Assembly: GCF_001927245.1 (NCBI RefSeq)
Contig: NZ_MJUX01000001.1
Location: 186,001-250,000 of the forward strand
Direction: 5' to 3'
Source of the DNA: Acuticoccus yangtzensis
Lineage (GTDB): Bacteria; Pseudomonadota; Alphaproteobacteria; Rhizobiales; Amorphaceae
DNA: 64,000 bases
Under the pieces are notes generated by a model. The model searched no databases, was not told the DNA's origin, and saw only the letters and a program-made list of their open reading frames with translations. Of this stretch, positions 1-64,000 are shown piece by piece (position 1 is the first letter of the stretch; each line of letters opens with the position of its first letter). The position numbers and the translations under genes are program-made.

Positions 1-918
1 CAGGACTCCGGCATCCTCGCCAAGTGGGCCGACAAATACGGCATCACCATCGAAGCGGTGCAGATCAACGACTACGTGGAGTCGATCAACCAATATACCG
101 CGGGAATGTACGACGGCTGCTCCATGACCAACATGGACGCCCTCTCGATCCCGGCCGGCGGCGGCGTCGACACCACCGCCCTCATCGTCGGCGACTATTC
201 CAACGGCAACGACGGCATCGTGCTGAAGGGCGCCACCGACCTCGCCGACATCAAGGGGCAGTCGGTCAACCTCGTCGAACTCTCCGTCTCCCACTATCTC
301 CTCGCCCGCGCGCTGGAGACGGTGGACCTGTCGGAGCGCGACATCACCGTCGTCAACACCTCCGACGCCGACCTCGTCGCCGCCTACACCACGCCGGACG
401 TGACCGCCGTCGTCACCTGGAACCCGCTGCTGTCGGAAATCGTGTCGATGCCGGACTCCACGGAAGTCTTCAACTCGGCCGAGATCCCCGGCGAAATCAT
501 CGACATGATGGTGGTGAACACCGAGACGCTGGCCGACAATCCCGCCTTCGGCAAGGCCCTCACCGGCGCCTGGTACGAGACCATGGCGCTGATGGAGGCG
601 GGCGACGAAGAGGCGCTGACGGCGATGGCCACCGCCTCCGGCACCGACATTGCCGGATACCGCGCGCAGCTCGAGTCCACGGCGATGTTCTATACGCCGC
701 AGGAAGCGGTTGATTTCATCTCCGGCGAGGGGTTGCCCGAGATCATGAGCTTCGTCGCCACCTTCCTGTTCGACCACGGCATCCTGGGGACGGGTGCGCC
801 GAGCGCCGAGTTCGTCGGCATCCAATATCCGGGCGGCACGGTCACCGGCGACGAGGCCAACGTCACCTTGCGCTTCGATGACAGCTATATGCAGATGGCG
901 GCGGACGGCGAACTCTGA
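1..918 (+). CDS. ABC transporter substrate-binding protein, 5'-truncated (probable guanidine/urea-type importer)
   Basis: The reading frame is open from base 1, so the signal peptide and N-terminal lobe lie outside the window; about 305 residues remain. The sequence resembles the NMT1/TauA-like periplasmic binding proteins found beside urea carboxylase and guanidine-degrading genes. It ends with a TGA 21 bases before the permease start, and the next four genes are tightly packed, which suggests one operon. The ligand is inferred from the downstream guanidine hydrolase-type enzyme: guanidine is my first choice, urea or another small amidine second. A ligand-sensing riboswitch, if present, would lie upstream of the window. 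Confidence 0.8.
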   Translation, partial: QDSGILAKWADKYGITIEAVQINDYVESINQYTAGMYDGCSMTNMDALSIPAGGGVDTTALIVGDYSNGNDGIVLKGATDLADIKGQSVNLVELSVSHYLLARALETVDLSERDITVVNTSDADLVAAYTTPDVTAVVTWNPLLSEIVSMPDSTEVFNSAEIPGEIIDMMVVNTETLADNPAFGKALTGAWYETMALMEAGDEEALTAMATASGTDIAGYRAQLESTAMFYTPQEAVDFISGEGLPEIMSFVATFLFDHGILGTGAPSAEFVGIQYPGGTVTGDEANVTLRFDDSYMQMAADGEL

Positions 919-939
919 CCGCGGAGGGGCCGCGCGCCG

Positions 940-1761
940 ATGCGCCTCATCAACCAGAGACCGGGCCGCGTCGGCGCCATTCTCCTCGGCGCGATCCCGT
1001 TCGCGCTGGCGCTCGCGGCCTATGTCGTCGGCAGCGCGGTCCGGCGGGCGGAGAACCCGCAGGACAAGCTCCTCCCCTCGCTGGAGGCGATGGGCACCGC
1101 CTTCGCCCGCATGGCCTTCGAGGCCGACCGGCGCAGCGGGGACTATCTCCTGTGGGTCGACACGGCCGCCAGCCTGGAGCGGCTCGCCCACGGCATGCTG
1201 ATCGCGGCCGGGCTCGCCATTGTGGTGGGCGCGCTCATCGGCATCCTGCCGGTGGGGCGCGCGCTGCTGTCGCCGTTCGTGTCCGCCTTCTCGCTCATCC
1301 CGCCGATCACGGTGCTGCCGATCCTCTTCATCGTGCTCGGGCTCGGCGAGGCGGCCAAGGTCGGGCTCATCGTGGTGGGCACGGCGCCGCTGATGATCCG
1401 CGCCGTCGCCCAGTCGGTGCTGGACCTGCCGCGCGAAGAAATCATCCGCGCCCAGACGCTGGGCGCGTCGACGATGCAGCTCACCGCGCGGGTGGTGTTG
1501 CCGCAGATGTGGCCGCACCTCGTCCGCGCGATCCGCATGGGGCTGGTGCCGGCGTGGATCTTCCTCGTCTCGGCCGAGGCGATCGCCGCGACGGAGGGGC
1601 TCGGCTACCGCATCTTCCTCGTGCGACGCTACCTCGCGATGGACGTCATTATCCCTTACGTCCTGTGGATCACCTTGATCGCCTACGTGCTGGACAGGGC
1701 GCTCGCACTCGCCTCGCGCCGCCTGTTCCCGTGGGCGCACCTGTCGGGCGACGCACTGTGA
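940..1761 (+). CDS. ABC transporter permease (SsuC/TauC-like)
   Basis: A 273-residue integral membrane protein of the binding-protein-dependent permease type, with one hydrophobic segment near residues 8-28 and a block of further segments from about residue 85 on. The cytoplasmic EAA loop that contacts the ATPase is visible around residues 165-195 (QTLGAS followed by VVLPQMWP). It would form the inner-membrane channel for the binding protein encoded just upstream. Its stop codon overlaps the GTG start of the ATPase gene, so translation is probably coupled. Nitrate/sulfonate/taurine-type permeases are the wider family; substrate assignment rests on gene context only. Confidence 0.85.
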   Translation: MRLINQRPGRVGAILLGAIPFALALAAYVVGSAVRRAENPQDKLLPSLEAMGTAFARMAFEADRRSGDYLLWVDTAASLERLAHGMLIAAGLAIVVGALIGILPVGRALLSPFVSAFSLIPPITVLPILFIVLGLGEAAKVGLIVVGTAPLMIRAVAQSVLDLPREEIIRAQTLGASTMQLTARVVLPQMWPHLVRAIRMGLVPAWIFLVSAEAIAATEGLGYRIFLVRRYLAMDVIIPYVLWITLIAYVLDRALALASRRLFPWAHLSGDAL

Positions 1762-2564
1762 CCGGCACTGCGGCCGGTGCCGCGCCCGCATTCGTGGAGG
1801 TGAAGCGGCTCGCCGTGACCTATGGCGACGCGCCGATCCTCGAGGGTGTCTCGGTCGGTGTCGCCGAAGGCGCGCTGGTGACGATCGTCGGCGCGTCCGG
1901 CTGCGGCAAGTCCACCTTCCTGCGCATCCTTTTGGGGCAGGAGCGGCCGACCGGGGGCACCGTCGCCATCGACGGCGCGCCGATCGCCCCGGAGCCGGAC
2001 CCCAACCGTGGCATCGTCTTCCAGAAGTCCTCGGTGTTCCCGCACCTCACCGTGCGCGGCAACCTCATGCTGCCGTTCGAGATCGCAGGCGGCGGCCCCC
2101 TCGCCCGCCTGTTCGGCGCCCGCCGCCGCGCCGCGCGCCAGAAGGCGGACGCGATGATGGAGCGCATCGGCCTCGCCCACGCCGCCGATCGCTACCCGGC
2201 GCAGTTGTCGGGCGGCATGCAGCAGCGCCTCGCCCTCGGCCAGGCGCTGTTGCCGCGCCCGAAGATCCTGCTGCTCGACGAACCCTTCGGCGCGCTCGAC
2301 CCCGGCACCCGGCGCGAGATGCAGGCGCTTCTGGTGGAGCTGTGGCGGGAAACGGGCATGACTGTCTTCATGGTCACCCACGACATCCAGGAGGCGTTCG
2401 ACCTCGGAACGCGCATTCTGGTGTTCGACAAGATCCGCCACGACCCGCAGCACCCGCACGCTTACGGCGCGACGATCACCTACGACATTCCCCTGAAAGG
2501 CCCCGTCGCGGAGGCGCTGCGCCCCGCAACACCGGCAAACCTGAACGTGAAGGACGCATTCTGA
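1758..2564 (+). CDS. ABC transporter ATP-binding protein
   Basis: A 268-residue ABC ATPase. Walker A (GASGCGKST, about residues 45-53), signature LSGGMQQR, Walker B (ILLLDEP) and the switch-region THD are all intact. I start it at GTG 1758 because this overlaps the permease stop as GTGA and the family N-terminus (EVKRLAVTYGDAPIL) follows at once. The C-terminal extension containing HPHAYGATITYDIPL resembles that of ATPases from urea-carboxylase or guanidine gene neighbourhoods. The stop overlaps the start of the next gene by one base. It powers import by the preceding two proteins. Confidence 0.85.
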   Translation: MTGTAAGAAPAFVEVKRLAVTYGDAPILEGVSVGVAEGALVTIVGASGCGKSTFLRILLGQERPTGGTVAIDGAPIAPEPDPNRGIVFQKSSVFPHLTVRGNLMLPFEIAGGGPLARLFGARRRAARQKADAMMERIGLAHAADRYPAQLSGGMQQRLALGQALLPRPKILLLDEPFGALDPGTRREMQALLVELWRETGMTVFMVTHDIQEAFDLGTRILVFDKIRHDPQHPHAYGATITYDIPLKGPVAEALRPATPANLNVKDAF

Positions 2565-3847
2565 TGGCCCACCGCTCCTTTGACCCCTTCACCGGCGATC
2601 CCGCGCACGCCGCCCCCTTGTGCGCCTCCCCCATGCGCGCCGACCCCATGCGCGCCGCGCACCATGCCGGCCGCCGCCAACGCGCCCTCCCCGCCCGACG
2701 TCATCACCCGGACTTCAACGCCAAGGAAACCCGCGGTTGGAAGGCGCTGGAGAAGGAGGACGCGCTCCCCGGCTCCGCCTGGGCTGCCGAGCAGAAGTGG
2801 GCGCTGGAGATGGGGCTTCCCGGCGCACCGTCGCTGACCGACCGCACCATCCCCACCTTCGCGCGGGGCGAGCTGCCGCATTTCGCCGGCATCAACACCT
2901 TCCTGAAGGCGCCATATGTCGAGAACATCAAGGACGTCGCCAAGTACGACGCGGCGGTGCTGGGGGTGCCGTTCGATTCCGGCACCACCTACCGGCCCGG
3001 CACGCGCTTCGGCCCGCAGGGAATCCGCCGCATCTCCGCCCTCTACACCACCTACAACTACGAGCTCGGCGTGGACCTGCGCGAGCAGATGACGCTGTGC
3101 GACGCGGGCGACGTCTTCACCATCCCCGGCAACCTCGAAAAGTCGTTCGACCAGATCAGCCGCGGCGTGGGCCACGTCTTCGCGTCGGGCGCGCTGCCGA
3201 TCATCCTCGGCGGTGACCATTCGATCGGCTTCCCGTGCGTGCGCGGCATTGCCGAGAACACGTCCAAGCGCATCGGCATCATCCACTTCGACCGGCACAT
3301 CGACATCCAGGAAAAGGACCTCGACGAGAGGATGCACACGACGCCCTGGTACTGGGCGACGAACCTTCCCAACGTGCCGGCGGTGAACCTGGTGCAGCTC
3401 GGCATCGGCGGTTGGCAGGTGCCGCGCCCCGGCGCCGCCGAGGCCTTCCGGCGCCAGACCAACGTTCTGACCATCGAGGACATCGAGCACTACGGGCTGG
3501 AGAAGACGGCCGAGATCGCCCTGGAACTCGCCTGGAAGGACGCCGACGCGGTCTACATCTCCTTCGACGTCGACAGCCTGGACTGCGGCTTCGTTCCCGG
3601 CACGGGATGGCCGGAGCCGGGCGGCTTCCTGCCGCGCGAGGCGTTGAAGATCCTGGGCCTCGTCTGCGCGCCGGGCATCTGCGGCCTCGAGGTGGTCGAG
3701 GTGTCGCCGCCCTACGACACGTCGGACATCACGGCGCTGATGGGGGTGCGCGTGGCGGTGGAGGCGCTGGGGTCGATGTGCGCTCACGGAACACTCGGCA
3801 AGCACAAGGCGATCATCGACAAGCCGATCGACTACGCGGCCGGCTGA
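2564..3847 (+). CDS. gdmH: Guanidine hydrolase-type ureohydrolase (agmatinase/arginase fold)
   Basis: A 427-residue member of the arginase/agmatinase superfamily. All six binuclear-metal ligands are present: His219 in GGDHS, Asp243/His245/Asp247 in DRHID, and Asp335/Asp337 in SFDVDS. The block GTGWPEPGG (residues 346-354), the stretch LDERMHTTPW after the second metal motif, and the roughly 120-residue N-terminal extension before the catalytic fold distinguish it from ordinary agmatinases. I recall them as hallmarks of the Ni-dependent guanidine hydrolase (GdmH) of cyanobacteria, which splits guanidine to urea and ammonia. Overlap with the ABC ATPase gene supports a transported small substrate. 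Alternatives are guanidinobutyrase or guanidinopropionase. The first 50 residues are His/Pro/Ala-rich, so the true start could be further in. Confidence 0.75.
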   Translation: MAHRSFDPFTGDPAHAAPLCASPMRADPMRAAHHAGRRQRALPARRHHPDFNAKETRGWKALEKEDALPGSAWAAEQKWALEMGLPGAPSLTDRTIPTFARGELPHFAGINTFLKAPYVENIKDVAKYDAAVLGVPFDSGTTYRPGTRFGPQGIRRISALYTTYNYELGVDLREQMTLCDAGDVFTIPGNLEKSFDQISRGVGHVFASGALPIILGGDHSIGFPCVRGIAENTSKRIGIIHFDRHIDIQEKDLDERMHTTPWYWATNLPNVPAVNLVQLGIGGWQVPRPGAAEAFRRQTNVLTIEDIEHYGLEKTAEIALELAWKDADAVYISFDVDSLDCGFVPGTGWPEPGGFLPREALKILGLVCAPGICGLEVVEVSPPYDTSDITALMGVRVAVEALGSMCAHGTLGKHKAIIDKPIDYAAG

Positions 3848-3861
3848 GCGGAAGACCCACC

Positions 3862-4362
3862 ATGCACCGCGATGACGAGACGTCCTTCAACCCCTACGTG
3901 GCGCGCCCCTACGGCGCCCACAGGGCCCACCATCACCCGCACGGCCACGCCCATCCGCACGGCCACAACCAGGGCACGGCGCAGTGGCAGACGCCGCATG
4001 TGGAGGGCGGGCCGGATGCGCCGCAGCACCACCACCACGAACCCGACCTCGACCTCGTCGAGAAGGCGTTCGTGGAGGGCTTCCAGGCGGCGAGCGACCC
4101 GACGAGCTTCCTGCGCCTCGCCGGCATCCCTTTCAGCGGCCGCGCGGCGGACGGCACGTCCTTGAAGCTCCTGCGCGTCGCGGTCGACCTCGTCGCCGAT
4201 GTGGCCTCGCTCACCCCGCACATCGGCGGTGAGAGCTTCCGCCACGATCCGCTACCCGCCGCGATGGTGTCGAAGCGCGAGACGCTGCGCTTCGTCTACT
4301 TCGACGGGATGGGGCCGGTGAGCTTATCCTTTGAAGATGCGCGCAATTTGATCGCCGAATAG
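3862..4362 (+). CDS. Small His-rich protein, possible nickel-handling partner of the ureohydrolase
   Basis: A 166-residue protein starting 14 bases after the ureohydrolase stop. The first 60 residues hold about 15 histidines in runs such as HHHPHGHAHPHGH and HHHH, a composition typical of nickel or zinc storage and chaperone proteins. The remaining 100 residues are a non-repetitive domain (from DLDLVEKAFVEGF to the end) that I do not recognise. There is no signal peptide or membrane segment, so it should be cytoplasmic. In cyanobacteria the guanidine hydrolase gene sits next to HypA/HypB-like nickel chaperones; none is visible here, so this protein may substitute. That role is inference from composition and position. 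Confidence 0.7.
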   Translation: MHRDDETSFNPYVARPYGAHRAHHHPHGHAHPHGHNQGTAQWQTPHVEGGPDAPQHHHHEPDLDLVEKAFVEGFQAASDPTSFLRLAGIPFSGRAADGTSLKLLRVAVDLVADVASLTPHIGGESFRHDPLPAAMVSKRETLRFVYFDGMGPVSLSFEDARNLIAE

Positions 4363-4510
4363 GTGTTTTCTCTGGACCGGATGGAACCCGTGCCGCTAGA
4401 CACGCCCTGTCAACGCGGCGCGGATTCGGCTCTGATCCACCGCGCCGCCCCTCCCGTGCGGCGAACCCCGATGGTCGAGGGGCATGCCGTTGAAGTACGG
4501 AGCCTCCAGA

Positions 4511-5848
4511 GTGGCACTTTATACCTTCGAAAGCCTGTTCGTCCTCTTCAAGGGTGACGACGGGATCGACGCCCAGCGCGCACGCACAGGCGACTACGTC
4601 GTCGTCGACGCGGACGACGACGGCTTCGGCTACCGCTATGTCGGCGGCGATTCCGATGTCGAGATGAACATCGGGAACGCCAACGCCATCCTGATCGAAG
4701 GCCAATCCTTCGCTCCGGACGAGCTCGAGGCGATTGTCGAACAGATCCACTGGGGCAACGGCAACGTCACCTACTTCATCGCGTTCAACAGCCCCACGGG
4801 GGCCTTCGACGGGGATTATCACATCATCCTCGGCGGCGACCCTCTGCCCCCCATCACCAACGCGGCGGACTTCAACGCCTTCAACGAGGCGATCACCAGC
4901 GTCGAGCGGATCTCCTCCGGGCCCTTCGCGCCCGGCGAGACGATCGGCTATGAAGAGGTGCAAAGCCTCACCTCCGTCACCGACGGTGAGCCGCCCGTGA
5001 GCGAGCCGGAGGTGAACCTCATCACCGGCAGCGAAGAGGCCGAGGAGATCCCCGGCACCGACGGCAACGACAGCATCTCGGCGCTCGGCGGCGACGACAC
5101 CATCGACGCCGGAGCGGGCAACGATTCGGTCTATGGCGGCTCGGGATCGGACTCCATCTTCGGCGGCGACGGTGACGACGAGCTCGCCGGACGCCGCGCC
5201 AACGACACGCTGATCGGCGGTGACGGCGACGACCGCCTGTTCGGCGCGGAGGGCGACGACCTCGTCATCGGCAACGCCGGCAACGACACCTTGGGCGGTC
5301 AGCTCGGCAACGACGCGCTTGAGGGCGACGCGGGGCGCGACGTTCTGTTCGGCGGCGGCGGCGACGATACCGCCGACGGCGGCGCCGACAACGACCGGCT
5401 GATCGGCCGCCGCGGCGACGATGTTCTTCTGGGCGGCGACGGCGACGACGGCATCTTCGGCGGCGGCGGCGACGACCTCGTCGAGGGCGGAACCGGCGAC
5501 GACACGCTCGTCGGCCAGGAGGGCGACGACGCCCTGTTCGGCGACAGCGGCGACGACGTTCTGGCCGGCGGCGCGGGGGACGACATCCTCGCCGGCGGCA
5601 CCGGGGTGGACCAGCTCACCGGCGACGAGGGAGCCGACCTCTTCGTGCTGACGGAGGGGAGCGGCCACGCGATCATCGCCGACTTCGACGGCAGCAGCGA
5701 CACGTTCGGCCTCTCGGACGGCCTCACCTTCGCCGACCTTACCCTGACCGGGAACGAGATCCTGGTGGACGGCGACCTGTTGGCGGTCCTCAACGGGACC
5801 ACCGTCGCCGGACTGCAGGCGAGTGACTTCGAGGTGTTGGCGGGTTAA
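4511..5848 (+). CDS. RTX-repeat calcium-binding protein with unassigned N-terminal domain
   Basis: About 445 residues from GTG 4511, chosen because GGAG sits 8 bases upstream; an in-frame ATG at 4484 would add nine residues. Residues 1-165 form a domain I do not recognise (VALYTFESLFVLFKGDDG at its start). From about residue 173 to 383 there are tandem glycine/aspartate nonapeptides of the GGxGxDxxx type, the calcium-binding beta-roll of RTX proteins. The last 60 residues (DLFVLTEGSGHAIIADFDG onward) match the usual RTX C-terminal cap that carries the type I secretion signal. There is no Sec signal peptide. Secretion through a type I system is expected; none is in the window. Several repeat units are degenerate (for example GRRANDTLIG). 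Confidence 0.8.
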   Translation: MALYTFESLFVLFKGDDGIDAQRARTGDYVVVDADDDGFGYRYVGGDSDVEMNIGNANAILIEGQSFAPDELEAIVEQIHWGNGNVTYFIAFNSPTGAFDGDYHIILGGDPLPPITNAADFNAFNEAITSVERISSGPFAPGETIGYEEVQSLTSVTDGEPPVSEPEVNLITGSEEAEEIPGTDGNDSISALGGDDTIDAGAGNDSVYGGSGSDSIFGGDGDDELAGRRANDTLIGGDGDDRLFGAEGDDLVIGNAGNDTLGGQLGNDALEGDAGRDVLFGGGGDDTADGGADNDRLIGRRGDDVLLGGDGDDGIFGGGGDDLVEGGTGDDTLVGQEGDDALFGDSGDDVLAGGAGDDILAGGTGVDQLTGDEGADLFVLTEGSGHAIIADFDGSSDTFGLSDGLTFADLTLTGNEILVDGDLLAVLNGTTVAGLQASDFEVLAG

Positions 5849-5910
5849 TCTCGCCGGGACGCGCCGGTCGCCGGATCGGCGCGCCCTCCCTTAAGACCAG
5901 CCGAGACGAC

Positions 5911-7248
5911 GTGAACGACCGCCCGACGCCCCCGGCCACGACCGCGGCACCTGCTGATACGCCCCCGCCGGACGATACCGCGGGAGTTGGCGCCGGAGTT
6001 GGCGCGGTGCAGGCGGAGCGGAGCGCAACGCCCCTTGCGGCGCCGGCGATACGAGGCGGCCGCGCGAAAGCAGGCGCCGAGCGGACGTTGACCAACGCCG
6101 AGGCGCGCCACGTCTTCCTGGCGCGTCACGGCCTTGCCGGACCGCCGACCGGCCCCGCGGAACGCGAGACGGTGGCCGGCACCATCGCGGCGCTGGGCTT
6201 CGTTCAGGTGGACTCCATCGCCACCGTGGCGCGCGCTCATCACCTCATCCTCTATGCCCGCCACCACCGCTACCGCCCGCCGGTGCTGTCGCGCCTCTTC
6301 GCCGAGCGCCGCCTGTTCGAGGGCTGGACCCACGATGCCAGCCTCATCCCCATGGAGTTCTGGCCCTATTGGCGCCGCAAGTTCCGCCACGCCGAGGAGG
6401 TGACGCACGCCCGCTGGCAGGCCCGCTTCGGCCACGAGCTGGACGAGATCTGCGACCGCGTCCTCGCCCACATCGCCGCCAACGGGCCGACCCTTGCGCG
6501 CGATTTCGAATCCGAGGGCGGGTCCGCCGGGTGGTGGAACTGGCAGCCCGCCAAGGTGGCGCTGGAATTCCTGTGGCGCTCCGGCCGCATCGCCGTTTGC
6601 CACCGCGACGGGTTCCAGAAGGTCTATGACCTCACCGAGAACATCGTCCCCGCCACGCTCCTCGCCGCGGCGCCGGACGATGCGGCCATCGTGGACTTCG
6701 CCTGCGAGGCCGCGCTCGGCCGGCTCGGGTTCGCCTCGCCCAAGGAGATCGCTGACTTTCTGGAGCTGATCACCGCCGCCGAGGCCGCCGACTGGTGCAC
6801 ACACCACCGCGAACGGCTCATCGGCCTTGCCGTCACCCAGGCGGACGGCAGCACCCGCCCCGCCTTCGCGCTGGCGGACGCGCCGCCGGTGGACACCCTC
6901 GCCCCCACCCAGCGCCTCAGGATCCTCGCCCCCTTCGACCCGCTGGTGCGCGACCGGACCCGCGCCGAACGCCTGTTCGGCTTCCACTACCGCATCGAGA
7001 TTTACGTCCCGCAGCCCAAGCGCCGCTACGGCTACTACGTCTTCCCCATCCTGGAGGGCGACCGCTTCGTCGGGCGGATCGACATGGCGCGCTCCGGCGG
7101 CACGCTCGCCGTCGCCGCCCTGTGGCCCGAGGCGGGCGTGCGGTTCGGCGCCGCTCGCCGCCGCGCGCTGGACGCCGAGTTGACGCGCATGGCCCGCTTC
7201 GCCGGGGTGGACGGCGTCACCTATGCCGAGGGTTGGCTGCGCGCCTGA
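5911..7248 (+). CDS. ycaQ: YcaQ/AlkX-like winged-helix DNA glycosylase
   Basis: A 445-residue protein of the HTH_42 family that includes E. coli YcaQ/AlkX and Streptomyces AlkZ, glycosylases that unhook interstrand crosslinks or excise bulky alkyl adducts. The catalytic-type Q-hydrophobic-D motif is visible as QVDSIATVARAHH about 105 residues in, the AlkX-type variant. The family homology begins near LTNAEARHVF; the first 59 residues are Pro/Ala-rich with no homology I can see, and a TTG at 6088 just at the domain boundary could be the real start. It stands alone between an RTX gene and a glutathione transferase gene. It acts in cytoplasmic DNA repair. Confidence 0.75.
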   Translation: MNDRPTPPATTAAPADTPPPDDTAGVGAGVGAVQAERSATPLAAPAIRGGRAKAGAERTLTNAEARHVFLARHGLAGPPTGPAERETVAGTIAALGFVQVDSIATVARAHHLILYARHHRYRPPVLSRLFAERRLFEGWTHDASLIPMEFWPYWRRKFRHAEEVTHARWQARFGHELDEICDRVLAHIAANGPTLARDFESEGGSAGWWNWQPAKVALEFLWRSGRIAVCHRDGFQKVYDLTENIVPATLLAAAPDDAAIVDFACEAALGRLGFASPKEIADFLELITAAEAADWCTHHRERLIGLAVTQADGSTRPAFALADAPPVDTLAPTQRLRILAPFDPLVRDRTRAERLFGFHYRIEIYVPQPKRRYGYYVFPILEGDRFVGRIDMARSGGTLAVAALWPEAGVRFGAARRRALDAELTRMARFAGVDGVTYAEGWLRA

Positions 7249-7362
7249 GCCTCCCCGCGAAAGGGGCTGGCCAAAATGTGGCACAGCACGCATTGTCTGC
7301 GGACGTGTCCGACCCCAGATCCCGCAAGCGGCAGCCCGACAGCGGGGCCACAAGGAGATCCC

Positions 7363-8055
7363 ATGACCAAGCCCATCGACCTTTATTATTGGCCCACCCC
7401 GAACGGCTGGAAGGTGTCGATCTACCTCGAAGAGGTCGGCGCGCCCTACGAGGTGCACTATGTGAATATCGGCGCGGGCGACCAGTTCAAGCCGGACTTC
7501 CTGGCGATCGCGCCGAACAACCGCATGCCCGCCATCATCGACCATGACGGGCCGGGGGGGAAGGAAATCTCGGTCTTCGAGTCCGGGGCGATCCTGCAAT
7601 ATCTCGGCCGCAAGTTCGGCCAGTTCTACCCGTCCGACGAGCGCGCCCGCGTGGAAGTCGAAGAGTGGCTGATGTGGCAGATGGGCGGTTTCGGCCCCAT
7701 GCTCGGCCAGAACCACCACTTCAACACCTATGCCCCGGAAGACATCGCCTACGCCAAGAAGCGGTACACGGACGAGACGCACCGCCTCTACGGCGTGCTG
7801 AACAAGCGCCTGGCGGGGCGCGAGTTCATCTGCGGTGACTATTCCATCGCCGACATGGCGTGCGTCGGCTGGGCCAACGGCTGGGAGCGCCAGAAGATGG
7901 ACATCGAGGAGTTCCCCAACGTGAAGCGCTGGCTGGCGGCGGTGAAGGCGCGCCCCGCGGTGCAACGCGGCATGGCGCTCGGCCAGGAGCGCCGGTCCAA
8001 CCTCGCCGAGGACAAGAAGGCGCAGTCGATCCTCTTCGGCCAGCGCGCGGGCTGA
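7363..8055 (+). CDS. yfcG: Glutathione S-transferase, YfcG-like (Nu class)
   Basis: A 230-residue cytosolic protein with an N-terminal thioredoxin fold and an all-helical C-terminal domain. The segments PTPNGWKVSIYLEEVG, FESGAILQYL and WQMGGFGPMLGQNHHFN closely follow E. coli YfcG, a glutathione-dependent disulfide-bond reductase in which Thr of TPNG and the E-S pair bind glutathione. AAGGAG lies 7 bases before ATG 7363 and fixes the start. It is monocistronic and convergent with the MaoC gene. A general detoxification role is possible, but the length and the QNHHFN block favour the disulfide reductase class. Confidence 0.88.
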   Translation: MTKPIDLYYWPTPNGWKVSIYLEEVGAPYEVHYVNIGAGDQFKPDFLAIAPNNRMPAIIDHDGPGGKEISVFESGAILQYLGRKFGQFYPSDERARVEVEEWLMWQMGGFGPMLGQNHHFNTYAPEDIAYAKKRYTDETHRLYGVLNKRLAGREFICGDYSIADMACVGWANGWERQKMDIEEFPNVKRWLAAVKARPAVQRGMALGQERRSNLAEDKKAQSILFGQRAG

Positions 8056-8066
8056 CGCGCCCCCGT

Positions 8067-8090
8067 CCGGCGCTCCCAACGGGGCGCCGG
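8067..8090. terminator. Hairpin between convergent genes
   Basis: CCGGCGC pairs with GCGCCGG and the stem extends through CCC/GGG after a one-base bulge, closing on a short AAC-type loop. It lies 11 bases after the glutathione transferase stop and 12 bases before the MaoC stop, so it may terminate both. There is no clear T-run, so efficiency is uncertain. Confidence 0.45.
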
Positions 8091-8101
8091 CCTGCGTCCG
8101 G

Positions 8102-8560
8102 TTAGGCGGCCGGGCGCTTCTTCTGCAGCCCGGTGCGCTTGCAGGACGCGACCAGCTCGCCCTTCTGGTTGTAGGCGCGGTGGATGAAGGTCACGATCCC
8201 CGCGTTCGGGCGGCTCTTGCTCTCGCGCAGGTCGATCACCTCGGTCTCCACGCGAATGGTGTCGCCGTGGAAGAGCGGCTTCGGGAACCGCACCTCGTCC
8301 CAGCCGAGGTTGGCGATCGCGGTGCCGAGTGTCGTGTCGCCGACCGAGATGCCCACCATCAGCCCCAGCGTGAAGCAGGAGTTGACGATGCGCTGGCCGA
8401 ACTCGGTTTCGGTGCGGCAATATTCCTCGTCGAGATGCAGGAGCGCCGGGTTGTGCGTCATCGCCGTGAAGAAGACGTTGTCCGCCTCGGTGATCGTGCG
8501 CGTCAACGGGTGGCGGAACGTCTGCCCCACCGTCATCTCGTCGAAGTAGACGCCAGCCAT
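8102..8560 (-). CDS. MaoC-family (R)-hydratase-like protein
   Basis: A 152-residue hot-dog-fold protein. The start [24 protein letters not shown] and the hydratase-2 signature region around [21 protein letters not shown] match MaoC-like dehydratases, including mesaconyl-CoA/enoyl-CoA hydratase types. The Asn-His pair in [10 protein letters not shown] is at the place of the usual Asp-His catalytic pair (consensus D-x-N-P-x-H), so the first catalytic residue is not clear-cut. It lies 62 bases downstream of the putative lactonase gene on the same strand and could be at the end of that operon, but I see no acyl-CoA chemistry there. Substrate unknown. Confidence 0.75.
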
Positions 8561-8622
8561 GTTCTGTCTCCTGTGCCGCGCCCGTCCTAACGGGGTGCGG
8601 GCGGCGGCGCCAGCGGTTCGCC

Positions 8623-10617
8623 TCAGCCGAGCGTGAGACGCGCGACCGCGTAGGGTTTCAGGGTCAGCGGCCAGGCGACCGGCGCCTCGGGGAGCGGCCG
8701 CGCGGCGCTGCACGCGGCCTCGAAGGTCGTCTCGTCGAGCACCGCGCCGGTGGCCGCCTCGGCGCCCGGCAGCGCCACCTCCACTGCCTCGCCGGTCAGG
8801 TTGACGAGGACGAGCGTGCGTCCCGCGTCCGTTTCCACCGCCAGCGCCTTCACCACGCCCGGCCGGTCGGACGATGCCTCGAGCACCGCCCCGCCCGACA
8901 GCGCGGTGGCCAAGGCGACAGCGTGCCAGTTCGGCATCACCGCCGCGGGCGCCTCGTCGAACCAGGGGCGCGGCGCGTCGTCCGGGGCGTTGACGATGCC
9001 GGACGGACCCGCCACCGCCGCCAAGGTCACCGCGTCCACCCCGCCCTTGGCCGCTTCGGCGACGTAGCCGGTGTACCAGGCGGCGCCGAGCAGCGCCCTG
9101 TCGCGCGGGTCCACCCGGTTCATCGCCTGGCGGATGTTGTCAGGGTTCTCCGCCGGCACCGCGCCATAGGGGTTGGCGCGCATGGAGACGGCGATCGGGT
9201 AGACCCAATAGGGCCCGTCCCCAGCGAAGGCGCGCACGCTGCGGAAGGTGGACGGCAGCGTCTCCAGCGTCTCCATCACCGAGATGTCGTCGCCCGCGTG
9301 CACCACGGGCGCGCCGGAGTGGCCGACGAAATCGAACAGCCCTTTCGGCGGGCGCTTGCGGTTCAGCTCGGTGAAGTAGGAGAACATGCCCCCGCCGATG
9401 GGCACGTTGGGAAAGGCCGCCCGCGCCGCACCGGCCAGCGCCTCCCACGGCGGCGCCGGCGGGAAGGCGGTTCCTGGCAGCGTGCATTTGAGATCCGAGC
9501 CGGGCGACACGGCGATCCGCTCGAACGGGGCGTCCCCCACTGCGGCGGCGAGCGCGGCCATGTCCCGCTCCAGCACGGCCGGGTCGTCCGTCGGCGCCCC
9601 GGCGGGGTCCTCGCACGGCACCACCGCCTCCAGCACAAGCGGCGCGCCGACCGCTTCGCCCAGCGCCACGTAGGCGGCGATGGTGGCGGCATCGTGCCCC
9701 GCCCGCGCATCGAAATGGCAGACGAGGAAGGCGGGGTTCGCGGCGCGGATGAGGTCCGCCCTCTCCAGCGCCGCCGCCGTCCACTCCGCCGGCACCGCGA
9801 GGCCGATGCGCGGCACACGGGTGCCCGTCGGGCCGCCTACGGTGACGGTGGCGGGACCGTCTCCGGCGGCCCCACCCGTCGACACCTCGCCCGTCAGGCT
9901 CATGGTGACGGACTGGCTGAAGGTCTCGCCGCCCGGCATCGTATAGGGCCAGGGCTTGGCCAGCGGGCGGATGTAGGTCTTGAAGGACGCGTCCAGCCAG
10001 TTGCGGTGGTCCTCCATTTCGTAGGCGTCGCCCTCCATGCGGCAGGTGAGCGTAACACCGGGCGCGATCTCGTGGCTGACGGCGCGGATGTCCTGGAACG
10101 GACACGCCGGGTCGATCTCGGCCGGAAAGCGGCTCGTCTCGATGCTGCCGTCCGTGTGCTCGATCGTCACCGGATGGTCCACCACGCCGGCTAGCGGGTG
10201 CAGCACCACGAAGCCCGTGCGGTTGGTGAGGAAGTCCGTCTCCGGCGCACCGTCGGCGGTGAAGACGAGGCTGCCGTCCGCCCGCCCCTCGATCCGCGCC
10301 GCGTAGGAGAGCGCCTGCCCGCTGTCGCCGACGCGCGCGGTGTAGGTGACGGTGAAGCCGTCCGCCCTCTCGTCCACCTGAAGGCCGGAGATCTCGGCGT
10401 TGTAGGTGCCCCAATTCTTGTCGCGCGCCAGGAAGGCGATGCCGCGGATCGCCTCCACGCCGCCGATGCGGATGTAGCGCAGATTGCCCCCGTCGAGGTC
10501 GGCTTCCAGCACGCCGGCCTTGAGGCGGCGCATGGGCGCGACCGTTTCCTCGGTGCCGAAACGGGCGATGGCGGGGCTGAGGCGGGTCCTGGTTTCGGTC
10601 GTCAGCGGGTCGGTCAT
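8623..10617 (-). CDS. apnL: Putative D-apionate lactonase
   Basis: A 664-residue cytoplasmic protein without signal peptide. I assign it by overall resemblance (N-terminal beta-rich region with [24 protein letters not shown], then a TIM-barrel-like half from about residue 280) and by context: it ends an operon whose partners match the oxidative D-apionate route, in which ApnL opens D-apionolactone to D-apionate. The ATG overlaps the stop of the upstream ABC ATPase gene by one base. The alternative is a glycoside hydrolase-related protein acting on the imported sugar. No apiose dehydrogenase, which would supply the lactone, is seen nearby. Confidence 0.6.
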
Positions 10618-11693
10618 CAGCGGGCTCCCAGGGCGCGGCCGTCGGCGGTGAAGAGCGTTGTGCGGGCCATGTCGACGCTGAGCGGCAGGCGCGCGCCGGG
10701 CCGCTCCACCGTGTGGGCCGGCAGTTCGGCGGTGACTTCCACGTCACCGATGCGGAATTGGGTGTAGGTGCGCGTTCCGGTCGGCTGCACGAGGTCGATG
10801 AGTGCGTCGAGCCGACCGGTGGTCGGCCCCGCCTCGCCGGTGGAGCGCGACAGGTGTTCGGGGCGGATGCCGAGCGTCATCGGCCCGCTGGCGCCAGTCG
10901 CGGCCGGGGGCGCCGGCAACGTCTGCCCATCGGCGAGGCGGATGGCGCCGCCCTCCAGCGTCACCGGCAGGAAGTTCATCTGCGGCGAGCCGAGGAAGCC
11001 GGCGACGAACTGCGTCTTCGGCTGCTCGAACAGCTCCAGCGGCGGGCCCTGCTGCTCGATCCGCCCGTCGCGCAGCAGCACGATGCGGTCGGCGAGCGTC
11101 ATCGCCTCGATCTGGTCGTGGGTGACGTAGATGGTGGTCTTGCCGATCTCGTGGTGCAGGCGCTTGATCTCGGCGCGCATACCGTCACGCAACTGGGCGT
11201 CTAGGTTGGAGAGCGGCTCGTCGAACAGGAAGAGCCGCGCGTCGCGCACCACGGCGCGGCCGATGGCGACGCGCTGGCGCTGCCCGCCGGAGAGCTGGCG
11301 CGGCTGGCGGCCGAGAAGCGCCGTGATGCCCAGCATCTCCGCCGCCTCGCCGACGCGCCGCTTCACCTCCGCCTCGGGCGCCTTGCGGGCGCGCAGGCCG
11401 AAGGCGATGTTCTCGAACACCGAGAGGTAGGGATAGAGCGCGTAGTTCTGGAACACCATGGCGATGTTCCGGTCCCGCGGGCGCTGGTGGTTCACCACCT
11501 CCCCGTCGATGGCGATGGTCCCGCGCGTCACCTCCTCCAGCCCGGCGATGGTGCGCAACAACGTGGACTTGCCGCAGCCGGACGGGCCGACGAAGACGCA
11601 GAACTCCCCCTCCGGCACGGTCAGGTCGATGCCCTTCAGCGCCTCCATGGAGCCGTAGAATTTGTGGAGACCTTGGATGTCGAGACGCGACAT
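10617..11693 (-). CDS. Sugar ABC transporter ATP-binding protein (UgpC/MalK type)
   Basis: A 358-residue ATPase of the CUT1 sugar importer class. Walker A GPSGCGKST, signature LSGGQRQR, Walker B LFLFDEP and the H-loop THD are intact, and a C-terminal TOBE-like region follows FVAGFLGSPQMNF, as in UgpC, MalK and MsmX. It serves the two permeases encoded just upstream; the gap to the permease stop is three bases. Such ATPases may be shared between several importers. The cluster suggests the cargo is an apiose-related sugar or sugar acid. Confidence 0.88.
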   Translation of the reverse strand: MSRLDIQGLHKFYGSMEALKGIDLTVPEGEFCVFVGPSGCGKSTLLRTIAGLEEVTRGTIAIDGEVVNHQRPRDRNIAMVFQNYALYPYLSVFENIAFGLRARKAPEAEVKRRVGEAAEMLGITALLGRQPRQLSGGQRQRVAIGRAVVRDARLFLFDEPLSNLDAQLRDGMRAEIKRLHHEIGKTTIYVTHDQIEAMTLADRIVLLRDGRIEQQGPPLELFEQPKTQFVAGFLGSPQMNFLPVTLEGGAIRLADGQTLPAPPAATGASGPMTLGIRPEHLSRSTGEAGPTTGRLDALIDLVQPTGTRTYTQFRIGDVEVTAELPAHTVERPGARLPLSVDMARTTLFTADGRALGAR

Positions 11694-11696
11694 GAT

Positions 11697-12527
11697 CTAT
11701 CCCTTGACGGCGCCGAGCGAGATGCCGCGCACGAGGTAGCGTTGCAGGAAGGCGACGACGATGAAGATCGGCACGGTGCCCAGCATCGACATCGCTGCGA
11801 TCTTGGCCCAAAAGTTGGACTGCCCGCCGAAATAGTGCGTGACCTGCACCGGAAACGTGGTGACTTCGTTGCGCGTGAGGATGAGCGCGAAGATGAACTC
11901 GTTCCACGCGAAGACGAAGGTGAAGACGGCGGTGGCGAAGAGGCCGCCGCGCACCATCGGCAGCACCACCTTGACGAACACCTGCCAGCGGTTCAGCCCG
12001 TCCACCAGCGCGGCTTCCTCCAGCTCCAGCGGAACGTCCTGCACGTAACCCTTCATCATCCAGATGACGTAAGGCAGGTTGAACGCGGTATAGAGAAGGA
12101 TGAGGCCCGTATAAGTGTCGACCAACCCCAGTGTGACGAAGAGCAAGAACACCGGGAAGACGATGACGATGGGCGGGATCATCCGATTGGAGATGATCCA
12201 GTCGGAGAAGAGATTGCCGCCGGTCCTGTAGCGCGCGATCGAATAGGCGCACATGGTGCCCAGCAGCATGGCGAAGACGGTCGACACTCCGGCGATGAAG
12301 AGCGAGTTGAACACCGTTTCCGCATCCCCGTCCTTGAACAGGACGAGGAAGTTGGCGAACTGGATGTTCTCCGGCACCCACACCGGCGGATAGGCGAAGA
12401 TCTCCTCCGGCGTCTTGAAGGCGATGATCGCGAGCCAGTAGATCGGGAACAGGAAGAAGACGAGGACGGCCAGCGCCAGGACGAGGCGCAAGGACAGCCC
12501 AAGTCCGCGTTCGGGGTGGAGCCTCAT
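11697..12527 (-). CDS. Carbohydrate ABC transporter permease (MalG type)
   Basis: A 276-residue permease starting at MRLHPERGLGLSLRLVLALAVL, with about six membrane segments. The EAA loop is visible as ELEEAALVDGLNRWQVFVKVVLPM. The ATG overlaps the stop of the partner permease by four bases (ATGA), implying translational coupling and heterodimer assembly. The large loop after the first segment is typical of MalG-like subunits. Confidence 0.87.
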   Translation of the reverse strand: MRLHPERGLGLSLRLVLALAVLVFFLFPIYWLAIIAFKTPEEIFAYPPVWVPENIQFANFLVLFKDGDAETVFNSLFIAGVSTVFAMLLGTMCAYSIARYRTGGNLFSDWIISNRMIPPIVIVFPVFLLFVTLGLVDTYTGLILLYTAFNLPYVIWMMKGYVQDVPLELEEAALVDGLNRWQVFVKVVLPMVRGGLFATAVFTFVFAWNEFIFALILTRNEVTTFPVQVTHYFGGQSNFWAKIAAMSMLGTVPIFIVVAFLQRYLVRGISLGAVKG

Positions 12528-13450
12528 CGGTCGATCTCGATCTTGCGCAACACGATCGTCACCGTGACGGCCAGGATGATGATGACCATAAAGGCCATCG
12601 CCGCCGTATAGGACGTCTCGAACTGCTGGAACCCTTGGACGTAGGCGTAGATGGAGATGGTCTCCGTCATGGTGCCCGGCCCGCCTTTGGTGAGCGCCCA
12701 GACGACATCGAACAGGCGGAAGAGGTCCAGCGCGCGGATCAGCACCGCGATCGCCACCACCGGCCAGATGGACGGGAGCACCACCAGGCGGAAGGTGCGC
12801 CACCAGGACGCCCCGTCGAGCTCCGCCGCCTCCATCTGCGACTGGTCGACATTCTGCAGCGCCGCCCACAGGAGCAGGAACATGAACGGCGTCCACTGCC
12901 ACACCTCGGCGAGGATGATCGCCGGGTAGACGAGGTTCGGGTCCACCGACCACAGCAGCGTCTGTTCCGTGCCGGTGATCCAGCCGATGATCTGGTTGAT
13001 CGGGCCGTAGCGATTGTCGAGCAGCAGCCGCCACGTCGCCCCCGCTACAATGGGCGAGACGAGGACCGGCAGCACCAGAAGCGTGACGAAGATCGGCCGC
13101 CCCGGCAGCCGGTCGAGGAAGAGGTAGGCCATGGCAAGGCCGAGCAGCAGCTCCAGCGGCAGCGCGACGGCGACGAAGATCAGCGTGTGGGCCAGCGCCT
13201 TCCAGAAGCGCGTGTCGTTGAGCAGCGTCTTGTAGTGGATGAAGCCGTTGTAGGAAAAGTCCTGGTCGAACATCGTGATGTTCTGGACGCTCTTCATCGC
13301 GGTGTAGATCACCGGGAAGAGGCCGATGAGGAGGATCACCGCCACGGCGGGAAGGATCATCCAATACTTGAACCCTGTGCCGCGCGGGCGGCGGCGCACG
13401 GGCCGCGCGCCCGCCTCCGCGGACAAGGGGAAGGGATCGGCCTGCGTCAT
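12524..13450 (-). CDS. Carbohydrate ABC transporter permease (MalF type)
   Basis: A 308-residue permease with a basic, Pro-rich cytoplasmic N-terminus and six membrane segments starting near residue 28. The EAA loop reads QMEAAELDGASWWRTFRLVVLPSIWP. It pairs with the MalG-type subunit encoded next. About 76 bases separate its start from the stop of the binding-protein gene. GC content and codon use match the rest of the cluster. Confidence 0.87.
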   Translation of the reverse strand: MTQADPFPLSAEAGARPVRRRPRGTGFKYWMILPAVAVILLIGLFPVIYTAMKSVQNITMFDQDFSYNGFIHYKTLLNDTRFWKALAHTLIFVAVALPLELLLGLAMAYLFLDRLPGRPIFVTLLVLPVLVSPIVAGATWRLLLDNRYGPINQIIGWITGTEQTLLWSVDPNLVYPAIILAEVWQWTPFMFLLLWAALQNVDQSQMEAAELDGASWWRTFRLVVLPSIWPVVAIAVLIRALDLFRLFDVVWALTKGGPGTMTETISIYAYVQGFQQFETSYTAAMAFMVIIILAVTVTIVLRKIEIDR

Positions 13451-13526
13451 CCCCGCCCCCGCCGCGTCATGCGGACCTCATGGGGGGCGCGGCGCGCCCC
13501 CCTCACCTCATCGGCCATCGGCACCA

Positions 13527-14972
13527 TCACGCAGGATAGGCCGCCGGGTTGGACGCCCACGACGCATAAGCCGCCTTCTGCTTTTCGAGGCCGATGCGCT
13601 CGGTCAGCGAATCCCACTGCGCCGCCGCGTCGTCCAGGATCGCCTTCGGGTCCTCGCCCGACCACAGCCGCGTGACGGATTGGCGGATCACCTCCTCGTA
13701 ACGGTCGGTCTGGATGATCGAGAGGTCGAGCAGGCCGTTCACCGCACCGTCCTGCAGCGCCTGGAGGTACTGCGGCGCCTCCGGCCAGCGGGACTTGTAT
13801 TCCTCCGACGCGAAGTGGCTGTCGCGGAACGGGTCGCGCAGAGCATAGGGAAGCTGCACGCGCTGCAGGCTGATCTCGGCCGAATTCAGCCATTGGCAGA
13901 AGAGGTAGGCCGCCTCCTTATTGCGCGAGGAGGAGGACACGCCGAGCGCGAAGCCGAGCGCGAGCTGCGGATGGCCGCCCGGCGTCATCGCATAGCCGAC
14001 CTTGCCGCCGATGGTGGATTTCGGCACCCAGGACAGCGCCTCGGTGTCGGTGCCGTAGCCCGCCGCCCAGCGCCCATAAGGCGGCCAGGAGACCGTCATC
14101 GCCGTGTCACCGGCGAGGAAGGCGGCGAGGTTTTCCACGAAGCCCCATGTCTGGACGCCCTTCGGCATCCATTTGTTTTCCGCCACCCAATCGGTGAACA
14201 CCTTCACGCCGACGTCGCTGTTGATCGTCGCCTTCATGGTGTCGGGGTCGAAGAAGCGCCCTCCTTCGTTGCGGAAGCGCTCCTGGAACATCAGCGCGCC
14301 ATAGGTCGATTCACGCATGAAGCCGGCGCCGTAGATCTTGCCGTCCGACCACTCGGTGATGAAGGCGCCGACATCGTCGAACTCCTTCCAGGTGGTCGGC
14401 GGGACGGGCAGATCATAGCCCATCTCGGCCTTGAATTCGGACTGCAATGCCGGGTCGTTCAGAACGTCGGTGCGGTAGTAGAGCACCAGAACGTCCCCGT
14501 CGTCGGGCAGGCCGTAGATGGTGCCGTCCACCTTCATCTGATTGTCGCGGTAGACCGGGGCGATGGTTTCGAGCTCCGGCCCGTAGCCGTATTTCTCCAC
14601 GTAAGAGTCGAGCGGCTCCAGGGCGCCGGCGCGCACGAGGTCCGGCATCCACGCCGGGACGACGTTCAGCGCGTCGTAGGCGCCGGTGCCGGCGCGGTGC
14701 TCCTGCAGGATCTTCGTGAACATCTCCGAGGTCGGCACTTCGACGATGTTGACCTTGATCCCCGTCGCCTCCTCCCACATCGGGCCGGAGAAGTTGAGCG
14801 GGTCCAGCGCCTGCAGCCCCGCCTCCCAGACGACGGTGACCTCGGAGCCGCGGAAGGCCTGCGCGGCCTCCACGGCCTTTTGCGCGGCCTGCGCATTGGC
14901 AAGGCGCGGCCAGCCGACCGCGGACAGCCCCGCGAGCGCGCCCGAGCCGATGACGAATTGGCGTCGATCCAT
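13527..14972 (-). CDS. Extracellular solute-binding protein, family 1 (sugar importer)
   Basis: A 481-residue SBP_bac_1-type protein. The N-terminus MDRRQFVIGSGALAGLSAVGW has adjacent arginines followed by Q-F-V and a hydrophobic stretch ending LANAQA, resembling a Tat signal peptide with an AxA-type cleavage site. The mature part has the two-lobe pattern of CUT1 binding proteins. I start it at ATG 14972. It delivers substrate to the two permeases downstream. Its family differs from the pentose-type binding proteins used to discover apiose pathways, so it may bind a glycoside or oligosaccharide rather than free apiose. Confidence 0.85.
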   Translation of the reverse strand: MDRRQFVIGSGALAGLSAVGWPRLANAQAAQKAVEAAQAFRGSEVTVVWEAGLQALDPLNFSGPMWEEATGIKVNIVEVPTSEMFTKILQEHRAGTGAYDALNVVPAWMPDLVRAGALEPLDSYVEKYGYGPELETIAPVYRDNQMKVDGTIYGLPDDGDVLVLYYRTDVLNDPALQSEFKAEMGYDLPVPPTTWKEFDDVGAFITEWSDGKIYGAGFMRESTYGALMFQERFRNEGGRFFDPDTMKATINSDVGVKVFTDWVAENKWMPKGVQTWGFVENLAAFLAGDTAMTVSWPPYGRWAAGYGTDTEALSWVPKSTIGGKVGYAMTPGGHPQLALGFALGVSSSSRNKEAAYLFCQWLNSAEISLQRVQLPYALRDPFRDSHFASEEYKSRWPEAPQYLQALQDGAVNGLLDLSIIQTDRYEEVIRQSVTRLWSGEDPKAILDDAAAQWDSLTERIGLEKQKAAYASWASNPAAYPA

Positions 14973-15058
14973 CCGTTCCTCCCTGGCCCGAAGGCCCCTG
15001 TTGTGCGGCCGTCGTGTCGCGGCCTTTGGGTCCCGGTGTCGCCGCCGGGCCGGTTCGC

Positions 15059-16093
15059 TCAGGCGCGCGCGGCGAGGCGCGCCTTGAAGGCGTCGGTGGT
15101 GAGCACGGCGCGGTTGACGACGCCTTCGGGCATGCGCCCCGCGGCGAGCGCCTTCATGGCCGCCACGTCCGCCGCGCCGTTGCCGGCGAAGCACTCGTCG
15201 GTCCAGCACAAGGCGTGCGGCGCGGCGATGACGGTGTCGAGGGTGAAGAGCGGCTCGTCGGCGGGCGCGGGCTCGACGTCGAACACGTCGAGACCCGCCC
15301 CGGCGAGGCGCCCGGCCTTGAGCGCATCGTACAGCGCCACCTGGTCGACGATGGGCCCGCGCGCGGTGTTGATGAGGTAGGCCGTGGGCTTCATCAGCGC
15401 CAATCGCTCGGCGTTGACGATGTGGTGGGTCTCCTCGTTCAGCGGCACCGACACGGACAGGATGTCGGCGCGGCGGAACAGCTCCTCCAGCCCCGCCAGC
15501 TCGACGCCGAGCGCGGTCGCCAAAGCCGGGTCCGCGTAGGGGTCGTGGGCGATGAACTCGAGGCCGAAGGGCGCGGCCATGCGGAACACCTCGGCGCCGA
15601 TATTGCCGATGCCGAGCTGGCCGAACGTCTTGCCGACGAGGCCCGTCCCCATGTGGTCGACGCGCGCCGCCCAGCCCTCCGGCCCGCCGCGCACCAGACG
15701 GTCCTTGATGACGAGCTTCTGCGTCAACGCCAGCATGAAGGTGACGACCGACACCGCCACCGGCCGCCGCACGCCGGACGGGGTGATGACGAGGGCGATC
15801 CCGGCCGCGGTGCAGGCCGCAACGTCCACATTGTCGTAGCCGACGCCGAAGCGGGCGACGGCCATCAAGGTGCCGCTCGCCGGGATCGACTGGGTGGTGA
15901 AACGCGGCGCCAGCAGGATGAGGCCGTGGCACCCTTCGAGCCCCGCGGCGGGAATGACGCCGTCCACCGGCTCCACCCACACCATCTCGATGGCGGGATC
16001 GTCCTGGAGCGGGGCGAGGTCGAACATCGGGAACGTCAGGCTCCCGTCCGGCTTGCGGAAGTCGCCCGACAGCGCGACCTTGAAGCGGGCCAT
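15059..16093 (-). CDS. D-isomer-specific 2-hydroxyacid dehydrogenase
   Basis: A 344-residue NAD(P)-dependent dehydrogenase. The nucleotide-binding GIGNIGAEVFRMAAPFG, the catalytic Arg in INTARGPIVD, a Glu in DVFDVEP and His in TVIAAPHALCW form the familiar R-E-H set. It may interconvert glycolate/glyoxylate or a related 2-hydroxyacid; glycolate is a predicted product of the RuBisCO-like protein in this island, but that link is inference. The start overlaps the aldolase stop by one base, so the two are co-translated. Phosphoglycerate dehydrogenase-like alternatives lack the ACT domain and would be longer. Confidence 0.82.
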   Translation of the reverse strand: MARFKVALSGDFRKPDGSLTFPMFDLAPLQDDPAIEMVWVEPVDGVIPAAGLEGCHGLILLAPRFTTQSIPASGTLMAVARFGVGYDNVDVAACTAAGIALVITPSGVRRPVAVSVVTFMLALTQKLVIKDRLVRGGPEGWAARVDHMGTGLVGKTFGQLGIGNIGAEVFRMAAPFGLEFIAHDPYADPALATALGVELAGLEELFRRADILSVSVPLNEETHHIVNAERLALMKPTAYLINTARGPIVDQVALYDALKAGRLAGAGLDVFDVEPAPADEPLFTLDTVIAAPHALCWTDECFAGNGAADVAAMKALAAGRMPEGVVNRAVLTTDAFKARLAARA

Positions 16094-16884
16094 CAGCCGC
16101 GCGCCCCGCCCGCGCCCGCACCTTGGCGGATGGCGTCCACCGCGGCGGCCAGCGCATCGCGGAACACCCACACGTCGCCGGAATAGGCGATGAGGTCGAA
16201 CCCCTCCTTGTGCAGCGCCACGCCCTCGGCGACGGTCGGCACCAGGCGGCCGAGCGACTTGCCGTGGCGCCGCGTCGCGGCGATCGTGTTCGCGATGGCG
16301 GCCTTGAAGTCCGGGTGGTCGAACTGGCCCGGAATGCCGAGCGAGGCCGACAGGTCGAAGTGGCCGACCCACAGGTTGTCGATGCCCTCGGTCGCGGCGA
16401 TCTCGTCCGCGTTCTCGGCGCCGGCGGCGGTCTCGATCTGCGCGAAGATGGTGGTGCGCCGGTTGGCGGCGGCGAGCTTGTCCAGCACCGCGCCGGCCGC
16501 ATAATTGTCGTGCGCCATGCCGAGGCCGACGCCGCGACTCCCCTCCGGCGCATACTTCACCGCGGACACGATGGCGCGCGCCTCTTCTGCGTTGTTCACC
16601 ATCGGCACCATGATGCCCTCGGCGCCCATGTCGAGCACGCGGGCGATGTGGTCGGTGGTTTTGGAGGGGCTGCGCACGATCATCGGCAGCTGCGCCGCTT
16701 CCATGTAACGCACGGCCGACTTCACGGTTTCGACGGAGAAACCGGAGTGCTCCATATCGAATAGAACGAACTCGCATCCGGCATTCTTCATGAGATGCCC
16801 GATGCCCGGCGTTGCGAATTCAACAACGAAGTGGCCGACAGCGAGACCGCCGCGCGCCATATCTTTGAGCATGCGCTGGGTCAA
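16093..16884 (-). CDS. HpcH/HpaI-family class II aldolase
   Basis: A 263-residue TIM-barrel protein of the 2,4-dihydroxyhept-2-enedioate / 2-keto-3-deoxysugar acid aldolase family. Conserved segments include FVLFDMEHSGF, MVPMVNNAEEA, FAQIETAAG (metal-binding Glu) and DNLWVGHFDLSASLG (metal-binding Asp). It is the first gene of the operon that includes the dehydrogenase, sugar importer and lactonase. It is not a known step of the D-apionate route, so it may process a side product or another sugar acid brought in by the same importer. Start at ATG 16884, 33-73 bases from a well-formed promoter and operator. Confidence 0.82.
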   Translation of the reverse strand: MTQRMLKDMARGGLAVGHFVVEFATPGIGHLMKNAGCEFVLFDMEHSGFSVETVKSAVRYMEAAQLPMIVRSPSKTTDHIARVLDMGAEGIMVPMVNNAEEARAIVSAVKYAPEGSRGVGLGMAHDNYAAGAVLDKLAAANRRTTIFAQIETAAGAENADEIAATEGIDNLWVGHFDLSASLGIPGQFDHPDFKAAIANTIAATRRHGKSLGRLVPTVAEGVALHKEGFDLIAYSGDVWVFRDALAAAVDAIRQGAGAGGARG

Positions 16885-16929
16885 CGCTGCCCTCCCTGTT
16901 CTTCCGGCTTATTTAGTCTTGGGCTGCCG

Positions 16930-16958
16930 GTATATTGTGAACAGGTTATACCAGTTAA
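16930..16958 (-). promoter_or_regulatory. Promoter with GntR-type operator upstream of the aldolase operon
   Basis: On the minus strand there is a -35-like TTAACT (16958-16953), a 17-base spacer and a -10-like ATATAC (16935-16930). The spacer contains the imperfect palindrome CTGGTATAACCTG (16954-16942). This is where a repressor would block RNA polymerase. The same half-site pattern occurs at 21461-21473 ahead of apnO, and an FCD-family GntR gene lies between the two. Sites of TGGT-N3-ACCA form are typical of FadR-subfamily regulators. Confidence 0.6.
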
Positions 16959-17009
16959 TTCGCACGTCAAGCACGCCGCACCCGACCGGCGGCGCTTTTC
17001 TTCTCGCCG

Positions 17010-17738
17010 TCAGGGATGGTGGACGTAGAGCGCGGACGACCTGTCGAGGTGGTCGCGCATCGCACCCGCGGCGCCCTCCTCGTCGTGGGCGGCCACGAGG
17101 TCGACAACGCGCCTGTGCTCGGCCAGCGTCACGTCCTCCGCGCCGGACCAGTGCAGGAGGGCGTGGTGATATTCGAACAGCCACCGCAGCATCGCCTCGC
17201 TGACGGTCTCGATGATCGGGTTCCCGCTCATCGCCGCAATGCGGGTGTGGAAGCGCATGTCCGCCGCGACGAAGGCGGGCGCGTCGCCGCGGTGGCCGGC
17301 CTGCTCGTCCACCAGCGCCGTCAGATCGGCGATGTCGTCCGGCGTCGCATTGCGCGCGGCAAGGCGCACGACGCCGGTCTCGAACAAGCGCCGCGCCTCC
17401 TTCAGATATTCGAGGTTGGACGGCTCAACCGAGAGGAGCAGTCGCGCCACCTCGTTCATCTGCTCCACGGCAAGATCGGTGGAGAAGACGTTGACGCGGC
17501 TCCTCTCGCCATGGGCGATGGTGATGAGGCCCTTGTTCTGGAGCGACTGCAGCGCCTCGCGGATCGCCGGGCGGCCGACGCCGAAGCGCTCCATCAGGTC
17601 GCGCTCGGAGGGCAGCGTGTCGCCGGGCTTCAGCTCGGTGCCGATCATCGCGTGCAGGCGCTCGAACACGAGATCGGAGAGCTTGCGCCGTATGATGCGC
17701 TCCGGCGCCGCGTCGTCTCCCGTGCGTTGATTGCTCAA
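17010..17738 (-). CDS. GntR-family regulator with FCD domain (FadR subfamily)
   Basis: A 242-residue transcription factor. Residues about 15-85 are the winged helix-turn-helix (KPGDTLPSERDLMERFGVGRPAIREALQSLQNKGL). The rest is an FCD ligand-binding domain with the metal-type histidines and Asp in DMRFHTRIAAMSGN and LAEHRRVVD. It lies 45 bases after the DUF1537 kinase gene on the same strand and is probably co-transcribed with it. The likely ligand is an intermediate of the apionate route, and the likely operators are the paired palindromes at 16942-16954 and 21461-21473. Confidence 0.88.
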   Translation of the reverse strand: MSNQRTGDDAAPERIIRRKLSDLVFERLHAMIGTELKPGDTLPSERDLMERFGVGRPAIREALQSLQNKGLITIAHGERSRVNVFSTDLAVEQMNEVARLLLSVEPSNLEYLKEARRLFETGVVRLAARNATPDDIADLTALVDEQAGHRGDAPAFVAADMRFHTRIAAMSGNPIIETVSEAMLRWLFEYHHALLHWSGAEDVTLAEHRRVVDLVAAHDEEGAAGAMRDHLDRSSALYVHHP

Positions 17739-17783
17739 AGGCCTCGCCCCCGTCTGCCGCCCCGTTCCGGCGGCCGCCTCACG

Positions 17784-19175
17784 CTATGACACACCCGCCG
17801 CCAGGGTCTTACGCCCGGTGCTGGCCAGGAAGAAGTCCTCCGCGCCCATCTGCCCGCCTTTCAGCGCCAGCTCGAGACCGTCGAAAGCGGGATCGTCCGC
17901 ATGGGTGCGGCACAGCGGGGCGCCCGGTGCCAGCGGGGCGACCGCCGACAGGGCGGTGACGCCCAGCTCGGACGTCGCATAGCCCGACGTGTCGCCGCCG
18001 GAGATGACGGCGCGCGTCAGCCCGTGCCGTGCCACGAGGGTGCGCACGATGCGCCCGAGGCCGCGGCCGATGCGCGTCGCCGCCTCCGCACGGTCGGTGC
18101 CGGTTTCGGCGAGCGCTGCGGTAAAGCGGGCGACGGCCGGATCGTCCGGCCCGCGTGCGGTGACGATGAGGGGGATCGTCCCCGCCTCGATCGCCGCCGA
18201 CCCGGCCGCGATGGCCGCCTCCAGCGCCGCCTCCCAGCGTGCGCCGTCCACCGTTGCCGAAACGTCCAGCGTTTCGACGCGGAAGCCTGCGCGCTCGGCA
18301 TGGGCGATCTGGCTGGCGGTGGAGGGCGAGACGGAGCCTGAGACGGCGACCATCGCCGCCACCGGCCCCGGCGGCGGGGTGGCGGGTGCGGGCGGCAGCA
18401 GCCCCGCCGCGCGCCAATGGGCGATCAGCGCATATTCGACGCCCTGGCTGCCGACAGCGAAGATCCGCCCCGCCGACGCCTCGGCCCACAGGACGTTTCC
18501 CACCGCGGCCAACGTCTCCTCGTCGACGATGTCGAACGAGACGATGCGTGCGCCCGCCTCGCGCGCCGCCGCGAAGGCTGCCGCGCCGCGGCCCGCCTTC
18601 AGCGCGACGAGGTCGACGAGGCCGACCGGCCAGTCCGTCTGCGCGGCGAGGTGGCGGCCGAGGTCGGCCTCGTCCATCGGCGTCGCGGGATGGCGCGCCA
18701 TGACGGGGTGGCGGTCGAGCCGGAAGGTGTCGCCGGCATAGGCCGCGAAGAGGTTGCCGAAGGCCTGCCAGCGGCCGATCGCGGGCGCCCCCGTCACCAG
18801 CGGCACCACGGGCACGCCGAAGGCCGCGGCGCCCAGCTCCGCCGCGCGGCCGATGGAGCCGGTGCCGGGCGCGGAGTCGAACGTGGAGCAGACCTTGTAA
18901 TGGTTCACCGGCGCGCCGAGGGCGGCGAGTGCGGCGAAGGCGGGCGGAAGATGCGCATCCATCCACGCCGGACTTTTCGCCCGCGCGGTGCTGGCGATGC
19001 CGATGGCGGGATAGTCCGCGAATTCGGCGAGGCGCTCCGCCGTCGGCGCCTCCAGGAACATCACCGTCTTCAGGCCCGCGAAGGTCATCACCTCCATGAC
19101 CGCCGACGAGCCTGTGAAATCGTCGCCGTAGAAGGTGAGGACGGGGCTCGGCAGGATTTGGCCCGGCAGCGCCAT
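17784..19175 (-). CDS. oiaK: DUF1537 four-carbon-acid-sugar-type kinase, probable 3-oxo-isoapionate kinase
   Basis: A 463-residue protein with the two DUF1537 halves: an N-terminal substrate-binding domain starting TFYGDDFTGSSAVMEVM, and a C-terminal nucleotide-binding domain with SGGDTSGYATSELGV. Family members are ATP-dependent sugar-acid kinases (OtnK, DtnK, OiaK). Position directly after a RuBisCO-like protein gene (three-base gap) and near an ApnO-like gene points to 3-oxo-isoapionate 4-kinase. Other DUF1537 specificities (3-oxo-tetronate, erythronate) remain possible from sequence alone. Confidence 0.75.
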   Translation of the reverse strand: MALPGQILPSPVLTFYGDDFTGSSAVMEVMTFAGLKTVMFLEAPTAERLAEFADYPAIGIASTARAKSPAWMDAHLPPAFAALAALGAPVNHYKVCSTFDSAPGTGSIGRAAELGAAAFGVPVVPLVTGAPAIGRWQAFGNLFAAYAGDTFRLDRHPVMARHPATPMDEADLGRHLAAQTDWPVGLVDLVALKAGRGAAAFAAAREAGARIVSFDIVDEETLAAVGNVLWAEASAGRIFAVGSQGVEYALIAHWRAAGLLPPAPATPPPGPVAAMVAVSGSVSPSTASQIAHAERAGFRVETLDVSATVDGARWEAALEAAIAAGSAAIEAGTIPLIVTARGPDDPAVARFTAALAETGTDRAEAATRIGRGLGRIVRTLVARHGLTRAVISGGDTSGYATSELGVTALSAVAPLAPGAPLCRTHADDPAFDGLELALKGGQMGAEDFFLASTGRKTLAAGVS

Positions 19176-19178
19176 CCC

Positions 19179-20438
19179 TCAGGCCTTCAGCGACATGGCG
19201 CCGGCCAATGCCGGTTCGCCCTTCGCCGCCTCGGCGAGTGCGACGCCCGCCACCGCCGCCTCCCACGCCCGCCGCAGCGCCCGAACGCCCTCCGCGGGGC
19301 CGCCGGGATGGGCGAGGATCCCGCCCCCCGCGGTGTGGATGAGGTCCGCCGACCCCAGCGCCGCGTAGGTGCCGGCCGCCTGCCACACGGTCTGGCCGGA
19401 GGAGAAGACGGGCATCACCGTCATCGGCGCGCCGTCGATCAAGGGTTCGGCGCAGGAGCGCGCGGCCTCGATCACGCTGGCGTCCTCCTCGGCGAACTTG
19501 TTGGCGAGGCCGTTGACGTGCATGTGGTCCGCCCCGGCGAGCCGCCACAGCGCCGCCCACGCCGGGAAGGACCAGCCGAGCGAGGGATGGCGCGACAGAT
19601 ACCCCCAGCCGTTGCGGTGGGCGTGGATCGGCAGCGCCGCATGCCGCCGCAGCTCCGTCATGCCGACGATGCCGACCGAGTTGAGGCTCGCCATCACGCA
19701 GGTGCCGCCGGCGGCCAGCACATGGTCGTGGCGGCGGCGCATCTCGTCCAGGTCGCCGGTGAGGTTGAAGGCGAACATCACCTTCTTGCCGGTCCGCTCG
19801 GCATGGTCGTTGACCACCGCCATCACCTTGTTCACCCGCTCCTCGAACGGACAGGTTGGACCGTCCGACTGCAGCTCGTCATCCTTGATGAAGTCGATCC
19901 CCGCCGCGCACAGGGTGGCGACGAGGTCGGCCGTCTCCTGCGCCGAGAAGCCGATGGACGGCTTGATGATGGTGCCGATCAGCGGCCCTTCGGCGACCCC
20001 CGCCAGCCGCCGCGTCCCCTCCACCCCGAAGGCCGGACCGGCATACCGCCCCGCGAAGGCCGGCGGCAGGCGCAAACGCTCGATGCGAAGGCCCGACACC
20101 TGGCGCAGCTCGAAGTGGTTGCCGGCGACGGTGGCGAGGAGGTTCGTGAGCGACGGGCCGATATTGCCGAGCGGCCACGACAGGGTCACCCGCGCTCGGC
20201 TCGCCCGCCGCGCCGGGTCCACCCCCGCGCTCGGCACCGCCTGCGGCAGGTCGGTGGCGACCACCTCGCACCGGATGACGCGGGCGGCGGAGCGGGCCTT
20301 CAGTTCCGCGCTCTCGCCCGGCACGGACACGAAGGTGCCGCTCGACTGCTCGCCCGCCATCGTCTCGGCCACTTTGGCGGGGTCGGCGGTGGTCTCCAGG
20401 AGATAGTCCGCCTCGAAGCGGTCGGCCGGTAGCGTCAC
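19179..20438 (-). CDS. oiaX: RuBisCO-like protein, probable 3-oxo-isoapionate-4-phosphate transcarboxylase/hydrolase
   Basis: A 419-residue type IV RuBisCO-like protein. The Lys of GTIIKPSIGFS (Lys159) and the carbamylatable Lys with metal acids in IKDDE (Lys185, Asp187, Glu188) are retained, as are the NGWGYLSRHPSLGWSF and HTAGGGILAHPGG phosphate-loop regions. In the D-apionate route this family converts 3-oxo-isoapionate 4-phosphate to 3-phosphoglycerate and glycolate. The start is GTG; no ATG is in frame nearby. Between DUF1537 kinase and ApnO genes, this role fits better than the methionine-salvage or 4-carboxy enolase roles of other RuBisCO-like proteins. Confidence 0.78.
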   Translation of the reverse strand: MTLPADRFEADYLLETTADPAKVAETMAGEQSSGTFVSVPGESAELKARSAARVIRCEVVATDLPQAVPSAGVDPARRASRARVTLSWPLGNIGPSLTNLLATVAGNHFELRQVSGLRIERLRLPPAFAGRYAGPAFGVEGTRRLAGVAEGPLIGTIIKPSIGFSAQETADLVATLCAAGIDFIKDDELQSDGPTCPFEERVNKVMAVVNDHAERTGKKVMFAFNLTGDLDEMRRRHDHVLAAGGTCVMASLNSVGIVGMTELRRHAALPIHAHRNGWGYLSRHPSLGWSFPAWAALWRLAGADHMHVNGLANKFAEEDASVIEAARSCAEPLIDGAPMTVMPVFSSGQTVWQAAGTYAALGSADLIHTAGGGILAHPGGPAEGVRALRRAWEAAVAGVALAEAAKGEPALAGAMSLKA

Positions 20439-20584
20439 GGTGTCGGCTCCATGTGCGTCATCGACGCTTCGGCGGAACGGTAGGCCGCCGCGACCAGCGT
20501 GAATGTCTCGAGAGTGCCGGCGCCGGCCGCCGGGCAGGGTGCGCCGATCCCGGTGCGGTGCCCTCCCCGTTCATCCGTCACCGC

Positions 20585-21409
20585 TCAGGTGATGCGGCGG
20601 ATGCTCTCCATGATCTCATCCGGCTCGAAGATCTTCTTCCAGTCCGGCTGCATCAGCATCGGCATGCCGTTCTCGATCGCCTTGTTACAGGCGTCGGAGA
20701 AGACGCCGTCGACCTCCTCGAAGATCACCGCACCGAGGATGTTCATGTGGCCGAGCAGAAAGTCCCGCGCGGCCTCCTTGGGAACGCCCCGGCGCACCAC
20801 CTCGTCCATACCGTGCCGCATGGCGAGCAGCAGTGTGGCGCACATGGTCTCCGACAGGCCGGGCTCCAGAAGCGCCATCTGCTCCACCGTGACCCGGTGC
20901 GAGCGCAGGATGGGTTGCCAGATCGTCTTGGCTATGGCCTCGCCCACCGCATAGTGCTCTTCCGGCCCCTGCATCAGCGCGTTGACGATGGACTGCTTGG
21001 CGGCGATCCCGCCGAAGTGGTCCTGCAGCGCCTCCATCTTGGGCTCGTCGCCGAAGATGGGCGGATGGCACGGGTGGGTGACGAAGTAGGTGATGTCCGC
21101 CCGTTCCGGCAGGTGGCCGGCGTGGGGGGCCGCGGCGTCGAGGATCACGACCATCGTACCGGGGGCGAGCTTGGGTACCAGCGGCGCGGCGACCTTGCCG
21201 ATCAAAGTGTCCGGCACGGCCAGCACCACGGCGGCGGCCCCGGCGATGGCCGTGTCGAGATCCACACAGTCGGCGCCGATGGCGTCCTTCAGCCGCTGCC
21301 GGCCGACGTCGGACACTTCCACGTAGGCGACGTCATAGTCCGAATTGACGAGGTTGTTGGCGAGCCGGACGCCCATTTTGCCGCCGGCGCCCAGCAGAGC
21401 GATCTTCAT
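20585..21409 (-). CDS. apnO: D-apionate oxidoisomerase-like dehydrogenase
   Basis: A 274-residue Rossmann-fold oxidoreductase with an N-terminal dinucleotide motif GAGGKMG (residues 7-13) and a C-terminal helical domain (MALLEPGLSETMCATLLLAMRHGMDE). The whole sequence resembles ApnO, which oxidises and isomerises D-apionate to 3-oxo-isoapionate with NAD. The THPCHPPIFGDEP stretch is a recognisable feature. It is the first gene of the apnO-oiaX-oiaK-gntR unit. A GGAGGA Shine-Dalgarno-like sequence precedes ATG 21409 on the minus strand. The 146 bases to the next gene contain nothing I recognise. Confidence 0.78.
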   Translation of the reverse strand: MKIALLGAGGKMGVRLANNLVNSDYDVAYVEVSDVGRQRLKDAIGADCVDLDTAIAGAAAVVLAVPDTLIGKVAAPLVPKLAPGTMVVILDAAAPHAGHLPERADITYFVTHPCHPPIFGDEPKMEALQDHFGGIAAKQSIVNALMQGPEEHYAVGEAIAKTIWQPILRSHRVTVEQMALLEPGLSETMCATLLLAMRHGMDEVVRRGVPKEAARDFLLGHMNILGAVIFEEVDGVFSDACNKAIENGMPMLMQPDWKKIFEPDEIMESIRRIT

Positions 21410-21454
21410 TCCGTCCTCCCGAAGAACTCGGACCGTGAATGAAGCTCATCACCT

Positions 21455-21473
21455 TGTCAACTGGTACGACCAG
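21455..21473 (-). promoter_or_regulatory. GntR-type operator and -35 hexamer upstream of apnO
   Basis: CTGGTACGACCAG (21461-21473) has perfect five-base arms around a three-base centre. On the minus strand it abuts a consensus -35 TTGACA (21460-21455). The -10 at the expected distance is poor. The palindrome shares arm sequence and spacing with the one in the aldolase promoter (16942-16954), so both operons are probably controlled by the FCD regulator encoded at 17010-17738. Confidence 0.6.
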
Positions 21474-21685
21474 ATAGGCGGGTTGCATTTTCAACCTGCT
21501 TCACCGGCCGCGCAAGGATGAACCTCGTCCACGACAGAAGGAGCAACAGGAGACGGCCGAAGCGACGGAACCGCATCAATATTACAAATCGGCCACTGCG
21601 CATTTTGGCCATGTTTCAGCCCATTTTCTACCATTGCGGGAATTCATAGCCCCACTCATGAGGTCGCGGCGGAAGGGGCAAAAGC

Positions 21686-24148
21686 ATGGTCGACGTCGAA
21701 TATACTGAGGTGAATGCCTGGTCTACGGGCTTCCAGGGACAGATCATCGTCACCAATGACGGGGCAACCGCCACCGCCGACGGCTGGCAGATCACCATCA
21801 CCTCTACCGGCCCGATCACGGATATTTGGGGCGCCACCATCGTCTCGCGCAATGGTGATACTTACGTGATCGAGGCCAAGTCCTGGAACTCCACCCTCGC
21901 GCCGGGCGCGTCGACCAATGTCGGCTTCATCGTGCGACACGGAGGCGACGGCGGGGTGATCACCGACGTCGCGCCGGTCGGCGCCGACGTGGATCCTCCC
22001 GCGCCGGTTGTGCCGGACGTGTCGATCGGCGATGCGGTCGTGACCGAGGCGGATGGAGCGGCAACACTCACCGTCACACTCAGCGAGCCGACCACCATCA
22101 CGACCCGCGTCGATTTCGCGGCGGCGGCCGCAAGCGCCGACGAGGCGGACTATACCCCCGTCTCCGGCACCCTCGTCTTCGCGCCGGGCGAGACCACCGC
22201 GACGATCACGGTCCCCATCGTCAACGACACCGAGGCCGAGCCGGACGAGGCCTTCACCGTCACCCTCTCCGCGCCCGATGGCCTCACCATCGCGGACGGG
22301 ACCGGCACCGTCACCATCGCCGAAAGCGACCAGCCCGCGCCGCCGCGTCAGATCGCCATCGAGGCCGCGGTGAGCGTGGCGGAGGACGACCCGGCGCCGG
22401 GTGCGGCGGTCGGCGGATGGCTGTCCACCTCCGGATCCGACATCGTCGACGAGGCGGGCAACGTGGTGCGCATCACCGGCGTCAACTGGTTCGGGGCCGA
22501 GACCGACATCAGCGTGCCGCACGGCCTGTGGGCGCGCAACTACCAGGACATGATGGACCAGATGCTGGCGACCGGGTTCAACACCCTGCGCCTTCCCTTC
22601 GCCAACGCGATGCTGGATCCGGGCGCGACGGTCGGCGGCATCAACTACAGCCTCAACCCCGACCTGGCCGGCCTCAGCCCGATCGAAGTGCTGGACGCCG
22701 TCATCGCCTATGCCGGCGAGATCGGCCTTCGCGTCATCCTCGACAACCACCGCAACGGCGAGGGCGGCGGCCCCAACGGCAACGGGCTGTGGTACGGCGA
22801 AGCGGGCGTGACGCAGCAAAGCTGGCAGGACGACTGGGAGTTCCTGGCGGACCGCTACAAGGACGACCCCACCGTCGTCGGCTTCGACCTCATCAACGAG
22901 CCGCACAACGCCACCTGGGGCACGGGCGACGTCGCGACCGACTTCAAGATCGCTGCCGAGAACGCGGCCAACGCGATCCACGCCATCAACCCCAACGTTC
23001 TCATCATCGTCGAAGGGACGGGGGACGGCTATTGGTGGGGCGGCGACCTGCGCGGCATCGCCGACAATCCGCTGGAGATCAACGAGGCGAACAAGGTCAT
23101 CTACTCGCCCCACGCCTACCCGAACTCGATCTATTCCCAGTCGTGGTTCAGCGACCCGAACTACCCCGACAACCTCGAAGACATCTGGGACTATTTCTTC
23201 GGCTACATCGCCGAGGACGACATCGCGCCGATCATGGTCGGCGAGTTCGGCTCCCGCCTTCAGGACCCGCTCGACGTCCAGTGGATGGACGAATTCATCC
23301 CGTACCTGACCGAGAACGAGCTCAGCTACACCTACTGGTCGTGGAACCCCAACTCGACCGACACGGGCGGCATCCTGGCGGACGACTGGACCACCGTGAT
23401 CGACGCCAAGATCGACCTTCTGGAGCCGTCCCTCGGCGCGCCGCTCACCGGCGGTGACGGCGAGGCCGTCGACACCCTCACCCCCGTCACCGTCACCGTG
23501 TCGTTGAGCGGGGCCGCGGACGAGGCGGTCACCGTCGCCTGGGCCACCGCCGACGGCACCGCCGAGGCTGGGTCCGACTACGAGGCCGCCAGCGGCACCG
23601 TCACCTTCGCGCCGGGCGAGACGACGGCCGAGATCACCGTGAACGTGATCGCCGACCTCGAGGACGAGGGCGACGAGACCTTCGCGATCCAGCTCTCATC
23701 GCCGGATGGCGGCATCCTCATCGCGGACGAAGCGATCATCACCATCACCGACGACGACCACGACGACGGAGACGGGGACGGGGGCGACAGCGGGGGCGGC
23801 AGCGATCCGCAGGAGCCGCCCGCCAACGCCGCCGACACCAACGGCGACGGCATCTACTCCGACCTGACCGTGCGACAGACCTGGTCGGGCGGCTTCGTGG
23901 CGGACGCCTTCGTGATCAACGACAGCGCCGGCACCGTGAACGGGTGGCAGGTCGAGCTGACGACGACCGCCTCCATCCGCGACATCTGGAATGCCGAGAT
24001 CGTCAGCCACGTGGGCAACGTCTACACCATCGGCAACGTCGCCACGAACGCCACCATCGCGTCCGACGCCGAGCGCGGCTGGGGCTTCGTGGCCGACGGC
24101 CTCGCCGCCGGGCTCAGCATCAGCGACGTCGACGTGATCGGCGCCTGA
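21686..24148 (+). CDS. Multidomain GH5 cellulase (CBM2-Calx-beta-GH5-Calx-beta-CBM2)
   Basis: An 820-residue protein. Residues 1-95 and about 720-820 are two related CBM2-like cellulose-binding modules (W-containing, ending in the DIW.A.IVS pattern). About 110-215 and 595-690 are Calx-beta repeats with FAPGETTA and a DE-rich end. About 245-580 is a glycoside hydrolase family 5 barrel with acid/base Glu405 in LINEPHN and nucleophile Glu520 in VGEFGS. A Gly/Asp linker precedes the last module. There is no Sec signal peptide, so type I secretion is likely if it is exported. Its role would be endoglucanase action on plant or algal cellulose, which fits the plant-sugar catabolism next door. Confidence 0.88.
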   Translation: MVDVEYTEVNAWSTGFQGQIIVTNDGATATADGWQITITSTGPITDIWGATIVSRNGDTYVIEAKSWNSTLAPGASTNVGFIVRHGGDGGVITDVAPVGADVDPPAPVVPDVSIGDAVVTEADGAATLTVTLSEPTTITTRVDFAAAAASADEADYTPVSGTLVFAPGETTATITVPIVNDTEAEPDEAFTVTLSAPDGLTIADGTGTVTIAESDQPAPPRQIAIEAAVSVAEDDPAPGAAVGGWLSTSGSDIVDEAGNVVRITGVNWFGAETDISVPHGLWARNYQDMMDQMLATGFNTLRLPFANAMLDPGATVGGINYSLNPDLAGLSPIEVLDAVIAYAGEIGLRVILDNHRNGEGGGPNGNGLWYGEAGVTQQSWQDDWEFLADRYKDDPTVVGFDLINEPHNATWGTGDVATDFKIAAENAANAIHAINPNVLIIVEGTGDGYWWGGDLRGIADNPLEINEANKVIYSPHAYPNSIYSQSWFSDPNYPDNLEDIWDYFFGYIAEDDIAPIMVGEFGSRLQDPLDVQWMDEFIPYLTENELSYTYWSWNPNSTDTGGILADDWTTVIDAKIDLLEPSLGAPLTGGDGEAVDTLTPVTVTVSLSGAADEAVTVAWATADGTAEAGSDYEAASGTVTFAPGETTAEITVNVIADLEDEGDETFAIQLSSPDGGILIADEAIITITDDDHDDGDGDGGDSGGGSDPQEPPANAADTNGDGIYSDLTVRQTWSGGFVADAFVINDSAGTVNGWQVELTTTASIRDIWNAEIVSHVGNVYTIGNVATNATIASDAERGWGFVADGLAAGLSISDVDVIGA

Positions 24149-24155
24149 TACGAAA

Positions 24156-24177
24156 ACGGGGCCCGCGAGGGCCCCGT
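24156..24177. terminator. Strong hairpin after the cellulase gene
   Basis: ACGGGGCCC and GGGCCCCGT form a perfect nine-base stem with a GCGA loop, 8 bases after the cellulase stop and 46 bases before the stop of the convergent dehydrogenase gene. An A-run precedes it, so on the minus strand the stem is followed by TTTTCG; it can serve the dehydrogenase gene as an intrinsic terminator and probably the cellulase gene too. Confidence 0.75.
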
Positions 24178-24222
24178 CTCATCACATCACGCGGCCCGCG
24201 CGGGCGGCGTTCCACTCGCCGC

Positions 24223-25434
24223 TCAGACGTCGGCGCTGCGGGCCGCCGGAACACCCTCGGCAATGCGCGCCGACACGCTGGAGACACCTTCCGGCAGGCC
24301 GTGCGGCATCAGCACCTGGCGCAGCGCCGTTCCGTTGTGCAGCCGGTCGAAGCCCTCGTTCAGCTCGTCGAGCGTCACGAAGCCGTCGATCAGCTCGTTC
24401 ACCGGCAGCGCGCCCGACTGGTAGAGGTCGATGAAGCGCGGGATGTCGCGCATCGGAACGCACGACCCCATGTAGCTGCCGCAAACGTGCTTCTCGCCCA
24501 GCACCAGGTCGCCATGGGGGACGCTGAAGGACTTGCCGGTGCCGGACAGGCCCGCCGTCACCACCTTGCCGCCGCGGCAGGTGACCGCATAGGCCGCCTC
24601 CATCGCCGGGATCGCACCGGCGAGCTCGACCGCGTGATCCACACCGCCGGAGGTCAGCTCCTTCACCTTCTCGACGAGATCCGGGTCCTTGGCGTTGAAG
24701 GCGTGGGTGGCGCCGAGCTGCAGCGCCTTCTTCAACTTGGCCTCTTCCAGATCCACCGCGACGATGGTCTGCGCGCCGGAGACCTTGGCCCCCATCACGC
24801 CGCACAGGCCGACGCCGCCGAGGCCGAAGATCGCCACCGACTCGCCGGGCTTCACCTGGCTGGTGTTCACCACCGCGCCGACGCCCGTCATCACCGCGCA
24901 GCCGAACAGCGCCGCGTCGGTCAAGGGCAGGGAATCGTCGATCACCACCACGCTGCCGCGGTGCACGACGGTGTACTGGGAGAAGCAGGCGACGCCCACC
25001 ATGTGCTTCACCGGCTGGTCGTCGGCGTCGCGGAAGTGGACACCGCCGGACATCAGCCCGCCATGGGCGCGCGCGGCCATGAACGTCTCGCAAAGCTGCG
25101 GCCGGCCCGCCTGGCACGGCTTGCAGCGCCCGCAATTGCCGGCGAACTGGAAGGCCACGTGGTCGCCCACCTTGAGGTCGGTGATGGCCGAGCCGACCTC
25201 GACCACCTCGCCCGCGCCCTCATGGCCGAGCACGACGGGAAGGCCGCGGGCGATCGCGCCGTTGATCACCGACAGGTCGGAGTGGCACAGGCCCGCCCCG
25301 ACGACCTTGACGAGAACATCCATCGGTCCGGGAGGGACGAGTGTCAGCTCCTCGATCTGGATCGGGCGCGACTCTGCATAAGGCGTCGGCAGGGCAAGCT
25401 CGCGCAGGACGGCGGCTTTGGTTTTCAACGACAT
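24223..25434 (-). CDS. Zinc-dependent alcohol dehydrogenase (MDR superfamily)
   Basis: A 403-residue medium-chain dehydrogenase. Catalytic zinc ligands are seen in GLCHSD and GHEGAGEV, and four structural-zinc cysteines in GNCGRCKPCQAGRPQLC. The NAD-binding motif is GLGGVGLCG, followed by VDLEEAKLKKA whose Asp favours NAD over NADP. It resembles class III and aryl/NDMA-type alcohol dehydrogenases. It is transcribed divergently from the hydantoin-island importer and has no operon partner. Substrate not predictable; a C-terminal tail of about 20 residues beyond the usual end is present. Confidence 0.85.
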   Translation of the reverse strand: MSLKTKAAVLRELALPTPYAESRPIQIEELTLVPPGPMDVLVKVVGAGLCHSDLSVINGAIARGLPVVLGHEGAGEVVEVGSAITDLKVGDHVAFQFAGNCGRCKPCQAGRPQLCETFMAARAHGGLMSGGVHFRDADDQPVKHMVGVACFSQYTVVHRGSVVVIDDSLPLTDAALFGCAVMTGVGAVVNTSQVKPGESVAIFGLGGVGLCGVMGAKVSGAQTIVAVDLEEAKLKKALQLGATHAFNAKDPDLVEKVKELTSGGVDHAVELAGAIPAMEAAYAVTCRGGKVVTAGLSGTGKSFSVPHGDLVLGEKHVCGSYMGSCVPMRDIPRFIDLYQSGALPVNELIDGFVTLDELNEGFDRLHNGTALRQVLMPHGLPEGVSSVSARIAEGVPAARSADV

Positions 25435-25748
25435 CGGTTCCTCCCGCCCGCCGTTGGTCCAGCGGGCTGCATGCGCTTCGATTCTTCATATGTTTAAGCA
25501 CAATGAAGGCGTCGGCGGTATGGCCGATATCGGGCCGCGCCCGGCACGGAGCCATAGGCCGCGGCGATCCCTCGCCCGCTCCGCTTGACGCGCCGGGCAG
25601 AGCACCAGCGACGAGCCTCCTGGCGGGGCACCCCGGCGCCGCTGGCATTCCATCGGGCACACAAAATGCAAGAGCGTCGTTCGATCGGGGCCGGCCAGGG
25701 CCTCACCACGCCCCGGCCCCCCGCCCCCATTCGAGAGGAGACACTCGC
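25435..25748. other. Divergent intergenic region
   Basis: A 314-base gap between the divergent alcohol dehydrogenase and binding-protein genes. It should hold both promoters. An AT-richer stretch near 25480-25505 is the likeliest promoter zone for the dehydrogenase gene. GAGAGGAG just before ATG 25749 is the ribosome binding site of the binding protein. I see no repeat, RNA gene or credible reading frame. Confidence 0.5.
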
Positions 25749-26597
25749 ATGACGACTGCCTTGAAGATCTGCGCGATCGCCGCCGGCCTCGCGCTGCCGC
25801 TCGCCCTGCCCTTTGCCAGCGCCTCCGCGCAGAACCTGAAGACCGGCGTCGACGGGACCTTCGCCCCGCACGCATTCCCCAACCTCTCGGGCGGGACCGA
25901 AGGCTTCAACATGGACCTCGGCAAGGCGCTCGCCGACAAGCTGGGCGTCGAAATCGACATCGACGTGACGCAGTGGTCCGGCCTTCTGCCGGGCATGGCC
26001 GCCGGCACTTACGACTTCGTGCTCGCCCCCACCACGGTGACGGAAGAGCGCGCCGCCAACATGATCTTCACCGAGCCGTATCTGAACACCGACTTCCAGT
26101 TCGTCACCAAGGCGGGCGCGCCCGAGATCACCGACCTGAAGGAGTTCGAGGGCAAGGTGATTGCCGTCAACAAGGGCTCTGCCTACGACCAGTGGGCGCG
26201 CGAGATCGAGGGTGACATCGGCTGGACCGTGGAGTCCTACGGCACCAACCTCGATGCGCTTCAGGCGGTCATGTCCGGCCGCGCCTTCGCCAACGTCGCG
26301 GGCAACACGGCGTCGGCCTGGGCGGTGAAGAGCAACCCGCAGCTTGCCCTCTCCTACCTCTACTCCACCGGCAAGGTGTTCTCGATCCCGCTCCGGTCCG
26401 ACAATACCGAGCTGCGCGCGACGCTCGACCACGCGCTGGAATGCCTGAAGGCGGACGGCACCATCGCCGAGCTGCACGAAAAGTGGTTCGGCTACGCCCC
26501 CGCCGCCGACAGCGCGTCGGCGACGATCTATCCCGGCGTCGGCATCCCCGACCTTCCCGGCTACGACGCGGACGCTGCCCCCGGCGAGTGCTCCTGA
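25749..26597 (+). CDS. Amino-acid-type ABC transporter substrate-binding protein
   Basis: A 282-residue family 3 binding protein (HisJ/GlnH type). [29 protein letters not shown] is a clear Sec signal peptide with cleavage after ASA. The mature protein has the [20 protein letters not shown] start, the mid-region MIFTEPYL and the EKWFGYAP end usual in the family. It begins the importer operon of the hydantoin island; hydantoins, N-carbamoyl amino acids or amino acids are candidate ligands. A GGAG Shine-Dalgarno supports ATG 25749. Confidence 0.85.
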
Positions 26598-26608
26598 TCC
26601 ACGCCGAC

Positions 26609-26635
26609 GCGCGCCGCGGCCTCCCCGCGGCGCGC
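26609..26635. terminator. GC hairpin between binding-protein and ATPase genes
   Basis: GCGCGCCGCGG pairs perfectly with CCGCGGCGCGC over 11 bases with a five-base loop, 11 bases after the binding-protein stop. No T-run follows on the plus strand. This position is typical of a partial terminator or mRNA-stabilising stem that leaves binding-protein transcript in excess of ATPase and permease. Confidence 0.5.
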
Positions 26636-26653
26636 CCCCTTCTGTTAGCTCAA

Positions 26654-27409
26654 GTGGACACTGCGTTGACCCCCGACACGCCCATTCTCGATGTTCGCGG
26701 CCTCACCAAGCGGTTCGGCTCGACCGAAGTGCTGAAAGGCATCGACCTCAAGGTCAGACCCCAGGAACTCGTCTTCGTGATCGGCCCTTCGGGGTCCGGC
26801 AAGTCCACCTTTCTGAGGTGCTGCAACCGCCTGGAGGAGCCGACCGACGGCTCAATCCGCGTCGCCGGGGTGGAGCTTCTGGCGCACAAGGTGGACATCA
26901 ACGCCATGCGCCGGCGCATCGGCATGGTGTTCCAGTCCTTCAACCTCTACCCGCACATGACCGCGCGCGGGAACGTCATGCTGGCGCTGCGCAAGGTTTT
27001 GAAGATGCCTAAGGAGCAGGCACGCGCCGAGGCGGATGCGGCGCTGGACCGCGTCGGCCTCGCCGATCGCGCGGGGCATCACCCGAGCGCCCTCTCCGGC
27101 GGTCAGCAGCAGCGCGTCGCCATCGCCCGCGCGCTGGCGCTGAAGCCGGAACTGATGCTGTTCGACGAGCCCACCAGCGCGCTGGACCCCGAACTCGTCG
27201 GCTCCGTTCTCGGCGGCATGCGCGACCTGAAGGCCGACGGCATGACCATGCTCGTCGTCAGCCACGAGATGCGCTTCGCCCAGGAGGCGGCCGACCGCGT
27301 GGTGTTCATGGACGGCGGCGTGATCGTCGAAGAAGGTCCGCCGTCCGCAATCTTCGGCGCGCCAAAGCACGAGCGCACCCGCGCCTTCCTCTCACGCGTC
27401 CTCAACTGA
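26654..27409 (+). CDS. Amino-acid-type ABC transporter ATP-binding protein
   Basis: A 251-residue ATPase of the GlnQ/HisP class. Walker [11 protein letters not shown]-loop, signature LSGGQQQR, Walker B LMLFDEP and the H-loop SHEM are intact. The GTG at 26654 is used as start; TTG 26665 is out of frame. It lies after the hairpin at 26609-26635 and three bases before the first permease gene. Confidence 0.85.
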
Positions 27410-27412
27410 CCG

Positions 27413-28114
27413 ATGGACCAGGCACTTCCCCCGACAAGGTGGACGATCTTCCTCGACACCTTCTTCAAGGCGTCCGTCATCGACCAATATCTGCCCTCGA
27501 TCCTGAAGGGCATCGTCGTCACGCTGGAGGTGGCGGCGCTGGTGGTGATCTGCGGCATCCTCCTCGGCCTCACGTTGGCGCTGGTGCGCGCCTACCGGAT
27601 CCGCGCCGTCAACATTCTCATCGTCATCCTGGTGGACATGCTGCGCGCGCTGCCGCCTCTCGTCATCATCCTGGTGGTCTATTTCGGCCTGCCCAATGTC
27701 GGCATCGCGCTGTCCAACTTCGCCGTGCTGTGGCTGATTTTGACGCTGGTTCTGGCCGCCTTCGCCGAAGAGATCTTCTGGGCCGGCATCACCGCGACGC
27801 CGAAGGGCCAGTGGGAGGCCGCCCGGTCCACCGGCCTCGGCTTCACGCAGACGCTCCTCTTCGTGGTGATGCCGCAGGCGCTTCGCATCACCATCCCGCC
27901 GCTGACCAACCGCACGATCGCGATCACCAAGAACACCGCCCTCGGCACCGTCATCGGCGTGCCGGAGATCCTCAACCAGGCGACCACCGCGACGTCCTTC
28001 GCCGGCAACGCCACCCCGCTGATGATGGGCGCTGTGGCCTACATGGTCATCTTCATCCCCGTGGTGACCTTCGGGCGCTGGCTCGAAACGCGGTTTGCAT
28101 GGAGGCGCGCATGA
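27413..28114 (+). CDS. Amino-acid ABC transporter permease
   Basis: A 233-residue HisM/GlnP-type permease with about five membrane segments. The EAA-type loop is EAARSTGLGFTQTLLFVVMPQALRITIPPLTN. It probably forms a heterodimer with the permease encoded at 28212. The end of this gene overlaps the first unit of a 33-base tandem repeat that fills the gap to the partner gene. Confidence 0.87.
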   Translation: MDQALPPTRWTIFLDTFFKASVIDQYLPSILKGIVVTLEVAALVVICGILLGLTLALVRAYRIRAVNILIVILVDMLRALPPLVIILVVYFGLPNVGIALSNFAVLWLILTLVLAAFAEEIFWAGITATPKGQWEAARSTGLGFTQTLLFVVMPQALRITIPPLTNRTIAITKNTALGTVIGVPEILNQATTATSFAGNATPLMMGAVAYMVIFIPVVTFGRWLETRFAWRRA

Positions 28115-28203
28115 CGCGCCTCCCAGAACAAGAGCGGGCGCGCATGATGCGGGTCCCAGGACGTGAGCCGGCGCGCATGACGCGGTTCCACACTCAGAGA
28201 GAG
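28105..28203 (+). repeat. Three tandem copies of a 33-bp repeat between two permease genes
   Basis: Units start at 28105, 28138 and 28171. Each begins GCGCGCATGAYGCG and diverges toward its end. The first unit overlaps the last codons and stop of the upstream permease, and the third ends just before the next start, where GCGCGCCTGATGG resembles a fourth, partial unit. Every unit carries an ATG. The array looks like duplication of a short overlap junction and would add about 100 bases between coupled genes. Confidence 0.8.
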
Positions 28204-28211
28204 CGCGCCTG

Positions 28212-28877
28212 ATGGATCAGCTTCTCGACCAGTTCTTCAACCTCTCCATCATGCAGCAGGTCTTCCCGCTGCTCGTGAAGGGGCTGTGGATGACGCTCAA
28301 GGTCTGCGCCATCGTCATTCCCGTCGGCGCATTCGCCGGGCTCGTCGTTGCGCTCTGCGCCACCAGCCAAAGCCGCCTGGCGCGCATCCTCACCGTGCCT
28401 TACGTGGACCTCTTCCGGGCCGTGCCGCCTCTGGTGCTGCTCATCTTCATCCACTCGGGCCTGCCCTTCGCCGGGATCAGCCTGTCGCCCTTTCAGTCCG
28501 TCACCCTCGCCTTTCTGCTCAACAATTCGGCATTCTATGGCGAGATCTACCGGGCGGGCCTGGAATCCATCGGCGCCGGGCAGCGCGAGGCCGCCCGCTC
28601 CACCGGTCTGACCGCGCTCCAGACCAACATCTACGTCGTCATCCCCCAAGCGGTGCGCAACGTTCTGCCGGATCTCCTCTCCAACACCATCGAGGTGGTC
28701 AAACTCACCTCGCTCGCCAGCGTGGTGGCGTTGCCGGAACTGCTTTATTCTGCCGATATGGCTCGCTCCATCACCTTCAATGCGTCGCCTCTGGTGCTGG
28801 CGGCGGCCTTCTACCTCGTTCTCCTCTGGCCCGTGGTGCGGCTCCTCAGCCGCCTCGAACGCCGCGTCGCCGCATGA
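28212..28877 (+). CDS. Amino-acid ABC transporter permease
   Basis: A 221-residue permease of the HisQ/GlnP type; EAA loop EAARSTGLTALQTNIYVVIPQAVRNVLPDL. Membrane segments begin near residue 20. The TGA at the end overlaps an ATG (28874) that is in frame with the carbamoylase, but the better start for that gene is 21 bases further on. It is the partner of the preceding permease. Confidence 0.87.
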   Translation: MDQLLDQFFNLSIMQQVFPLLVKGLWMTLKVCAIVIPVGAFAGLVVALCATSQSRLARILTVPYVDLFRAVPPLVLLIFIHSGLPFAGISLSPFQSVTLAFLLNNSAFYGEIYRAGLESIGAGQREAARSTGLTALQTNIYVVIPQAVRNVLPDLLSNTIEVVKLTSLASVVALPELLYSADMARSITFNASPLVLAAAFYLVLLWPVVRLLSRLERRVAA

Positions 28878-28894
28878 CTGCAAAAGGACATCCC

Positions 28895-29824
28895 ATGCGT
28901 CTCGTCACCGTCGGAGCCGCCCAGCTCGGCCCGATCCAGAAAGCCGAAAGCCGCGAGGACGTGGTCGCCCGCATGATCCGGCTGCTGGACGAGGCGGCAA
29001 CTCACGGGTGCGACCTCGTCGTCTTCCCTGAGCTTGCCCTCACCACCTTCTTCCCGCGCTGGTACATGACCGACCCGGCCGAGGTCGACGCCTGGTTCGA
29101 GGCCGAAATGCCCGGCCCCGCCACCCGGCCCCTGTTCGACCGCGCCGAGGAACTCGGCATCGCCATCTCCTTCGGCTATGCCGAGAAGACGCCGGACGGG
29201 CACCACTTCAACACCTCGATCCTCACCGACAAGACCGGCACCATCGTCGGCAAATACCGCAAGATCCATCTGCCGGGGCATTCCGAATACGACGAGGAGC
29301 GCGCCTTCCAGCACCTCGAAAAGCGCTACTTCGAGCCGGGCGATCTCGGCTTCCCCGTCTGGCACAATCTCGGCGGCATCATGGGCATGGCGATCTGCAA
29401 CGACCGCCGCTGGCCGGAAACCTACCGCGTCATGGGCCTTCAGGGCGTCGAGATGGTCATGCTCGGCTTCAACACCCCGTCCGTGAACAGCCAGAAGTCC
29501 AGCGAGGGGATCGAGCAGCGGATCTTCCACCACAAGCTCTCGTTGCAGGCGGGCGCCTACCAGAACTCCACCTGGGTGATCGCCGTTGCCAAGGCCGGTG
29601 ACGAAGACGGCCACCACCTGATGGGCGGCACCGTGATCGTCGACCCGAACGGCCAGATCGTCGCCGAGCTCGACACCGAGGAGGACGGGCTCGTCACCTA
29701 CCCCTGCGACCTCGACGCGACGAAGTTCGGCAAGGAAACGATCTTCGACTTCAAGCGCCACCGCCGGATCGAACACTATGGCCGCATCACCTCCCAGGTG
29801 GGTGTCGAGGTGCCGACCGAATGA
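28895..29824 (+). CDS. N-carbamoyl-D-amino-acid hydrolase (D-carbamoylase)
   Basis: A 309-residue nitrilase-superfamily amidohydrolase. The catalytic triad is Glu46 (FPELALTTFFPRW), Lys123 (GKYRKIHLPGH) and Cys168 (GMAICNDRRWPET). FQHLEKRYFEPGDLGFP and the late FKRHRRIEHYG match Agrobacterium D-carbamoylase closely. It converts N-carbamoyl-D-amino acids to D-amino acid, CO2 and ammonia, the second step of hydantoin degradation. I prefer ATG 28895 over 28874 because AAAGGA precedes it by seven bases and it begins at the family N-terminus. Confidence 0.9.
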   Translation: MRLVTVGAAQLGPIQKAESREDVVARMIRLLDEAATHGCDLVVFPELALTTFFPRWYMTDPAEVDAWFEAEMPGPATRPLFDRAEELGIAISFGYAEKTPDGHHFNTSILTDKTGTIVGKYRKIHLPGHSEYDEERAFQHLEKRYFEPGDLGFPVWHNLGGIMGMAICNDRRWPETYRVMGLQGVEMVMLGFNTPSVNSQKSSEGIEQRIFHHKLSLQAGAYQNSTWVIAVAKAGDEDGHHLMGGTVIVDPNGQIVAELDTEEDGLVTYPCDLDATKFGKETIFDFKRHRRIEHYGRITSQVGVEVPTE

Positions 29825-30468
29825 CCGCGACGCTGGATGGCGGGTTGGACCTCGCCTTCAAGGACCTGTCCCAGAAGGACGCCTACAAGATCCTCTGCTC
29901 GGTGGTGGTGCCGCGTCCCATTGCGCTGGTGACGACACTCGCCGAGAACGGCGAGGTCAACGCCGCGCCCTTCTCCTTCTTCAACTGCTTCTCCGAGGCT
30001 CCGCCTCTGGTCGTCCTCGGCCTACAGGTGCGCGACGGTAAGATGAAAGACACCACCCTCAACGTGCGCCGCACCGGTGAGTTCGTGGTGAACCTCGTGT
30101 CGGAAGATATCGCCGAGGCGATGAACCGCTGCGCCGTGGACTTTCCGCCGGACGTCAGCGAGCTCGCCTACGCGGGGCTGACCGCCTCACCGTCCCGCGA
30201 CGTCGCGCCCCCGGCCCTCGCCGAAGCGCCCGTTGCGCTGGAATGCCGGCAGTTCATGATGATCAACGTGTCGCCCGAGCGTGACCTTCTTGTGGGCGAG
30301 GTGCTGCGCGTGCGCGCCCGGCCGGGGCTGATCGACCCCGCAACGCTCTACATGGACCTCGACGCCTACAAGCCCGTCGCCCGCCTGTTCGGCAGCGGTT
30401 ACGCCGGCCTGGGTCCGAAGTTCGACCTGACACGCGAGCCTTACGACCCGGCGAAGCACAGGGCCTGA
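29821..30468 (+). CDS. Flavin reductase-like (FMN-binding split barrel) protein
   Basis: A 215-residue protein of the flavin reductase / DIM6-NTAB family. SVVVPRPIALVTTLAENGEVNAAPFSFFNCFSEAPPLVVLGLQ is the family core (given here in parts: VPRPIALVTT, NAAPFSFFN). It overlaps the carbamoylase by four bases (ATGA), so the two are translated together. Flavin reductases supply reduced flavin to monooxygenases, but none is here. Its place in a hydantoin cluster is unexplained. Many relatives bind FMN without known reductase activity. Confidence 0.8.
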   Translation: MTATLDGGLDLAFKDLSQKDAYKILCSVVVPRPIALVTTLAENGEVNAAPFSFFNCFSEAPPLVVLGLQVRDGKMKDTTLNVRRTGEFVVNLVSEDIAEAMNRCAVDFPPDVSELAYAGLTASPSRDVAPPALAEAPVALECRQFMMINVSPERDLLVGEVLRVRARPGLIDPATLYMDLDAYKPVARLFGSGYAGLGPKFDLTREPYDPAKHRA

Positions 30469-30624
30469 GGCGGGCGCGGCGGCGGACCAGTGCGGCTGTG
30501 CCGGCGGAGGCGCTGCTGCGAGGGTGTTCCCCCTCGCGCTCCCCCGGTTCGCCACCCGGCAAGGGTTACAGGGACAGACGGCCGCTCCGCGCCCGGCTGC
30601 CCTCCAACCCATGGACAAGCCTCG

Positions 30625-30729
30625 GCCGATCCGAGGCGGGGTCAAGACCGCCGTCCTCGCAGTGCTCGCCCGCCAAGAGGCGGACTGCGCGCTGCTCCGG
30701 GCGGGATCTTGACCCCGCCGCGGATCGGC
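30625..30729. repeat. 105-bp imperfect palindrome (REP/MITE-like) between convergent genes
   Basis: The 23-base arms at 30625-30647 and 30707-30729 are inverted copies with one mismatch. Inside, CGCAGT and ACTGCG (with CGCC/GGCG) form a second nested stem. The arm end CTCGGCCGATCCGAG is itself palindromic. The element lies between the convergent flavin reductase and hydantoinase genes. It could be a mobile miniature repeat, a REP-type sequence or a bidirectional terminator. Confidence 0.7.
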
Positions 30730-30739
30730 AAAATCGTGC

Positions 30740-32203
30740 TTAGATGAGCTTTGCGCCGAAATTCAGCGCCGGGTCGAACTCGGGCGCGATCTTGCCCGTG
30801 GGCGCCGCCGCCTTGCCGCCGGTGCGGGGGAGGAATTGCCCCGTTCCCGCGGTGCCGGTCAGCTTGCCGTCGTCGACGATCACGTCGCCGCGGCGCACCA
30901 CCGTCGTCGGCCAGCCCTTCACCGTCATGCCCACATAAGGGGTGTAGCCGGTCGCGTCGGCCATCGTCTCGTCCGTGAAGGTGACCTCCTTCTCGGTGTC
31001 CCAGATCGCGAGGTCCGCATCCTTGCCGATCGCGATCGAGCCCTTGCGGTCGGCGATGTTGTAGATCTGCGCCGGGGCCGTCGCGGTCAGGCGCACGAAA
31101 TCGGTGATCTCCATGCGGCCCTTGGACACCATCGCGTCGAACAGCAGCGGCAGACGCGCCTGAAGGCCCGGCATGCCGTTCGGGATCTGCTTGAAATTCG
31201 GGTTCGGTCCCGCCGACAGCTTGCCCTTCTCGTCGTAGGAGAAAGGGGCGTGGTCGGACGTGATCGTCTGCAGGTCGCCCCGCTCTAGCGCCGCCCACAG
31301 CGCCTCGATGTCGCGCGCCTGGCGCGGCGGCGGGCTGCAGCACCACTTAGCCCCCTCCGTGCCCGGCTTGTCGAGATCCTGCGCGGTGAGGAAGAGATAT
31401 TGCGGGCACGTTTCCGCCCACACCTTCACGCCGCGGGCGCGCGCCGCGTTGATCGTGGCCGCCCCCTCCTCGGTGGAGACGTGGAAGATCATCACCGGCT
31501 GGTCGATCAGTTCCGACATCGTGATGAGCCGGTTGAACGCCTCCGCCTCGGACCCGCGCGGGTGGCTCACCGCATGATATTTCGGCGCCGTATAGCCGCG
31601 CTCCAGGAGACGCTGCACCATCCACTTGATCATACCGTGATTTTCGGCATGAGCGCAGACGAGAGCACCGAGCTCGCGGGCCTTCAGGAGGATGTCGAGA
31701 ACCTGCTCGTCGTCCACCTTCATGGCATCATAGGTCATGAAGATCTTGATGGAGCCGTGGCCGGCCTTCACCAGCTCCGGAAGCTGCTCGGTGAGAAGCA
31801 CATCCGTCGGGTCGGTGACGATGAGGTGAAGCGCGTAGTCGATGATCGCGCCCTTGGCCGCCAGCGCGTGATAATCCTTGGCGACGGTGGCGAGGTCGAG
31901 GCCCTTATGCTGGGCGACGAACGGGATCACCGTCGTGGTCCCGCCGAGCGCGGCGGAGGCGGTGCCGGTCTCGAACGTGTCGGCGTTGACGACACCCATC
32001 GCCGAGAGCTGCTCGATGTGGCAGTGGCTGTCGACCCCGCCGGGGGTGACGATGCGGCCGGTCGCGTCGACGATGCGGGCCGCATCGCCGAGGTTGCTGC
32101 CGAGCGCGGCAATCTTGCCGTCTTTGACGGCGATGTCGGCGCGCATGACGTCGACGGCGGTTGCGACGGACCCGCCGCGGACGATGAGATCGAAGGAAGA
32201 CAT
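30740..32203 (-). CDS. D-hydantoinase / dihydropyrimidinase
   Basis: A 487-residue cyclic amidohydrolase. Metal-centre residues are complete: His60 and His62 (DSHCHIEQ), carbamylatable Lys153 (SIKIFMTY), His185 (CAHAENH), His241 (IFHVSTEEG) and Asp317 (TSDHAPF). It opens 5-substituted hydantoins or dihydropyrimidines to N-carbamoyl amino acids. With the D-carbamoylase at 28895 and the racemase at 32311 it gives a complete route from racemic hydantoins to D-amino acids. It is convergent with the carbamoylase operon and divergent from the racemase gene. A role in pyrimidine breakdown is possible, but the racemase argues for hydantoins. Confidence 0.88.
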   Translation of the reverse strand: MSSFDLIVRGGSVATAVDVMRADIAVKDGKIAALGSNLGDAARIVDATGRIVTPGGVDSHCHIEQLSAMGVVNADTFETGTASAALGGTTTVIPFVAQHKGLDLATVAKDYHALAAKGAIIDYALHLIVTDPTDVLLTEQLPELVKAGHGSIKIFMTYDAMKVDDEQVLDILLKARELGALVCAHAENHGMIKWMVQRLLERGYTAPKYHAVSHPRGSEAEAFNRLITMSELIDQPVMIFHVSTEEGAATINAARARGVKVWAETCPQYLFLTAQDLDKPGTEGAKWCCSPPPRQARDIEALWAALERGDLQTITSDHAPFSYDEKGKLSAGPNPNFKQIPNGMPGLQARLPLLFDAMVSKGRMEITDFVRLTATAPAQIYNIADRKGSIAIGKDADLAIWDTEKEVTFTDETMADATGYTPYVGMTVKGWPTTVVRRGDVIVDDGKLTGTAGTGQFLPRTGGKAAAPTGKIAPEFDPALNFGAKLI

Positions 32204-32310
32204 GGGCGTGGGGGCGTAGGGCTCTGACGGGGTGAGGAAAATGCGGGCTGGCTGGCCCTTCGGCGCGGAATGTGCACACTCCGTGCCGCGATGAGGCTGG
32301 AGGATAACAG

Positions 32311-32991
32311 GTGAGCCGGACCAAACAACGCATTCTGGTGGTCAACCCCAACTCCAACGAGGCCGTCACCCGTGGGATCGACGCCGCGCTCCAGCCGCTG
32401 CGCTATGCCGAGGGGCCCGAAATCGCCTGCATGACGCTGGCCGAAGGGCCGTTCGGCATCGAGACGCAGGCCGATGTTGAGAGCGTCACCCTCCCCCTCG
32501 CCCGGCTGATGCGCGAGACGAACGATACCGACGCCTTCATCATCGCCTGCTATTCGGACCCCGGCCTTCACGTCTGCCGCGAGGCGACCGACCGGCCGGT
32601 GTTCGGCATAGCCGAATGCGGTGTGCTGACGGCGCTGGCGCGGGCGGAGACGTTCGGCGTCATCGCGATCAAGGACCGCTCGATCCCGCGGCACATCCGT
32701 TATCTGCGGCAGATGGGGCTGATGGATCGGCTGGCCGGTGAGCGGGCGCTGGGGCTGAGCGTCGCCGAGACGGCGTCCGGCGGGTCCACGTTGCAGCGCA
32801 TGACCGACGTCGGAACCGCGCTGCGGGACGAGGACGGCGCGCGGGCGATCGTCATGGGCTGCGCGGGCATGGCGGCGCACCGCAAGAACCTGGAGGATCG
32901 GCTCGGAATTCCGGTGATCGACCCGACACAGGCCGCCGCGACGATGGCGCTCGGCACTGTGGCTCTGGCAGCGGCGGCCCTTGCCGCCTGA
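32311..32991 (+). CDS. Hydantoin racemase (Asp/Glu racemase family)
   Basis: A 226-residue protein starting at GTG 32311. VNPNSNEAVTRGID is the family N-terminus, and the two catalytic cysteines are Cys80 (IIACYSDPGL) and Cys184 (VMGCAGM). It interconverts D- and L-5-substituted hydantoins so that the D-specific pathway can use both. It is divergent from the hydantoinase gene, with a 107-base gap that should hold both promoters. An allantoin racemase function is a close alternative in this family. Confidence 0.87.
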   Translation: MSRTKQRILVVNPNSNEAVTRGIDAALQPLRYAEGPEIACMTLAEGPFGIETQADVESVTLPLARLMRETNDTDAFIIACYSDPGLHVCREATDRPVFGIAECGVLTALARAETFGVIAIKDRSIPRHIRYLRQMGLMDRLAGERALGLSVAETASGGSTLQRMTDVGTALRDEDGARAIVMGCAGMAAHRKNLEDRLGIPVIDPTQAAATMALGTVALAAAALAA

Positions 32992-33101
32992 CCCGCCTGC
33001 ATGCCGTCCCGCCCGCATGCCGCCTGCCCTGCCCGTGTGAGTGTCGACGTCAGGACACCGCGCCGAGGTTGATATCGGCGCGATGCCGGGTTTGTCCCAG
33101 C

Positions 33102-33356
33102 ACCTCGATCAGTCGTGTAACCCGGCGACCCTTGCAACTCGACCGCCCGTGCAACGCGATCACCTATCCAACTCGATGCCCCTTGCTACTCGATCGCACG
33201 GGCAACTCCATTGCACGGGTAATTCCATCGCCCGGCCAACTCCATCGCTCGGCCAACTCGGTGAACTGCGCAGCTCGATCAGCCGTACTACTCGGTGACC
33301 TGTGCACCTCGTTCATCCGTGCAGCTCGATCACACGTGGAACTCGATCGCCCGTAC
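33102..33356. repeat. Array of 15 tandem 17-bp repeats, non-coding
   Basis: Fifteen consecutive 17-base units with no gap; unit starts are 33102 + 17n. The consensus is AACTCGATCGCCCGTGC. The left half (AACTCGAT) is better conserved than the right, and individual copies differ at two to six positions. The period is not a multiple of three, and reading frames through it are shadows. It fills most of the 558-base gap (32992-33549) between the racemase gene and a secreted-protein gene. The rest of the gap holds nothing else I recognise apart from the terminator at 33515-33538. Confidence 0.9.
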
Positions 33357-33514
33357 CTCGGTCGCCGACAAATCCCGCGACGTCCGGCGCACGGCGCCCA
33401 GGGCACTGTCGACCCAGGTCCCCGCCGCTCGATAGGCTTCGGCATCGGCGCCCAAGGTCGCCCATAGAAAAAGCCGCCTCGATCACATCGGGCGGCTTGG
33501 TCGACGAGCGAGGC

Positions 33515-33538
33515 AAAACCGGCCCTCGCGGGGGCCGG
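33515..33538 (-). terminator. Intrinsic terminator of the secreted-protein gene
   Basis: On the minus strand CCGGCCC pairs with GGGCCGG around a six-base loop and is followed by TTTTG. It lies 12 bases after the stop of the gene at 33550-34065. Confidence 0.75.
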
Positions 33539-33549
33539 CGCAAGCTCGA

Positions 33550-34065
33550 TTACAGATCGTCGCGATAGAAGAGGTCCGTCCGAGCGGCGTTGTCGGCCAG
33601 CGCCTGACGGAGCGCCGCGGGGGCCTCGATCGCCGGGGCAGCCGTCACCACGCGCAGTTCGGCGATGTCGTCTTCGCTGTCACGCACGGTGATCGACGGG
33701 ATCACCACGTCCTTGGCGATGATGGTCGTGTTGTTCTCGGGATCATGCGTGAACACCTCTTCCCCGTTCGGGTCGAGCAGCACGATGCGCTGGCGCTGAC
33801 CACCGCCGACGACCTCGACATGGGTGACGACGGACGAGGACTCGATCCGGTCCGTGGTGCGCTTCGCGGTCCGGGCGCCCGAAGGATCGGCGATATGCTG
33901 GTCACCGGCCATCATATTGCTGGCCAGTTCGACGTTCTGCGTCAACTTCCCGACAGTCGACGTGACGCCGTTATAGAATTCTTCATGGTTTGCCGCATAA
34001 GCTGCGGCAGCAACGGAACCAGTGAAGACCAACGCGACGATAGCGGTGCGACCGAGCACTGACAT
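33550..34065 (-). CDS. Exported protein of unknown function
   Basis: A 171-residue protein I do not recognise. MSVLGRTAIVALVFTGSVAAAAYAAN is a Sec signal peptide with probable AYA cleavage. The mature part is polar and mainly predicted beta, with VVTHVEVVGGGQRQRIVLLDPNGEEVFTHDPENNTT at its centre (TIIAKDVVIPSITVRD follows). It has no cysteines. It is a single gene with its own terminator, located between the 17-bp repeat array and the photolyase gene. A periplasmic location is likely. Confidence 0.65.
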   Translation of the reverse strand: MSVLGRTAIVALVFTGSVAAAAYAANHEEFYNGVTSTVGKLTQNVELASNMMAGDQHIADPSGARTAKRTTDRIESSSVVTHVEVVGGGQRQRIVLLDPNGEEVFTHDPENNTTIIAKDVVIPSITVRDSEDDIAELRVVTAAPAIEAPAALRQALADNAARTDLFYRDDL

Positions 34066-34338
34066 CCGAGCTCTCCTTCCCGTAGGGCCGTTTGCCCTTT
34101 ATGCCGCTCCTGCGGCTTTTCCCTATGGCGCTCCTAAGCGCCGACTTGTCCACAGTTGGATATGTTGCACCTCGGCCACAACCCCATACTGTCGACATTC
34201 GAGATCACTTTTTGGGGAAAATTTAACTTTGCCCCTGTGTCTCACCAACGTTAAACAGGACATTCAGTTCCCGTCCGCGTCGGTGTTCTCCTTATACCCC
34301 CAAACGATTCGCGGCGCAAGCGTGGGGTAAGGCTCGCC

Positions 34339-35703
34339 TTGGATGCACTCGCCCGCCGGATATCGGCACTCAACGACAAGCCGCCGCGGCAAGACGCACA
34401 ATACGTCCTCTACTGGATGCAGCATTCCCAACGCGCCGACGCCAATCCGGCGTTGGAGCGCGCGGCCTATTGGGCCAACGAATGCCGCCTTCCTCTCCTC
34501 GTCCTCTTCGTCGTCGACCCCGATTACCCTGACGCCAATCTACGCCACTACACCTTCATGCTGGAAGGCCTGAAGGAGACCATTGCAGCCATCGAAAAAC
34601 GCGGCGCACACGTGTCGCTGCGGCTGGGGTCCCCTCCTAAAATCGCTGCGGAATGCGCCAAAAAGGCCGCGATCGTTGTCACCGACCGCGGCTATCTGCG
34701 CCACCTCGTGGCCTGGCGCAGAGAGTTGGCCGAAGACGCATCATGCCTCGTCGAAACGGTCGAGGGCGAGGCGATCGTCCCCGTCGAAGAGGCGTCCGGA
34801 AAGCACGAGACGGCGGCGCGCACCTTCCGGCCGCGCGTCCACAAGGCGCTTCCCCGCTTCACCGACCTTCCGCCGACGATCACCCTCAAGACGAAGGCGA
34901 AGGGCCTCGCAAGCAGCGCCAACGAGACCCTCACCGACGTCGCCGCCTTCGCCGAAAAACTCGGCTGCGACACGGCGGTCAAACCTGTCGCCGACATCAA
35001 AGGCGGCACGTCGCAAGCGCGGCGGCGGCTGGCCCACTTCGTCCAAGAGGATCTGCCTCATTATGGCGACGGGCGGGCCGACATGGTGAACCGTCACATT
35101 TCCGTGATGAGCCCTTACTTACACTTCGGGCAAATATCGCCGCTGGAAATTTACCTCACCGTCAAAGAGGCGAGCGCCAAGCGCGAGAGCCAGGACTCCT
35201 ATGTCGAGGAGATGCTGGTTCGCCGCGAACTGGCGATCAACCACGCTCACTATGCGCCGGACGACTACGACGCCTACAGCGGCCTCCCCAAGTGGGCGCA
35301 AGACACGCTCGAGGCGCACAAAGGTGATCCGCGCGAGAAGGTCTTCACCTACAAGGAATTGGAGGCCGGGAAGACGGACGATCCCTACTGGAATGCGGCG
35401 ATGAAGGAGATGCGCGAGACCGGCTATCTCCACAACCACATGCGCATGTATTGGGGAAAGCGTCTCATCGCCTACACGAACACGCCCAAGACGGCGTACG
35501 ACTTCGCGCTGAAGCTTAACAACACCTATTTTCTGGATGGGCGCGACGCGAATTCCTACGCCAACATCGGCTGGCTGTTCGGCCTGCATGACCGCGGTTG
35601 GCCCGAGCGCGCGGTGTTCGGCAAAGTCCGCACGATGACCGCGGGCGGCCTCGAACGGAAGTTCGACATCAAATCCTACGTCAAATGGACCGAGGGCCTG
35701 TAG
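34339..35703 (+). CDS. phr: Class II CPD photolyase
   Basis: A 454-residue FAD-dependent DNA photolyase. The N-terminal antenna-type domain starts with QYVLYWMQHSQR, and the C-terminal FAD domain has MSPYLHFGQIS, VRRELAINHAHY, YWGKRLI and DGRDANSYANIGW, all class II hallmarks. It uses blue light to split cyclobutane pyrimidine dimers. TTG 34339 is the only plausible start because ATG choices are out of frame or inside the conserved core. It lies next to the general stress response locus, a common place for photoprotection genes. Confidence 0.88.
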   Translation: MDALARRISALNDKPPRQDAQYVLYWMQHSQRADANPALERAAYWANECRLPLLVLFVVDPDYPDANLRHYTFMLEGLKETIAAIEKRGAHVSLRLGSPPKIAAECAKKAAIVVTDRGYLRHLVAWRRELAEDASCLVETVEGEAIVPVEEASGKHETAARTFRPRVHKALPRFTDLPPTITLKTKAKGLASSANETLTDVAAFAEKLGCDTAVKPVADIKGGTSQARRRLAHFVQEDLPHYGDGRADMVNRHISVMSPYLHFGQISPLEIYLTVKEASAKRESQDSYVEEMLVRRELAINHAHYAPDDYDAYSGLPKWAQDTLEAHKGDPREKVFTYKELEAGKTDDPYWNAAMKEMRETGYLHNHMRMYWGKRLIAYTNTPKTAYDFALKLNNTYFLDGRDANSYANIGWLFGLHDRGWPERAVFGKVRTMTAGGLERKFDIKSYVKWTEGL

Positions 35704-35719
35704 CAGCCTCCTAGGCGCC

Positions 35720-35763
35720 CGCCCCTGCACATCGCAGGGGCGGCCGGGGCGAAAGGCCCCGGC
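35720..35763. terminator. Two adjacent hairpins between photolyase and phyR
   Basis: CGCCCCTGC/GCAGGGGCG (35720-35742, nine-base stem) is followed directly by GCCGGGGC/GCCCCGGC (35743-35763, eight-base stem, GAAAG loop). They lie between convergent genes and probably give bidirectional termination. There is no long T-run on either side. Confidence 0.6.
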
Positions 35764-35785
35764 GTCGCCCCTCAGGTCCTCGCCG

Positions 35786-36589
35786 TCAGACCGCAGACGC
35801 TTCCTTCTCGCCCGAACCGGACTCGCTGGTCTGGAAGAACAGCGCCTGGGACACCACCGCCTTCACCGTGTCCGTCTCGAACGGCTTGGTGATGAGGAAG
35901 GCGGGCTCCGGCCGCTCGCCGGTCAAAAGGCGCTCAGGATATGCGGTGATGAAGATCACCGGCACGGTGATGGACGCCAGGATCTCGTTCACCGCGTCGA
36001 GCCCGGAGGAGCCGTCGGCCAATTGAATGTCGGCCAGCACCAGGCCGGGACGGCGCGCCTTCACGGCCTCGACCGCCTCGGTGTGGGTGCGGGCGATGCC
36101 GGCGACCTCGTGGCCGAGGCCCTCCACCAGCGCCTCGAGGTCCATCGCGATCATCGGCTCGTCCTCGATGATGAGGACGCTCGTCGCCACCTGCTCGGCA
36201 ATCGACTGCCCTGCCTCGTCGATCAGGGTGCGCACGCCGTTCATGTCGGTGTCGAGGATCGCCGCGGCCTCCTGCATCGAGAAGCCCTCGACGGTGGTCA
36301 GCAGGAACGCCTGACGGGCACGCGGCACCATCGCGTCGAGGCGCTTCTCGTAGAGCGCGGTGCGCGCCGCCGTCTCCTGGTTCAGCTCGATGGAGTCCCA
36401 GATCTGGATCAGGATCCGGTAGAGGGAGACGCGCGGCGGGATCGACTCGTCGAACATCGAGGGATCTTCGATCAACGCCTCCAGCGCGGCCTGGACGTAA
36501 GCGTCACCACTGGGCTGCGTGCCCGTGAGAGAGCGGGCGAAGCGGCGCATATAGGGAATGTGCGGCGCGATGGTTTTGGCGAGCGACAT
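35786..36589 (-). CDS. phyR: General stress response anti-anti-sigma regulator PhyR
   Basis: A 267-residue protein. Residues 1-130 are an EcfG-like sigma-mimic domain (PHIPYMRRFARSLTG at the start), and about 135-260 is a receiver with phosphoacceptor Asp187 (LVLADIQL) and Lys in ITKPFE. When phosphorylated, PhyR binds NepR and frees EcfG. Start ATG 36589 has AGGAA upstream; an in-frame start 72 bases earlier lacks family support. It is divergent from nepR-ecfG and shares a palindromic EcfG promoter at 36696-36722. Confidence 0.93.
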   Translation of the reverse strand: MSLAKTIAPHIPYMRRFARSLTGTQPSGDAYVQAALEALIEDPSMFDESIPPRVSLYRILIQIWDSIELNQETAARTALYEKRLDAMVPRARQAFLLTTVEGFSMQEAAAILDTDMNGVRTLIDEAGQSIAEQVATSVLIIEDEPMIAMDLEALVEGLGHEVAGIARTHTEAVEAVKARRPGLVLADIQLADGSSGLDAVNEILASITVPVIFITAYPERLLTGERPEPAFLITKPFETDTVKAVVSQALFFQTSESGSGEKEASAV

Positions 36590-36695
36590 GAGCTTTCCTT
36601 GACGAGTTCGGACCCCGGCCCGCTTATCGGGTAACGCTTGCGCGCGCGATCCTCCGCGCACAAACCAATCCCAAAGGCGAAAGCCAAGCCCCTAT

Positions 36696-36722
36696 GGAAC
36701 GAACGAACCGCCAAACCGTTCC
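36696..36722. promoter_or_regulatory. Palindromic bidirectional EcfG promoter
   Basis: Plus strand: GGAAC (36696-36700), 16 bases, CGTT (36717-36720). Minus strand: GGAAC (36722-36718), 16 bases, CGTT (36701-36698). Both match the EcfG consensus GGAAC-N16/17-CGTT. The two promoters use the same 27 bases, so GGAACG-N15-CGTTCC reads the same from either side. It would drive nepR-ecfG rightward and phyR leftward under EcfG autoregulation. Confidence 0.8.
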
Positions 36723-36862
36723 AGCAAGGTGGACGTTCTAACGTGCGGCCTCGAATCCGGTTCCGTGGCGCGGGCGATCCCGCCTCCTCGGCACCGGAGA
36801 CGGCGCAGCGGGGAACCCAACCGATGGATAGCGAATTGTGAAGGAATGCCCGACGGTGTGCA

Positions 36863-37081
36863 ATGACTGAAGACGATAAGCCGGGCAGCGTCCAGGACGA
36901 CCAAATGCAGTCGTTGATAGGAAAGCAGTTGCGAAATTTGTACGATTCGGTGCTGGTCGAGCCTATTCCCGATAAGCTCGTGGAATTGCTCTTGAAACTC
37001 GATGACATCGAGGTGGGCACCGCAACCAGTCCGAAAAAGCCGGCGACCGACGACGACAGCGCGGAAAGCGACAGCGAATGA
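36863..37081 (+). CDS. nepR: Anti-sigma factor NepR
   Basis: A 72-residue protein whose core IGKQLRNLYDSVLVEPIPDKLVELLLKLD is the NepR helix pair that binds either EcfG or phospho-PhyR. The N- and C-termini are acidic and disordered, as is usual. It overlaps ecfG by four bases (ATGA), so anti-sigma and sigma are made together. Its promoter is the palindromic site about 140 bases upstream. Confidence 0.92.
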   Translation: MTEDDKPGSVQDDQMQSLIGKQLRNLYDSVLVEPIPDKLVELLLKLDDIEVGTATSPKKPATDDDSAESDSE

Positions 37082-37614
37082 GTGTTCGCGAGGAACTGAT
37101 CCGCCAGATCCCGAACCTGCGCGCCTTCGCCGTCTCGTTGTGCGGCAACGCCGAACGGGCGGACGACCTCGTTCAAGAGGCGCTGATGAAGGCGTGGGCG
37201 TCGATCGAGATGTTCCAGGAGGGCACCAACATGCGTGCCTGGCTCTTCACCATTTTGCGCAACGTCTACTATTCGGAGTTCCGCAAGAAGCGCCGCGAGG
37301 TGGAGGACGCGGACGGCAAGATGGCCGCCAACCTCTCCACCCATCCCGAGCAGCTCGGCCACCTCGACATGGTCGATTTCCGCGAGGCGTTGAGCCAGCT
37401 CGCCGCCGACCAGCGCGAGGCGCTCATCCTCGTCGGCGCGTCAGGCTTCTCCTATGACGAAGCGGCGGAGATCTGCGGCTGTGCCGTCGGCACCGTCAAA
37501 AGCCGCGTCAACCGCGCGCGCACCCGCCTGGCCGAGCTCCTCTCGGTCCAGTCCGGCGCCGAGTACGGCCCGGATCACCACTCCCGCTCGGTGGTCGACG
37601 CGCGCAAATTCTGA
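37078..37614 (+). CDS. ecfG: ECF-type RNA polymerase sigma factor EcfG
   Basis: A 178-residue ECF15-type sigma factor. Region 2 spans about residues 10-75 (DDLVQEALMKAWASIEMFQEGTNMRAWLFTILRN in parts), and region 4 about 105-160 (REALILVGASGFSYDEAAEICGCAVGTVKSRVNRAR in parts). It directs the alphaproteobacterial general stress response. It is held by NepR encoded upstream and released by PhyR. The C-terminal 20 residues are variable. Confidence 0.92.
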   Translation: MSVREELIRQIPNLRAFAVSLCGNAERADDLVQEALMKAWASIEMFQEGTNMRAWLFTILRNVYYSEFRKKRREVEDADGKMAANLSTHPEQLGHLDMVDFREALSQLAADQREALILVGASGFSYDEAAEICGCAVGTVKSRVNRARTRLAELLSVQSGAEYGPDHHSRSVVDARKF

Positions 37615-37689
37615 CCAGCGCGCTCGGTCATCCGGCGACCTGCACCGGAACCGGCCGCTCGCCGGCCGGTCTTCGTCCGACCCTCTTCC

Positions 37690-38175
37690 CTAAAGCCTCA
37701 CCTTGACGTGCTCGGCCAGTGCGGGCCCGGGCTCTTGCCGTCCTGCCGCCGTCAACGCCTCCAGCGCGACCAGAAGGTTGGGGCTCGCGTTGTCCCAATA
37801 TTCCGCACACTCGGGATGCACGGCGAGAAGCACGGCCTCCGGATCGTCGGGCCCCTCCCCGAACCAGGCGTCGATGGACGGGGTCCACACGTCCCGCAGC
37901 CGGCTCCTGTCGCTGAGGACATCCGCCGTGCCCGAGATCGACACGTAGGTGCCCGTACGCGGGTCGACATAAGCGAGGCACACGCGCGGATCGGCGCGAA
38001 GCTCGCAGTCCTTATGGTCGCTCCGGCGCGTCACGAACCAGATCGTTCCCGCTTCGGGATCCGGTGTGCCGACCATCGGTCTGCACCTCACCGACTCACC
38101 ATCAAGCGTCATCATCATGCACGTCTCGATGCGGCCGATTTCACGCCAGACGCGTTCGACGTCGTCATCCATCAT
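37690..38175 (-). CDS. Pyridoxamine 5'-phosphate oxidase-family general stress protein
   Basis: A 161-residue FMN-binding split-barrel protein like Bacillus general stress protein 26. CRPMVGTPDPEAGTIWFVTRRSDHKDCELRADPRVCLAYVD (seen in parts) and YVSISGTADVLSDRSRL are the conserved core. It is convergent with ecfG and may be part of its regulon by location, but I found no EcfG promoter in the 168 bases upstream. Enzymatic activity is unknown for most members. Confidence 0.8.
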   Translation of the reverse strand: MMDDDVERVWREIGRIETCMMMTLDGESVRCRPMVGTPDPEAGTIWFVTRRSDHKDCELRADPRVCLAYVDPRTGTYVSISGTADVLSDRSRLRDVWTPSIDAWFGEGPDDPEAVLLAVHPECAEYWDNASPNLLVALEALTAAGRQEPGPALAEHVKVRL

Positions 38176-38343
38176 GGCATCACTCCAAGCCTAGCCTCAA
38201 GGCTATGCATCCGCCAGGAATGCGCAGGCCGAGGCTGTTCATGCTATAAGAATGGCTCTGGAGGGCGAGCTGTTCCCATGCCCGAATGCAATTCGCGCGC
38301 AACTGGGGGCCGCTGAGACGCGGCGAACCGATCCGTTCGGATC

Positions 38344-40215
38344 CTAACTCGCCTGCGCCAGCATCGTGCGGTCGGGGCTGGCGAAGGGCACGATTCCTTC
38401 GAGCGGCAGCGTCATGGTTGCGACGAGCCCCGAGGGCGTGAAGTCCAAGTTCACCTCGGCTCTCAGCGCGCGCGACAAATTCCGCTCGATCACCGTCATG
38501 CCGAAGCCGCGCCGGGTCGGCTCGCTCACCGCCGGTCCGCCGACCTCCGTCCACGTGAACTTCAGCATTTCCGTGTCGCCCGGCTGGTACACCGTCCACG
38601 CCACGTCGAGCGAGCCCTTGGCGTTGGCGAAGGCGCCATATTGCACCGCGTTGGCGGCCAGTTCGTGGATCGCGAGGCCGAGATTCTGGGACGCTTCAGG
38701 CGACAGGATCACCGACGGACCCGAAATGCGCACCCGCGAGGAATGCGGCGGGATGAACTGGCCGATGAGAACGCGGACGAGATCGCCGATGTCCACACCC
38801 GCCCACTCGTCGGCCACGATGAGGTCCTGCGCCGCCGACAAGGCTCGCAGCCGCGCGATGAGCGCAGGAACGAAGGCCTCGACCGTCGACGCCTGGGTGC
38901 TGGTCTGCCGCGCGATGGCGATCACCACCGTCAAAAGGTTCTTCGTGCGATGCGTCAGCTCACGCATGACGAGGCGCATCTGCTCCTCGTTGCGCTTGCG
39001 GTGCGTGATGTCGATCGACGCGCAGGTGATGCCGAGAACGGTCCCGTCCGGCTTCAGGTTCGGCTCGATGTGAAGGTCGTACCACCGGCGGTCCATCCCC
39101 TCGCCAACACCGATCTCGCCGGACAGAGGCCGTTTCGTCTCGATCACCCGGCGCTTCAGGTCGGCGATCGCCGTCAGGTCGGCGGCTGGAACCACCTCCT
39201 CGTCCGTCCGGCCGATGATCGAGCCGATCTGCGTCTCGTCGGAGTTGGCCCAGGTGTAGCGCAGGTTCGTATCCTGGCTGAACACCATGATCTTCTCGGA
39301 CCGGAGCGCCAGGTTGAAGCGCTGCAGCGTCTCGGCCAAGCGGCGGGACAGGTCCGTGCGCATCATGTCCAGCCGCTTGGAGCGCGAAATGTCGATCGCG
39401 GTGCAGACGACCCCGGCCAACTTGTTCGCCTCGTTGGTGATCGGCACGACGTCCATGCGGAACCAGGCACGCTCGTCGTTGCCGGGGATCTCGATCTCGA
39501 ACGTCTGGGTGGTGCCGGTCTGGAGCGCCCGCGTCTTGTGTCCGACCACGAGCGGGCGGACCGCGGAGGGCAAAATCTCCTCGTCCGTCTTGCCGACGAT
39601 GTCCTCGGGGATGAGGAAGGGCCGCGGATTGATGACCCACTGGTAGCGCAGATCGACATCCTGAAACAGCACGGTGATCTGCGAATTGCGGGTCGCCAGC
39701 TCCATGTAGCGATGCATCTCGCGCACCGACTTCAGCTTTTCGTGCTCGCGCTGCAAGATCCCGAGGAGACGCTTGTTGCGTGCCTCCGCCCGCGTCGCCT
39801 TCAAAGTATCGGGGTTGCCGCGCTTGGCCGCGCGGTACGCCGTGTAGCGGTGCAGCGCGACCGTCGCCGCAATGGCAAGGCCGCTCCCCGCCGCCGCCGC
39901 GGTCGCCAGCGCGACGAGCACCTCCTGCCCGCTGGTGACGATGGTGACGTTCGCGCCGCCCGCCGCCCCCGGAAGCACCTGGGCCGCGGTCATGCCGATG
40001 CCGGCGATCTGCCACAGGACATCACTGGTCAGAAGAATGACCGCCGCGGCAAAGAGGGAAATGAGGCGCGCGGACCTGCCGCGGCCGACGACCGCAAACA
40101 GGGTCAGCGCCGCGACGGTGCCGAGCTCAGCAATCCCAATCATGGTGGCGGCGTCGGCCGGCCCGTTCATCAGCGATGGCCCCGCATTGGCGAACCGGAA
40201 CGGCGGTCCCGGCAC
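38344..40215 (-). CDS. PAS-containing HWE/HisKA_2 sensor histidine kinase
   Basis: A 623-residue kinase. Two or three hydrophobic N-terminal segments (about 25-45, 50-75 and 95-120) are followed by a short coil and two PAS domains (about 170-285 and 300-410, each ending in the C-[TS]-[AS]-x-D-I PAC-like pattern). His422 in MRELTHRTKNLL is the phosphoacceptor, with the ATPase domain carrying LAIHELAANAVQYGA. HWE kinases commonly phosphorylate PhyR, and this gene is close to phyR-nepR-ecfG, so it may be a PhyK-type input kinase. That link is inference. Start ATG 40215 or 40167 (MNGPADAATM). Confidence 0.85.
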   Translation of the reverse strand: MPGPPFRFANAGPSLMNGPADAATMIGIAELGTVAALTLFAVVGRGRSARLISLFAAAVILLTSDVLWQIAGIGMTAAQVLPGAAGGANVTIVTSGQEVLVALATAAAAGSGLAIAATVALHRYTAYRAAKRGNPDTLKATRAEARNKRLLGILQREHEKLKSVREMHRYMELATRNSQITVLFQDVDLRYQWVINPRPFLIPEDIVGKTDEEILPSAVRPLVVGHKTRALQTGTTQTFEIEIPGNDERAWFRMDVVPITNEANKLAGVVCTAIDISRSKRLDMMRTDLSRRLAETLQRFNLALRSEKIMVFSQDTNLRYTWANSDETQIGSIIGRTDEEVVPAADLTAIADLKRRVIETKRPLSGEIGVGEGMDRRWYDLHIEPNLKPDGTVLGITCASIDITHRKRNEEQMRLVMRELTHRTKNLLTVVIAIARQTSTQASTVEAFVPALIARLRALSAAQDLIVADEWAGVDIGDLVRVLIGQFIPPHSSRVRISGPSVILSPEASQNLGLAIHELAANAVQYGAFANAKGSLDVAWTVYQPGDTEMLKFTWTEVGGPAVSEPTRRGFGMTVIERNLSRALRAEVNLDFTPSGLVATMTLPLEGIVPFASPDRTMLAQAS

Positions 40216-40552
40216 GCATCTATTGAAGACGACAGATCTAATGTGCCCGAGGTGGTGTTAAACTGGTTACAAGCTCACTTAGAGCCGCACGCGACGGGCG
40301 TCGACCATCCGGATCGCTCTGCTTTGCTCGTAAGCATAGAACTTTTGCATTTTTGCGTCCAACCCACCCCGAGAGATCAACAGTTTGCCGCTCCTCCATC
40401 CCGCATCGGCGCAACGGCGGGACGGACCGATGACCGGAGCCCCCGCGACCACCGTGCGGCGAAGCGGCCGACCTCTGACGGTATAACGAGCGGCGGCACG
40501 ATCTGTTGCATGCACCGCTCCGCGTGATCTTCAGTATCAGATCCCGGTCTCT
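40216..40552. other. Intergenic region without recognised features
   Basis: 337 bases between the kinase start and the YihY/BrkB stop, both genes on the minus strand. The part near 40216-40290 is AT-richer than its surroundings and is the likely kinase promoter. A 78-codon frame at 40279-40515 has no homology I know and poor composition. I see no EcfG-type promoter, hairpin with T-run or repeat. Confidence 0.5.
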
Positions 40553-41644
40553 TCAGATTTTGGACGCGCGCCCGACGGTGTCGGCCACGTAGGCGCCGCG
40601 CCTGCCCATCGGCTGCTCGGGACCGAGCGTCGTATCCACCATGGTCTGATGCTCCGCTTCCGCCGCCAATTCAGCGCCCAGAAGGAGGATGTAAATGGAT
40701 ATATAAAACCAGAACATCAGTGCGATAACTGTGCCCAACGACCCATACATCGCCGCATAATTGGCCACGTTCGACAGATACCACGACAGAAGGGTCGATG
40801 CGGCGAGCCAACCGGCCGCCACCGTCACCGCGCCGACCGAGATCCACCGCCACCGCGCCGCCCGCCGGCTCGGCCCGAGGCGGTAGATCGCCGCGGACCC
40901 GACGGACACGATGATGAACAAGGCCGGCGCCGTCAGCCGCCGTCCGCCATAGTCGAGCCCGTCCTCGCCGCCGAACAAAAGCGGCATCACCACGATCACC
41001 GAGATCATCACGATGCCGATGACGAGCGCGGCCAACGTCACCCCGAAGGCCCTCAGATAAAGCGCGATGGTCCCCCGCTTTTCGACCTCGCCATAGGCGA
41101 CGTTCATCGCCCCGAAGAGGGCGATCACGGCATTGTTCATCGACCACAGCGACAGTCCGACGCTGAGGAGAAGCGTGACCGTGAGGCCGTCCTCCTGTGC
41201 CTTCGCAACGCGGCCGATCTCGTGCGCGATCCATTCGATCGCCTGATCCGGCAGATAACCCGCCAGGATCGAGACGTGATCCTGCAGCGTGAGGCTCGAC
41301 GTCATCAGCCCATAGAAGGACACGATCGCAATCATCGCCGGGATGAGGGCGAGGAACACATAAAAGGTCACGCCGGCGGTGATCAGGCCGAGATTGTCGA
41401 TGGACACCCGCTCCACCACGCGCAAGAGGATGTCCCACCACCCGCGCCAGCCGATCTCGAACGGCGTTCGCGCGGCGCGCCCGCGCAGACGTTCGTGGTA
41501 CGGAAGCTTGCTCGGCGGCACGGATCTGCGGCGGCCAGGATCGTGGTTGAGCGGGTTCAGCCGCGATGAATTCTCCAAGTCCGTGCCTTTTTCTTCCAAC
41601 AGCGAGACAGAAGACCGAACGTTGGCACGGCCTTTTGCGTTCAC
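40553..41644 (-). CDS. YihY/BrkB-family inner-membrane protein
   Basis: A 363-residue protein with about six membrane segments from residue 90. GVTFYVFLALIPAMIAIVSFYGL and WSMNNAVIALFGAMNVAYGEVEKRG are typical of the YihY/BrkB family (formerly called ribonuclease BN). Function is uncertain; transport or envelope roles have been proposed. The first 60 residues are basic and low in conservation, so the true start may be internal. It is divergent from the AI-2E gene. Confidence 0.8.
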   Translation of the reverse strand: MNAKGRANVRSSVSLLEEKGTDLENSSRLNPLNHDPGRRRSVPPSKLPYHERLRGRAARTPFEIGWRGWWDILLRVVERVSIDNLGLITAGVTFYVFLALIPAMIAIVSFYGLMTSSLTLQDHVSILAGYLPDQAIEWIAHEIGRVAKAQEDGLTVTLLLSVGLSLWSMNNAVIALFGAMNVAYGEVEKRGTIALYLRAFGVTLAALVIGIVMISVIVVMPLLFGGEDGLDYGGRRLTAPALFIIVSVGSAAIYRLGPSRRAARWRWISVGAVTVAAGWLAASTLLSWYLSNVANYAAMYGSLGTVIALMFWFYISIYILLLGAELAAEAEHQTMVDTTLGPEQPMGRRGAYVADTVGRASKI

Positions 41645-41721
41645 ATGGGGTTATCGCACCATCGCGCCCGATTGCACCAACCGGGCTCCCCAGGCGGTGC
41701 ATAAGGGAAGGAACGCAACGC

Positions 41722-42879
41722 TTGTCCGCTGACGATCAACTGCCGCCGGCGCAGGACGCCTCCACTGCCAAGATCCCCGTTCACGTGGGCTCGGGTGTCA
41801 AGGCCCCGCTGATCATCCTCGCCACCCTCTCCGTCCTCGCCGCCTTCGACTATGCGGAAAGTCTGGTTCTCCCGATCGTTCTCGCCTTCGTCATCTCCTT
41901 GACGCTGACCCCGATCAATCTGTGGCTCCAGCGGCGGATCTGGCCCGGCCTCTCCGCCTTCCTCCTCGTCAGCGCCGTCACGCTCGCGCTCGGCATGGCG
42001 ACATTGATGCTCGCCCAGCCGGTGACGACATTTCTGGAAGACGCGCCGACCATCGGCCGTAAGCTGAAGGAAAAGCTGGAAGATTTCCGCGAGCCGGTCG
42101 AAACCATCACCGAGGCGAGCAAGGAGGTGGAGCAGATCACAAGCTCCGCCAACGACCCGATGGTGCGCGAAGTGGTCGTCCGCCAGCCGGGGCTCCTCAA
42201 TCGCGCGGCGTCGAACATCGGCAACATCGCGTCGACGTTGGTGGTGGCCATCGCCCTCACCTACTTCCTCCTCGTCACGAACCGGCTGATCTACGAGAAG
42301 ATCGTCCACGCCTCGCCGAAGCTTTCGGACAAGAAGCGCTCGCTGATGGTGGTGAACAACATCGTCACCACTGTGTCCAAATACCTGCTGACGATCACCA
42401 TCATCAACGCATGCTTCGGCATCAGCATAGCATTGACGATGCTGTTGCTGGGCATGCCGAGCCCTGCACTGTGGGGACTGGCCGCGTTCCTGTTGAACTA
42501 CCTCCCGTTCGTCGGCTCGCTGATCGGCACGGCGTCGGGCGTTCTCATCGGCCTGTTGACCTACGACGACATGATATGGGCGGTTCTGCCGGGGGTGGCC
42601 TACTTCACCATCACGACGCTTGAGGGGCATTTCATCACCCCCAGCGTGCTCGGCCAGCGGCTGGAGCTCAACCCGGTCGCGATCCTTCTGTCGATCGCCC
42701 TGTGGGGGTTCATCTGGGGGGTCGCCGGTGTGATCCTGGCGGTGCCGATCCTCATCATCGTCAAAGTGATGAGCGACAACATCCCTGAAATGCAGCTTTT
42801 TGGTACATTCTTGTCAGGCACGCCGTCCACGGAGGACAGCGACATGCCGCAGGATCTCGATATCCCGCGGCTTCCCTGA
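41722..42879 (+). CDS. AI-2E family transporter (PerM/YdiK-like)
   Basis: A 385-residue polytopic membrane protein starting at TTG 41722. Hydrophobic pairs at the N-terminus, a central cytoplasmic coil (KEKLEDFREPVETITEASKEVEQI in parts) and the C-terminal cluster with LEGHFITPSVLGQRLELNPVAILLSI are typical of the family. Some members export AI-2 or act as Na+/H+ antiporters; substrate here is unknown. Divergent gene order with YihY/BrkB and nearness to ecfG suggest an envelope-stress link, without direct evidence. Confidence 0.82.
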   Translation: MSADDQLPPAQDASTAKIPVHVGSGVKAPLIILATLSVLAAFDYAESLVLPIVLAFVISLTLTPINLWLQRRIWPGLSAFLLVSAVTLALGMATLMLAQPVTTFLEDAPTIGRKLKEKLEDFREPVETITEASKEVEQITSSANDPMVREVVVRQPGLLNRAASNIGNIASTLVVAIALTYFLLVTNRLIYEKIVHASPKLSDKKRSLMVVNNIVTTVSKYLLTITIINACFGISIALTMLLLGMPSPALWGLAAFLLNYLPFVGSLIGTASGVLIGLLTYDDMIWAVLPGVAYFTITTLEGHFITPSVLGQRLELNPVAILLSIALWGFIWGVAGVILAVPILIIVKVMSDNIPEMQLFGTFLSGTPSTEDSDMPQDLDIPRLP

Positions 42880-43030
42880 CGGGGCTTCTCGCGCGGGGCC
42901 GGTGAAGCGGCGCGGCCCCCGCGCCAAAGAGCACTTTGTGGCGGCCGTCGTCCGGCTCGCCGACGCGGGACCGCCGGATCCCTGGCGGGATCCGGCCGGC
43001 CCTTGCGCATCCGCCGTTGGACCGGACGGA

Positions 43031-43309
43031 CTACTCGTCGTTCAGCGCATCTTTCAGCGGCTTGCCCGGCTTGAACTTCGGAACCTTGGCGGCCTTGATG
43101 GTGATCGGCTCCTTGGTCTGCGGGTTGCGACCCTGCGACTCCGGGCGGTCGGTCACGCTGAACACACCGAAGTTGGTGATGCGCACTTCGTCGCCGGTCT
43201 TCATCGCGTTGATGATCGCAGTGAAGGTGGCGTCGACCGCCTTGGCCGCAGCCTTGGCGTCCAGGTTGGCAAGCTCCGCCACCTCGGCGGCGAGTTCGGC
43301 TTTCTTCAT
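43031..43309 (-). CDS. hupB: HU-family DNA-binding protein
   Basis: A 92-residue histone-like protein. MKKAELAAEVAE, the GDEVRITNFGVFSV core and GRNPQTKEPITI (the DNA-intercalating arm) are conserved. It dimerises and bends DNA in the nucleoid. It lies downstream of lon on the same strand, the usual alphaproteobacterial arrangement, but is separated from it by a terminator and its own upstream region. Confidence 0.95.
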   Translation of the reverse strand: MKKAELAAEVAELANLDAKAAAKAVDATFTAIINAMKTGDEVRITNFGVFSVTDRPESQGRNPQTKEPITIKAAKVPKFKPGKPLKDALNDE

Positions 43310-43392
43310 CCCGTCTCTCCCTTTGCGGATGACCGGGCTACCCTGTCATCACTCTCGCCCGTCGCCTAGACGATAGTGATGAAAAGAGCCCT

Positions 43393-43407
43393 ATTTCCCT
43401 GGGAAAT
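43393..43407. promoter_or_regulatory. Perfect palindrome upstream of hupB
   Basis: ATTTCCCTGGGAAAT is a perfect inverted repeat around a central T, 84 bases upstream of the hupB start. Its size and position fit an operator for a dimeric regulator; the regulator is unknown. Confidence 0.5.
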
Positions 43408-43724
43408 TGGCCCTCAAACCTTTCCAAAGTGCGAAAGTTTCCTCTGCGGCGTCGCGATGGAGCGGTGAGAGGTCCATTTTCTTCAACAAAACGCGAATCG
43501 CTTCATCCCGCGGCGCGTGTCACGCCGATGCGAGAATCGCAGATTGCCTTGCGAATCGCGGCAGACGCGGTACCGACGCGCGCGTCATTGCAAGCGCTGA
43601 TCCGGTGATCGCCATGATTAGGTCATGTTGTCAACAACTAGACGCATAGTCCTCGCATTGCTTCAATGCGACATGACGCCTGCCTGCTTTACACGCACCG
43701 CCATCCTGCCGCGGCGGCAACGAA

Positions 43725-43752
43725 AAAGGCGGGGCCCTGCGGCCCCGCCTTT
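43725..43752 (-). terminator. Intrinsic terminator of lon
   Basis: AAAGGCGGGGCC and GGCCCCGCCTTT form a perfect 12-base stem with a four-base loop. On the minus strand it is followed by additional Ts (TTTTTCG), 38 bases after the lon stop. Confidence 0.9.
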
Positions 43753-43790
43753 CCTGTCACGACTTCGAGGTTCCGCGTTTCGCCGACGCC

Positions 43791-46235
43791 TCAGTGGGCG
43801 CGAAACGTGGCCTCGTCATCCTCCGCGCTCCCCTTGCGGGTGCCGTCGGCGGAATAGTCCGGCTCGGTCCACTCGATCGGCTCGGGCATGCGGACCAGGG
43901 CGCGCTGAAGCACCTCGTCCATGCGCGAGACCGGCACGATCTCGAGTTCGTTCTTCACGTTGTCCGGGATGTCCACCAGATCCTTGGCGTTGTCCTCGGG
44001 GATCAGAACGGTCGTGATCCCGCCGCGCAGGGCGGCGAGCAGCTTCTCCTTGAGGCCACCGATGGGCAGCACGCGGCCGCGCAGGGTGATCTCGCCGGTC
44101 ATCGCCACGTCGCGGCGGATCGGGATGCCGGTCAGCACCGACACGACCGCGGTCGCCATCGCGATGCCGGCGGATGGGCCGTCCTTCGGCGTCGCACCCT
44201 CCGGCACGTGGACGTGGATGTCCCGCCGGTCGAAGGTGGGCGGTGCGACACCGACGTCGAGCGCGCGGGAACGGACATAGGACGCCGCCGCAGAGATCGA
44301 CTCCTTCATCACGTCGCGCAGGTTGCCGGTGACCGTCATCTTGCCCTTGCCGGGCATCATGAGGCCTTCGATCGTCAGGAGCTCGCCGCCGACCTCGGTC
44401 CATGCGAGGCCCGTGGCGACACCGACCTGGTCCTCCAGCTCGGCCTGGCCGTAGCGGTGACGCGGGGGCCCGAGATATTCCTCGAGCTTCTCGACGTTCA
44501 CCTCGACGGTCTTCACCTTGCCCTTGGAGGTGAGGATCTCCTTCACCGCCTTGCGGGCGAGGGTGGCGATCTCACGCTCCAGATTGCGCACGCCCGACTC
44601 GCGGGTGTAGCGGCGGATCAACTGGCGCAGCGCCTCGTCGTCGATGGCGAACTCGCCCGACTTCAGGCCGTGGTCCGACTCCGCCTTGGAGATGAGGTGG
44701 CGACGCGAGATCTCCGCCTTCTCGTCCTCGGTGTAGCCGGCGATGCGGATCACCTCCATACGGTCCATCAGCGGACCGGGGATGTTGAGCGTGTTCGCCG
44801 TGGTCACGAACATCACCGACGAGAGGTCGTATTCGACCTCCAGATAGTGGTCCATGAACGTCGAGTTCTGCTCCGGATCCAGCACCTCCAGGAGGGCCGA
44901 CGAAGGATCGCCGCGGAAGTCCATGCCCATCTTGTCGATCTCGTCGAGCAGGAAGAGCGGGTTGGACTTCTTGGCCTTCTTCATCGACTGGATGATCTTG
45001 CCCGGAAGCGAGCCGATATAGGTCCGGCGGTGGCCGCGGATCTCCGCCTCGTCACGCACGCCGCCCAGCGAGATGCGAACGAATTCGCGCCCCGTGGCCT
45101 TGGCGATCGACTTGGCGAGCGAGGTCTTGCCGACGCCCGGAGGGCCGACGAGGCACAGGATCGGCCCCTTCAGCTTGTTGGCGCGCGCCTGCACCGCCAG
45201 ATACTCGATGATGCGCTCTTTCACCTTCTCGAGACCGTGGTGGTCCACGTCGAGGATCTGCTGCGCATTGTCGAGGTCGTTCTTGACCTTGGACGGCTTC
45301 TTCCAGGGAATCGACAGCAGCCAGTCGAGGTAGTTGCGCACCACCGTCGCCTCGGCCGACATCGGGCTCATCTGACGCAGCTTCTTCAGCTCCGCCTCGG
45401 CCTTTTCCTTGGCTTCCTTGGAGAGCTTGGTCGTCTTGATGCGCTCTTCCAGCTCGGCCAGCTCGTCCTTGCCGTCCTCGCCGTCACCCAGCTCCTTCTG
45501 GATCGCGCGCATCTGCTCGTTCAGGTAGTACTCGCGCTGGGTCTTCTCCATCTGCCGCTTGACGCGGGAGCGGATGCGCTTCTCCACCTGAAGGACCGAG
45601 ATCTCGCCGTTCATGATCCCGAGCACCTTCTCGAAGCGCTCGATGACCGAGGAGGTGCCGAGAATCTCCTGCTTGACCGGGATCTTCACGACCAGGTGCG
45701 AGGCCACCGTGTCGGCGAGCTTCGCGTGGTCCTCGATCTGGCCGACCGCGGAGATGACCTCGGGCGAGATCTTCTTGTTCAGCTTCACATAATTTTCGAA
45801 CTCCGAGACTACGGAGCGGGCGAGCGCCTGCGCCTCGGTCTCGTCGTACTCGGCCTCTTCGACCAGGCTGGCGTCGGCCTCGAAGAAGTCGGCGCGGTCG
45901 GTGAAGGACTCGATTTCCGCGCGTGCGGTGCCTTCGACCAGCACCTTCACGGTGCCGTCGGGCAGCTTCAGGAGCTGCAGCACGGTGGCAAGGGTTCCGA
46001 TGTTGAACAGGCGCTCGGGCTTGGGATCATCGTCCCCGGCCTCGCGCTGCGTCACGAGGAGGATTTGGTTGTCCGCACGCATGACTTCCTCAAGCGCACG
46101 GATGGACTTCTCGCGACCGACGAAGAGTGGCACCACCATATGCGGGAACACGACGATGTCCCGCAGCGGCAGAACCGGGTAGGTGCCCGAGCCCGCGTTC
46201 GGCCCGGTGTCGCGATTGTCGTCCGACTTTGCCAT
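43791..46235 (-). CDS. lon: ATP-dependent protease Lon
   Basis: An 814-residue LonA protease. An N-terminal substrate domain ([23 protein letters not shown] in parts) is followed by a coiled segment, an AAA+ domain with Walker [10 protein letters not shown] and Walker [13 protein letters not shown], and a protease domain with catalytic Ser in [14 protein letters not shown] and Lys in [10 protein letters not shown]. It degrades misfolded and regulatory proteins in the cytoplasm. ATG 46235 is chosen: AAAGGA precedes it by six bases and MAKSDDN is the usual beginning. The C-terminal acidic tail after PEPIEW is variable. Confidence 0.95.
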
Positions 46236-46717
46236 GAACTGTCCTTTCAGCTTGGCCCGAGCTCGCCACATCATGCACGAGTCGAGCCACCGGTCACCGC
46301 GCGCCTTCGGCTTTGAGGGCCCCGCCCACGGGTATCGTCGGGCGGTGCGGCGGCGATCGTCGAGGATGCACCATCGCATCTCAGGGTTCGAGGTGGCTCT
46401 ATCATGAGCCGACTTCAAGCCTTGACCGGGGCTTGCCCGTTTGCAAGGGCGCAAAGCCTCGGTCGAAGCCGTTCAAGCCGGCTTGAACATCGCCCGTCGC
46501 GCGACGCTGAGCCGCACGACACTGCACGTTACGATACGCACGAAAAGCGAGATGCCAGCCGCTCGACCACTGTGCGAACCTGCCCCGGCACCACCAACGC
46601 TACGAATACAATCACATCCTAAAATGCGGACAAGACCCACAATCTCGCGGAAGTTGTAAGAGCCCAACGCAGCGAAAGGCAGGCATGCCGCCCCCCGCCG
46701 CCCTCGTTCTCGTCCCC
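46236..46717. other. lon upstream region with palindrome
   Basis: 482 bases between lon and the clpX stop. An 18-base perfect palindrome (GTTCAAGCCGGCTTGAAC, 46471-46488) lies about 240 bases upstream of lon, and another CTTGAA on the minus strand is at 46418-46413. CTTGAA resembles the -35 of RpoH heat-shock promoters, but no good -10 is seen at the right distance. No clpX terminator with a T-run is evident. Confidence 0.5.
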
Positions 46718-47989
46718 TCAGGCCGAGGTCCGGGACGGCTCGGACGCGCGATCTTCGTAGATATAAAGCGGACGCGCGGTGCCGAGAATGACCTCCTCGG
46801 AGATAACAACCTCGCGCACCCCGTCGAGGCCCGGCAGCTCGTACATCGTATCGAGCAGGATGGCCTCGAGGATCGAGCGCAGGCCGCGCGCGCCGGTCTT
46901 GCGCTCGATCGCCTTGTCGGCGATCGCCTTCAGCGCGTCGGCGTGGAAGGTGAGCTCCACCCCCTCCATCTCGAACAGGCGCTGATACTGCTTCACGAGC
47001 GCGTTCTTCGGCTCGGACAGGATCTGCACCAGCGCCTCGTTGTCGAGATCCTCGAGCGTCGCCAGGACCGGGAGGCGGCCGACGAACTCGGGGATGAGGC
47101 CGAACTTCAGGAGGTCTTCCGGCTCGACGGAGCGGAAAAGCTCGCCCGTGCGGCGGTCTTCCGGCGCCATCACCTGGGCGTTAAAGCCGATGGAGGTGCC
47201 GCGGCCGCGGTCGGAAATGATCTTGTCGAGCCCGGCGAAGGCACCGCCGCAGATGAACAGGATGTTGGTCGTGTCCACCTGCAGGAACTCCTGCTGCGGA
47301 TGCTTGCGGCCCCCCTGGGGCGGCACCGACGCGACCGTGCCTTCCATGATCTTCAGCAGCGCCTGCTGCACGCCCTCCCCCGACACGTCGCGCGTGATGG
47401 ACGGGTTGTCGGACTTGCGGGAAATCTTGTCGACCTCGTCGATATAGACGATGCCGCGCTGGGCCCGCTCGACGTTGTAGTCCGCCGACTGCAGCAGCTT
47501 CAGGATGATGTTTTCCACGTCCTCGCCGACATAGCCGGCTTCGGTGAGGGTCGTGGCGTCGGCCATCGTGAAGGGAACGTCGAGGATGCGGGCGAGGGTC
47601 TGGGCGAGCAGCGTCTTGCCGCAACCGGTCGGGCCGATCAGCAGGATGTTCGACTTCGCGAGCTCCACGTCGTTCTGCTTCGACGCGTGGGACAGGCGCT
47701 TGTAGTGGTTGTGGACCGCGACCGAGAGAACCTTCTTGGCGCTCTGCTGGCCGATCACGTAATCGTCAAGCACCTTGCGGATTTCGAGCGGGGTCGGAAT
47801 GCCGTCGCGCGACTTCACCAGCGAAGACTTGTTCTCTTCGCGGATGATATCCATGCACAGCTCGACACACTCGTCGCAGATGAAGACGGTCGGCCCGGCG
47901 ATGAGCTTGCGCACCTCGTGCTGGCTTTTGCCGCAGAAGGAGCAATAGAGGGTGTTCTTACCGTCGCCGCTGGTCGCTTTGCTCATCAA
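46718..47989 (-). CDS. clpX: ClpX, ATPase subunit of ClpXP
   Basis: A 423-residue AAA+ unfoldase. The N-terminal C4 zinc finger ([11 protein letters not shown] followed by CDECVELC), Walker A GPTGCGKT, Walker [22 protein letters not shown] (the RKH/IGF-loop region used to bind ClpP is here) and the sensor region GARGLRSI are present. It lies 280 bases downstream of clpP on the same strand. It feeds substrates to ClpP. Confidence 0.96.
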
Positions 47990-48269
47990 CTCACCCTTTC
48001 ATCGCCCGATCGTCCGCACGGGTCGGGAACGCTTCCGAACACCCATCGGGGCCGCCTACGGTCTTGTCACCGCCCATATTGGGACGGGCCCGGCCCCGAT
48101 GCAAACCCCCGACATGGGATAGTCAACCGCCCCATGCGTTACCAAACTTAAAACCGCCCGCCTGGAGCGGACGGTGCGAGCGCGGGAGAACGCCCCCGTG
48201 CTCAGAGATACCAGCTAACCGGCACAGGCCGTCCCGGCAAGGGGTATACACGCAAACGTTGATCGCACC

Positions 48270-48893
48270 TTAAGCGTCGAGCGCGGCGCGGCTCTCGATC
48301 ACGCGGTCGATGATCCCGAACTCCTTGGCCATGTCCGGGGTCATGTAGTGATCGCGCTCCAGGGTGGACTCGATCTTGTCCAGCTCCTGGCCGGTGTGCT
48401 TGCGGTAGATCTCGTTCAGACGGCGCTTCAGGGCGAGGATCTCGTTGGCCTGAAGCTGGATGTCCGCCGCCGTGCCGCGGAAACCGCCGGAGGGTTGATG
48501 CACCATGATGCGCCCGTTGGGGAGCGCAAAACGCATATCCTTCTCTCCCGCCGCGAGCAGCAGCGCGCCCATGGACGCGCACTGACCGAGGCACAGGGTG
48601 GAGATCGGCGGGCGGATGAACTGCATCGTGTCGTAGATGGCGAGACCCGAGGTCACGATGCCACCCGGCGAGTTGATGTAGAGGGAGATCTCCTTGTTGG
48701 GATTATCCGCCTCGAGATACAGAAGCTGCGCACACACCAAGGTCGCCACCGTGTCCTCGATGGGACCGGCGATGAAAATGATGCGCTCCGACAGGAGGCG
48801 CGAGAAGATGTCGTAAGCCCGCTCGCCCCGGTTGGTCTGCTCGACAACCATCGGGACGAGGGAGGACATATAGAAGTCTACTGGATCTTTCAT
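48270..48893 (-). CDS. clpP: ClpP, proteolytic subunit
   Basis: A 207-residue serine peptidase with catalytic Ser107 (GQCASMGA), His132 (MVHQPSGG) and Asp181 (ERDHYM). It forms the double-heptamer chamber that works with ClpX. It is nine bases downstream of the tig stop, so the two are probably co-transcribed. Length is standard. Confidence 0.97.
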
Positions 48894-48902
48894 CCGCCCG
48901 GC

Positions 48903-50345
48903 CTAGTGATCGTGGTGGTGATGATCGTGGTCATGATCATGATGGTGGTGATGATCGTGGCCATGGTCATGATCGTGGTCATGCGCGTGATCGTGCTCGT
49001 CCTCGTCCATGCCCTTCAGAAGCTCGTCCTTGGACACCGGAAGAGTGTTCACGGTCGCAAGCTCGAGAATGTAATCGACGACCTTGTCTTCGAAGATCGG
49101 CGCGCGAAGGGAGGCGATCGCCTGCGGGTTCTGCTGGTAATATTGCAGAACCTGCCGCTCCTGGCCCGGGAACTGCTGCATCCGCTCCTGAAGCGCGCGC
49201 TGCACTTCCTCGTCGGTCACCTGAACCTCGGCCTTCTGGCCGACCTCCGACAGCAGGAGGCCGAGACGCACGCGGCGTTCGGCGATCGCCTGATAGTCGG
49301 CGCGGGTCTTCGCCTCGGAGCCGTCCGCATCGTCCGCCAGAGACGCGTCGAAGGACTCGCCCTTCTGCTTCATCTCGGCATCGACCTGGCGCCAGATCGA
49401 GTCGAACTCGGTCTCCACCAGCTTCTGCGGCAGCTCGAACTTGAACTTCTCGTCCAGCGCGTCGAGCAGGGCGCGCTTCACCTTGGCCCGGCTCGCCGTG
49501 TCGTAGGAGCGCTGCATCTCGCCCTTCAGGGCCTCGCGCAGCTTCTCCAGGCTCTCGAGGCCCAGCTTCTCGGCGAACGCATCGTCGAGCACGGTGTCCT
49601 TCGGCGCGGCGATCTCGTGGATCGTCACGTCGAACTCGGCCGGCTTACCGGCGAGGTGGGTCGCGCCGTAGTCCTCGGGGAAGGTCACGCGAACGAGAGC
49701 GAGACCCGGCACGAAGCCGAGAAGCTGCTCCTCGAAGCCCGGAATGAACCGGCCTTGACCGATGACGATGTCGATCCCTTCGGCCGAACCACCCTCGAAG
49801 GGCTCGCCGTCGATCTTGCCGACGAAGTCGATCTTCAGACGGTCACCGTCCTGAGCCGGCCGATCGACGGGCTCATAATCCTTGTAGTTCGCGGCGAGCT
49901 TCGTCAGCTCTTCCTGAAGCTCCTCCTCGGGAACCTCATAGACCGGCTTCTCGACCGTGATCGCATCGAGCCCGGCGACCTCGATCTCCGGCAGGACCTC
50001 GTACTTCACGGCGAAGGACAGGTCGCTCTTGCCGTCCATCACGTCGGCCATCGAGCCTTCGTCGACATCGACGTCGGGCTGAAGGGCCGGCTTCTCGTCG
50101 CGGCCCTCGACCGCGCCGCGCACGGACTCGGTCATCACGTCGTTGATGACCTCGGCCATCGCCGAACGGCCGTACATCTTCTTCAGGTGGGCCATGGGCA
50201 CCTTGCCCGGCCGGAATCCCTTCAGGCGGACCTTCTGACGCAGGTCGTCGAGATAGGTGTTCAGACGCGCGTCGAGGGTCGCTGCGGGAACCGTCACCTT
50301 AAGTTCCCGCGCGAGACCCTCAGCACGGGTTTCCGTCACTTCCAT
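48903..50345 (-). CDS. tig: Trigger factor with His-rich C-terminal tail
   Basis: A 480-residue ribosome-associated chaperone. The N-terminal ribosome-binding signature is LKGFRPGKVPMAHLKKMYG, the FKBP-type peptidyl-prolyl isomerase domain is about 155-250 (DGDRLKIDFVGKIDGEPFEGGSA in parts), and the C-terminal helical chaperone domain follows. The unusual part is the last 35 residues, which alternate His and Asp with 19 histidines in total, like the metal-binding tail of SlyD. The codons CAY/GAY are a low-complexity run that could expand or contract. Start ATG 50345 (MEVTETRAEG). Confidence 0.95.
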   Translation of the reverse strand: MEVTETRAEGLARELKVTVPAATLDARLNTYLDDLRQKVRLKGFRPGKVPMAHLKKMYGRSAMAEVINDVMTESVRGAVEGRDEKPALQPDVDVDEGSMADVMDGKSDLSFAVKYEVLPEIEVAGLDAITVEKPVYEVPEEELQEELTKLAANYKDYEPVDRPAQDGDRLKIDFVGKIDGEPFEGGSAEGIDIVIGQGRFIPGFEEQLLGFVPGLALVRVTFPEDYGATHLAGKPAEFDVTIHEIAAPKDTVLDDAFAEKLGLESLEKLREALKGEMQRSYDTASRAKVKRALLDALDEKFKFELPQKLVETEFDSIWRQVDAEMKQKGESFDASLADDADGSEAKTRADYQAIAERRVRLGLLLSEVGQKAEVQVTDEEVQRALQERMQQFPGQERQVLQYYQQNPQAIASLRAPIFEDKVVDYILELATVNTLPVSKDELLKGMDEDEHDHAHDHDHDHGHDHHHHHDHDHDHHHHDH

Positions 50346-50546
50346 CGGGTTCACTTTCCGCAGCACCAAAATCTGTTGTGGGGGAGGACGCTCCATGTCG
50401 CGCCGCAAGCCACCGGTGTCAATGGCGTGACACGGGGGAATGTCGGCGTTGCGCCCGACTGAGGTGCAAAATGATGAGAAAACCGCCAGCGCCCCAAACG
50501 AGGCAGCGACCAAAGCAGGCCCGCAAGGCGGTCACGACGCGCCCCC

Positions 50547-52739
<2,193 letters not shown>

Positions 52740-52772
52740 CCACAGAAGCGCAAGAGAGAGAGCCATACGCGA

Positions 52773-54182
52773 ATGACCACAGCGCAAGACATCCTCAAGG
52801 ATATCAAGGACAAAGACGTCAAGTACGTCGATCTGCGCTTCACCGACCCGCGCGGCAAGATGCAGCACGTCACGATGGACACCTCCCTCGTCGACGAAGA
52901 CCTGTTCGCCGACGGCACCATGTTCGATGGCTCGTCCATCGCTGGTTGGAAGGCGATCAACGAATCCGACATGATCCTCATGCCGGATCCCGAGACGGCC
53001 TACATCGACCCCTTCTTCGCCCAGACCACGATGTGCCTCGTCTGCGACATCCTGGAGCCGGGCACCGGTGAGGGTTATAACCGCGATCCGCGCTCCACGG
53101 CCAAACGCGCCGAGGCCTACGTGAAGTCCGGCGGCTTCGGCGACACCATCACGATGGGTCCGGAAGCCGAATTCTTCGTCTTCGACGACGTGCGCTTCAA
53201 GGCCGACCCCTACAACACCGGCTTCAAGCTCGACTCCACCGAGCTGCCGTCCAACATGGACACCGAATACGAAATCGGCAACATGGGTCACCGCCCCCGC
53301 ACCAAGGGTGGCTACTTCCCGGTCCCGCCGATCGATTCGCTCCAGGACATGCGCTCCGAGATGCTCTCGGTCATGGCCGAAATGGGTGTGAAGGTCGAAA
53401 AGCACCACCACGAAGTCGCCGCCGCACAGCACGAGCTCGGCCTGAAGTTCGAGACGCTCACCCGCGTCGCCGACTCCATGCAGATCTACAAGTACGTCGT
53501 GCACCAGGTCGCGCACGCCTACGGCAAGACCGCGACGTTCATGCCGAAGCCCGTCTTCGGCGACAACGGCACCGGCATGCACGTCCACCAGTCCATCTGG
53601 AAAGACGGCCAGCCGACCTTCGCCGGCAATCTCTATGCCGACCTTTCGGAGAACTGCCTGTTCTACATCGGCGGTATCCTGAAGCACGCCAAGTCGCTGA
53701 ACGCCTTCACCAACCCGTCGACCAACTCCTACAAGCGTCTGGTCCCGGGCTACGAAGCGCCGGTCCTGCTCGCCTACTCGGCGCGTAACCGCTCGGCCTC
53801 CTGCCGCATCCCCATCTCCTCCTCGCCGAAGGGCAAGCGCCTCGAAGTCCGTTTCCCGGATCCGGCCGCGAACCCCTACCTCGCCTATGCCGCCATGTGC
53901 ATGGCCGGCCTCGACGGCATCAAGAACCGCATCCATCCGGGCGACCCGATGGACAAGGACCTCTACGACTTGCCGCCCGAGGAGCTCGCCGGCATCCCGA
54001 CCGTCTGCGGCTCGCTGCGTGAGGCGCTCGGCGCCGTCGACGCAGACCGCGAGTACCTGAAGGCCGGCGGCGTGTTCGACGACGATCAGATCGATGCCTA
54101 TATCGAGCTGAAGATGGAAGAGAACATGCGCTACGAGATGACCCCGCACCCGGTCGAGTTCGACATGTATTACTCGGTCTAA
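52773..54182 (+). CDS. glnA: Glutamine synthetase type I
   Basis: A 469-residue glutamine synthetase. DGSSIAGW, the ATP-binding [12 protein letters not shown] and the adenylylation Tyr398 ([11 protein letters not shown]) are present, so activity should be set by GlnE. It fixes ammonium, including ammonia released by the guanidine and hydantoin routes in this window. A terminator follows at 54226-54252. Confidence 0.97.
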
Positions 54183-54194
54183 TCGGACCGCATT

Positions 54195-54252
54195 GTCCGG
54201 CGCGCCCGCCGCGCCGGACACGTCGAGGCCGCGCCCCGTGCGCGGCCTTTTT
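54195..54252 (+). terminator. Double hairpin terminator of glnA
   Basis: GTCCGGCGCG/CGCGCCGGAC (54195-54219, perfect ten-base stem) is followed by AGGCCGCG/CGCGGCCT (54226-54248) and a T-run (to 54252). The second stem with its T-run is a classical intrinsic terminator; the first may protect the transcript end. Confidence 0.88.
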
Positions 54253-54365
54253 CGTTCGGGCTCGCGGCCGGTGCGCGGCGTATTCGTTGTGCCCGCGCGA
54301 TGTGCGCGGCCGTTTCGTCGCGCCCGCAATCCTTCGCGCGCCTTTTCGTTGGGCATCGCCGCATT
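54238..54365. repeat. Four degenerate ~32-bp tandem units after glnA
   Basis: Units begin near 54238, 54271, 54302 and about 54335. They share the pattern GTGCGCGGC, a T-rich TTTCGTT core and a GCCCGCG-like end. The first overlaps the right arm of the glnA terminator, so the array may have grown from it. No reading frame through it is credible. Confidence 0.5.
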
Positions 54366-54418
54366 CGTCCCGGCTCGCGCTTGTGGCCGGCGGCCGCGGG
54401 CGCCATGGTCCGCACGCG

Positions 54419-55465
54419 ATGACATCCGATCCCGCCTCCCCGCCCAGCCCCGCCGGCACGCGCCCCGGTGACGCCAGCGCCATCCCCCACGGCGGCGACC
54501 TCGGCGACGCCGCCCGCCTCGCCGGATCGGCCGCCGCCGCCGCGCACGGCTGGCTGGACCTCTCCACCGGCATCAACCCGCATGCCTTCCCGGCCGTTCA
54601 CGACGCCGCCGCCCTGAAGCGCCTGCCACAGCGCGCCGACGAGGATCGCCTCATCGCCGCCGCCCGCAGCACCTACCGCGTGCCGGACGATGCCGCCATT
54701 CTCGCCGCCCCCGGCACGCAGGCGATCATCCAGTGGCTGCCTCACGTCCTGCCCGCCGACCGCGTGACCGTGCTCGGTCCCACCTACGCCGAGCACGCCG
54801 CCGTCTGGTCCCGCCACGCCCCGACCACCGAGGCGACGACGCTTCCCACGGACGGCCTCGCCGTGGTCGTCAACCCGAACAACCCCACCGGCCGCGTGGT
54901 GCCGCAGGAGACGCTCGCCGCCTTCGCCTCCGCGGGCGCGCCCGGCACCGTCCGCCTCGTCGTCGACGAGGCGTTCGGCGATCTCACGCCGGAGGTCACC
55001 GCTGCTCGCCTCTCCGGCACAATCGTCCTGAGAAGCTTCGGCAAATTCTACGGTCTGCCGGGCCTGCGTCTGGGCTTCGCGATCGGCCCCGCCCCCGTCA
55101 TCGCCCGGCTCGCAGAGGCGCTCGGCCCCTGGGCCGTCCCCGCGCCCGCCCTCGTCACCGGCGCCGCCGCCCTCGCCGACAACGCATGGGCCACCGCCAT
55201 GCGCGCCCGGCTCACCCGCGAGGCGGCCGAGCTCGACACGGTGCTGACCGCCGCAGGCCTCACCGTCGTTGGCGGCACGGCCCTCTTCCGCCTGGTCGAA
55301 ACGCCGGACGCCGCGGCGCTGCAGCGCGCCCTCGCCCGTCACGCCATCTGGACCCGCGCCTTCCCCTACGCCCCCACCTGGCTGAGGATTGGCCTCCCCG
55401 GTCCGCACCTCCCCCGCCTCGAAGCCGCCCTCGCCGCCATCGCGGCCCGCCCGGACAACGCCTGA
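54419..55465 (+). CDS. cobC: Threonine-phosphate decarboxylase-like PLP enzyme of cobalamin synthesis
   Basis: A 348-residue fold type I PLP enzyme. LDLSTGINPHAFP is the CobC/CobD signature near residue 42, NPNNPTGRVV and the PLP lysine in RSFGKFYGLPGLRLGF are visible. It makes the aminopropanol phosphate linker of cobalamin. It lies ten bases before the cbiB gene, which makes the next protein of the same step. Histidinol-phosphate aminotransferase is the nearest alternative, but the N-terminal signature and context argue against it. Confidence 0.88.
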   Translation: MTSDPASPPSPAGTRPGDASAIPHGGDLGDAARLAGSAAAAAHGWLDLSTGINPHAFPAVHDAAALKRLPQRADEDRLIAAARSTYRVPDDAAILAAPGTQAIIQWLPHVLPADRVTVLGPTYAEHAAVWSRHAPTTEATTLPTDGLAVVVNPNNPTGRVVPQETLAAFASAGAPGTVRLVVDEAFGDLTPEVTAARLSGTIVLRSFGKFYGLPGLRLGFAIGPAPVIARLAEALGPWAVPAPALVTGAAALADNAWATAMRARLTREAAELDTVLTAAGLTVVGGTALFRLVETPDAAALQRALARHAIWTRAFPYAPTWLRIGLPGPHLPRLEAALAAIAARPDNA

Positions 55466-55475
55466 CGATCCGCCC

Positions 55476-56396
55476 ATGACCGCCTTCGCCGTTCCCCTCG
55501 CCCTCGCCGCCGACATGCTGGTCGGCGAACCGGCCGCCCTCTGGCGCCGCACCGGCCATCCCATCACCTGGATCGGCGCCCTGATCAGCCGGCTGGACGC
55601 GCGTCTCAACAACGGCACGCGCGCGCGCGGCGTCCTCGCCCTGGCCGCCCTGTCCGCGGTGTGCTTCTTCGCCGGCGGCCTCATCGAGGCGCTGCTTCCG
55701 GGCGGCCCCGTCGGCGTCCTCCTGACGGCCGCCGTCGCCTCCATCTTCATCGCTCACAAAAGCCTGATCGAGCACGTCAGCGCCGTGGCCGCCGCGCCGG
55801 ATCTTGCCACGGCGCGCGCACGGGTCGGCCTCATCGTCGGCCGCGACACGGCCGAGATGGACGCCGGCGCCGTCTCCCGCGCCGCCCTGGAATCCTTGGG
55901 TGAAAACTTCTCGGACGGTGTGGTGGCGCCGGTCTTCTGGTTCGCCGTCCTCGGCCTGCCGGGGCTGATCCTCTACAAAGGCATCAACACCGCCGACTCG
56001 ATGATCGGCCACAAAACCCCGCGCCACAAAGCCTTCGGCTGGGCCGCCGCGCGCACCGACGATGCCGCCAACTACGTCCCCGCCCGGCTCGCCGCCGTCC
56101 TCATCGCCCTGCAGCGGCCGCACGTTTGGCGCCGCTGGTCGGCGGTCGCCGCCAGCGCGCGGCGCCACGTGTCGCCCAATGCGGGCTGGCCGGAGGCGGC
56201 GCTCGCCGTGGCGCTGAAGGTCGAGCTCGGCGGTCCGCGCCGCTACCAGGGCCGCATGCTGGATGGCGTGCGCCTCAACCGCGGCGGCCGCACCGCCCGG
56301 CTCGATGATATCGCCCGCGGCACGGCTCTCATCGGCCGCGCGGGCCTGACGCAGATCGGCCTCTACACCGTCCTCGCCGTCCTCTCGGCGCTCTGA
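55476..56396 (+). CDS. cbiB: Adenosylcobinamide-phosphate synthase
   Basis: A 306-residue membrane protein (CbiB/CobD). Conserved blocks are HPITWIGALI, ESLGENFSDGVVAPVFWFAVLGLPG (in parts), YKGINTADSMIGHK and FGWAAARTDDAANYVPARL. It joins the aminopropanol phosphate arm to adenosylcobyrate. It follows cobC directly. Other cob genes are not in the window. Confidence 0.93.
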   Translation: MTAFAVPLALAADMLVGEPAALWRRTGHPITWIGALISRLDARLNNGTRARGVLALAALSAVCFFAGGLIEALLPGGPVGVLLTAAVASIFIAHKSLIEHVSAVAAAPDLATARARVGLIVGRDTAEMDAGAVSRAALESLGENFSDGVVAPVFWFAVLGLPGLILYKGINTADSMIGHKTPRHKAFGWAAARTDDAANYVPARLAAVLIALQRPHVWRRWSAVAASARRHVSPNAGWPEAALAVALKVELGGPRRYQGRMLDGVRLNRGGRTARLDDIARGTALIGRAGLTQIGLYTVLAVLSAL

Positions 56397-56403
56397 CGGC
56401 GGG

Positions 56404-56949
56404 TCAGCCCACGGCCTCCATCTCGATCTCTTTCAAACCGGCGGCGAACATCTCGGCATTGGCCACGTAGCGCAGCGCCTGCTGGCGTAGCCCCGCAGCC
56501 GTCGCCTCGTCGAGTTGGCGGATCACCTTGCCCGGCGCGCCCACCACCAGGCTGTTGTCCGGGATCTCCTTGCCCTCGGTGATCAACGCCCCCGCGCCGA
56601 TGATGCAATTCTTCCCGATCTTCGCCCCGTTCAGGACGATCGCCCCCATGCCGATGAGCGAATTGTCGCCCACCGTGCAGCCGTGCACGATCGCCCTGTG
56701 GCCGATGGTCACCGTGGTGCCGATCGTCGCCGGAAAGCCGGGGTCGACGTGGATCATCGTGTGCTCTTGGATGTTCGTGCCCGCGCCGACGGTGATCGTC
56801 GTATTGTCGCCCCGCAGCACCGCGCCGAACCACACGCCGACACCCTCGCCCAGCTCCACGTCACCCATCACGTGCGCGCCCGGCGCGATCCAGGCCGAGC
56901 CGTCCGCCGGCAAGCGCGGACGAACGCCGTTCAGTTCATAAAGGGGCAT
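56404..56949 (-). CDS. Gamma-class carbonic anhydrase-family protein
   Basis: A 181-residue left-handed beta-helix protein. Hexapeptide repeats run through the length, and VWFGAVLRGDNTTITVGAGTNIQEHTMIHVD (in parts), GHRAIVHGC and VGAPGKVIRQL carry the family Arg, Asp and metal-binding histidines. Members (YrdA, PaaY, CaiE types) bind Zn or Fe at trimer interfaces. Activity is not assured. It is convergent with cbiB, only 7 bases apart. Confidence 0.88.
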   Translation of the reverse strand: MPLYELNGVRPRLPADGSAWIAPGAHVMGDVELGEGVGVWFGAVLRGDNTTITVGAGTNIQEHTMIHVDPGFPATIGTTVTIGHRAIVHGCTVGDNSLIGMGAIVLNGAKIGKNCIIGAGALITEGKEIPDNSLVVGAPGKVIRQLDEATAAGLRQQALRYVANAEMFAAGLKEIEMEAVG

Positions 56950-57032
56950 GGGGCATCTCCTCAGGCAGGGCCAACCGGCCCCTCGTTTCGTTTGAGGCGA
57001 TGATGAAGCTGGCGGCGCCCGCGTCAACCCGC

Positions 57033-57875
57033 TCAGGTGACGAGGCGGCGCAGGCGCTGGGACAGAAGATCCGTCAGCACCACCGTCGCGATGACGATGA
57101 TCAGGATCGCCGACGCTTCAGGATAATAGAAGCCGCGGATCGATTCGAAGAGCACCTGGCCGATGCCGCCCGCGCCGATCACCCCCAGCACCGTCGCCGA
57201 GCGCACGTTGGATTCGAAGCGGTAGAGCGCATAGCTCAGCCACAGCGGCAGAACCTGCGGGATGACGCCGAAGACCACCTCCTCGATCTTCGTCGCCCCC
57301 GTGGCGCGGATGCCCTCCACCGGATGCGGGTCGATCGCCTCCACCGCCTCCGAGAACAGCTTCGCCAGAATGCCCGTGGTGTGGATGAAGAGCGCCATCA
57401 CCCCCGCGAAGGGGCCGAGACCGACCGCCACCACGAAGAGCACAGCGAAGACGATCTCGTGAATCGCGCGGAAGGCGTCCATCAGGCGGCGCACCGGCTG
57501 CCACACCCACCACGGCACCATGTTGTGCGAGCACAGGATGCCGAACGGCACCGCCGCCGCCACCGCCAGAATGGTGCCCCACAACGCGATCTGCACGGTG
57601 ACGACCATCTCGCGCAGATAATAGTCCCAATCGCGGAAGTTCGGCTCGGTGAACTCCGCCCCATATTGGCGCATGTTGTCGAAGTCGGTGATGAGATAGG
57701 TCCAGCGGTCCATCTCCGCCGGGTACCAGCTCCAGGCGAGGAGCGCCGCGAGGCCGATCCAGATCGCCGCGCCGGACAGCGTCTGCCCCCAGTCCCGCTT
57801 CAACTGCAACGCGATGTCCGTCCCGCCGTGGCGCAGCGGCGCGCCGCCGCCGGATGCCGATGCCCTATCACTCAT
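57033..57875 (-). CDS. phnE: Phosphonate/phosphite ABC transporter permease
   Basis: A 280-residue PhnE-type permease with about six membrane segments; the EAA-like loop reads [39 protein letters not shown] (in parts). It is the last gene of phnC-phnD-phnE. A strong terminator (57955-57981) separates it from phnD. Start ATG 57875 ([10 protein letters not shown]) is preferred to one 31 codons upstream, whose translation would run into the terminator region. Confidence 0.87.
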
Positions 57876-57954
57876 CGCCGGTCCCCCTGGCCCCGAAGGG
57901 CGTCCATCCATCGCGGTGCGGCGCCCGTGCTTGGGCGCCCCCCGCCAACAAAAA

Positions 57955-57981
57955 GGCGGCGGGCCCAACCGGCCCGCCGCC
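57955..57981 (-). terminator. Intrinsic terminator between phnD and phnE
   Basis: GGCGGCGGGCC pairs perfectly with GGCCCGCCGCC over 11 bases around a five-base loop, and on the minus strand it is followed by TTTTTGTT. It is 21 bases after the phnD stop and would make the binding protein more abundant than the permease, or leave phnE partly under another promoter. Confidence 0.8.
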
Positions 57982-58002
57982 CGAGGTCGTCAGTTCCGGG
58001 GC

Positions 58003-59001
58003 TCAGCCCTGGGTCTGCGCGGCGATCTCGTCCTCGAAGGCCTTCTTCTGGGCCTCGAGCTCTTCAACCTTCGCGGCCTTGTCGGCGTCGGACAGGCTGT
58101 CGTCGGCCTCGATGCCGGCGATCTCCTTCGACAGCTCCAGAACGCGGATCGGCAGAAGCTGCGCGTCCGACGACTCGCGGAACGGCGCCCAGGCGAGGCC
58201 GGCGAGGACCTCCTTCTCGTGCGCCACGTCACCCGTCGAAGCGTCGGTGCCGTAGGTCAGGAAGAAGGTCTTGATCTTCTCCTTCACGTCGGCCGGCAGG
58301 TCCTTGCGCCACACGATCGGGTCGGACGGGATCAGCGGCGACTTCCAGATCACCTTGATGTTGGCGAAGGCTTCCGGGTTGCCGGCCTCGATGCGCGCCA
58401 GGTTCTCGGTGTTGTTGGTGGCCGCGTCCACCTGGCCGTTCGCCACCGCGAGCGCGTTCGTCTCGTGGTTGGCGTTGCGCACGGTGCGGAAGCAGTCGCG
58501 CGGGTCGATGCCGTTGGCGGCGAAGATGAACGTCGTCGGCACCAGGAAGCCGGACGTGGAGTTGGGATCGCCGATGCCGAAGTTCAGCGACTTGTCGCAG
58601 GTGAGGAGATCCTCGACCGAGTTCAGCGGCGAGTCCTTGTGCGCCAGGATCAGCGACCAGTAGCCGGGGTTGCCGGACCCGTCGACGGTCTGCACGAACA
58701 CTTCACCCTCGGCCCGGTCGACCGCTTCCATGGCCGACTTGTTGCCGTACCAGGCCACCTGCACCTTGTTGAAGCGCATGCCCTCGATGACGCCGGCATA
58801 GTCCGACGCGAAGAAGGCGTTGACCTCCAGGCCGGTCGCGGCCTGCATGTCCTCGAGGAAGGGCTCCCACTGGGCGCGCAGGTTCTGCTGCGACTCGGTG
58901 GAAATGATACCGAAATTGATCTCGGTGACCTCCTGCGCCACGGCCGGGGCCGCGACGGCGAGGGCGAGCGCGGCCGCGCCGACCGTCTTAACGATGTTCA
59001 T
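58003..59001 (-). CDS. phnD: Phosphonate/phosphite ABC transporter binding protein
   Basis: A 332-residue PhnD-family periplasmic protein. MNIVKTVGAAALALAVAAPAVAQE is a Sec signal peptide. The mature start INFGIISTESQQNLRAQWEPFLEDM and FGIGDPNSTSGFLVPTTFIFAANG (in parts) are typical. The C-terminal 50 residues are Glu/Lys/Ala-rich helix. Ligand could be a phosphonate, phosphite or phosphate; no C-P lyase or phosphite dehydrogenase is visible. Confidence 0.9.
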   Translation of the reverse strand: MNIVKTVGAAALALAVAAPAVAQEVTEINFGIISTESQQNLRAQWEPFLEDMQAATGLEVNAFFASDYAGVIEGMRFNKVQVAWYGNKSAMEAVDRAEGEVFVQTVDGSGNPGYWSLILAHKDSPLNSVEDLLTCDKSLNFGIGDPNSTSGFLVPTTFIFAANGIDPRDCFRTVRNANHETNALAVANGQVDAATNNTENLARIEAGNPEAFANIKVIWKSPLIPSDPIVWRKDLPADVKEKIKTFFLTYGTDASTGDVAHEKEVLAGLAWAPFRESSDAQLLPIRVLELSKEIAGIEADDSLSDADKAAKVEELEAQKKAFEDEIAAQTQG

Positions 59002-59036
59002 CGTGCTTCTCCTGATGGGGAATTTTTTGGGGCGGA

Positions 59037-59876
59037 TCAGGCCGTCGCCAGGGACGGGCCGGCGATGATCCCTTCGCGGACGGGGGCCGGGCGGAGCGGC
59101 GCATCGGGCAGCACCAGCTCCTCGGAGGCCTCGCCGTAAAGCTCTCTCAGAAAGTCGTTCGTCAGCGCCGCCGAGGGGCCGTCATAGGCCACCATCCCGT
59201 CGCGCAGCGCGATGGTGCGCGGGCAGTAGCGGCGCGCATATTCCACCTGATGCAGCGATACGACGATGGTGATCCCCTCGTCGCGGTTGATGGCGGCGAG
59301 GGTCTCCATCACCTTCTTGGCGGACGCCGGGTCCAGCGAGGCGATCGGCTCGTCGGCCAGGATCACCTGCGCGTTCTGGACGAGGGCGCGCGCGATGGCC
59401 GCGCGCTGCTGCTGACCGCCCGACAGCGTGGAGGCCCGGCGGCGCGCCGTATGGGCGATCCCCACCCGGTCGAGAGCGGTCAACGCCTTCATCTTCTCCT
59501 CGCGGGTGAAGAGGGCGAACGTGCCGCGCAGAGCCGGGATCTGACCGAGGAAGCCCACCAGCACGTTGGTCAGCACCGAAAGGCGGCTGACGAGGTTGAA
59601 CTGCTGGAAGATCACGCCGACGCCGCCGCGGATCGTCTTGGCCTGCGGCGAGAGGCGGCCGTTCTCCTGCATCACCACGCCGCCGATGCGCACCGAACCG
59701 CCCGTACGGTCGCCGGAGACGAGGCCGGAAATGGTGCGGATGAGGGTCGATTTTCCCGAACCGGAGGCGCCGATGAGCGCCACCATCTCGCCGGTCCCCA
59801 CGTGGACCGACACGCCCTTCAGCGCCGCCTGGCCGCCGAAGGTCTTGGTGATCTGTTCAACGTGAATGTCCGACAT
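59037..59876 (-). CDS. phnC: Phosphonate/phosphite ABC transporter ATP-binding protein
   Basis: A 279-residue ATPase. Walker [30 protein letters not shown], signature LSGGQQQR and Walker B VILADEP are intact and match PhnC. It is the first gene of the importer operon. Its C-terminal 30 residues after FLRELYG are variable. Confidence 0.9.
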
Positions 59877-60222
59877 GGGGCCCTCATGTGACTGAAGACG
59901 CCATAGCGGGTGGATTTAACGGGTTTGCGTAGGTGCGGTGACGGTTCCGTGACAGTCGAACGGATTGCCACGCCGGTCGAAATTCGCCCCCCACCCGCGG
60001 CCGGCGGCACGATCGGCCCCAGTCGTCACCCTTTGCAGCAGATTTTGGCGCCGCTGCCGGCGTTGCGAGCGCGCATGGTGCACATCGCGGCGGGTGGGTG
60101 CGCATCGCGGTGGGTGGGTGCGCGCCAATGCCGCAGAAGCATTGTGCAGACTGCTCAGCCTCGCGCGCCCGCGGCACGGCAGAGGCCGGTGACGCCGGCC
60201 ACGGCAGCGCCTCGCGCGGCGG
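59877..60222. other. Upstream region of phnC with a 20-bp direct repeat
   Basis: 346 bases without a supported gene. It includes two adjacent 20-base copies differing at one base (60084-60103 and 60104-60123) containing GGGTGGG, and should include the phnC promoter. No Pho box (CTGTCAT-type tandem repeat) is evident. Confidence 0.5.
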
Positions 60223-60429
60223 TTAGACGTGCCGTCGGACGGCTTCGTTCAAGAGCTGAAGGACGGTGGCGACGCCGGCGAGGCCGCTCGTCGCGATCTT
60301 GTATTCGATGGCCGCCTGCAGCTCGCTGTCGATCTCGGCTGCGGCCGCCGCCGGGTCGTAGGTGGCATCGAAGTCGCTTGCCGGGTCGTGGTTATCGCCC
60401 TGATGGAAGGGCGGCTTTTGCCTCAACAT
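60223..60429 (-). CDS. Small hypothetical protein
   Basis: A 68-residue acidic-helical protein that I do not recognise; the C-terminal half (LQAAIEYKIATSGLAGVATVLQLLNEAVRRHV, in parts) looks like an amphipathic helix pair. No signal peptide or metal motif. It is on the same strand as phnC and yjbQ and could be independent. Codon composition suits a real gene, but support is otherwise weak. Confidence 0.45.
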   Translation of the reverse strand: MLRQKPPFHQGDNHDPASDFDATYDPAAAAAEIDSELQAAIEYKIATSGLAGVATVLQLLNEAVRRHV

Positions 60430-60531
60430 CTACAAGACCCCTAGAGTCGAACGCCGAACTCTGCGCGACGCTATCAACGCCGAAGCGTGCATGGCAACCT
60501 TGAATACAAACAAAGTTAAACCAATAGTTGC

Positions 60532-60984
60532 TTAGCGACCAATAAAGGTGAGGTCAATGCGGCGATTGCGGCCATTGTCGAGATGCTCGACCAGGTAGAG
60601 CGCCTGCCAGGTGCCGAGGCGCAATGCACCGCCGGCCACCGGCAGCGTCACCGTCGCGCCGGTCAACAGCGCCTTAATATGACCGGGCATGTCGTCCGGC
60701 CCTTCGGTATCGTGGCGGTAGGCGGCGCCCCGCGGGGCGAGCCGTTCGAGAGCGTGAAGGAGGTCGAACCGCACGTCCGGGTCGGCGTTTTCCTGCACGG
60801 TCAGCGAAGCGGTGGTGTGCGACACAATGGCACTGACGACACCGTCCATCAGGCGGTTTTCGCGCACGAAGGCACCAAGGGCGCCGGTCACGTCGGTGAA
60901 GCCGGGGCCGCGGGTCGCAACGTCGATGCGGCCGTGGACGATGCGTTCCACCTGCGCCTCGCCGATCGTCGTATGCGAGATCAA
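60532..60984 (-). CDS. yjbQ: YjbQ/UPF0047-family protein
   Basis: A 150-residue UPF0047 protein. SHTTASLTVQENADPDVRFDLL and YRHDTEGPDDMPGHIKALL (in parts) give the conserved His/Glu/Asp set, and LGTWQALYLVEHLD is the terminal block. E. coli YjbQ has weak thiamine-phosphate synthase activity. It overlaps the upstream gene by four bases, so it is translated with the degP cluster. Confidence 0.9.
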   Translation of the reverse strand: MISHTTIGEAQVERIVHGRIDVATRGPGFTDVTGALGAFVRENRLMDGVVSAIVSHTTASLTVQENADPDVRFDLLHALERLAPRGAAYRHDTEGPDDMPGHIKALLTGATVTLPVAGGALRLGTWQALYLVEHLDNGRNRRIDLTFIGR

Positions 60985-61574
60985 CGCGGCTCCGATGCCA
61001 GGCTGTCCACGAGGGCGCGGAACTGGCGCAGCGCGTAGCCCGTCACTTCGACCGCCTGGTCGATGTCGCGCAGGATCTCGTCGGTCGGGACCGCGGCCGG
61101 CCGAGGCGCGTCGCCGGTCGATGCACCCTCCTCCGATTTGCCGCTTTCGGGCGCGAGAGGCTCGGCGCCCGCGGTGCCGATGCGTGCGTTGCCGGCCGGG
61201 GGCGGGCCCGGCGCTGCCGCAGTGTCTTCGCCGCCGTTGGCGATCCGCTTGATCCGCGCAAGGCGCCGCTCCAGCACCTCGACGCGGGCCTTGAGGCGCC
61301 GGTTTTCAGCCGCGAGACCTGCGGCGGGCGCGTCAGGAGCCTCCGCCGGCACGAGAGTCTCACACGACCAGCCCTCATCGCCCGGCTGACACGACGCGAT
61401 GGCGCCCGTCTCGCGATCGAGCCGCAAGATGTTGGGGCCGGACGGTTCGATCTGGAACCGTCCCTGCTGGGCTTCGGCCGCGACGCTCCCGACCATCACG
61501 GCCAGCGCGAACGACGCCGGTGCGGCGATGAGCCTGAGCGCAGCCCGCGAGCGGTGCCGCGCCGTTCGGCTCAC
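60981..61574 (-). CDS. Exported protein with coiled-coil segment, unknown function
   Basis: A 197-residue protein. An Arg-rich start precedes a hydrophobic stretch and AEA cleavage site (residues 15-35). The mature part begins with RFQIEPSGPNILRLDRETGAIASC, a short beta element with two cysteines (C62 and C70 region), then a 25-residue coiled coil, a low-complexity linker, and a C-terminal helix. I do not recognise it. It overlaps both degP and yjbQ by four bases, so it is probably periplasmic and tied to envelope quality control. Confidence 0.75.
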   Translation of the reverse strand: MSRTARHRSRAALRLIAAPASFALAVMVGSVAAEAQQGRFQIEPSGPNILRLDRETGAIASCQPGDEGWSCETLVPAEAPDAPAAGLAAENRRLKARVEVLERRLARIKRIANGGEDTAAAPGPPPAGNARIGTAGAEPLAPESGKSEEGASTGDAPRPAAVPTDEILRDIDQAVEVTGYALRQFRALVDSLASEPR

Positions 61575-63202
61575 TCCTCGATCCTGAGGGCGGTGAAGCG
61601 CAGCGCGCCGCTCGCACTCGAAAGCGTCAGGAGAGCCGTGTTGCGGTTCCTCTCCTTCAGCGCCGCGATCTGCTCGGCGACCTCTTGGGGCGAGGTCACC
61701 GCCTTCTGGCCGACCTCGATGATCACGTCGCCGGCGCTGATGCGCTTGTCCGCCGCGCCGCTGCCGTCCTCGATGTCGACCACCACGACGCCGGTCACAT
61801 CGTCCTTGATGCTGTAGGCGGCGCGCAGCTCGTCCGTCATCGTGGCGAGCCCCATGCCGAGAAGCGTCACCTTGTCGAGGGTCGCAGGATCGGCGGGCGC
61901 CGGTGTTTCCTCCGGGGCGGCGGGCTCCTCGGCCGCCACCTCCTCGGGGGCGGCGCGCGCCTCGTCCTCGGCGAGAAGACCGATTTCGACCGGAAGGCTC
62001 ACATCCTCGCCGTCGCGCCGCACCACCACGTCCACGGTGGCGCCGACCTCGCTCTGGGCGACGATCAGCGGCAGTTGGCGCATCTCGTTGATGTCGCTGC
62101 CGTTGAAGCTGAGGACGACGTCGCCGGTCTGCAGTCCCGCGGCTTCGGCCGGTCCGCCTTCGGTCACGCCGGCCACGAAGGCCCCGCGCGCCCTGTCGAG
62201 GCCGAGACTTTCGGCAAGCTCGGCGTCCACCGTCTGCAGCCGCACGCCGAGCCAGCCGCGGCGCGTCTCGCCATAGTCGCGCAATTGGCCGATGACGGCG
62301 GTGGCGATCTCCGCCGGGATGGCGAAGCCGATGCCGACCGACCCGCCAGAGCGCGAGATGATCGCCGTGTTGATGCCGACGACGTCACCGTTCATGTCGA
62401 ACAGGGGGCCGCCGGAATTGCCCTGGTTGATGGCCGCGTCGGTCTGAATGAAATTGTCGTAGGGGCCGGAGCGCAGGTTGCGGTTGCGCGCCGACACGAT
62501 GCCGATCGTCACCGTACCGCCGAGGCCGAACGGATTGCCGATCGCCATCACCCAGTCGCCGACGCGGAGCTCTTCGGTGTTGGCGAAGGCGAGCGGGGCC
62601 AGCGGCTCTTCCGGCTCCACCTTCAGGACGGCGATGTCGGTCTTGGGGTCGCGGCCGACGATGACCGCGTCAAGCACGGTGCCGTCGGCGAAGTTCACCA
62701 CCACCGCCTCGGCGTCCTTGATGACGTGGTTGTTGGTGACGACGAAACCGTCCGCCGAGATGACGAAGCCGGAGCCGGTCGACTGCGCCCGGCGCCGCTG
62801 AGGCGGCCCATTTTCGCCGAAGAAGTCCTCGAAGAAGTCGCGGTAGGGTTCTTCGGCGTCGTCGTCGCCCTCCCCCTCGGCGCCCGGCATCGGGGTGGAC
62901 CGCTCGGCCTCGACGCGCTCGGTGGTCGACACGTTCACCACCGAGCCCATGACGTGCTCGGCGAGATCGGCGACGGAGCGGGGGCCGCCGGTGAAGACGT
63001 CGGGCACCTCGATCGCCCCCTCGGGAGGGGTCATCGCGGCGTCCGGATCGGCGGGGACGGGCTGGAGCGGCGCCGGCTGGACCGGCTGGAGGGGGGCGGC
63101 GGCGTCCTGTGCGAACGCCGGGCCCGCCGGGAAGGTCAGCGCAGAGCCGGCCAGAGCCGCGCCGGTGACGGCGGCGCAGACGTGACGAATGATCAGCTTC
63201 AT
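61571..63202 (-). CDS. degP: Periplasmic serine protease Do (DegP/HtrA)
   Basis: A 543-residue HtrA protease. A signal peptide ends near residue 31 (AFA). The catalytic triad is His159 (NNHVIKD), Asp189 (KTDIAVLK) and Ser263 (GNSGGPLFD). Two PDZ domains follow, the first with GWLGVRLQTV, the second after a Glu/Ala/Pro-rich linker. The DUF2065-hflC-type genes upstream form the usual alphaproteobacterial cluster. Confidence 0.94.
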   Translation of the reverse strand: MKLIIRHVCAAVTGAALAGSALTFPAGPAFAQDAAAPLQPVQPAPLQPVPADPDAAMTPPEGAIEVPDVFTGGPRSVADLAEHVMGSVVNVSTTERVEAERSTPMPGAEGEGDDDAEEPYRDFFEDFFGENGPPQRRRAQSTGSGFVISADGFVVTNNHVIKDAEAVVVNFADGTVLDAVIVGRDPKTDIAVLKVEPEEPLAPLAFANTEELRVGDWVMAIGNPFGLGGTVTIGIVSARNRNLRSGPYDNFIQTDAAINQGNSGGPLFDMNGDVVGINTAIISRSGGSVGIGFAIPAEIATAVIGQLRDYGETRRGWLGVRLQTVDAELAESLGLDRARGAFVAGVTEGGPAEAAGLQTGDVVLSFNGSDINEMRQLPLIVAQSEVGATVDVVVRRDGEDVSLPVEIGLLAEDEARAAPEEVAAEEPAAPEETPAPADPATLDKVTLLGMGLATMTDELRAAYSIKDDVTGVVVVDIEDGSGAADKRISAGDVIIEVGQKAVTSPQEVAEQIAALKERNRNTALLTLSSASGALRFTALRIEE

Positions 63203-63224
63203 CGAACTCCTCCCAGCACCGCCC

Positions 63225-63413
63225 TCAAGCGGCCCTTACGATCCAAACCAAGAGAACGCCGACGACCGCCGCGGCGAGCCCGGCCATGCGCAAGACATCA
63301 TCCGGGGTCGTCATCATTCTGGACATCATGTCCCGCATCGCGCCTGGAGCGAGCGCATAGAGCGCCCCCTCCAATACTAGCACGAGGCCGAGGGCCGAGA
63401 CGAGATCACTCAC
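63225..63413 (-). CDS. DUF2065 small membrane protein
   Basis: A 62-residue protein with two membrane segments (residues 5-22 and 40-58). LGLVLVLEGALYALAPGAMRDMM matches DUF2065 proteins, which are usually encoded between hflC and degP or near hflC and purA. It overlaps hflC by four bases. Function unknown. Confidence 0.85.
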   Translation of the reverse strand: MSDLVSALGLVLVLEGALYALAPGAMRDMMSRMMTTPDDVLRMAGLAAAVVGVLLVWIVRAA

Positions 63414-64000
63414 TCTTGAGTTGTGGATTCGTCCGCGGTGCCCGGCGCCTCGGCATCGGCCGCCTCGTCCTCTGCCGCGGGCGCGTCGACCGCCGGCGCA
63501 GGAGCGGTGTCAGTCGCCGCCTCGGTGGCCGCCTCGTCCTCGGGGGCGGACATCGCAGGGATGTCCTCCTGCGGGATCGGCGCGGGGGCCGTACCGCCGA
63601 GGTCGATGGCCGGAGCCGCGGTGGCCGTCGCCGGAGCGGCGGTGCTCGTCGCCGGCGCGGCGGTGTCAGAGGTCGCCGCGTCGGCGGTGTCGCCGCCCGC
63701 GGTGTCGCTGGCGAGACCCTCGACCTCCAGCGGAGGAACGACCACGGGCGCCACCGGAGTGACGGCGCCGGCCAGATCCTCGATCTCGCGGCGCACCTCG
63801 CTCGGGTCCGCCCCGGACGGCGGCGTCGACAGGAAGGAGGACCGAGCCTCGCCTCCGCTCTCACCACCGCCGGTGCCCGTACCGGCCTCGCCCGTCACGC
63901 CCTCGCCGGTTGCCGGGGCCGCCCGGCGCACGGCGCCGCGCGGGTCGCCGAAGTAGCGGAAGAAGTCCGAATCCGGCGACAGGACGAGGCGCGTGTCCTG
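63410..64000 (-). CDS. hflC: HflC protease modulator, C-terminal part (5' end outside the window)
   Basis: The frame is open to base 64000. The first residues read LVLSPDSDFFRYFG, the end of the SPFH protein HflC, which with HflK controls FtsH. After it there are about 170 extra residues, mostly Ala, Thr, Pro, Glu and Asp with no predicted fold. The usual HflC ends near the FFRYF block or within 30 residues. Gene order hflC-DUF2065-degP supports the call. Confidence 0.82.
   Translation of the reverse strand, partial: QDTRLVLSPDSDFFRYFGDPRGAVRRAAPATGEGVTGEAGTGTGGGESGGEARSSFLSTPPSGADPSEVRREIEDLAGAVTPVAPVVVPPLEVEGLASDTAGGDTADAATSDTAAPATSTAAPATATAAPAIDLGGTAPAPIPQEDIPAMSAPEDEAATEAATDTAPAPAVDAPAAEDEAADAEAPGTADESTTQE

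Follow-up and report, generated by a model that had tools for sequence, protein, structure and literature searches.

In Acuticoccus yangtzensis and other Alphaproteobacteria, the gene for a GdmH-type guanidine hydrolase is regularly followed by a small gene, and we consider it probable that the protein encoded there is a dedicated accessory of GdmH. We infer that its C-terminal domain docks and that its His-rich tail makes the delivery, with nickel as the metal delivered.

The window, that is, the whole stretch of DNA that was analyzed (64,000 nucleotides), opens within the operon concerned, all of whose features lie on the forward strand. The gene for the substrate-binding protein of an ABC importer occupies positions 1 to 918 (NCBIfam TIGR03427, 508.1 bits versus a cut-off of 333.9), and its 5' end, with the start codon as read here, is 141 bases ahead of the window. 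It is followed by the importer permease (940-1761; PF00528, 59.7 bits), the importer ATPase (1758-2564; PF00005, 118 bits), the GdmH-type guanidine hydrolase of the arginase family (2564-3847; PF00491, 251.9 bits), and the small accessory protein of an unnamed family, a His-rich N-terminal tail joined to a conserved C-terminal domain (3862-4362). As the sequence-only reading had claimed, importer and ureohydrolase genes overlap: the ATPase stop codon shares one base, at 2564, with the ureohydrolase ATG. A guanidine-I riboswitch (RF00442, 86.2 bits versus a cut-off of 63; forward strand, G000:C12:185594-185696) lies outside the window, 305 to 407 bases ahead of its first base and 163 nt before the importer start. 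The same element scored above the cut-off in 14 of 16 gdmH loci scanned, which were picked from the best 80 of 401 candidates. In three of the loci (L076, L081, and L084), the riboswitch stands directly 5' of gdmH with no importer between, while the small gene is still 3' of gdmH, so the unit is gdmH plus the small gene.

The ureohydrolase has 427 amino acids, and its best PDB matches are 9fek (E 3.4e-157) and 7esr/7oi1 (E 3.7e-156), which the part of PMC11410670 drawn on here gives as the Nitrospira and Synechocystis guanidinases, respectively. The six metal ligands read from the sequence earlier (H219, D243, H245, D247, D335, and D337) are present, as are the GTGWPEPGG and LDERMHTTPW blocks, and all six ligands are kept in 109 of 109 aligned GdmH rows. 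Alignment to 7esr and 9fek revealed the guanidine signature as T142 and W349 in the window enzyme; the specificity residues are reported as T97/W305 in Synechocystis and T105/W313 in Nitrospira in the same portion of PMC11410670. W349 is kept in 108 of the 109 rows, the sole deviant being G145, with Ser. Judged by its sequence, the window enzyme is a GdmH orthologue. An agmatinase or guanidinobutyrase identity is unlikely in view of the riboswitch, the T142/W349 pair, and PDB scores of 524 to 527 bits for the two guanidinases versus at most 167 bits for the rest. The riboswitch, the signature, and the guanidinase matches thus uphold the assignment of positions 1 to 4362 to an operon for guanidine import and hydrolysis.

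The small gene accompanies gdmH throughout the class. The sequence-only reading had proposed a neighborhood survey of gdmH as a check on co-occurrence, and in this survey the small gene was the next one downstream in 36 of the 37 GdmH genomes found in the class. Among 199 order-level relatives, GdmH was found in 23 (E ≤ 1e-120) and the small gene in 22, adjoining gdmH in 22 of 22; the hypergeometric P for this pairing is 2e-28, a statistic that ignores shared ancestry. Among 398 phylum-level genomes (E cut-off 1e-80), GdmH and the small gene were each found in seven, and the seven are identical. Class-level genomes (n = 385; cut-off 1e-100) gave GdmH in 11, two of them counted before, and all nine new ones have the small gene next downstream. 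These cut-offs mean that more distant ureohydrolases fall outside the GdmH counts. The small gene also adjoins gdmH in 78 of 80 genome-contig loci, the best 80 of 401 candidates, a set that leans to close relatives. Several genomes are in both sets, as identical proteins reveal, and the 37-genome and 80-locus sets overlap and are therefore not independent. One copy among the 78, that of L055, looks frame-shifted; at L065 the contig end cuts the small gene after its His-rich start, and at L037 it lies 7 kb off on the opposite strand. The exception G145 has a GdmH relative of 55% identity, with Ser for the signature Trp, and no small gene, and the small gene was met apart from GdmH only once, as a truncated relic. 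Alphaproteobacteria with this gene pair include Mesorhizobium, Sinorhizobium, and Ancylobacter. Neither the small gene nor HypA/HypB was found within 4.5 kb of four actinobacterial GdmH-like loci from a plasmid collection, one of which is without the signature Trp; outside the Alphaproteobacteria, GdmH seems to manage without the small protein.

The small protein has 166 residues, of which 17 are His, exactly 15 of these within residues 1 to 60, in agreement with the earlier description of a His-rich gene. A chance open reading frame was ruled out because homologues are conserved across many genera, in which they adjoin gdmH. In the two annotated plasmid records examined, the gene is labeled as encoding a hypothetical protein. 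The His-rich tail (residues 1-58; 3862-4035, forward strand) contains GHN and QWQ...H motifs and is probably disordered according to the model, where block pLDDT is 50 to 62 across residues 1 to 60. Among 99 aligned members, an alignment that omits L055 (the frame-shifted copy), L037, and L065, GHN is present in 95 to 97, QWQ in 90 to 91, and H46 in 96. The C-terminal part (residues 60-166; 4039-4359, forward strand) is predicted by AlphaFold to be an alpha+beta domain, with a mean pLDDT of 92.6 and a pTM of 0.77. Across 107 unique members, 99 have at least eight His in the tail; L141, L161, and L165 have five or six, and three class-level members from three lineages (L162, L163, and L167) have tails of only 12 to 14 residues with one to four His, a count of tail loss from which L062 (masked bases) and L028 (uncertain start) are excluded. 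The earlier reading needs amending on the His-rich part: it is present here, but it is the variable part, and the common feature is the C-terminal domain. With so little of it left in three lineages, the tail cannot be what is invariant in the family, and such short, His-poor tails argue against a pure nickel-storage protein. Within the C-terminal domain, even the best-kept His or Cys columns are shared by no more than about half of the 107 members. Together with the near absence of tail His in those lineages, this rules out nickel binding as a function common to all members.

That the C-terminal domain was unrecognized also held up: no significant match was found in Pfam, NCBIfam, PDB sequences, or Foldseek. 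Two Foldseek runs against the PDB returned nothing at E ≤ 0.001 (best values 0.11 and 0.074), and searches of 49 members against Pfam and NCBIfam gave no HypA/HypB family match at E ≤ 0.1; no DNA-binding family was matched in Pfam or NCBIfam. PDB sequence matches, with ThyX chains at a best E of 0.039 and THR5 at 0.83, were weak, and one such search returned none. Matches of isolated members to ZrgA, DUF1236, DmeF (4 of 49, best E 0.0058), PRK10019, and two others were taken as compositional noise. We think it possible, at a little under even chances, that this undescribed family, with a fold not seen before, acts as the dedicated nickel-insertion factor of alphaproteobacterial guanidine hydrolases, in which a single, NTPase-free, docking-plus-tail protein replaces the GTP-driven HypA/HypB pair.

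The proposal that HypA is replaced agrees with its distribution. HypA is absent from the genome of the window and from 21 of 27 other GdmH genomes tested (22 of 28 in all); the small gene is present in 27 of the 28, and the nine class-level genomes lie outside this set. Three of the six HypA-bearing genomes were opened, and in them HypA and HypB stand side by side in an apparent hydrogenase cluster. No HypA match was found in the best 80 of 401 gdmH loci. HypB queries over the same best 80 of 401 picked out, in each of L048, L079, and L093, a single ORF on the reverse strand at 31 to 44 bits; it lies roughly 4 kb from gdmH and may encode UreG or a different GTPase. Another 11 ORFs scored 18 to 23 bits, and 10 of these are small genes, where the score was attributed to poly-His. 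Genes for HupE/UreJ, usually annotated as a family of nickel permeases, lie no more than about 2 kb from gdmH in 46 of the best 80 of 401 loci, on the downstream side in 37 and on the upstream side in 9, and the calls were checked against Pfam for three proteins; HupE was not found in the other 34 of these loci, nor anywhere in the genome of the window. A strong urease alpha match was present in 26 of the 28 tested genomes and HupE in 21, while G039, with GdmH and the small gene, gave no urease alpha match.

Compared with known systems, the small protein resembles nickel helpers in its plan and not in its family. UreE, HypB, SlyD, and CooJ are nickel chaperones in which a folded domain is joined to a variable His-rich tail and which are encoded beside a nickel enzyme. 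The small protein has the same domain-plus-tail plan without significant family or fold similarity, and, as is typical of nickel metallochaperones, its gene regularly accompanies that of a nickel enzyme (36 of 37 class GdmH genomes). In the Hpn type, a His-rich nickel storage protein, His-richness is the conserved property, whereas here it is the C-terminal domain that is conserved. Synechocystis PCC 6803, with GdmH (Sll1077) and GhaA/GhaB, is alike in enzyme family (7esr/7oi1, E 3.7e-156) and, according to the part of PMC12186494 drawn on, likewise has a guanidine-I riboswitch, an ABC importer, and accessory gene(s) in the operon; the name GhaAB for the HypA/HypB-type activators is from a portion of PMC11271267. 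In contrast to GhaA/GhaB, HypA is absent here from the genome and from the best 80 of 401 related gdmH loci, and one protein of an unnamed family is found instead. The comammox Nitrospira inopinata guanidinase (9fek, E 3.4e-157) shares the enzyme family and the guanidine-I riboswitch but differs in having an APC permease and, in the sections of PMC11410670 used, no known nickel chaperone. The metformin and dimethylguanidine hydrolases MefH/DmgH are likewise nickel ureohydrolases, partly from Hyphomicrobiales, with clustered accessory genes and HupE, but they are heteromeric, their activation depended on co-expressed HypA/HypB, and the part of PMC11399263 that describes them does not mention a small His-rich partner. 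The same part calls HupE a nickel uptake transporter and says that GdmH is activated by nickel chaperones. In excerpts of PMC11271267, MetCaCb activity was not raised by MetAB co-expression in one Escherichia coli study, and a metAB knockout gave no growth on metformin.

We propose that guanidine would bind the guanidine-I riboswitch and turn the operon on, that the ABC importer would take up guanidine, and that GdmH would convert it to urea and ammonia, the urea then being used by a urease encoded elsewhere in the genome. The conserved C-terminal domain of the small protein would dock on GdmH or an intermediate of its assembly, and the His-rich tail may collect nickel and either hand it to the di-metal site or concentrate it nearby, often fed by a HupE/UreJ permease of the same cluster. 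The small protein would thereby be the alphaproteobacterial counterpart, in job, of the HypA/HypB-type chaperones (GhaA/GhaB) of cyanobacterial GdmH. Speaking against this proposal are the short, His-poor tails, the loci without HupE and its absence from the window's genome, the missing urease alpha match in G039, the Nitrospira and actinobacterial enzymes that seem to do without such a protein, and the MetAB co-expression result.

Other roles were weighed against this one. The small protein could serve the GdmH hexamer as a structural subunit or stabilizer, with a C-terminal domain that caps or assembles the enzyme and a His tail of secondary importance. The pairing with the enzyme is near-obligate within the class, the confidently modeled, conserved part is a domain without conserved metal ligands, and the tail is nearly gone in three lineages, all of which fit such a subunit; however, the tails with at least eight His in 99 of 107 members and the HupE genes of 46 of the best 80 of 401 clusters point to metal, and the Nitrospira guanidinase forms a homohexamer with no small protein and is said to resemble the Synechocystis enzyme in the part of PMC11410670 used. 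We regard a structural subunit as unlikely. Nickel storage or detoxification by a co-induced buffer that makes no direct contact with GdmH is improbable: the His-rich tail of low model confidence and the HupE genes adjoining in many loci would suit it, but the gene goes with gdmH and not with urease or HupE, although urease alpha is present in 26 and HupE in 21 of 28 genomes, and conservation lies outside the His tail, which has almost no His in three members.

Control of metal selection instead of nickel loading, by excluding Mn or Zn or by bringing a different second metal, seems quite improbable. It has in its favor that the heterologous Nitrospira guanidinase, made without a helper, was found to carry one atom each of Ni and Mn per subunit, with partial Ni occupancy (PMC11410670, in part); yet no sign of other metals was seen here, and the neighboring permeases belong by customary annotation to a nickel family. 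To a role apart from maturation, such as assisting the ABC importer or regulating the operon, we assign very little probability: the small gene does share one operon with the importer, but it is kept in the three loci where no importer stands between riboswitch and gdmH, and its product matched no DNA-binding family.

Taken together, the results favor the dedicated GdmH accessory set out above. For the comammox Nitrospira guanidinase, which is without HypA/HypB, the mechanism of nickel loading is called unclear in the part of PMC11410670 consulted. Alphaproteobacteria appear to hold a dedicated, one-protein answer to the nickel supply of HypA/HypB-free guanidine hydrolases. A small helper that has no NTPase domain would offer a simple model of nickel insertion and would be useful to co-express with hydrolases of guanidine and related compounds.

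The guanidine operon lies at the left end of the window on the forward strand, in an assembly of 5.04 Mb and 29 contigs, and consists of five genes: a substrate-binding protein (1-918, with its start codon 141 bases 5′ of the window), a permease (940-1761), an ATPase (1758-2564), the ureohydrolase GdmH (2564-3847), and a His-rich protein of 166 residues (3862-4362; the small protein) with 15 His in residues 1 to 60. The importer, the ureohydrolase with 6/6 metal ligands kept, and the His-rich protein were thus confirmed as the sequence-only reading had described them, and its assignment of a guanidine hydrolase operon held as well. RF00442, the guanidine-I riboswitch, scored 86.2 bits (cut-off 63) at a site 163 nt 5′ of the importer start codon, and exceeded its cut-off in 14 of the 16 gdmH loci scanned, the misses being L049 and L051. 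The nearest PDB matches to the ureohydrolase are 9fek and 7esr/7oi1 (E ~1e-156), described in PMC11410670 as guanidinases of Nitrospira inopinata and Synechocystis, and the next match, a guanidinobutyrase, scored ~356 bits lower. The Thr and Trp which the same paper links to guanidine specificity correspond to T142 and W349.

The substrate-binding protein matches NCBIfam TIGR03427 (508.1 bits), which is labeled a putative urea transporter component; since the riboswitch and GdmH belong to the same operon, this context suggests that it binds guanidine rather than urea. A urease alpha gene, as the guanidine pathway requires, is found elsewhere in the genome. Among 28 GdmH genomes tested, urease alpha gave a strong match in 26, a weak match only in G145, and no match in G039. 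Among the best 80 of 401 candidate loci, the named relatives nearest to GdmH come from Aurantimonas, Jiella, and Fulvimarina, at 86-92% identity, which suggests that the class of the window is Alphaproteobacteria. One contig (L046), labeled as Terriglobia bacterium, carries a gdmH 85% identical to that of the window together with the small gene, and is likely a mis-binned contig or a gene transfer. Immediately 3′ of the operon is a gene for an RTX calcium-binding repeat protein (4484-5848, forward strand) with 10 stretches of PF00353. Elsewhere on the contig, a guanidine-I-like RNA below threshold (39.8 bits, cut-off 63; L114:1444-1541, reverse strand, equal to G000:C12:477943-478040) lies ~145 nt 5′ of an EamA-type transporter gene and is possibly a ykkC-type variant riboswitch.

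The small protein represents an unnamed family, and the description of its C-terminal domain as unrecognised was borne out by Pfam, NCBIfam, PDB, and Foldseek. Neither Pfam nor NCBIfam returned a match to the small protein of the window at E≤1, 49 members gave weak matches only (best E 0.0058), and a PDB sequence search likewise returned weak matches (best E 0.039). AlphaFold predicted residues 1 to 60 at low confidence (block pLDDT 50-62), followed by an alpha+beta domain of 107 residues that was modelled with confidence (mean pLDDT 92.6, pTM 0.77). Foldseek against the PDB found nothing at E≤0.001 for either of two models, a null result that does not prove a new fold, as Foldseek may overlook distant matches.

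Genome surveys revealed that the small gene co-occurs with gdmH, as the sequence-only reading requires. At the order level (199 genomes; GdmH threshold E≤1e-120), GdmH was present in 23 genomes and the small protein in 22, and all 22 small genes adjoin gdmH (hypergeometric P 2e-28, with shared ancestry ignored). At the phylum level (398 genomes), both were found in the same 7 genomes, all of the window's class. The class-level set (385 genomes) contained 11 GdmH genomes, 2 of them counted before, and in 9/9 new ones the small gene is the next downstream gene. Altogether, it is the next 3′ gene in 36 of 37 distinct GdmH genomes. The sole exception, G145 (L136, G145:C17), encodes a GdmH relative (55% identical) in which the signature Trp is replaced by Ser, the N-terminus itself contains His, and HupE lies downstream; the substrate of this enzyme may differ from that of GdmH. 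Among the closest 80 of 401 candidate loci, a set sharing members with the 37 genomes, the small gene is adjacent in 78, including a frame-shifted copy (L055); at L065 its His-rich start is visible before the contig ends, and at L037 it is ~7 kb from gdmH on the other strand.

A reverse search of 318 class-level genomes, using a profile from both small-protein subfamilies, matched 10, of which 9 were GdmH genomes found before. The tenth, G681, has a 5′-truncated fragment of the domain (L180 ~7020-7351, G681:C7); it is absent from the class-level GdmH matches, no GdmH or riboswitch was detected in the 12 kb fetched around the fragment, and the fragment looks like a relic after operon loss. A GdmH-like gene occurs in 11 records of the plasmid collection; tblastn (E≤1e-5) found the small protein in 6 records, all among these 11. 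The profile detected it in one more of them, a Rhodobacterales record (CP049031), and neither search found it in the other four, which are actinobacterial. The GdmH homologues of two Rubrobacter plasmids (L155, L156) keep the GTGWPEPGG motif, with neither HypA/HypB nor the small gene found within 4.5 kb; in L155, urease genes lie ~3 kb 3′. In the genomes searched, the small protein is an almost invariant partner of the alphaproteobacterial guanidine hydrolase.

HypA/HypB-type genes are reported as activators of GdmH and MefH/DmgH in PMC11399263, PMC11410670, PMC12186494, and PMC11271267, and comammox is described as lacking nickel chaperones, its nickel loading mechanism being called unclear by the authors (PMC11410670). 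Among the papers listed in our literature search, mostly by title and opening of the abstract, none could be tied to the small protein; a mention in Funck 2022 (the original GdmH paper) or Sinn 2021 (an earlier survey) is possible. HypA was not found in 22 of the 28 GdmH genomes tested, that of the window among these. In three of the six HypA-bearing genomes, HypA and HypB are adjacent, away from gdmH, beside ORFs that by their translations are HypF-like or rubredoxin-like. In 46 of the best 80 of 401 loci, gdmH has a HupE/UreJ gene within ~2 kb (identity confirmed by Pfam for three proteins), downstream in 37 and upstream in 9. No HupE was found in the window genome, and therefore another nickel entry route probably exists there. 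The window also encodes a trigger factor (Trigger_N, FKBP_C, Trigger_C; 48903-50513, reverse strand) with a very His-rich C-terminal tail of ~30 residues, adjoining an ORF read as ClpP-like (48270-48893).

Does the small protein handle nickel, or does it serve the enzyme structurally? The N-terminal tail has a median of 17 His over 107 unique members, with at least 8 in 99. A purely nickel role is countered most strongly by three lineages in which the tail is almost gone (L162, 14 residues with 3 His; L163, 12 with 4; L167, 12 with 1). In all three, only a few bases separate the start of the small gene from the gdmH stop. A purely structural role is opposed most strongly by the His-rich tails retained in nearly all other members and by the HupE neighbourhood. 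At most 51 of 107 members share any one His/Cys column of the domain, but an alignment of 23 diverse members has invariant Phe, Asp, Leu, Pro, and Tyr positions. GHN occurs in 95-97 of the first 99 aligned members and QWQ in 90-91, a second form without QWQ being found in two Rhodobacterales records and other lineages. Over 74 loci, the domain has diverged more rapidly than GdmH (mean p-distance 0.43 versus 0.16), and the two divergences correlate (r=0.78), as common descent alone could also produce.

The proposal that a His-rich protein stands in for HypA/HypB is partly supported: an unnamed family is paired with GdmH, HypA is absent from most genomes tested, and the His tail is the variable part of the protein. 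Because the tail is nearly lost in three lineages and domain positions are invariant, what is essential appears to be the domain, with the tail acting as an amplifier, as the tails of UreE and HypB do. Judged from sequence, the small protein is most likely a dedicated nickel-maturation factor of GdmH, whose C-terminal domain would dock while the tail captures nickel, which would then be transferred to the di-metal site of the enzyme.
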